The notes beneath the pieces are model-generated. The model did not search any database, was not told the origin of the DNA, and saw only the letters and a program-made list of their open reading frames with translations. Shown here in pieces: positions 1-26,456 of a DNA stretch of 26,456 bases (position 1 is its first letter; each line of letters starts with the position of its first letter). The translations under genes and the position numbers were made by a program. The stretch is taken from IMG/VR virus record IMGVR_UViG_3300010151_000123, positions 1-26,456 of that record. The stretch is one strand, 5' to 3'. Source of the DNA: a virus.

Positions 1-177
1 GAACAGATCATGACAGAGATTCAAAACTACTCTGAAGAGAACGGCAAGTTCACAGAGAAGGGTGTTAAGGCTTCTGCAACAAGAGCCAGAAAAGCATTAG
101 CGGCTTTGTCAAAATTGATCAAAGCAAGAAGAAAAGAAATTCAAGAGGCTAAAAACGCGGCAAAAACTGCGGCGTAA
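1..177 (+). CDS. Histone H1/Hc1-like small basic protein (3' end only)
   Basis: The frame is open from the first base to a double stop (TAA TAA at 175-180), giving the last 58 residues of a protein that starts before the window. The tail is rich in Lys, Arg and Ala, with segments such as KASATRARKALAALSKLIKA and KARRKEIQEA that form a basic helix. This resembles the chlamydial Hc1/histone H1-like family, versions of which occur in marine T4-like phages. Such proteins bind DNA and may help condense the phage or host nucleoid. The family assignment rests on composition and helical pattern only, because the N-terminus is not visible. A strong hairpin terminator follows 25 bases after the stop. 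Confidence 0.55.
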   Translation, partial: EQIMTEIQNYSEENGKFTEKGVKASATRARKALAALSKLIKARRKEIQEAKNAAKTAA

Positions 178-201
178 TAATTGCTAATTGGATCCGATTA
201 T

Positions 202-233
202 AAAGCCTCTGCTATATAGTGGAGGCTTTTTCT
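202..233. terminator. Bidirectional rho-independent terminator
   Basis: Perfect 8-bp stem AAAGCCTC (202-209) with GAGGCTTT (222-229), 12-base loop, then a T-rich run. The A run on the left side gives a U tract on the minus strand as well. It sits between two convergent genes, so it probably ends both transcripts. Confidence 0.8.
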
Positions 234-663
234 ATTTTAAAATACCCTTTGTAGATTTTTCTCTAAGAATTCCAGAACCGTGTATTCGTACACGAATATG
301 ACCATTGTAATAATCATCAGTTTCTAATACTTTACGTGCAAATTGTTCTCTGGCTTCAACATATGATAATTCTGCTTTTGACTTACAATAAAAAAGTATT
401 TCTCTTTTAAATTTATCTTTACCAAGTTTTTCAACGTCCTCATTTAAAGCATCACTCGAACCATAGTAATGTTTCCAATCACTTAATACAGTATACCTAC
501 GTTTGTTAATTCTTCCCTTTAATGGTCTACGTGATTTTCTAAATCTTGCTAATTTTTTACCAATATATTTCTTTCCGTTGTGTGTGTTTGTAATTTCATA
601 CACAAACCCTGCACACCATTTTGGTAATTCAGTAACAATTTTGCTGTTATATATCCAATCCAT
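232..663 (-). CDS. GIY-YIG endonuclease, SegE-like
   Basis: 143 aa. The GIY-YIG signature is near the N-terminus: GFVY at residues 19-22 stands for GIY, and KKYIGKK at 31-37 holds YIG. A basic stretch follows (FRKSRRPLKGRINKRR, about 41-56), then a second half with an E-rich helix (YVEAREQFA). This matches small phage proteins of the SegE-like GIY-YIG type, which in T4 relatives act as freestanding homing endonucleases. The size suits a catalytic domain with little extra DNA-binding region. It lies between a convergent gene sharing its terminator and a divergent auxiliary cassette, a typical place for a mobile gene. The start is ATG at 663. Activity and target are inferred. Confidence 0.7.
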   Translation of the reverse strand: MDWIYNSKIVTELPKWCAGFVYEITNTHNGKKYIGKKLARFRKSRRPLKGRINKRRYTVLSDWKHYYGSSDALNEDVEKLGKDKFKREILFYCKSKAELSYVEAREQFARKVLETDDYYNGHIRVRIHGSGILREKSTKGILK

Positions 664-687
664 TACTGTTAATTATTGTTTGAAAAA

Positions 688-1695
688 ATGATACATAAAA
701 ATTATATGGAACATATTAATATTAAAGGATATGCCACTTATGACAAATTAAAAACTTGTATTGTTGGTAGAACGTACAGCAAAGAACAATTCAAAAACAT
801 TAAAAATCAAAAAGTTAAAGACATTTTATTCAAAATATTAGACGAAACTGAAGAAGACTATCAAAATTTATGCAAAATATTGGAAATAGCAGGAGTAGAA
901 ACTTTACGGCCAGATATTATAGAAACAGATACTAGTCATAGACCTGCTAATCAACCTAGAGATGACATGGCAGTAATTGGCGAAACTTTATATGTTAATA
1001 ATAATAGGCCTGAATATAAATCAATATTAGATAATGTGCCTAATAAAGTTATTGTTGAAGATTGTGAACAACAGAAATTAGTCAGCACTAGTTTTATACA
1101 TAGATTAGGTAATACTTTACATTGGGGAACTAATAAACCTGGTTGGAGAGATAGTGCATTAGTTAAGAAGTATAGTGAACAATGGACTACTGAAGGATTT
1201 GATGTTGATATTATGGAAAACGAAGGCCATGGAGACTGTACTTGGTGTATTCCTAAAGAAGGTTGTATTGTAACACTGTTTGATATTCAAAATTACAAAG
1301 AAAAATTTCCAGATTGGGATATATGTTACATTGAAGACAAGTATTGGGATCAAATGTCTCCATTTAGAAAAGTTAAACAACGTAATGGTGGTAAATGGTG
1401 GGTTCCGGGTGAAGAAGATAGCGACGAGTTTTCTGAATATGTAGAAACTTATCTAAAAGACTGGGTAGGCTACGTGGAAGAAACAGTGTTTGAAGTTAAT
1501 ATGCTATCTATAGACACAAATACAATATTAGTAAACAACTATAACAAGCAAGTATTTGATTTTTTGGAAAAACATAATATTGCTCCTGTTATTGCTCCGT
1601 TTAGACATAGATGGTTTTGGGATGGCGGAGTTCATTGCGTAACACAAGACTTATACCGAGAAAGAGAGTATAACTCAAAAAGATTGACCTTATAA
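688..1695 (+). CDS. Amidinotransferase (glycine/arginine amidinotransferase superfamily)
   Basis: 335 aa from ATG 688; a TTG at 676 and an ATG at 706 are alternative starts, and none has a clear Shine-Dalgarno. Family hallmarks are in the expected order: QPRDDMAVIGETLYV (about 89-103), like the PRD..IGN segment of glycine amidinotransferase; GHGDCTW (about 180-186), with the His and Asp of the catalytic His-x-Asp; and GGVHCVTQDL (about 313-322), with the nucleophilic Cys near position 317. These enzymes use a Cys to move an amidino group from arginine to an amine, or to hydrolyse guanidines. All catalytic positions appear intact, so it is probably active. It heads a plus-strand cassette with a PLP enzyme and a 2OG oxygenase-like protein downstream, but is separated from them by the candidate RNA. 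The substrate is unknown. Confidence 0.75.
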   Translation: MIHKNYMEHINIKGYATYDKLKTCIVGRTYSKEQFKNIKNQKVKDILFKILDETEEDYQNLCKILEIAGVETLRPDIIETDTSHRPANQPRDDMAVIGETLYVNNNRPEYKSILDNVPNKVIVEDCEQQKLVSTSFIHRLGNTLHWGTNKPGWRDSALVKKYSEQWTTEGFDVDIMENEGHGDCTWCIPKEGCIVTLFDIQNYKEKFPDWDICYIEDKYWDQMSPFRKVKQRNGGKWWVPGEEDSDEFSEYVETYLKDWVGYVEETVFEVNMLSIDTNTILVNNYNKQVFDFLEKHNIAPVIAPFRHRWFWDGGVHCVTQDLYREREYNSKRLTL

Positions 1696-2147
1696 GAAAA
1701 CTCATATAAACATATGCGATAGGCATACTATATTCTTTTAAAATTTCAATAGGCAAACATAGCATCTTAGAAGTGAGCACGGAAATGCGGCTAACAAGCG
1801 ACAGGTGAATCCGTTGATGCACCAGGCAAAAATGATGAGGCTCTGAGAAACAGCAACCTCAGGTTTACCAAAAAATATCATGCAAAGATTTGGTAGACTC
1901 GCGTTGGATGAATAAGCGAATGGGTACAGCACAACCGCCCAGTTACGATAGCGTTGCATGGTGACTGTGATACTCGCCACAGTGGAGTATAAAGTCAGTT
2001 CGGCTAGAAATAGCCGAATTGTGACTGCTCATCTGCCACAGTAGACGCAAAAATTAAAATTGCGTTAGCGTAAGTTAAAAAAGAAACGAGCATAAGCGAA
2101 GTTTCAGATGGCTGAGGCCATCTTTGCATTGATATTAAGTAGTGTAT
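1696..2147 (+). ncRNA. Candidate large structured RNA / regulatory leader
   Basis: No convincing reading frame spans these roughly 450 bases, and the stretch is visibly less AT-rich than its flanks. Plus-strand helices: 1773-1779 with 2026-2032 (closing, 7 bp with one G-U); ACGGA 1779-1783 with 1810-1814; TGAGG 1836-1840 with 1857-1861; TACCAAA 1866-1872 with 1889-1895; 1940-1946 with 1961-1967 (7 bp, one G-U); ATACTC 1970-1975 with 1985-1990; AGTCA 1993-1997 with 2022-2026, enclosing TTCGGCTA 1999-2006 with 2011-2018 and a GAAA tetraloop; ACGCAA 2045-2050 with 2060-2065; GAAAC 2083-2087 with 2101-2105; AGATGGC 2106-2112 with 2117-2123. Loop 1874-1889 is complementary to 2120-2136 over 16 bp with one bulge, a pseudoknot ending 11 bases before ATG 2148. 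A weak TTGACC/TATAAA promoter-like pair lies at 1684-1710. The family is not recognised; GOLLD-, HEARO- or IMES-type RNAs are possible comparators. Confidence 0.65.
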
Positions 2148-2999
2148 ATGCAATTGCCACATGATCCCTTAAAAACTAAAGAAGTTATCGAATATGTTGA
2201 TAATATTCTGGTAAAACTTAATTATACCGACTTGGATAATTTTAGTGTAACGCAATTCGAGTCCGGTTGGCGGACTTGGTTGTCTAATTCTTCTTACAAT
2301 AAAATAATTGGGTTGGAAAGTATGGAACATTGTGCTTTTTGTCCAGGAACTACTGACGCATTTGGCGAATTCATTTCTCGATACCATAACAATAGAATTA
2401 GAGTAAGCAGAAGTGACTTTATTATAACACGAGTATTGTCTAAAGCATACGAGAGAAACTTATGTTACCTCGAAGATGACGAACTTCGTGCAGGAGATTC
2501 ATTAATAATAAGTGTACCATTCTCTGGCAACGGTGCTATGCACCCAGAGTTCGATAAAATAATGGACACTTGTGATAGTTTAAACATTCCAGTGTTTATC
2601 GATGCCGCATACTTTGGCATATCTCATGGTATTACATACGACTTAACAAGGCCTTGTATAAAAGATATTGCAACTAGTTTAAGTAAAAACTTTGTAGGTA
2701 ATCCTATGCGACTAGGTATACGTTTTACAAAAGATCGTATCGATGATAGTATTACTATTGCACTGCTTGGTGCAAATATATTTGACAAAGTTAATGGTTA
2801 CATTAGTTCGGAACTACTTAAAAAGTTTCCACAGGACTGGCTAATAGAGAAATACATGGACAAAAGCAAAACTGTATGTAAAGAATTAGGACTACAACCA
2901 ACAAATACATTAACATTGGCTATTGGTAACGATTCTATGCAAGAGTATAAAAGAGGGGATTATATTCGTGTCTGTATCTCGAACCACTTATCTAAATAG
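2148..2999 (+). CDS. PLP-dependent aminotransferase-fold (fold type I) protein
   Basis: 283 aa from ATG 2148; GTG 2142 in the same frame is possible, and no strong Shine-Dalgarno is present. A fold-type I pattern is seen: FCPGTTDAFGEF (about 64-75) as the phosphate-binding turn; VFIDAAYFG (about 149-157), where D152 and Y155 match the PLP-ring Asp and the D-x-A-Y motif; and TSLSKNF (about 176-182), with K180 as the Schiff-base lysine. It is shorter than a usual aminotransferase (about 380-420 aa), and the C-terminal small domain seems reduced, so it may be a minimal or altered enzyme. The 5' side carries the candidate structured RNA, whose 3' strand lies just before the start. The 3' end overlaps the next gene by 32 bases. 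Substrate unknown. Confidence 0.65.
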   Translation: MQLPHDPLKTKEVIEYVDNILVKLNYTDLDNFSVTQFESGWRTWLSNSSYNKIIGLESMEHCAFCPGTTDAFGEFISRYHNNRIRVSRSDFIITRVLSKAYERNLCYLEDDELRAGDSLIISVPFSGNGAMHPEFDKIMDTCDSLNIPVFIDAAYFGISHGITYDLTRPCIKDIATSLSKNFVGNPMRLGIRFTKDRIDDSITIALLGANIFDKVNGYISSELLKKFPQDWLIEKYMDKSKTVCKELGLQPTNTLTLAIGNDSMQEYKRGDYIRVCISNHLSK

Positions 3000-3585
3000 T
3001 ATAAAAGACAAAGACTACAGTTGGATTGGCAACATTAAAGCAGATTGGTCAGCAATACAACAAGAATGTAAACAAACAGTACAAGATCATCCTGAATGTT
3101 GGCAAACACTTGTAGGTAAACGTGATTCTTGGGATAAAATGGGTGAAGGCCTTAATAAAGAATTAGAAAAACATAAAGAATCAGGATACAATCCTCAAAA
3201 TACTCGACATTGGGAAACAACAACTATTCAACCCAAGGTAGAAATGTCGTGGGAAAAGGAAATTATGGATCAATTGCCATTAATTAATCCTACTAGTAGG
3301 CCGACACTACAACCGCCAGGCAATATAATGCCATGGCACCAAGATAGATTTTTTTATTTTAAACGAAATAACCCTGGCCAGGAAGAATTTGTTGTAAGAT
3401 ACATACTATTTCAAACAGATTGGCACAATGGACATTTATTACAAGCAGGTAATTCATTTGTATCACACTGGAAAGCAGGTGATATTTTATTATGGTACCC
3501 TGATCGTTGGCATTTGTCTGCTAACGTAGGAACTGAAGACAAATGGACTTGTACCGTAACTGGAATATTAAAAGAAGAAGTATGA
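2968..3585 (+). CDS. 2OG-Fe(II) oxygenase-like protein (jelly-roll)
   Basis: 205 aa from GTG 2968. That start is preferred because AGAGGGG at about 2952-2958 gives a strong ribosome site about 9 bases upstream, whereas the frame-open region further upstream overlaps deeply with the PLP gene. The metal triad fits non-haem iron oxygenases: MPWHQDRFFYF (H124, D126) for HxD, and GDILLWYPDRWHLSANVG (H182) for the distal His; KWTCTVTG follows, with a Lys that could bind 2-oxoglutarate. Such enzymes hydroxylate small molecules, protein or nucleic acid. It overlaps the preceding gene by 32 bases and the next by ATGA, so translation is coupled. The fold is fairly certain; the substrate is not. Confidence 0.7.
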   Translation: MSVSRTTYLNSIKDKDYSWIGNIKADWSAIQQECKQTVQDHPECWQTLVGKRDSWDKMGEGLNKELEKHKESGYNPQNTRHWETTTIQPKVEMSWEKEIMDQLPLINPTSRPTLQPPGNIMPWHQDRFFYFKRNNPGQEEFVVRYILFQTDWHNGHLLQAGNSFVSHWKAGDILLWYPDRWHLSANVGTEDKWTCTVTGILKEEV

Positions 3586-4259
3586 AAACTTTTGTATATG
3601 GCGATTCATTTAGTAATGCCGAATGGTGTAAGTGTACTACAGATAAAATGTGGTATGCACCTTTAGTATCAGGTGAACTAGTTGATAGAACACGTGAAGG
3701 CGCCAGCACCGAGGAAATGTTTTTATTAGCAGTAAATGATGCTGTTACTAATTCTAATGCAAGATTTATATTAGCAACTGGTATGATGTATTCTAGATTA
3801 ATGTTGTATAAAGATTGTTTGTACGACAACGAACAAATCCGGGACGGATCACTTACAGACTGTTTGCCATATTTTGACACACAACGTTTAGATAAAAATT
3901 TACACGTAGGAATTTTTCATCATACACTAGTATGGGCAAAATATCTTACTAATATTGTAACATTTAAAAGTTTAATGGACTCAAGATCACACGAATGGTT
4001 AGCAGTACATATGCATACTGATAAAAAAGATTATCAAAGTCCGTCGAATCCTATGATACTACCATTATTAAAAACTACAGCAGATATGGTCAACTATGTT
4101 GATCAGCGACATTCATGTTATAGTGTATGCCAACAGGCAGAAATAAAACCACGGGACTATGATCAACACGGTTACAATGGACATCATTCTGCAGAAGGAC
4201 AACAATACTTTAGCAAACATGTATTAAAAGTTTTACAAGAAAGGAACATACTGATATAA
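3582..4259 (+). CDS. SGNH/GDSL hydrolase-like protein
   Basis: 225 aa from ATG 3582, which overlaps the upstream stop (ATGA). The N-terminus has VYGDSFSNAE, the GDS block I with a candidate nucleophile S9. Near the C-terminus DYDQHGYNGHHSAEGQQYF (about 192-210) resembles block V, where a typical form is DG-x-H-P-S-x-x-G. Here the usual Asp is replaced by Asn (N199), with D194 nearby as a possible substitute, so catalysis should not be assumed. SGNH enzymes are esterases or acyl hydrolases and also occur in glycan O-acetyl chemistry. ATG/TAA overlap with the next gene indicates one operon. Confidence 0.6.
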   Translation: MKTFVYGDSFSNAEWCKCTTDKMWYAPLVSGELVDRTREGASTEEMFLLAVNDAVTNSNARFILATGMMYSRLMLYKDCLYDNEQIRDGSLTDCLPYFDTQRLDKNLHVGIFHHTLVWAKYLTNIVTFKSLMDSRSHEWLAVHMHTDKKDYQSPSNPMILPLLKTTADMVNYVDQRHSCYSVCQQAEIKPRDYDQHGYNGHHSAEGQQYFSKHVLKVLQERNILI

Positions 4260-5029
4260 TGGAAATTCTTTGGGATCACACGTTTGGCAAACAAGAACAT
4301 CAGGATCTTGTAGTATGCAACCCTATGGCATTTGTTGAGCCAAGCGAAGAAGAAGAAGCATTAGCAACAGGATGGTTGGCGTTAGACGAACCTGTTGACA
4401 ACAAAGAAGTTTTTTATCAATCTAGAAGCACTAGAATAAATTTTGAACGTTATAAACCTCGTTTCAAAAAACCTCAGTACAAAGGTCAAAATATCAAATA
4501 CAAAATTATTGATGCATCGGAAATGGTAAAATTGTTAAGCCTACCATCAATATACAAAAAGTATATGTTACGTAAAAAATTCAAACAAGATTACAATCCA
4601 TTTGGGAATTATCATAGACGAGATCAATTTATGATTTTTTATATAGGAACAGCAGACAATATAGTTGGCTTTACTAAACAAAAAAGATATTCTTTTGGAG
4701 ATGACCATCATGTGGACATAGACGATATTGATATGTTGCAGTGTAGTGGAGTTGAAAGTGTTATTCATGCTAACATTTTACCTATAGGTTCGGAATGTTT
4801 AGAACTAGAGTTACAATGGGCGGATCAATCTAGAATACCTTACTACTATCTAGGATCTGGATACGAACAAAGTTCTGAATACAAGGCTAAATGGCAAGGA
4901 TTTGAATGGTGGACTGGTACCGAATGGAGTAATAATAAAAGACAATATCGTAGATTGTGTAAAAGAGATTCTAAACTTACTGAATTTTCTTCTCTCGGAA
5001 ACCTTTCACTGATTCGAGATAAGACTTAG
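4259..5029 (+). CDS. Unknown protein, possibly acyltransferase (GNAT)-like
   Basis: 256 aa. ATG 4259 overlaps the previous stop (TAATG), giving tight coupling. No family is recognised with confidence. A basic middle part (FERYKPRFKKPQYKG, about 63-77) is followed by a mixed alpha/beta region. The segment IPYYYLGSGYEQ with WQGFEWWTGTEW near 200-225 recalls the C-terminal strand/loop of GNAT-fold transferases (for example arginyl-transferase-like proteins with YLGY-type motifs). The last gene of the auxiliary cassette, it runs 53 bases into the end of a convergent minus-strand gene. An acyl- or aminoacyl-transfer role would suit the neighbours, but this is inference. Confidence 0.5.
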   Translation: MEILWDHTFGKQEHQDLVVCNPMAFVEPSEEEEALATGWLALDEPVDNKEVFYQSRSTRINFERYKPRFKKPQYKGQNIKYKIIDASEMVKLLSLPSIYKKYMLRKKFKQDYNPFGNYHRRDQFMIFYIGTADNIVGFTKQKRYSFGDDHHVDIDDIDMLQCSGVESVIHANILPIGSECLELELQWADQSRIPYYYLGSGYEQSSEYKAKWQGFEWWTGTEWSNNKRQYRRLCKRDSKLTEFSSLGNLSLIRDKT

Positions 5030-5486
5030 ACCAATTTTTATAATAAGGTCCTGACTCTAACATTTTAGAAAACTTATTCACTTTACTTAATAGTTGTACA
5101 AAGAAACAAATATACATACCATTATTAAGTTTAGCATCTTTAACATACTCATCAATTTCAGGATGATCTTCTAATATTACAACGTCATGTTTCATGAAAT
5201 ATGTATTAAGGTCTTTTGCAATTTCAGTTGTTTCTTTGGCCGTGAAATGATCTGCAGGCAATATCAAACACAAAACATCTTTTTCTTCAAAATCAAAATT
5301 AAAAATTTCTTGATACAAGGTTGCGTAAGAAGTTATGCTACCCATTTCTTCAAAATGCACTTTATTTTCTAGTATGGCTTTCTTTGCATATGGGCAAGGC
5401 GGTAGGTTACCAAATGCCGGGTGCGGCACAGTAACAAAATCATTAATCCAATTCAGGATTTTCTGGGTTGGGGTCTGTTGAGTCAT
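4977..5486 (-). CDS. Conserved-type hypothetical protein with PCPYA motif
   Basis: 169 aa from ATG 5486. The N-terminal pattern NWINDFVTVPHPAFGNLPP followed by CPYAKKA is reminiscent of the NLCPFAK motif of DUF1415-like proteins; only one Cys is in the motif, so a thioredoxin CxxC is excluded. The rest is a soluble alpha/beta protein (VLCLILPADHF, HDVVILEDHPEIDEY). The 5' end overlaps the upstream coiled-coil gene by 44 bases in another frame, and its 3' end overlaps the convergent gene 4259-5029. Position next to gp26 suggests a late or structural-assembly gene, but no function can be assigned. Confidence 0.6.
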   Translation of the reverse strand: MTQQTPTQKILNWINDFVTVPHPAFGNLPPCPYAKKAILENKVHFEEMGSITSYATLYQEIFNFDFEEKDVLCLILPADHFTAKETTEIAKDLNTYFMKHDVVILEDHPEIDEYVKDAKLNNGMYICFFVQLLSKVNKFSKMLESGPYYKNWSKSYLESVKGFREKKIQ

Positions 5487-5751
5487 CTCGGATTTCTTTA
5501 ATCTTATTTAATGCTTCTTTCAAGAGGCCTTCTTTAGTTTCGAGTTTGGCATGTAGTTGAACAATTTCTTTGTCCTTTTCAGCAATTCTATGGCCAACAC
5601 TTTTAACATCTTGTGTTGCATGTTCCAACTTTAATGTAATTTGCTTTATCCTTCGTTCTTTAGACGAAATGGTCTTAGACAAAGAGTCCTTCTCTTCTTG
5701 AAGGTCTGCTATTGTGGCTTTAAGTTCTTGAACTAGATCCCTATCTGACAT
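5443..5751 (-). CDS. Small coiled-coil protein
   Basis: 102 aa from ATG 5751. Almost the whole chain from about residue 5 to 90 is a heptad-rich, charged coiled coil (LKATIADLQEEKDSLSKTI, IAEKDKEIVQLHAKLETKE), followed by a short Pro/Asn tail (DPNPENPELD). It has no transmembrane segment. Its 3' end overlaps the next minus-strand gene by 44 bases, implying coupled translation. Small coiled-coil proteins near hub genes often help assembly, but nothing specific is visible here. Confidence 0.65.
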   Translation of the reverse strand: MSDRDLVQELKATIADLQEEKDSLSKTISSKERRIKQITLKLEHATQDVKSVGHRIAEKDKEIVQLHAKLETKEGLLKEALNKIKEIRDDSTDPNPENPELD

Positions 5752-5802
5752 TATGTTTTATAATTATCCTGAATTTTTAACATCAATATAGTATACTATA
5801 AT

Positions 5803-6036
5803 TTAGAAGAACGGCTGACCTGTTTTTTTGGTAGTATCGAGGTTTTCTTTTACCAATTGACTTATTATTTGTCTTTCATCCGGAGACAAACTTAATCCTT
5901 CTTGCCATGTTACTCCTCCACGCATATACCAACATAATTTTAATATTTCCATTTTAAAGTTTTTTGTTTGGTTATCAAGGTCTTTTAGGTATGCTATAAT
6001 ATCAGAATCCGATTTAGAAAGTAATGTTATCCGAAA
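5803..6036 (-). CDS. gp26 -1 frame extension (tail/baseplate assembly chaperone-like C-terminal domain)
   Basis: A 77-codon frame in the -1 phase to gp26, running from the slippery site to TAA at 5803-5805. It reads through SDSDIIAYLKDL, KLCWYMRGGVTWQEG, LSLSPDERQIISQLVKENL and ends TTKKTGQPFF, clearly protein-like rather than random. It has no ATG, GTG or TTG before an internal ATG that would remove the first part (leaving 49 aa). Upstream it is open only to a stop 3 codons before the slippery point. The likely product is a fusion of gp26 residues 1-282 plus these 77 residues (359 aa). The short acidic/helical domain with a Trp-rich core resembles C-terminal parts of tail assembly chaperones made by frameshifting in other phages. 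Independent translation from the internal ATG is the alternative. Confidence 0.65.
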   Translation of the reverse strand, partial: FRITLLSKSDSDIIAYLKDLDNQTKNFKMEILKLCWYMRGGVTWQEGLSLSPDERQIISQLVKENLDTTKKTGQPFF

Positions 6037-6881
6037 AAATTTGAGTTATCGAACGTTACGGGTACCTCGTATGTTGCTGATACACCCTTTTTAATTTGTT
6101 CTTCAGATGCTTTTATCTGTATTGGTTTAATTTGACTTTGAAGTCGAAGTTCTGACAAGTTTTTTTCTATTTCACTTGTAGTTTTTGCATCACAATTATC
6201 AATGAAATCTGCAATTTGTTTTTTATCAGAAACTACTTCACCTGCAGGCGTTGTAATTTCTTTAATCGAATCAACAATTATTGAAAAATTTACTGCATTA
6301 ATTTTTTTATAACTTTCAGCAAATTTATCGTTCTTTGCTTTATCAGACAATCCACTATCAGCAACACTATTATACATTTTTTGTTGTTCAAATTGAGCAA
6401 TTTGTATTCTAGTTAATTGCTCGTAAGTTAAAGGATCAATTTTAATATTAAATCCTGTAGATGTTTTTGCTTCGTCTTTAATCACAATATTTCTTATTGA
6501 ATCTAATAATGCAGGCAAATTTATTGTAGTTTGCGTTTGTTCGTTAGTAACCGGAACGTTGTATGATATATCCATTGTTTCCCCATACGTGGCAATTCTG
6601 ATAGCCAACATAATTGTATCAGTATCATAATTAACCATTTTCCAGGGATTTTTAAAATTAGGAATACAACTTTTGATAACATCAACAGTTGCTTGACCAT
6701 TCATCATAGCATCAGGCGTCTTAAATGCCATTTCATCTTTTGCTGTCATAGGCAACACAGGAATCTCACCAGATTCTGTAGGTGTAAAAGTTTCTTGATT
6801 ATAATATCTACCTTTTGATGGTAACGTAATATAAATCTGAGGCTGTCTGTAATATTTGCCTAATGGGTTATTTTCTGTCAT
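6027..6881 (-). CDS. gp26: Baseplate hub subunit / hub assembly protein gp26
   Basis: 284 aa from ATG 6881. The N-terminal half carries the T4 gp26-type signature: NPLGKYYRQPQIYITLPSKG, then VLPMTAKDEMAFKTPDAMMN with CIPNFKNPWKM and DTDTIMLAIRIATYG. These are the most conserved parts of the T4_baseplate family. The C-terminal half is helical and variable. In T4, gp26 takes part in building the baseplate hub. The gene is longer than T4 gp26 (208 aa). It is expressed from a minus-strand TATAAATA late promoter at 6924-6931. Its 3' end carries the candidate frameshift site leading into the 5803-6036 frame. Confidence 0.85.
   Translation of the reverse strand: MTENNPLGKYYRQPQIYITLPSKGRYYNQETFTPTESGEIPVLPMTAKDEMAFKTPDAMMNGQATVDVIKSCIPNFKNPWKMVNYDTDTIMLAIRIATYGETMDISYNVPVTNEQTQTTINLPALLDSIRNIVIKDEAKTSTGFNIKIDPLTYEQLTRIQIAQFEQQKMYNSVADSGLSDKAKNDKFAESYKKINAVNFSIIVDSIKEITTPAGEVVSDKKQIADFIDNCDAKTTSEIEKNLSELRLQSQIKPIQIKASEEQIKKGVSATYEVPVTFDNSNFFG
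6036..6042 (-). promoter_or_regulatory. Candidate -1 ribosomal frameshift site (A AAT TTT)
   Basis: Read on the minus strand in the gp26 frame, codons TCA AAT TTT TTC GGA TAA end the gene. A-AAT-TTT is a canonical X-XXY-YYZ heptamer, three codons before the stop, and a -1 slip enters exactly the downstream open frame. A GAGG lies about 20-25 bases upstream; no strong downstream hairpin is obvious. Confidence 0.6.
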
Positions 6882-6890
6882 TTTTTGTTC

Positions 6891-6898
6891 TATAAATA
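6891..6898 (+). promoter_or_regulatory. T4-type late promoter
   Basis: Exact TATAAATA on the plus strand. The start point expected 6 bases after the last A is near 6904, leaving a leader of about 58 bases to the tape-measure-like gene at 6962. It lies in the 80-base divergent region between gp26 and that gene. Confidence 0.8.
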
Positions 6899-6923
6899 TA
6901 CATTAGTTGCGTATATATGTCAA

Positions 6924-6931
6924 TATTTATA
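6924..6931 (-). promoter_or_regulatory. T4-type late promoter (divergent)
   Basis: Exact TATAAATA read on the minus strand. It would start transcription near 6918, about 37 bases before the gp26 ATG at 6881. The two late promoters face outward past each other, 25 bases apart, so their transcripts overlap at the 5' ends. Confidence 0.75.
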
Positions 6932-6961
6932 TACATATAAAATGATGAGAAATAAAACCGT

Positions 6962-8968
6962 ATGGCTGATTTTGATAGAGAATTAAAAGAAATATTTGAA
7001 GGTATTGGTAAAGATGTATCTGCGGTGCGTAAAGCATTAACAGGAACAAACAAAAGTATTCTAGAAAATACAAAAAATAACAAGGCTCATGCCGCATCTC
7101 AAAAAGTACTTTTGAGTATGTTGCGACAACATCAAAAACTTCTTAAGGAACGTGGAGAATTAACAGAAGAGTTAAACGACGAACTCGAAGAGCAGATCAA
7201 CGCAATAGAAAGATCTACCAAAGCAACTAACAAGGCGGGCAGTTCCTCAATAACTTTCACTGGCATAATCATAAAGGCTATAAAATGGATTGGCAGTTTT
7301 GTTGCGGGTGCGGCGGAAATTGCCCTTCAATTCGCCAAAACAAGTTCAAACATCAAAGGCTTTCAAGATGCAGTTGATGCCGGGTTTGACAAAATACCAA
7401 AGTTAGGGCCAGTATTTTCAAGACTCGGAGGGGAACTTGATGACAACGTACAACTTTTTAGAGGACTTGCAAACTCAGGAGCATCATTTGGCTCGTCTAT
7501 TACGAGATTAAGAATGGCGGCTTATGATGCAGGAATGCCATTGATGCAATTCCAAGAATTAATTGAAAAAAATACAGGAACACTTGCAAGAATGTTTGGT
7601 TCAGTCGATCAAGGTGTACTTCAATTTGTAGAATTAGGTAGAGGCCTTAGACGTTTTCAAATGGACGAATTAGCAAAATTTGGAATTACAATGGAGGACG
7701 CAAATGAGTTTCTAACAACATATACTGAACTTGAAAGAGCGAGAGGACAGTCACAAGGTATGACAGCGTCCAAACTGTTAGAAGGAACTAAAGCATACAC
7801 TAAAAATTTAGTACTTCTTAGTAAGTTAACAGGAGAAAGTGTCCAAGATCTTGACAAAAGACAAAGAGCATTGGCGGCCGATGGTGTGTTCCAGGCTAAA
7901 CTGGCACAGATGGATGCAAAACAGGCACAAAGAGTTCGGAATGCGTTGGATTTATTACCTGAAGGTGCTCAACAAGCCGCAAAAGAAATTATAGGGTTAG
8001 GTGCACCAATCAGTGACACTGCTAGAGGATTAGAAGTTTTATCAAATGGACAATTTAGTAAAACGTTAAAAGATTTAATGTCTGGTGCTGAAATTGATTT
8101 AGTAGAAGCAAGTAACATTTTCAAAGTAATGGGTTCGCAAATAATTAAGTCAGGCGACGCGGCGGCAAGTGCGGCATTAGTAGGAAATACGATGCTAGGT
8201 GGAGCCTTAAATGTTGGTGCGGCCATGGCTGGTGAAAAAACGTCAAGAGAAGAAATAGAGAAACAAATAGCGGCAAGACAGAAAGATAATATAGAAAAAA
8301 TGGTTGGCATGTCATCTGCTTTAGACAGAACAACCTACGAAGTTAATAGATTAGGTACAATAATGCTAGAAAAAACATTATTCGCCAAAGACAGTCCTTT
8401 AGGAAAAATGTTAGAAAAATATGTAGACTCCGGTGGAGAGACAGAAAAGATGCTCGTGGACCAAGGAGAAAAATTTATCAATAGTCTTAGTAGTTATTTC
8501 TCTGATAAAGATAGTATCGCCTCGAGGAAAAAATGGGATAAAATGACAGATGACGATGCCGCAACGACATTCGGAATGCAGGGTATGTTGCAATTAAATA
8601 CCGGTTCCGGCGGGTTCAAGGATTTTGGGTCTGGAACTCCAGCGGTATTGCATGGTGTGGAAGCAGTGGTTCCAAAGAATGACATCTCGCAACTGACCAA
8701 GGAACTGATTGGCCTCGGTAAACCAGTGTCTAAAGCGGCAAAAGCCGAAATGGCAACAGTGACCAACAACAACAGCACAACTAACGTAGATACAAATGCC
8801 AACGTAGTGGAGTTGAAAAGCATGAATGTTACTATGACTAAACTTGCAGAATTAAACAAAAAGGTCGAACAACACTTAAATACGCTAGTAACGATAGGTG
8901 CATTGACAGAAAGAAATACCAAAAACACGCAAAATAATCTTGCAAATATGAGTGGATCTCTTATATAA
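6962..8968 (+). CDS. Tail tape-measure-like structural protein
   Basis: 668 aa from ATG 6962, with a weak ribosome site. The N-terminal 90 residues are a charged coiled coil (LRQHQKLLKERGELTEELND). A hydrophobic segment follows at about 100-123 (IIIKAIKWIGSFVAGAAEIA), then long helical parts (DAKQAQRVRNALDLLPEGAQ). Near the C-terminus GSGTPAVLHGVEAVVPKNDI is typical of the end of tape-measure proteins and other tail components. The size is small for a T4-like contractile tail of full length, so it may be one of several internal tail proteins rather than the sole ruler. It starts the rightward late block and is followed after 6 bases by gp20. Confidence 0.6.
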   Translation: MADFDRELKEIFEGIGKDVSAVRKALTGTNKSILENTKNNKAHAASQKVLLSMLRQHQKLLKERGELTEELNDELEEQINAIERSTKATNKAGSSSITFTGIIIKAIKWIGSFVAGAAEIALQFAKTSSNIKGFQDAVDAGFDKIPKLGPVFSRLGGELDDNVQLFRGLANSGASFGSSITRLRMAAYDAGMPLMQFQELIEKNTGTLARMFGSVDQGVLQFVELGRGLRRFQMDELAKFGITMEDANEFLTTYTELERARGQSQGMTASKLLEGTKAYTKNLVLLSKLTGESVQDLDKRQRALAADGVFQAKLAQMDAKQAQRVRNALDLLPEGAQQAAKEIIGLGAPISDTARGLEVLSNGQFSKTLKDLMSGAEIDLVEASNIFKVMGSQIIKSGDAAASAALVGNTMLGGALNVGAAMAGEKTSREEIEKQIAARQKDNIEKMVGMSSALDRTTYEVNRLGTIMLEKTLFAKDSPLGKMLEKYVDSGGETEKMLVDQGEKFINSLSSYFSDKDSIASRKKWDKMTDDDAATTFGMQGMLQLNTGSGGFKDFGSGTPAVLHGVEAVVPKNDISQLTKELIGLGKPVSKAAKAEMATVTNNNSTTNVDTNANVVELKSMNVTMTKLAELNKKVEQHLNTLVTIGALTERNTKNTQNNLANMSGSLI

Positions 8969-8974
8969 TAAAGT

Positions 8975-10708
8975 ATGGCTTGGAAAAAATATTTTAAAGA
9001 CGCAAACTTATCACCAATATCAGGTGAGAAAGTCCCTAACTTTGCAAAAAGAAATTACAGTTCTTATTTGCCTGATGTTTATACAGGACATCCAAACAGA
9101 ATACAAAGATATTTTCAATATGACCAAATGGATTCAGACAGTGAAATCAATGCGGCATTAGACATACTTGCAGAATTTTCAACACAACGTAATACAGAAA
9201 ACGAGACACCTTTTGACATTGTGTTCAAAGACGAAAGTACAGAACACGAAGTAAAACTTTTAAAGAAAGCACTTCAACAATGGACAAAAGCAAACAAGTT
9301 AAACAAAAGAATTTTTAGAATATTTAGAAATGCATTAAAATATGGAGACTGTTTCTTTGTTAGAGATCCAGAAACTTACAAATGGTTGTTTATTGACAAT
9401 GCTAAAGTAGATAGAGTAATTGTAAACGAGTCAGAAGGCAAACAACCCGAACAATACGTTATAAGAGATATCAATCCAAACCTACAAAGATTAAGTGCTA
9501 CACAAATTACACCAAACCAAACTTATGGTGGCGGCGGAACAACCGGTGGTGGTACAGCGGCATACGGTCAAAGTTATGCAAATGCAGGTGCAACAAATAA
9601 TATGACAGGATTTGCTGGTGCTACAGGTGGTAGATTTTACAGAACAATGAATGCGTACAACATTAATGCAGAAAACGTTGTACATATGAGTATGTCAGAC
9701 GGAATGGATAACCTATTCCCATTTGGACAATCAGTATTAGAACAAGTTTTCAAAGTTTACAAACAAAAAGAATTATTAGAAGATGCAATTATAATTTACA
9801 GAGTACAAAGAGCACCCGAACGTAGAGTATTTTATATTGACGTAGGAAATATGCCTACACACTTGGCTATGCAATTTGTTGAAAGAGTTAAAAACGAAAT
9901 TAATCAAAGAAGAATTCCAAGCACATCGGGTGGTGTAAACTATATCGATGCTACGTACAATCCAATGAGTATTAATGAGGATTATTTCTTTCCACAAACA
10001 GCAGAGGGAAGAGGATCTAAAGTTGATACACTACCAGGTGGAACTAACTTAGGTGAAATTGATGACCTTAAATTCTTTACAAACAAACTGTTTAGAGGTT
10101 TAAGAATACCAAGTTCTTATCTACCAACTGGTCCAGATGATTCACAACAACAATATAATGATGGTAGAGTAGGTACTGCATACATTCAAGAATTAAGATT
10201 TAACAAATATTGTGCAAGATTACAAAGTATGTTAAATCCAACATTTGATGAAGAGTTTAAATTATGGATTAAATCAAAAGGTTACAACATTGATAACGGA
10301 ATGTTTGAATTAAAACTTAATCCACCACAAAACTTTGCACAATACAGACAAACAGAAATGGACCAAGCACGTATACAATCATTTACACAGGTTGCAGAAC
10401 TACCATATATGAGTAAACGTTTTGCGTTAAAGAGATTCTTAGGACTAACTGAAGAAGAAATGGCAAGAAATGCCGACCAATGGGCAGAAGAAAATAATGT
10501 GCCTCAAGGTAAGAAAACTAAAGCAAACCAATTAAGAGGTGTTGGAGTTACACAAGCCGGTATTGCTGGCGACTTAGATCAGTTTGAAGAACCAACTGCA
10601 GAACCAGAAGCGCCATCACCAGAGGCTCCAGGCATGGGAGCACCAGGACAAACACCAGGAGGCGGTGGTACAATACCAGGTGGCACAGGTGGAGGAACAC
10701 CTGTATAA
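8975..10708 (+). CDS. gp20: Portal vertex protein gp20
   Basis: 577 aa from ATG 8975. Clear gp20 features include the N-terminal YTGHPNRIQRYFQYDQMDSD followed by SEINAALDILAEF, then NALKYGDCFFVRDPE, and the core VQRAPERRVFYIDVGNMP followed by FVERVKNEINQRR. DFFxP-type and GLRIPSSYLP segments lie near the middle. The dodecameric portal nucleates the prohead and is the DNA gate. Two low-complexity parts stand out: a Gly/Thr-rich insert at about 185-215 (TYGGGGTTGGGTAAYG) and a Pro/Gly tail after about 540. It begins the head block 20-67-21-22-23. Confidence 0.93.
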   Translation: MAWKKYFKDANLSPISGEKVPNFAKRNYSSYLPDVYTGHPNRIQRYFQYDQMDSDSEINAALDILAEFSTQRNTENETPFDIVFKDESTEHEVKLLKKALQQWTKANKLNKRIFRIFRNALKYGDCFFVRDPETYKWLFIDNAKVDRVIVNESEGKQPEQYVIRDINPNLQRLSATQITPNQTYGGGGTTGGGTAAYGQSYANAGATNNMTGFAGATGGRFYRTMNAYNINAENVVHMSMSDGMDNLFPFGQSVLEQVFKVYKQKELLEDAIIIYRVQRAPERRVFYIDVGNMPTHLAMQFVERVKNEINQRRIPSTSGGVNYIDATYNPMSINEDYFFPQTAEGRGSKVDTLPGGTNLGEIDDLKFFTNKLFRGLRIPSSYLPTGPDDSQQQYNDGRVGTAYIQELRFNKYCARLQSMLNPTFDEEFKLWIKSKGYNIDNGMFELKLNPPQNFAQYRQTEMDQARIQSFTQVAELPYMSKRFALKRFLGLTEEEMARNADQWAEENNVPQGKKTKANQLRGVGVTQAGIAGDLDQFEEPTAEPEAPSPEAPGMGAPGQTPGGGGTIPGGTGGGTPV

Positions 10709-10709
10709 G

Positions 10710-10717
10710 GTTAAATA
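10710..10717 (+). promoter_or_regulatory. Late-promoter-like GTTAAATA
   Basis: The 8-mer matches TATAAATA in 6 of 8 positions. The predicted start point 6 bases after the last A is 10723, exactly the ATG of the next gene. A weak AAGG at 10707-10710 could serve on read-through mRNA. Confidence 0.4.
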
Positions 10718-10722
10718 CGATT

Positions 10723-10965
10723 ATGAAACTAACGGAATTCTTCAATCATACTGAAAATGGATTCGAGCAAGACAAAAACTACGAACCTGAAAATGACATT
10801 TCAATATTAGACAAGGATGACACTAGAAAAACACGCCTAACACTAAACGATATAAATTCAATGAGACTAGCATCTGAGGAACACGATGCTCAACAGAAAG
10901 ATGAAGCCGTATTTGTTCAAAAAATGTACGGACAAACAGCCACAGACGATAACTTAACGTTATAA
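10723..10965 (+). CDS. Small conserved-type protein after portal
   Basis: 80 aa from ATG 10723. Charged and helical: MKLTEFFNHTENG, then DTRKTRLTLNDINSMRLASE and a C-terminal VQKMYGQTA. Short proteins with a K-T-R-L-T-L-x-x-I-N core are common among marine T4-like phages next to head genes; function unknown. It holds the map position where T4 has gene 67, but the acidic gene at 11686 fits gp67 better. Its stop overlaps the start of the next gene (TAATG). Confidence 0.7.
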   Translation: MKLTEFFNHTENGFEQDKNYEPENDISILDKDDTRKTRLTLNDINSMRLASEEHDAQQKDEAVFVQKMYGQTATDDNLTL

Positions 10966-11582
10966 TGTCAGACATAGCATTCGTATTAGGGAATGGCGAA
11001 TCCCGAACAGGAATTCAAATAGAAGATTTAAAACAACACGGAACAGTATATGCCTGTAATGGTGTATATAGAACTGATAAACCCGACTACTTAATTGCTG
11101 TTGATCCTAAAATGATTTTAGAACTTGCCGAGGGTGATTACATTATTAACAATAAAGTATGGTCAAACTTCAATGCACAATATAACAAACACCAAAAAAT
11201 ACTAGACAATATAGAGTGGTTTAGACCTAGTTTAGGTTGGTCTAGTGGTCCTACAGCACTGAGAATGGCTTGTGATCATGGATATAAAGAGATTTACTTG
11301 CTAGGTTTTGACTACCAAGGTCATAATAATGGAAAAGGTTTCAAGTTTAATAATCTTTTCAAAGATACTAGAAACTATAAAAAAAGTAAAGATGAAGCAA
11401 CATTCTACGGGAATTGGATGAACCAAACTAAAAAATGCTTAAAAGAATTTTCTACTATACAATTCCACCGTGTGATACCAGACGGTTGGTTTACTCCAAA
11501 AGATCTAACATGGAATAAAAATTTAACTCATCAAACTACAGACGAATTTCTACAAAAGTTTAATTTACAAAAAAAATCATAA
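10965..11582 (+). CDS. MptE-like / DUF115-like protein
   Basis: 205 aa from ATG 10965, overlapping the previous stop. Motifs fit the family that includes MptE-like pyrophosphokinases and DUF115/Maf glycan proteins: AFVLGNGESR near the N-terminus, YACNGVYRTDKPDYLIAVDP at about 29-48, and SSGPTALRMACDHGYKEIYL followed by LGFDYQGH at about 93-120. These build a Rossmann-like site that may bind a nucleotide or nucleotide sugar. It is an auxiliary gene placed inside the head block between portal and prohead core, in the same operon. A role in glycan or cofactor modification is inference. Confidence 0.6.
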   Translation: MSDIAFVLGNGESRTGIQIEDLKQHGTVYACNGVYRTDKPDYLIAVDPKMILELAEGDYIINNKVWSNFNAQYNKHQKILDNIEWFRPSLGWSSGPTALRMACDHGYKEIYLLGFDYQGHNNGKGFKFNNLFKDTRNYKKSKDEATFYGNWMNQTKKCLKEFSTIQFHRVIPDGWFTPKDLTWNKNLTHQTTDEFLQKFNLQKKS

Positions 11583-11598
11583 AAAGCGCCTTTTTCAC
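11581..11598 (+). terminator. Weak terminator-like hairpin
   Basis: AAAAAG (11581-11586) pairs with CTTTTT (11590-11595) around a 3-base loop, directly at the stop of the preceding gene. Low stability, so it may only attenuate. Confidence 0.3.
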
Positions 11599-11629
11599 AC
11601 CGTTTTTAGCACCATTTTTATCATTTTAT

Positions 11630-11637
11630 TGTAAATA
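11630..11637 (+). promoter_or_regulatory. Late-promoter-like TGTAAATA
   Basis: Matches TATAAATA in 6 of 8 bases in a 100-base gap before the gp67-like gene. The expected start near 11643 gives a leader of about 43 bases with AGGAG at 11671-11675. Confidence 0.5.
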
Positions 11638-11685
11638 CTAACGCTTATAAGTACAAATCGATATTAAACAAGGAGCATGTGTAAA

Positions 11686-12621
11686 ATGTCAAATAATAAA
11701 TTTGAATCGTTATTAGAATTACTAATCAACGAAGAAAACGATAAAGCAGAAGCACTTTTCCATGAAATAGTAGTAGAAAAATCAAGAGATATCTACGAAG
11801 GTTTAGCGGAAGATCCTGCAAAAGAAGAGTCTAAAGAAGAAGTTAAAGAGACTGAAGCATCTGACGAAAAGAAAGATGAAGAAGTTAAAGAAACTGAAAC
11901 TGAAACTAAAGACGAAGAAGTTAAAGAAACTGAATCTACTGAAGTAAAGAAAGATGAAGTTAAAACTGATGAGTCTATACCTACAGTTGCAACTCAAGTT
12001 GCACCTCAAAAAACTGAAGAAGAGTCTATAGAAGAAGTTGGTGGCGATGCTACTGACGAACTAGTAAAAGACATCTCTTCTGATGAAGAAGGCGAAGGCG
12101 AGAGAGCGGCTGACGATATGGCGGCTGATATGGATGCTGACGCAGAAGAAAAACCAGAAGGCGATGTTGAAGACAGAGTTGTTGATTTAGAAGATGCTTT
12201 AGATGAATTAAAAGCAGAATTTGAAGCAATGATGGCAGGCAAAAACGGTGACGAAGAACAAGAAGAAGAAGCCGTTCAAATGCCAGTAGAAACTCCAATA
12301 CAAATGCCAGTTGAAAGCAAAGAAGAAACTAAGGAAACTGTTAAAGAGTATGTAGATAAAAAATCTGCAGACAACAGTGACCAATCTGACAAAAAAGCGT
12401 CACCTATTAGTACAACTAACAAGCCTTTAAATAGTGCTAATGCTAGAGGTATTAACCAAGGTGGTGAAGATTCAGATAAACCGGCACCAACTGCACAAAA
12501 AATGGGCAAATTTGCAAACACTCCAGGGCAAGAAAAACATCTTAGCAAAGATGAAAAGAAAGCCGACAATACGGACCGTTCTGACAAATCTGCTAAATCT
12601 CCAATTACTAATAAAAAATAA
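11686..12621 (+). CDS. gp67: Prohead core protein gp67-like, with long acidic extension
   Basis: 311 aa from ATG 11686. This start is chosen because AGGAG at 11671-11675 is 10 bases upstream; the ATG at 11677 is only 1 base from it. The N-terminal 40 residues (ESLLELLINEENDKAEALFH, then EIVVEKSRDIYEGL) match the pattern of T4 gp67 (a short helix pair before an acidic tail). The rest is very acidic and low complexity (KEESKEEVKETEASDEKKDE), ends Lys/Ser/Asn-rich, and contains a short helical segment DLEDALDELKAEFEAMMAG. T4 gp67 is only about 80 aa, so this is a strongly enlarged version. Map position directly before gp21 supports the call. It would be a processed internal core component. Confidence 0.7.
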   Translation: MSNNKFESLLELLINEENDKAEALFHEIVVEKSRDIYEGLAEDPAKEESKEEVKETEASDEKKDEEVKETETETKDEEVKETESTEVKKDEVKTDESIPTVATQVAPQKTEEESIEEVGGDATDELVKDISSDEEGEGERAADDMAADMDADAEEKPEGDVEDRVVDLEDALDELKAEFEAMMAGKNGDEEQEEEAVQMPVETPIQMPVESKEETKETVKEYVDKKSADNSDQSDKKASPISTTNKPLNSANARGINQGGEDSDKPAPTAQKMGKFANTPGQEKHLSKDEKKADNTDRSDKSAKSPITNKK

Positions 12622-12645
12622 TTGTAGATTAAAAAGGAGTTTGGT

Positions 12646-13275
12646 ATGTCACTATATCTTAGAGAACATCTAACCTACGATCAGGCGAGAGTACAGATCT
12701 TACACGAAGGCGCTGAAGGCAAAGATTTGTACATGAAAGGTATCTGTATTCAAGGAGGCATTAAGAATGCTAACCAAAGAGTTTACCCAGTAAATGAAAT
12801 TGGCCAAGCAGTTAAAACACTTAATGATCAGATCGGATCAGGTTATTCTGTTCTAGGAGAAGTAGATCATCCCGACGATTTAAAGATTAATTTGGACCGT
12901 GTATCTCACATGATTACTGAAATGTGGATGGACGGACCAAATGGATATGGTAAAATGAAAATTTTACCGACACCAATGGGTCAACTTGTCAAAACTATGT
13001 TGGAATCAGGTGTGAAACTAGGCGTATCTAGTAGAGGAAGTGGTAACATTTCTGAATACGGAAACGGCGAAGTTTCAGACTTTGAGATCATCACAGTTGA
13101 TGTTGTGGCCCAACCTTCGGCACCAGGTGCTTACCCAACGCCAATTTATGAACATCTTTTAAACACAAAAGGTGGTAATATGGCAAAAGGGTTGGCGGCT
13201 GAAGTGAGAAATGATGCAAAAGCACAAAAGTTCCTCAAAGAGGCACTAACAAACATAATAAAGGACCTAAAATAA
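12646..13275 (+). CDS. gp21: Prohead core protease gp21
   Basis: 209 aa from ATG 12646 with AAGGAG about 7 bases before. The T4 prohead protease fold is recognisable: YSVLGEVDHPDDLKINLDRV with catalytic H75, then LGVSSRGSG with the Ser nucleophile near S129, then DFEIITVDVVAQPSAPGA. The C-terminus (about 175-209) is a helical, Lys-rich tail. It cleaves core and shell proteins at L/I-x-E sites during head maturation. It is separated from gp22 by one base, consistent with translational coupling. Confidence 0.93.
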   Translation: MSLYLREHLTYDQARVQILHEGAEGKDLYMKGICIQGGIKNANQRVYPVNEIGQAVKTLNDQIGSGYSVLGEVDHPDDLKINLDRVSHMITEMWMDGPNGYGKMKILPTPMGQLVKTMLESGVKLGVSSRGSGNISEYGNGEVSDFEIITVDVVAQPSAPGAYPTPIYEHLLNTKGGNMAKGLAAEVRNDAKAQKFLKEALTNIIKDLK

Positions 13276-13276
13276 C

Positions 13277-14341
13277 ATGATTGATGCAATATCAAAACTA
13301 GTTGAATCAGGTGCTATTTCAGAAGACGTTCAAAAGAGCATCCAAGAAGCATGGGATTCAAAAATAAAAGAAAACAAAGACGTAGTAGGTGCTGAGTTAA
13401 GAGAAGAGTTTGCTAAAAGATACGAACATGACAAGTCAAACATGATCGAAGCAATCGATAAAATGATGACTGAGAAGTTATCTGAAGAGATTAGCAAATT
13501 TGTCGAAGACAGAAAAGCACTTGCACAAGAAAAAATTACTTACAAAGAAAACGTAGGTAAACATTCTGCTAAATTAGAGAGTTTTATACTTTCTAAATTG
13601 TCAGAAGAGTTAAAAGAACTACACGGCGACAGAAAAGGTGTTCATGAAAACTTTAAGAAAATGGAAGAGTTCGTAGTAAATGCTCTTGCAAAAGAAATTA
13701 AAGAGTTCCATGAAGACAAAAAAGGCGTTGTGGAGACGAAAGTTAAACTAGTAGCCGAAGCCAAAAAACAAATGGCTAAGATGAAAGATGCTTTCATAAC
13801 AAGATCTGCTAAAGTTGTAGAATCTGCTGTTAATAAAAAACTTGCTGAAGAATTAAAAACTCTTAAGGAAGACATTACAGCGGCGAGAACTGTCAACTTT
13901 GGTAAGAAAATATTCGAAGCGTTTGCTTCTGAGTACCAGAGTTCTTACTTAAATGAGAAATCTGAGACTGCGAAGTTAATGAGAGTTGTGGATGAAACTA
14001 CACTTAAATTAAAAGACGCTGAGAAGGCTGTCGAAGAAAAACAAGCGGTGATTGAGTCAAAAGATGTCGAATCTAAAAGACAAGCAGACTTGATGGAACG
14101 CAAGGAAAAGATGGCCGAAATGCTCAAACCATTGGGCAAAAACAAGAGTGAAGTTATGGCTCAACTACTTGAAAGTGTACAAACTAACAAGTTGCAGGCT
14201 TCATTTGACAAGTATCTACCTCACGTAATGGCGGACAAACCAGTTGCAGAACAGAAGAAAGTTATTTCTGAAGCAGTTGGCGACAGAGCGGTGAGAGAAG
14301 ATGCTGACTTAACTAATATCCGTAAGTTGGCGGGTATATAA
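13277..14341 (+). CDS. gp22: Prohead core scaffolding protein gp22
   Basis: 354 aa from ATG 13277. Almost entirely helical and charged (KLSEELKELHGDRKGVHENF, AEKAVEEKQAVIESKDVES), without Cys or a hydrophobic core, as expected of the major scaffold. The N-terminus MIDAISKLVESGAISEDVQ and the C-terminal MAEMLKPLGKNKSEVMAQLL followed by ESVQTNKLQASFDKYLPHV are the parts typical of gp22. Repeated units of the form LxxELKELHxDRKGV at about 105-150 suggest internal duplication. It forms the temporary core around which gp23 assembles and is degraded by gp21. Confidence 0.9.
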   Translation: MIDAISKLVESGAISEDVQKSIQEAWDSKIKENKDVVGAELREEFAKRYEHDKSNMIEAIDKMMTEKLSEEISKFVEDRKALAQEKITYKENVGKHSAKLESFILSKLSEELKELHGDRKGVHENFKKMEEFVVNALAKEIKEFHEDKKGVVETKVKLVAEAKKQMAKMKDAFITRSAKVVESAVNKKLAEELKTLKEDITAARTVNFGKKIFEAFASEYQSSYLNEKSETAKLMRVVDETTLKLKDAEKAVEEKQAVIESKDVESKRQADLMERKEKMAEMLKPLGKNKSEVMAQLLESVQTNKLQASFDKYLPHVMADKPVAEQKKVISEAVGDRAVREDADLTNIRKLAGI

Positions 14342-14365
14342 TAAACACTAAGGGGAAAAGATCAA

Positions 14366-15538
14366 ATGTCAGAAATATTTGAATCTAAGTGGGCAGAAAC
14401 TAAAACTGCTCTAACTGAAGGTTTAGCAGGCAACAAGAAAAAGACTATGGATGTAGTCTTAGAAAATACTAAAAGATATTTGTCAGAGCAGGCGACTGCT
14501 GGGGCAACTTCTGCTGGTAACGTTGCTACGTTAAACCGTGTGATTCTTCCAGTAATACGTAGGGTTATGCCTACTGTTATAGCGAACGAGATTGTTGGTG
14601 TACAACCAATGACTGGTCCGGTTGGACAGATCCACACACTAAGAATAAGATATGCAGATACAGTAAGTTCTAATACAACTGCTGGTGAAGAAGCATTATC
14701 TCCATTCAAAATTGCGAAAGCATACTCTGGTAACCAGAATAATACTACTCCTAAAGGGGCTTCTACAGCATCTTTAGAAGGTACTGGTGGTAAGAGACTA
14801 TCAATCCAAATCTTGAAACAACCGGTTGAAGCGAAATCTAGAAAATTAAGTGCTAGATGGACTTTTGAAGCGGCTCAAGATGCACAAGCACAACAAGGGA
14901 TTGATGTTGAAGCAGAAATCATGGCGGCATTAGCACAAGAAATTACTGCTGAGATCGACCAAGAAGTAATTGGTTCATTAAGAACATTAGCAGGAAGTGC
15001 TTCTGAAACTTTTGACCAATCTGCTGTATCTGGTACTGCAACATTCGTTGGTGATGAACACGCGGCTTTGGCTGTGTTAATCAACAGAGTTGCTAACCAA
15101 ATCGCAACAAGAACAAGAAGAGGCGCTGGAAACTACGCTGTAGTATCTCCAACTGCTTTAACAGTTCTTCAATCTGCAACAACTTCAGCATTTGCAAGAT
15201 CAACTGAAGGCGCTTTTGAGGCTCCAACAAATACTAAATTTGTAGGAACTCTTAACGCTTCTATGAGAATTTACGTCGACGCATACGCGGCAGACGCAAC
15301 TTCTGTACTAGTTGGTTACAAAGGTGCTAGTGAGGCAGACGCTCCGGCGTTCTACTGTCCTTACATACCTTTGATGTCAAGTGGTGTTGTTCTTGATCCA
15401 TCTACTTTCGAACCAGTTGTTGGTTTCCTAACAAGATACGGTTATGTTGAATTAACAAACACTGCATCTTCACTGGGTAACGCGGCAGACTACGTTGGAT
15501 TAGTAGCGATCACATCAGGTAACTTAAAATTCAAATAA
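14366..15538 (+). CDS. gp23: Major capsid protein gp23
   Basis: 390 aa from ATG 14366 with AGGGG upstream. Typical gp23 parts are ATLNRVILPVIRRVMPTVIA followed by NEIVGVQPMTGP, then AKSRKLSARWTFEAAQDAQA, and near the end YVDAYAADATSVLVGYKG and FYCPYIPLMSSGVVLDPSTF. It is clearly shorter than T4 gp23 (521 aa). RYLSEQ at about 37-42 offers an L-x-E site (after E41) where gp21 could remove the N-terminal helix, corresponding to the T4 cut after residue 65. A strong terminator follows, consistent with a highly expressed last gene of the head operon. Confidence 0.95.
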   Translation: MSEIFESKWAETKTALTEGLAGNKKKTMDVVLENTKRYLSEQATAGATSAGNVATLNRVILPVIRRVMPTVIANEIVGVQPMTGPVGQIHTLRIRYADTVSSNTTAGEEALSPFKIAKAYSGNQNNTTPKGASTASLEGTGGKRLSIQILKQPVEAKSRKLSARWTFEAAQDAQAQQGIDVEAEIMAALAQEITAEIDQEVIGSLRTLAGSASETFDQSAVSGTATFVGDEHAALAVLINRVANQIATRTRRGAGNYAVVSPTALTVLQSATTSAFARSTEGAFEAPTNTKFVGTLNASMRIYVDAYAADATSVLVGYKGASEADAPAFYCPYIPLMSSGVVLDPSTFEPVVGFLTRYGYVELTNTASSLGNAADYVGLVAITSGNLKFK

Positions 15539-15560
15539 TCCACGGATTATTTTATTTTCA

Positions 15561-15593
15561 AAAAGGGCGGCAGAAATGTCGCCCTTTTTTTTT
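15561..15593 (+). terminator. Strong rho-independent terminator after gp23
   Basis: GGGCGGCA (15565-15572) pairs with TGTCGCCC (15577-15584, one G-U) around a GAAA tetraloop, flanked by A and T runs (nine T). It closes the head operon. Confidence 0.9.
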
Positions 15594-15610
15594 GGCGGTG
15601 GCATTTGTAA

Positions 15611-15618
15611 TTTAAATA
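15611..15618 (+). promoter_or_regulatory. Late promoter TTTAAATA
   Basis: One mismatch to TATAAATA. The expected +1 is 15624, which is the first base of the preferred GTG start of the sulfotransferase; no Shine-Dalgarno lies before it. Confidence 0.5.
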
Positions 15619-15623
15619 TCAAC

Positions 15624-16334
15624 GTGCAATATTGTTTTCATCATATACCAAAAACAGCAGGTTCAAGTTTACAATTAAGATTAGCACATAGAGAATCAAT
15701 TGGACAATTACCAAAAGGTTCAACTCTAATTGTATATCCTTTATATGACAAAATAAGATTTTATAGAGTAAGTAATGATCCAGATTTTAATTCTAATGAG
15801 CCAATCAAGACTGCATTTTTAAGAACATACAAAAATAAAACAGATGGAGATGCAACAATAGTTTGTGGACATTATACAAACATAACCCAACCAGGTAACC
15901 ATTATGTTTGGTTAAGAGAACCTTTATATAGAGACATATCACATTTCAATTATGATTGTAAATTTGATAATGAGTTAAGCAGAGATTTTCCTACACATGT
16001 ATCAGCAATGAGTGGCAATTTTCTTGTGTTATGGTTATATGGCAAGTATTGTGGTAAACATGATTCACCTACAATGGAACAAAGATACAATCATGTTAGA
16101 AAAGTTTTAAAAGAAAAATTTAAAAAAGTTTATGATTCAGATAAGTTTGAAGAGTCATGGACTGAATTGGCAAAAGAATTAAAAGTTTCTGTTAACCCAA
16201 AATTGAATTCTAATCAATCTGACAAAGATTATAATGTTATACAAAAATTTAGCGATTTATCTGATAATTTTAAAAATTGGCACAGAGAGTATAACCACTA
16301 CGATTATCTTTTATATGAAGAGTTCTGTGTGTAG
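15624..16334 (+). CDS. Sulfotransferase family protein
   Basis: 236 aa from GTG 15624. The upstream in-frame ATG at 15576 lies inside the terminator stem and would add a Phe/Gly-rich N-terminus, so it is rejected. The chain begins QYCFHHIPKTAGSSLQLR, the 5'-phosphosulfate-binding loop of PAPS-dependent sulfotransferases (H-x-P-K-T-x-G-S-S). VWLREPLYRDISHFNY at about 95-110 matches the 3'-phosphate-binding motif (R-x-P-x-x-R-x-x-S). It would transfer sulfate to a glycan or other acceptor. It is an auxiliary gene in the virion region, between gp23 and further late genes. Confidence 0.75.
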   Translation: MQYCFHHIPKTAGSSLQLRLAHRESIGQLPKGSTLIVYPLYDKIRFYRVSNDPDFNSNEPIKTAFLRTYKNKTDGDATIVCGHYTNITQPGNHYVWLREPLYRDISHFNYDCKFDNELSRDFPTHVSAMSGNFLVLWLYGKYCGKHDSPTMEQRYNHVRKVLKEKFKKVYDSDKFEESWTELAKELKVSVNPKLNSNQSDKDYNVIQKFSDLSDNFKNWHREYNHYDYLLYEEFCV

Positions 16335-16404
16335 TTAAAGAAAATAATTTCATACTCATACCAGTCACAGACCAAATAAGGTAGTTTTATTGACTGCACA
16401 CGGG

Positions 16405-16412
16405 TCTAAATA
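16405..16412 (+). promoter_or_regulatory. Late-promoter-like TCTAAATA
   Basis: Six of eight (last six exact) in the 124-base gap before the membrane protein. A 6-bp hairpin AGATTC/GAATCT (about 16420-16435) and AGGGAGG before the ATG also lie here. Confidence 0.35.
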
Positions 16413-16458
16413 ATTGACAGATTCATAAGAATCTTTAAACATCAAGGGAGGTCCAACT

Positions 16459-16692
16459 ATGGATTATCTTAAGACTATAAAGGATTGGGCAAAAGGTATT
16501 GCTGACTGCGGTGTTTCTTTAATCGCGTTGGGAATCGTTTTAGAGGTCCTTTTTAACGGTCAAGGTATTCCGTTCTGGCCAAACGTTTCTGTAATAGGAA
16601 ATGTTCAGGGCGTACTGCAAGGCTTTTCAGATCAAGGTCTGATAGGGTTGGTAGCAGTTTGGATTTTATATCATATCTACAATAGAAAATAA
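16459..16692 (+). CDS. Small membrane protein, two helices
   Basis: 77 aa from ATG 16459, with a strong AAGGGAGG about 7 bases upstream. Two hydrophobic segments are seen: CGVSLIALGIVLEVLF (about 17-32) and GLIGLVAVWILYHIY (about 60-74), joined by a polar/Pro loop (NGQGIPFWPNVSVIGNV). The N-terminus is charged and the C-terminus short and basic (NRK). Size and topology would suit a holin or inner-membrane head/tail factor, and similar short proteins occur after capsid genes in marine T4-like phages. No family motif is recognised, so the role is open. Confidence 0.7.
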   Translation: MDYLKTIKDWAKGIADCGVSLIALGIVLEVLFNGQGIPFWPNVSVIGNVQGVLQGFSDQGLIGLVAVWILYHIYNRK

Positions 16693-16718
16693 TATAAATC
16701 TAGAAATACGATAGCCTC

Positions 16719-16764
16719 AAAGGTGGTGTATAAATTTAACGGATTGTATGCACCACCTTTTTTT
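16719..16764 (+). terminator. Rho-independent terminator, long loop
   Basis: Ten perfect pairs: AAAGGTGGTG (16719-16728) with CACCACCTTT (16751-16760), 22-base loop, followed by T7 in total. It ends the transcript of the membrane protein. Confidence 0.8.
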
Positions 16765-16791
16765 GTACTCACATTAAACACAACAAATTTT

Positions 16792-16799
16792 GGTAAATA
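16792..16799 (+). promoter_or_regulatory. Late-promoter-like GGTAAATA
   Basis: The last six bases match TATAAATA. The predicted start near 16805 is just before the folded leader at 16812, so the leader would be the 5' end of this mRNA. Confidence 0.5.
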
Positions 16800-16811
16800 C
16801 ATACAGTTCAA

Positions 16812-16883
16812 CAGAGCCGCACAATAAAGTGCGGACTTATGCGGAAATAACCGCGTAGTGAGTAGAACTCACATCAGGCTCTG
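16812..16883 (+). promoter_or_regulatory. Cloverleaf-like structured mRNA leader
   Basis: Outer stem CAGAGCC (16812-16818) with GGCTCTG (16877-16883) encloses three hairpins: CCGCAC/GTGCGG (16817-16834, competing for the last two outer bases), GCGG/CCGC (16841-16854) and GTGAG/CTCAC (16858-16872). The AAGGAG ribosome site begins 4 bases after the outer stem. It is not a tRNA: no T-loop sequence, anticodon arm or CCA. It may stabilise the late mRNA or control translation. Confidence 0.6.
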
Positions 16884-16899
16884 AACAAGGAGAAAAAAA

Positions 16900-17328
16900 A
16901 TGGGAAGACCAATCAAAAAAAGTAAACTAGCGGGTGCGGCCAATATATTTGGTTCAGCCGATCTAGCAGGAAAAATCGCAGTAACGGCTTATAGACCATC
17001 AAGTGGTGCTAAGGTAGATTCAACTACTGCATACATTGTTTCACAAAGAGGTTCTAAGTTATTCAAAATACACTTAGAAGATTCAACTGAAGCAGTATAT
17101 GAATTGAAAGCAGTTGCTCCAGGATCATTAGCAAACTCGTCTAACCAGTTCTGTGTTCAAGTTATATTGAATGACTCAACAGTTGCATACGTTGAAAAGT
17201 TCTACAACAGAACAATTCACTATGTTACTGCGGCTGGCGCGGCAGGTACTGTGACATACTCACTAGGAGTTGAAGGAACTGACGAAGCACAAGCAGGCGC
17301 AGGCATCGGCTCTATAGACGTTAGATAA
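16900..17328 (+). CDS. Small virion-type structural protein
   Basis: 142 aa from ATG 16900, with AAGGAG at 16887-16892. It begins MGRPIKKSKLAGAANIFGSA, a basic head common to short marine-phage proteins of the MGRP type, and continues with beta-rich segments (AVTAYRPSSGAKVD, AYVEKFYNRTIHYVTAAGAA) and a Gly/Ala-rich end. No enzyme motif or membrane segment is seen. The folded leader, dedicated promoter and following terminator show it is a separate, probably highly expressed late unit, suiting an abundant virion component such as a decoration protein; that role is inference. Confidence 0.7.
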   Translation: MGRPIKKSKLAGAANIFGSADLAGKIAVTAYRPSSGAKVDSTTAYIVSQRGSKLFKIHLEDSTEAVYELKAVAPGSLANSSNQFCVQVILNDSTVAYVEKFYNRTIHYVTAAGAAGTVTYSLGVEGTDEAQAGAGIGSIDVR

Positions 17329-17349
17329 TAATCTACAACACATGCTTAT

Positions 17350-17380
17350 TTGGGGGAGTTTTTTACTCCCCCAATTCTTT
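17350..17380 (+). terminator. Rho-independent terminator
   Basis: Ten-bp stem TTGGGGGAGT (17350-17359) with ACTCCCCCAA (17365-17374), T5 loop, followed by TTCTTTT. It closes the single-gene unit upstream and directly abuts the next promoter. Confidence 0.88.
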
Positions 17381-17388
17381 TATAAATA
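17381..17388 (+). promoter_or_regulatory. T4-type late promoter TATAAATA
   Basis: Exact TATAAATA. Predicted +1 near 17394 is 2 bases before ATG 17396, and no Shine-Dalgarno exists, so the mRNA would be essentially leaderless. Confidence 0.75.
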
Positions 17389-17395
17389 CTAGCAA

Positions 17396-18520
17396 ATGTC
17401 TAAAACTTTACGTACATCAGGTGATTATACCATTACAGCAGGGGACGGGTGGAACTCGGGTTCTGGTGCAAATTCTATTACACTTGATAGTTTGAGCGTA
17501 AGTATAAATGGAAATTTAACAGTTGGTGGTGCTACATCAACAATAAGCACAACAAATACAGTAGTTGAAGATAATATTTTAGAATTAAACACAGGCGCAA
17601 CTGCAAATACCAACAGTGCAGGAATTATAGTTGAAAGAGGATCTACAGGAAACAATGCGGCAATTCTTTGGAAAGAAGATACAGATAGTTTTGTACTTGG
17701 TACTACAACTGCCACAGCGGCAGATAAGTCTAGTGCAATAACAGTAGCCGCCGGTGCTTTGGAAGTAGCGGCTTTGACTGCTACCACTGGAACATTTAGT
17801 GGTGCTGTAACAAGTGGTGGTGCAACAATATCAGGTGCATTAACAGCAACATCGTTAACAACAAACACAATAGCATCTAATGGATCAAACGCAGAATTAA
17901 GTATACAGCCAAGTGGTACTGGTGATGTATTAATAAGTGCATTAAGAATTAATGGTACTACACTTGACAGTTCAGACTCAACAAAAATTACAATAGCAGA
18001 AGCAGTAGATGTTACTGGCAACACTTCCTTAGGTGGAACACTAGGAGTAACTGGTACAACAACTTTATCAGGATCTTTCCAGAAAGCAGTACACACTTTT
18101 GTGGCAACAGACGCTATAACATCGGCGGAACACGCAGGAAGATTATTATTGCTTGGAGAGGTTGGTGGAAACGCAGATGTGGTACTTACACTACCAGATG
18201 CTACAGGATCTGGAGACGTATACGAACTTGTAGTTACTGTGCATATGGCATCTAATACATATAAAATACAGGCACCAGATGCAGACAACACAATAACTGG
18301 ACAAGTACAATACTTAGACGAAGACGGAACAGCAGTAACATCATTTCCATCAGTTGCGGCATCAGATACTATTACACTTAACGGTGGTACACAGGGTGGA
18401 TTGGTAGGAGATACTTTGACACTAATTGATATTGCCGCTAATAAATGGATGATAAGAGGCCTCATGAGAGTATCAGCAGGTGCCAATCCATCAACACCAT
18501 TTTCTGAAGCAGTGAGTTAA
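17396..18520 (+). CDS. Tail fibre / adhesin-like structural protein
   Basis: 374 aa from ATG 17396. Low-complexity Thr/Ser/Gly/Ala/Asn beta-structure: repeated strands such as NGNLTVGGATSTISTTNTVV and TLGVTGTTTLSGSFQ, typical of trimeric beta-helical fibres. It carries module A ([20 protein letters not shown], about 57-120) and module B ([20 protein letters not shown], about 160-208), both also found in the 1220-aa fibre. The C-terminal 145 residues form a different, more globular beta domain (FVATDAITSAEHAGRLLLLG) ending NPSTPFSEAVS, perhaps a tip or trimerisation domain. Sequence similarity between fibres suggests recombination. Confidence 0.8.
   Translation: MSKTLRTSGDYTITAGDGWNSGSGANSITLDSLSVSINGNLTVGGATSTISTTNTVVEDNILELNTGATANTNSAGIIVERGSTGNNAAILWKEDTDSFVLGTTTATAADKSSAITVAAGALEVAALTATTGTFSGAVTSGGATISGALTATSLTTNTIASNGSNAELSIQPSGTGDVLISALRINGTTLDSSDSTKITIAEAVDVTGNTSLGGTLGVTGTTTLSGSFQKAVHTFVATDAITSAEHAGRLLLLGEVGGNADVVLTLPDATGSGDVYELVVTVHMASNTYKIQAPDADNTITGQVQYLDEDGTAVTSFPSVAASDTITLNGGTQGGLVGDTLTLIDIAANKWMIRGLMRVSAGANPSTPFSEAVS
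17556..17768 (+). repeat. Fibre module A, copy 1
   Basis: 213 bases collinear without gaps with 23107-23319 (offset 5551). Encodes the [10 protein letters not shown] to GTTTATA part in two fibre genes. The copies have drifted but keep phase and many identical blocks. Confidence 0.8.
17870..18020 (+). repeat. Fibre module B, copy 1
   Basis: 151-base, in-phase copy of 21600-21750 and 22410-22560, encoding [18 protein letters not shown] and N-G-T-T-L-D-S. A more diverged form lies at about 20425-20545. Confidence 0.8.
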
Positions 18521-18523
18521 TAG

Positions 18524-18964
18524 ATGAGATATAAAGAAATAGATATTAATATAAAAGCAATTCCTGATGCAGAAGACGAAGCACTTTTAAATCAATTAAT
18601 TGGTGCAAAAAAAGCATCTGTCTCAACAGATACAGAAGAAAAACCTGCAAACAATAACTCAAATAATCCAGGTAAAGTTGATTCCGATGATCCAAATACA
18701 AAACCACCAATGTATCCTATGCAACAAGAATTAGAACTTAAAAAACAAGATGCAGGAAAAGATTTAGCACATTTTGACAACATAGTACAAGATGCTGACG
18801 AACAAGCAGAAGACGAAATTGCAAGAAAAGATGGCCCTTTAGTACAACAACCAGAAAATTCAGACGGAGATAATCCTGGTGTGCCAAAAGAATTAAAAAA
18901 TAAACAGCCAAAGAATGAAAGTGAATTTGTACAAAGACTAAAAACATTATCTGGCCAAAATTAA
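18524..18964 (+). CDS. Disordered hydrophilic protein between fibre genes
   Basis: 146 aa from ATG 18524, four bases after the previous stop. Very rich in Asp, Glu, Asn, Lys, Gln and Pro (EEKPANNNSNNPGKVDSDD), with short helices at the start (DAEDEALLNQLIGAKK) and end (SEFVQRLKTLSGQN). No hydrophobic core, membrane span or motif. It lies in one operon with fibre genes on both sides, and could be a chaperone or linker for fibre attachment, but nothing proves this. Confidence 0.6.
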   Translation: MRYKEIDINIKAIPDAEDEALLNQLIGAKKASVSTDTEEKPANNNSNNPGKVDSDDPNTKPPMYPMQQELELKKQDAGKDLAHFDNIVQDADEQAEDEIARKDGPLVQQPENSDGDNPGVPKELKNKQPKNESEFVQRLKTLSGQN

Positions 18965-18973
18965 GGAGCGTAA

Positions 18974-20104
18974 ATGGCATTTAGAAAACTAGTAGGTTCA
19001 TATAAAGATTACGATATATCCACACACATCATTGAACACGGTTACCTAGCAGTAGACGTCGATACAGGAAGTTTAAGACTAGGTGATGGTACTACACAAG
19101 GAGGAACAATTATTACTTCTGGAAGTGGTGGTACCTTAACTGTTCAAGAAGAAGGCTCTTCATTATCAACTGCGGCCACAACTTTAAACTTTGTAGGTTC
19201 TGGGGTCACAGCAACAGGTACAGGTGGAACTAAAACTATTACTATTAGTGGTGGTTCAAGTTCAAGTCTAGGTGATCTAAATGCGGTTGGATCAACATTA
19301 ACAGCACCTTCGAATGCAGATTTAACATTAAAAACTGCAGGATCAGGTAGTGTTGTTGTTGATGATACTTTTAAAATAGGATCAGGAGCAAGTGTAACAA
19401 CAATATTAGACGAAGATGACATGAGTTCTGATAGTGCCACAGCACTAGCAACCCAACAATCAATCAAAGCATATGTTGATAATAACAGTGGCGGTGGTGG
19501 CAGTACAGGAGATATTTCGTTTGTTGGAGCAACTATTTCAGCACCTTCAAATGCACCCTTAACATTAACTTCTTCTGGTGCGGCAGTTCAAATTGAAGGA
19601 TTAAGTATTGCAGGAAACGTTATTAGTACAACAGATTCAAGTGCAGGAATTGAAATTACAGGAAATTTAATACCAAGTGCTAATGGGGTATATCAATTAG
19701 GAAGTTCTAATCGTAGATGGCAAACAGTATATTTGTCCGCAGAAACAATTGATTTAGGTGGAGCAACTATTTCATCAGACGGAACAGGTACTATTGCTAT
19801 TGCGGCAACTGGTGCTACACTACCAAGTGGATCTAAAGTAGGTGTTCAAGGTATACAGTTACAAGGGAAAACTTCTGCAACTGCAAACAGACCTATACAG
19901 TTAGTAAATGTGTATACTAGTGATGGCAGTACTTCGCTTACTGATTCTCAACTTTTGGCAAAATCAGCAGATTTTGAGTTAGAATTTAATGGCACTGTGG
20001 AAGAAGTACCTGTATTCACTGAAGCAGGACAATCCTTTACATTGGCAAACGGATCTGCACTATCTACACAATATACGTCTAGAGTGACATTGTTTCAATT
20101 CTAA
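18974..20104 (+). CDS. Tail fibre-like structural protein
   Basis: 376 aa from ATG 18974 with AAGGAG about 6 bases upstream. N-terminal 50 residues (FRKLVGSYKDYDISTHIIEH, then GYLAVDVDTGSLRLGDGTTQ and GG) resemble the virion-anchoring domain of tail adhesins of the Mtd/collar type. The middle is Ser/Gly/Thr beta repeats, including [20 protein letters not shown], a segment shared with the 1220-aa fibre. Near the C-terminus NGVYQLGSSNRRWQTVYLSA is a common phage fibre motif before a compact end domain. Three genes in this region could share chain assembly. Confidence 0.78.
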   Translation: MAFRKLVGSYKDYDISTHIIEHGYLAVDVDTGSLRLGDGTTQGGTIITSGSGGTLTVQEEGSSLSTAATTLNFVGSGVTATGTGGTKTITISGGSSSSLGDLNAVGSTLTAPSNADLTLKTAGSGSVVVDDTFKIGSGASVTTILDEDDMSSDSATALATQQSIKAYVDNNSGGGGSTGDISFVGATISAPSNAPLTLTSSGAAVQIEGLSIAGNVISTTDSSAGIEITGNLIPSANGVYQLGSSNRRWQTVYLSAETIDLGGATISSDGTGTIAIAATGATLPSGSKVGVQGIQLQGKTSATANRPIQLVNVYTSDGSTSLTDSQLLAKSADFELEFNGTVEEVPVFTEAGQSFTLANGSALSTQYTSRVTLFQF

Positions 20105-20110
20105 TTTAAC

Positions 20111-20118
20111 CATAAATA
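20111..20118 (+). promoter_or_regulatory. Late promoter CATAAATA
   Basis: One mismatch to TATAAATA, just after the preceding fibre stop. Predicted start near 20124, giving a leader of about 60 bases that holds the short frame 20142-20195. Confidence 0.6.
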
Positions 20119-20141
20119 TTACTATAATAAAGCAAAGGGGA

Positions 20142-20195
20142 ATGCATCCAACGAGTACAATAAGGTTGGGCACAGAACTAATTTATGGCGGATAA
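20142..20195 (+). CDS. Possible 17-residue leader peptide
   Basis: ATG 20142 has a strong AAAGGGG at 20134-20140, better than anything before the fibre start at 20185. The frame reads MHPTSTIRLGTELIYGG and stops at 20193-20195, overlapping the fibre start by 11 bases in a different phase. It may deliver ribosomes to the fibre start, or be the old N-terminus after a frameshift. Confidence 0.35.
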   Translation: MHPTSTIRLGTELIYGG

Positions 20196-21294
20196 AACAC
20201 CGGTACGGGTAGTCTATAACAATTCTAATGTGGCCACTGGATTGGCAGAATTCCAGTCGGGCGAAACAGTTCCAGTAGCAAGTGGTGGTACGGGTCTTTC
20301 ATCAATTGGTTCAGCAGGTCAGGTATTAAAAGTAAATGCGGCAGGTTCTGGATTAGAGTTTGGTGCAGAAGGTGATATCTCTATTACAAATTTAGTAGCA
20401 CCCACAAACGCAGATTTAACATTCACAACATCAGGTACAGGTAACATAGTTCTTGATGCAGTAACAGTAAGAGGCACAACTTTTAGTGCGGCAGATTCAA
20501 CAAAAATTACAATGGCAGAGGCACTTGACGTAACAGGCGCCTTGACCTTTAGTGGACTAACACTACCCACTTCAGACGGTTCTGCTAATCAGTTTTTAAA
20601 AACAAATGGCTCAGGTACACTATCTTGGGGTGATGTATCTTTAGGTGACTTAACAATAGTTGGCTCAACAATCACCTCGCCAAGCAACGCCAATCTAACT
20701 TTGGATCCAAGTGGATCAGGAAAAGTAAACATTAATGGTGCATATACACTACCATCTGCTGACGGTTCAGCAGGACAAGTATTACAAACTGACGGCTCGG
20801 GTGCAGTAACATTTGGTACAGTATCAGTTGGTGATTTCTCATTCGTAGGTTCAACAATGATCTCTCCATCAAATGCAAATATAACTTTAGATCCAAGCGG
20901 ATCTGGTATCATTGCTCTTAATGCCAACACAACTATTACAGGAAATTTATCTGTTACTGGCACACATGGCAATGTAGTACTAGGAGAAGATGCTACAGTA
21001 ATTTTTGAAGGTGCAAGTGATAACGCCAACGAAACAACACTTACAGTAATAGATCCAACAGCAGATAGGACAATTTCTTTACCAAACAAGTCAGGAACTT
21101 TGGCAACTACAGATGACACTGCTTTTCCAAATTCTACAACACCAACACACCCAGCGGCTTCGGGAGATGCAGATTTAGGCTCAAACCTAACTGATTCTAT
21201 CACTGATGCATTTGGTGTTCCGAATGCTGATCTTTATGATCACATGGAACCCAGAGGATCAACAGTAACCGTTGATTTAGGAGCGTTTAGTTAA
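20185..21294 (+). CDS. Tail fibre-like structural protein
   Basis: 369 aa from ATG 20185; only a distant AAGG lies upstream, so coupling to the 17-codon frame is possible. Starts MADKTPVRVVYNNSNVATGL with AEFQSGETVPVASGGTGLSS, a pattern of fibre adaptor regions. It contains three related units of the form S-P-S-N-A-N-x-T-L-D-P-S-G-S-G (about 90-245), each ending in a beta turn and separated by LPS/TSDGSA.Q.L.T.GSG repeats. The C-terminus (NLTDSITDAFGVPNADLYDH, VDLGAFS) is a short globular end. A degenerate module-B copy lies near its start. Confidence 0.78.
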   Translation: MADKTPVRVVYNNSNVATGLAEFQSGETVPVASGGTGLSSIGSAGQVLKVNAAGSGLEFGAEGDISITNLVAPTNADLTFTTSGTGNIVLDAVTVRGTTFSAADSTKITMAEALDVTGALTFSGLTLPTSDGSANQFLKTNGSGTLSWGDVSLGDLTIVGSTITSPSNANLTLDPSGSGKVNINGAYTLPSADGSAGQVLQTDGSGAVTFGTVSVGDFSFVGSTMISPSNANITLDPSGSGIIALNANTTITGNLSVTGTHGNVVLGEDATVIFEGASDNANETTLTVIDPTADRTISLPNKSGTLATTDDTAFPNSTTPTHPAASGDADLGSNLTDSITDAFGVPNADLYDHMEPRGSTVTVDLGAFS

Positions 21295-21308
21295 TATATG
21301 TTTTTTAC

Positions 21309-21316
21309 AATAAATA
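21309..21316 (+). promoter_or_regulatory. Late-promoter-like AATAAATA
   Basis: One mismatch to TATAAATA; predicted start near 21322, a leader of about 14 bases before ATG 21336. An AGGAATAGG purine run (from 21318) lies before the ATG. Confidence 0.55.
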
Positions 21317-21335
21317 TAAGGAATAGGAATTTATA

Positions 21336-24300
21336 ATGCCAACAACACTAACATTTAGACGAGGAACTGCTACACAGAACAACTCATTTACGGGTGCGGC
21401 TGGCGAAATTACTGTAGATACTACAACTAATACATTAAGAGTACACGACAATTCAACTGCAGGTGGCCAATCGATTGTAGGTACTACAGCAACACAAACT
21501 TTAACAAACAAAACTTTAACTAGTCCAACAATTAACGGTGGTACTTTCAGTGGCACATTTACTGGTACAATATCGCCTGGACAAGTAACAACTAATTCAA
21601 TAGTATCTAATGGATCAAATGCAGACATCAGTATCCAACCAAGCGGAACAGGTGATGTATTATTAAGTGCTTTAAGAGTAAATGGTACAACCTTAGACTC
21701 TGCAGATTCAACCAAAGTAACTATTGCAGAAGCAGTAGATGTTACTGGTGCTTTATCGGCCGGAACATCACTTGTAATTGCAGGTGACGGTGCAACAGTA
21801 ACAGGTATTAAAGATGAAGACAATATGGCAAGTAACAGTGCAACAAAACTTGCAACACAGCAGTCAATCAAAGCATACGTTGATGGAGAAGTAGCAGGAT
21901 TATCTCAAACTAGTATTTCACAAAACAACAGTAACGTTACTGTTGTAGACAGTGGTACAGGAAACGTTACAATTGAAGTAGACGGAACAGATAGAATCAC
22001 AACAGTGGCGGCTACCACAACAACTGCCACAGGGCACAGCCTAGTAATTGGTGCAAGTAGTACCACAGTTGGTGGAAAAATAAAATTTCTAGAAGGTACT
22101 GACAATGGTACAAATGGAGTAACATTAATAGGAGCGGCTTCTACAGCAGATGTAGATGTTATTTTGCCTGCCGCGGCAGATACCTTAGTAGGTAAAGCAA
22201 CAACAGATACATTAACGAATAAATCAATTGATTTAGGTAATAATACTTTAACAGGATCATTAGCAGAATTTAATAGTGCTTTACAAAGTGAAAGTTTTGT
22301 TTCTTTAACAGGAAGTGAAACATTAACAAATAAAATATTAACAACTCCAACAATAAGTGCACCTACAATAACAGGCACTGCTACAATAGGAGCAGTAACT
22401 ACAAACGCAATTACATCTAATGGTTCTAATGCTGATATTTCAATACAACCAAGTGGTACTGGTGATGTTTTAATAAGTGCATTAAGAGTAAATGGTACAA
22501 CATTAGACAGTTCAGACTCTTCAAAAATTACAATAGCAGAAGCACTTGATGTAACAGGTGCAGTTACTATTACAAGTGGAACAATTACAGGAATTACAGA
22601 TTTAACAGTTGCTGATGGAGGTACAGGTGCAAGTTCATTTACTGATGGTGGTGTACTATTAGGTTCTGGTTCAGGTGCAATTACAGCCATGTCTGCTTTA
22701 GGTGACGGTGAAGTGATTGTTGGTGATGGATCAGGTGATCCTGTTGCTGAAAGTGGAGCAACGTTACGTACATCAATTGGAGTTGGTACTGGAGACAGTC
22801 CACAGTTTACAGGAATAGAATTAGGACACGCAACAGATACAACAATTACTAGAGCAAGTTCTGGTGATTTAAACGTTGAAGGAAATTTAATTTATAGAGC
22901 AGGAGGTACAGACGTACCAGTCACAGATGGTGGAACAGGTGCAAGTTCATTAACTGATAACGCAGTTCTAACAGGAACAGGCACATCGGCTATCACAGCA
23001 GAAGGAAATCTTTCTTTTGACGGAAGTACTTTGGCTGTAACCGGTGCCGTAACAATATCTGGTAATTTAAATGTTAATGGTGATACAACGACAGTTAGTT
23101 CAACTAATACTACAATTGAAGATAATATTTTAGAATTAAACACTGGCATTTCAGCCTCACACAATGATGCAGGAATTATAATTGAAAGAGGATCGACTGG
23201 TGATAATGCGGCGATTATATGGGACGAATCCGCTGATAAATTTGTAATAGGTACTACAACTGCTACAGCAGGAGACAAATCGGGTGGAATAACAATAACC
23301 GCCGGAGCATTAGGAGTTGCAGGATTAACAACAGGCTCAATAACAGCAAGTGGTATTGTAAAAACAGATGACACTACTGAAGCAACTACTACAACTGACG
23401 GTTCACTACAAACTGATGGTGGATTATCTGTAGCAAAAGACGCTGTTATAGGTGATGACCTTAAATTATTAAGTGACTCTGCTGTATTAAGTTTTGGTGG
23501 AGATTCAGATACAACTTTAACTCATACAGATGGTACAGGATTAACTTTAAACAGTACAAACAAATTAACATTTGGCGACGTCGCAACATTTATACATCAA
23601 TCTTCAGATGGTGTAATGACAATAGACGGCGAAGCAACAATTGATCTTAATGCTTCAACTGCCGTTCTTGTCAGCAACGATTTAAAATTAAACAGTGATG
23701 CCGCTGTTTTAGGTTTTGGTGTTAACAACGAAATAACATTAACACACGTACACGACACTGGTTTATTATTACAAGATTCAGGCGGAACACCTACTTTACA
23801 ATTACATGATTCAAATGAATCTATTGCTTCTGATGGAAGCAAAGTTATTATAACATCAGGTGGTACATCATTTAGTTTACCAACAGCAGACGGAGATGAA
23901 AATCAAGCATTAATTACAGACGGAGCAGGTACATTATCTTTTGGAACAGTTGGCTCTTTATCTGCAAGTGACGACGGTGCTGGTGTTACTATTGCAGATA
24001 AAAGAATTACATCAACAGCAAGAACAATTGATTCATGGCATTCAACATTCCAAGACAGTGTTTTATATTATGTTGTATCAAATGATCATTACGAAGACGC
24101 TGTAAACATACAAAAAGTTTCAGTATGTCATGATGATACCACAGCATACATTAGTTCAGCAGGTGCTCAATCAAAAGCATCAACAACAATGACGGCATTT
24201 ACAGCGGCACTAGATAACGATATGGTTAGATTAAAAGCGGCAAGTTCAAATGCTGTTGGCGGTACATTATCTTTTTACAAATTTGGATTGGGAGACAACA

Positions 24301-24998
24301 CATCAACTGGAACATCAGGCAATGTAATCATATCTCAAAACATAGATGTTGATTCAGCATCAGAATCACTTGTAAGTTTTGCTCATGGCACTTACAGAGG
24401 TGCAAAACTATTTGTATCAGTAAACAATGCTTCTAAAACAGAAGTAGGAAACGTTGAAGCACTTGTTGTTCATGACGGAAGTGATGCATTTATATCACAA
24501 TTTGGTGGAATACAAACTGGAGATAATCCTTTGTTAACACTAACAGCGGCAATTGATGGCAGTAACGTTGTTGTTTCAGCGGCAGGTCTTGAAACTAATT
24601 TGAGAGTAACTGTTCATGCAATTATGTTAAAAGACACAATGACTTCAGACGACGGAACTTACGGTAATACAGAAGCAATAGCACCTGTAACAATTTCATC
24701 ATCAGCAACAGAAGTTGACACATTAGTTGAAGCATCAAACAACGGTGCTGTATATTATCTTGTTAGTAAAAATGCTTCTGAAGGCGCTTATGCAGTTAAT
24801 GAAGTTTTTATGGCAATGGGATCAGGTGAAATAACAGTAGCAAGTGGTCCATTTGTGAGTACTAAAGGTACTAACCAACTAGCATTTACATCAGACTACA
24901 AAGACGATGTTGAAAACACAGGACAGTTATTATGTGCATCCACATCAGGTGGATCAACAACTGTTAGTGCATACAGAATAAACTGTTTAGCGAAATAA
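21336..24998 (+). CDS. Large tail fibre / adhesin protein (1220 aa)
   Basis: 1220 aa from ATG 21336. The N-terminus ([20 protein letters not shown], then [20 protein letters not shown]) is the marine-phage fibre anchor type. Residues 50-880 are beta repeats, including two copies of module B (about 88-139 and 358-409), one copy of module A (about 590-662), and [40 protein letters not shown] leads into the C-terminus. From about 890 to 1220, three tandem, diverged beta domains of about 100 residues each follow (starts near 890, 990 and 1115), sharing the pattern YxVS..., VxHDGxxAYIS and LTAFTAALD. These three are probably the exposed tip. It is the largest fibre in the window and likely the main receptor-binding element. 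Confidence 0.82.
21600..21750 (+). repeat. Fibre module B, copy 2
   Basis: 151 bases, in phase with 17870-18020 and 22410-22560. Together they encode [20 protein letters not shown] and the following NGTTLDS segment. Confidence 0.8.
22410..22560 (+). repeat. Fibre module B, copy 3
   Basis: Second copy within the 1220-aa gene, 810 bases (270 codons) after the first, without gaps. Identical runs alternate with silent changes, indicating an old duplication under protein-level constraint. Confidence 0.8.
23107..23319 (+). repeat. Fibre module A, copy 2
   Basis: Collinear with 17556-17768 with no insertion or deletion. Links the 1220-aa fibre to the 374-aa fibre. Confidence 0.8.
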
Positions 24999-25001
24999 AT
25001 A
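24994..25001 (+). promoter_or_regulatory. Late-promoter-like AATAAATA
   Basis: Overlaps the stop of the large fibre gene (TAA 24996-24998). Predicted start near 25007 gives a leader of about 33 bases with GGGAGA at 25025-25030 before ATG 25040. Confidence 0.5.
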
Positions 25002-25039
25002 CAATACATTAACAACAATCATGTGGGAGATATGGAACC

Positions 25040-26257
25040 ATGACAACAAGAAACTTTAGGGTTAATAACGGATTAGAAATAGGTGATATCGTTATTTCAG
25101 CCTCAGCAAACACAATCACAGGCGGAGCCACAGGCGCACCAAGTAGTGACGGTGACTTTGCAAACAAAAAATACGTAGACGATTCAATATCGGCTATTTC
25201 AACATCAGCAATCACCACAAATAACTCAAATGTAACTGTTACTGACTCAGGCACAGGTAAAATTGAGATCACAGCAGATGCAACAGAAGTGGCAGACTTC
25301 GCAGTAGCGGCTACTACAATCACTGCCACAGGTGCAATCAACCTTACAGCAGGAACAGACGTAGTAGTACCGGCTAACGTAGGTGTAACATTTGGTACAG
25401 GTGAGAAGATTGAAGGTGATAATACAGACCTTACAATAACATCAGGAGGCCTGTGTACTATTACAGCAACTGGTGAAACAGTTATTACAAACAACATGAG
25501 AGTTTCTGGAAACTTAACTGTTGACGGTACAAGTGTAACAATTAATACTACAACATTAGAAGTTGAAGATAATATTATCGCAGTAAACAGAAACATTTCT
25601 GCCAATTCGGGTATGCCAACCCTTTCTGGATTGAAAGTAAACAGAGGTCAAACTTCATCAGCAACAGAAGAAGATCTTTTTTGGTGCTGGGATGAAGGAT
25701 TTGCAGATGACGGTACAACTATTCACGGTAACGCGGGTGGAGCCTTTACAGCATTTAGGGCCTCATCAGGTGCAGACGATGCCTCTGACCCAACAAGAAC
25801 TGAGATGAATCTTATTGATATTAGATGTAATGTAGTACACGCTTTATCTACTTCGGCGCAATACGCGGACGTTGCGGAGCGTTTTGAAGCAGACGCTCCT
25901 ATGGCAGAAGGTGCAGTAGTAGAAGTTGGTGGAGATGCAGAAATTACAGAAACAATATCTGATTTATCAGAAAATGTTTTTGGAGTAGTATCAGTTCAAC
26001 CAGCATATGCTATGAACGCCGGTGCAGGTAACAGTGAATCACATCCTTATGTTGCAATGACGGGAAGAACTCCAGTTAGAGTAACAGGTGCAGTAACTAA
26101 AGGTCAAAGATTAGTTAGTTCATTAATAAAAGGTTGTGCTAGAGCAGTAGCAACTGGTGAAACAATTTCACCATTTAACGTTATTGGTCGAGCATTAGAA
26201 AATTCAACAGACGCAGGTATCAAATTGGTAAACTGTGCAGTGAGAACTAACAACTAA
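25040..26257 (+). CDS. Tail fibre protein with peptidase G2-like C-terminal domain
   Basis: 405 aa from ATG 25040, with GGGAGA about 9 bases before. The N-terminus (TTRNFRVNNGLEIGDIVISA) and KKYVDDSISAIS are fibre-anchor patterns; VDGTSVTINTTTLEVEDNII (about 156-175) is a diverged relative of module A. The C-terminal 140 residues begin ALSTSAQYADVAERFEADAP, the hallmark of the fibre C-terminal domain related to peptidase G2 (intramolecular chaperone autoprocessing) or to a tip domain with YADVAE. In such proteins the end may be cut off after trimerisation; whether this copy cleaves is not visible. Its end shares a terminator with a convergent gene. Confidence 0.8.
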   Translation: MTTRNFRVNNGLEIGDIVISASANTITGGATGAPSSDGDFANKKYVDDSISAISTSAITTNNSNVTVTDSGTGKIEITADATEVADFAVAATTITATGAINLTAGTDVVVPANVGVTFGTGEKIEGDNTDLTITSGGLCTITATGETVITNNMRVSGNLTVDGTSVTINTTTLEVEDNIIAVNRNISANSGMPTLSGLKVNRGQTSSATEEDLFWCWDEGFADDGTTIHGNAGGAFTAFRASSGADDASDPTRTEMNLIDIRCNVVHALSTSAQYADVAERFEADAPMAEGAVVEVGGDAEITETISDLSENVFGVVSVQPAYAMNAGAGNSESHPYVAMTGRTPVRVTGAVTKGQRLVSSLIKGCARAVATGETISPFNVIGRALENSTDAGIKLVNCAVRTNN

Positions 26258-26283
26258 TAAATATTCATACTTTTTAGTAGAAT

Positions 26284-26314
26284 AAAAGGCGGCTCTCGGG
26301 TCGCCTTTTTTTTT
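26284..26314. terminator. Bidirectional rho-independent terminator
   Basis: AAAAGGCG (26284-26291) pairs with CGCCTTTT (26302-26309), with inner G-U and C-G pairs and a short loop, followed by T9. The left A run serves the minus strand. It separates convergent genes. Confidence 0.85.
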
Positions 26315-26351
26315 AGATTTTTCAATAAAAATTAGTGCTGGTTAAAATAAG

Positions 26352-26456
26352 TTAAATCACAACATCGCAATAACAATGTTCGCAAGGACATATTCCGTGT
26401 TCGTCTGCGTGAAGTTCCTCATCACAGTGACAAGGGTGATAACATTTATTACATTC
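26352..26456 (-). CDS. Cys/His-rich zinc-binding-like protein (3' part)
   Basis: The minus strand is open from the window edge to TAA at 26352-26354, giving the last 34 residues: ECNKCYHPCHCDEELHADEH then GICPCEHCYCDVVI. Eight Cys (two in C-x-C pairs, two in C-x-x-C pairs) and five His in 34 residues point to zinc or other metal binding, perhaps a small ribbon. The true start lies outside the window. Function is unknown; such small Cys-rich proteins occur in T4-like marine phages. Confidence 0.6.
   Translation of the reverse strand, partial: ECNKCYHPCHCDEELHADEHGICPCEHCYCDVVI

Follow-up and report, generated by a model that had tools for sequence, protein, structure and literature searches.

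The window analysed here, the whole stretch of 26,456 nucleotides from an IMG/VR record, is a 26-kb fragment of a T4-like phage. The genes for the portal gp20, a T4 baseplate-family protein, the prohead protease and the major capsid protein gp23 were recognisable in it, and its portal was closest to those of jumbo phages such as Phosso, Atu_ph07 and PA5oct (50-54% identity). A gene for an Hc1 histone H1-like protein (1-177, plus strand; PF07432, E 1.8e-11) and one for a SegE-like GIY-YIG endonuclease (232-663, minus strand; PF19835, E 7.7e-35) lie near the beginning of the window, upstream of the RNA described below, and the SegE-like gene is one gene away from that RNA because the ORF at 676-1695 stands in between. 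The gap of interest extends from the end of this ORF at 1695 to the start of a PLP-type gene near 2148, for which no relative was found among the cultured phage records. Small metabolism-type genes (aminotransferase-like, PhyH-like dioxygenase) occupy 2142-4259, separating the RNA from the structural genes. A freshwater-2 RNA (RF02980, 77.1 bits), a known cis-element, was detected at 16817-16902 on the plus strand, just upstream of a gene at 16900; it was considered as the origin of a motif shared with the RNA at 1718-2123, and this likeness was judged a coincidence.

The preliminary description had held that 1696-2147 contains no convincing gene and is less AT-rich than its flanks, and both points were borne out. 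No credible gene was present in the gap, and the GC content was 0.40-0.47 over 1726-2100, whereas most windows upstream had 0.23-0.37 and those downstream 0.31-0.40. The minimum free energy was -125 kcal/mol, while shuffled sequences gave -105.2 ± 5.6 (z -3.5), and every shuffle was beaten. In the comparison with Rfam 15 that had been proposed, no family reached its gathering threshold; over 1600-2250 and up to E 10, sR5 alone was returned, at E 9.2 and 10.8 bits against 40, which is meaningless. The divergent homologues gave no family match either, the one match, in L194, being an unrelated tRNA. ARAGORN and Rfam agreed with the earlier view that no tmRNA, RNase P, tRNA or group I/II intron core is present: ARAGORN found no tRNA-like domain of tmRNA, and the Rfam models of tmRNA, RNase P and group I/II introns did not match. 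Three local likenesses were noted. The tag-like frame GCAAAAATTAAAATTGCGTTAGCGTAA (AKIKIALA*, about 2047-2073) was not conserved in the homologues, and tmRNA was rejected. The series ACAG..ACCGCC presumably only resembles RNase P. A GAAA hairpin looks like group II domain 5 (34 nt, with a 2-nt bulge), but its bulge is at the wrong level and Rfam gave no match. The RNA interrupts no gene; it is intergenic, with a divergent gene before it in most loci with room.

Homologues were collected from marine metagenomes, as had been suggested. The exact 18-mer of the hairpin was scanned across IMG/VR and returned 94 stretches, nearly all of them homologous across most of the element with 73-90% identity. 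A second motif, AAYGGGTAYNGCNNNACCGCCC, led to further loci among the matches listed in viral contigs and also in GTDB genomes, where the other matches to this pattern were attributed to chance. When a locus was counted as a profile match at E below 1e-3, at least 167 homologous loci were obtained in all, mostly in IMG/VR contigs, with five in marine MAGs. These five contigs were assigned to Marinimicrobia, Rickettsiales, Pacearchaeota, Betaproteobacteria and Pelagibacter, and their copies of the RNA are presumably phage. Contigs of up to 197 kb carried one strong copy each. A conserved reading frame across the region, which would have argued against an RNA, was absent (the longest ORFs of the homologues had a median of 63 aa, and those of shuffled sequence 55 aa). 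Searching INPHARED with blastn gave chance matches or none, and no description of the RNA was found in the literature.

Helices were brought out by mutual information in 108 sequences, and covariation was assessed on a tree-based null of 100 sequences, in which the substitutions of each branch were put at random columns in 40 replicates. Fourteen column pairs were significant at E 0.05, of which 12 were Watson-Crick helix pairs and two a direct-repeat coupling. In addition, 57 diverse sequences out of the same set were aligned separately with MAFFT, and the alignment was scored with a structure of 13 helices and 69 pairs that includes two pseudoknots. In this alignment 96.1% of cells were paired, compared with 81.1% with shuffled partners and 35-41% when the structure was slid, a percentage that is somewhat favoured because the structure was drawn with the same sequences in view. 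The two-sided changes are stronger evidence: they occurred at 47 of the 69 pairs, in 601 cells versus 158 in shuffles, and the covariation score was 0.484 versus 0.194. Together, the homologues and the covariation strongly supported the earlier suggestion of a new phage ncRNA.

The structured RNA is predicted to span 1718-2123 on the plus strand (about 410 nt), and the features below lie on the same strand. P1 (1762-1766/1816-1820) surrounds P1.1 (1780-1783/1810-1813), whose pair 1780-1813 was significant on the tree null, and a variable hairpin. P2 (1837-1840/1857-1860) with P2b (1844-1845/1854-1855) contains a conserved internal GCTCT..GAAA; all cells of these helices were paired, two-sided changes were seen at five of six pairs, and 1838-1859 and 1845-1854 were significant. 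The P3 hairpin (1862-1872/1889-1899, continued by 1875-1876/1885-1886) showed two-sided changes at 11 of 13 pairs, five of them significant. In the pseudoknotted core at 1903-1952 (PK2), 1903-1906/1932-1935 is crossed by 1921-1924/1938-1941, with closing pairs 1916-1917/1951-1952 and a small hairpin at 1942-1943/1948-1949. The core contains the near-invariant GGGTACAGC...ACCGCCC, and its four helices were fully paired in all 57 sequences; several pairs covary, 1921-1941 and 1943-1948 significantly. Downstream, the preliminary description had noted a GAAA hairpin of 8 bp. The hairpin is real and has clear compensatory changes, but its length is 10 bp (P5b, 1997-2006/2011-2020, with a GAAA/GNRA-type loop; 98.8% paired, two-sided changes at five of ten pairs). 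P6 (2083-2087/2101-2105) had two-sided changes at all five pairs, and the 3'-terminal hairpin P7 (2106-2123), terminator-like with few Ts after it, was 86.7% paired with two-sided changes at four of seven pairs.

The feature emphasised previously was a 16-bp pairing between the P3 loop region (1874-1889) and 2120-2136, taken as a long-range pseudoknot that would set the fold. This complementarity exists in the sequence and is longer than the maximum of 12 in 60 dinucleotide shuffles. However, it was not conserved across the family, as 59.2% of its cells were paired in the homologues and 58.4% with partners shuffled; its covariation did not exceed the shuffles, and it clashes with P7, which includes 2120-2123. 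The P3 loop (1878-1884) pairs instead with 1955-1961 in a predicted long-range pseudoknot, PK1 (1878-1961), with 97.2% of cells paired, two-sided changes at six of seven pairs and 1883-1956 significant on the tree null. The conserved partner of the P3 apical loop in the comparative model is therefore 1955-1961 in place of 2120-2136, and a fold organised by the 16-bp pairing is barely credible. As judged from the alignments, the pseudoknotted core (P2, P3, PK1 and PK2) was shown to be under strong structural selection.

A sigma70-like promoter was predicted at 1684-1712, inside and after the 3' end of the upstream ORF, with a -35 element TTGACC (1684-1689), a 17-nt spacer and a -10-like TAAACA (1707-1712); TATAAA at 1705-1710 is an alternative -10, and the predicted start is about 1718. 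The -10 in the window's own predicted promoter is weak. The pattern TTGAC-N17-TATATA/TAAACA stood at a fixed position, in conserved columns, in many homologues, and the mean best score was 8.67 versus 7.94 in shuffles. Since no ORF is conserved, the RNA has its own predicted promoter and the downstream genes vary, we infer that the RNA would be stand-alone and independently transcribed, as an early RNA. A perfect TTGACA-17-TATAAT at the start of two of three loci in the cultured phage Cassandra also speaks for a stand-alone RNA. A leader or riboswitch acting in cis on the downstream gene would account for the gene that begins in the window on the same strand some 25 bases beyond the last hairpin, and a gene start is close downstream in many homologues too. 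However, the downstream genes differ between loci and other phages carry the RNA in other surroundings; the position before a PLP-enzyme gene, to which the preliminary description drew attention, is incidental, as other genes are found there in many homologues. The last hairpin of the RNA is also terminator-like, and beyond it there may be a new promoter-like element: TTAAGTA at 2135-2141 (plus strand), weakly suggestive of a late-promoter-like element of the next gene, recurs ahead of the next ATG in many homologues, although it was not a general late-gene signal within the window. A cis-acting role is thus quite improbable.

Of the 146 loci with room for it, 86 have a divergently oriented SegE-like GIY-YIG gene immediately upstream of the RNA, and the gene is nearby in most. 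This neighbourhood would be expected if the RNA were a HEARO-like mobile element tied to the endonuclease. However, no GIY-YIG gene was found within 5 kb in L024, L044, L109 and L149, which are among the most divergent members, and none is annotated around the loci of Atu_ph07 and the PA5oct-like phages. The remaining gene neighbourhood is just as syntenic. Because the gene is missing from several of the most divergent loci, we read the association as synteny and regard a mobile element as very improbable.

To place the RNA among cultured phages, a covariance model of P1 and P2 (R1) was used. The best R1 match in Atu_ph07 was at 490237-490320 on the minus strand (E 0.015), in an unannotated stretch; it was missing from a rerun with a stricter filter on 14 genomes, and the match alone is therefore weak. 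The assignment is based on the elements that come after it: a hairpin, then GGGTACAGGACAACCGCC without mismatch, then a strand able to pair with the loop of that hairpin over 8 bp. A paralogue with a highly similar core lies at 383.3 kb in a 2.2-kb unannotated gap, and at the same place it has a different, again complementary, loop/strand pair of 7 bp. Both copies contain GGGTACAGGACAACCGCC, the motif of the core, or a near variant of it. The loop/strand complements were not significant singly (46 and 105 of 300 shuffles reached them), and the pairing is persuasive because of its matching position in both copies. On these sequence features, Atu_ph07 (NC_042013) carries two divergent copies of the predicted RNA, in the gaps 489783-490380 and 382156-384352, both on the minus strand and each followed by a strong terminator-like hairpin.

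In the PA5oct-like Pseudomonas phages, whose 11 records share at least 99% identity, the P2 motif occurs ahead of the portal gene in the corresponding position (nhmmer E 0.006), and 5' blocks of a similar kind were seen at two other loci; R1 gave E 0.12 over the three loci and 0.38 over the genome. From these matches, they probably belong to the family. In Cassandra (OR805292), similar and apparently non-coding loci were observed at 117.3-118.1, 170.9-171.6 and 235.2-236.1 kb, annotated with tiny hypothetical ORFs only; the P3-loop pseudoknot was not supported there. The Sinorhizobium phage Phosso has, ahead of its portal gene, an unannotated gap of 1,014 bp (L193, 8127-9140) that looks hairpin-rich and gave no match to the family model. 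Matches that fell within coding genes in fEgEco12, Hallingskeid, Vibrio 2.275.O and, once, in Atu_ph07 were rejected as chance. By homology and covariation, the RNA at 1718-2123 is the founding member of an uncatalogued family of predicted RNAs in T4-like marine and jumbo phages.

Two sets of repeated short elements were found in the marine RNAs. The A/T-rich leader (1721-1755) has AGGCA at 1721-1725 and 1751-1755, and a third copy lies further downstream at 1824-1828. Two to four GGCA/GGCT motifs, mostly AGGCA, were present in 96 of 97 leaders, with a mean of 2.35 versus 0.16 in shuffles (fifteen-fold). The leaders of the divergent members L044 and L024 are CA-rich (CACAAACAATCACACAAACAATCACACA in L044) in addition to having GGCA motifs. 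The second set is a pair of putative recognition repeats, GCCACA in the window, at 1976-1981 in or next to a variable hairpin loop and at 2035-2040, with P5b between them. Nine variants of this 6-mer were observed (ACCACA, GCCACA, AGCACA, AGTACA, GGTACA, ACTACA, ACATGA, ACATCA and ACGTGA), and each was the same in both copies, which change in step. Positions 1978-2037 and 1976-2035 were coupled as identical bases (100% identical; E 0.025 and 0.05 on the tree null), the coupling consisting of these two column pairs only, at 40 null alignments.

A partner for the repeats inside the RNA was rejected, as no reverse complement of the 6-mer was found within the RNAs. Since pairing inside the RNA cannot explain the coupling and two sites for an external partner can, the pattern suggests that the same partner binds in trans at both copies. 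An antisense-type regulator, in which the identical loops would pair with one phage or host target RNA and changes in the target would force both copies, is compatible with a six-base variable core that changes in step. However, the reverse complement of each RNA's own variant was not enriched in the flanking phage DNA, the searchable genomes being partial, and we consider this reading unlikely, though deserving of some weight. The repeat module is apparently absent from the Atu_ph07 RNA, and the repeats are therefore not a universal function of the family.

Our best guess, held tentatively and at rather less than even confidence, is a stand-alone, trans-acting RNA that binds its partner multivalently. 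The pseudoknotted core would act as a rigid scaffold displaying the repeated elements, by which the RNA may bind a single kind of phage or host partner in two or more copies. This partner could be a short RNA or an RNA-binding protein, which the RNA might titrate or assemble early in infection. A more specific proposal, which we put forward as doubtful, is a new functional class in which a folded scaffold carries two interchangeable recognition loops that co-evolve with a single lineage-specific partner; such RNAs would be widespread in jumbo phages and in T4-like marine phages, some genomes having two or three copies. The result adds to phages, cultured ones included, a family of abundant and highly structured RNAs that had not been listed; public genomes leave these stretches unannotated or fill them with tiny hypothetical ORFs. 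Its carriers include Atu_ph07 on A. tumefaciens C58 and, tentatively, the PA5oct-like phages on P. aeruginosa PAO1. As the family is present in cultured phages, the long-standing question of the role of large phage RNAs becomes testable. Two identical loops evolving in step form an unusual signature, which may allow a binding partner to be identified.

Among known systems, GOLLD and ROOL are phage-encoded, multi-helix, pseudoknotted and stand-alone RNAs (PMC12286853). The window RNA shares these properties, GOLLD also being large and known from aquatic metagenomes, and ROOL and OLE are likewise ornate and conserved. GOLLD, ROOL and OLE work by self-assembly into homo-oligomers. An ornate homo-oligomer of this kind, in which the identical loops would make equivalent assembly contacts, is nevertheless improbable. 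No complement of the 6-mer occurs within the RNA, and self-complementarity is lacking in most variants, which excludes kissing loops between identical monomers; at about 410 nt, the RNA is also half as long as many GOLLD RNAs (more than 800 nt). The family models of GOLLD, ROOL and OLE gave no match, the window lacks a tRNA gene, and the GGGTACAGC..ACCGCCC core and the paired repeats are peculiar to the window RNA. A distant GOLLD-, HEARO- or IMES-type RNA, which the preliminary description had considered, was accordingly not supported, with no Rfam 15 match for the window RNA or its divergent homologues. HEARO (IscB omega RNA) and free-standing homing endonucleases resemble the marine loci in that a nuclease gene adjoins the RNA in most of them, but the association is not constant and is lost in divergent members. 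Freshwater-2 is also a phage RNA motif and occurs in the same window; unlike the RNA at 1718-2123, it is short, stands directly before a start codon and belongs to a known, unrelated family. CsrB, RsmY and RsmZ are structured, multivalent sponge RNAs that titrate their binding protein through repeated GGA motifs. The window RNA likewise has repeated identical motifs, the AGGCA motifs of the leader and the paired 6-mers, suggesting titration of a binding protein, whereas its motifs are AGGCA and a lineage-variable 6-mer instead of GGA, and are combined with an elaborate pseudoknotted core.
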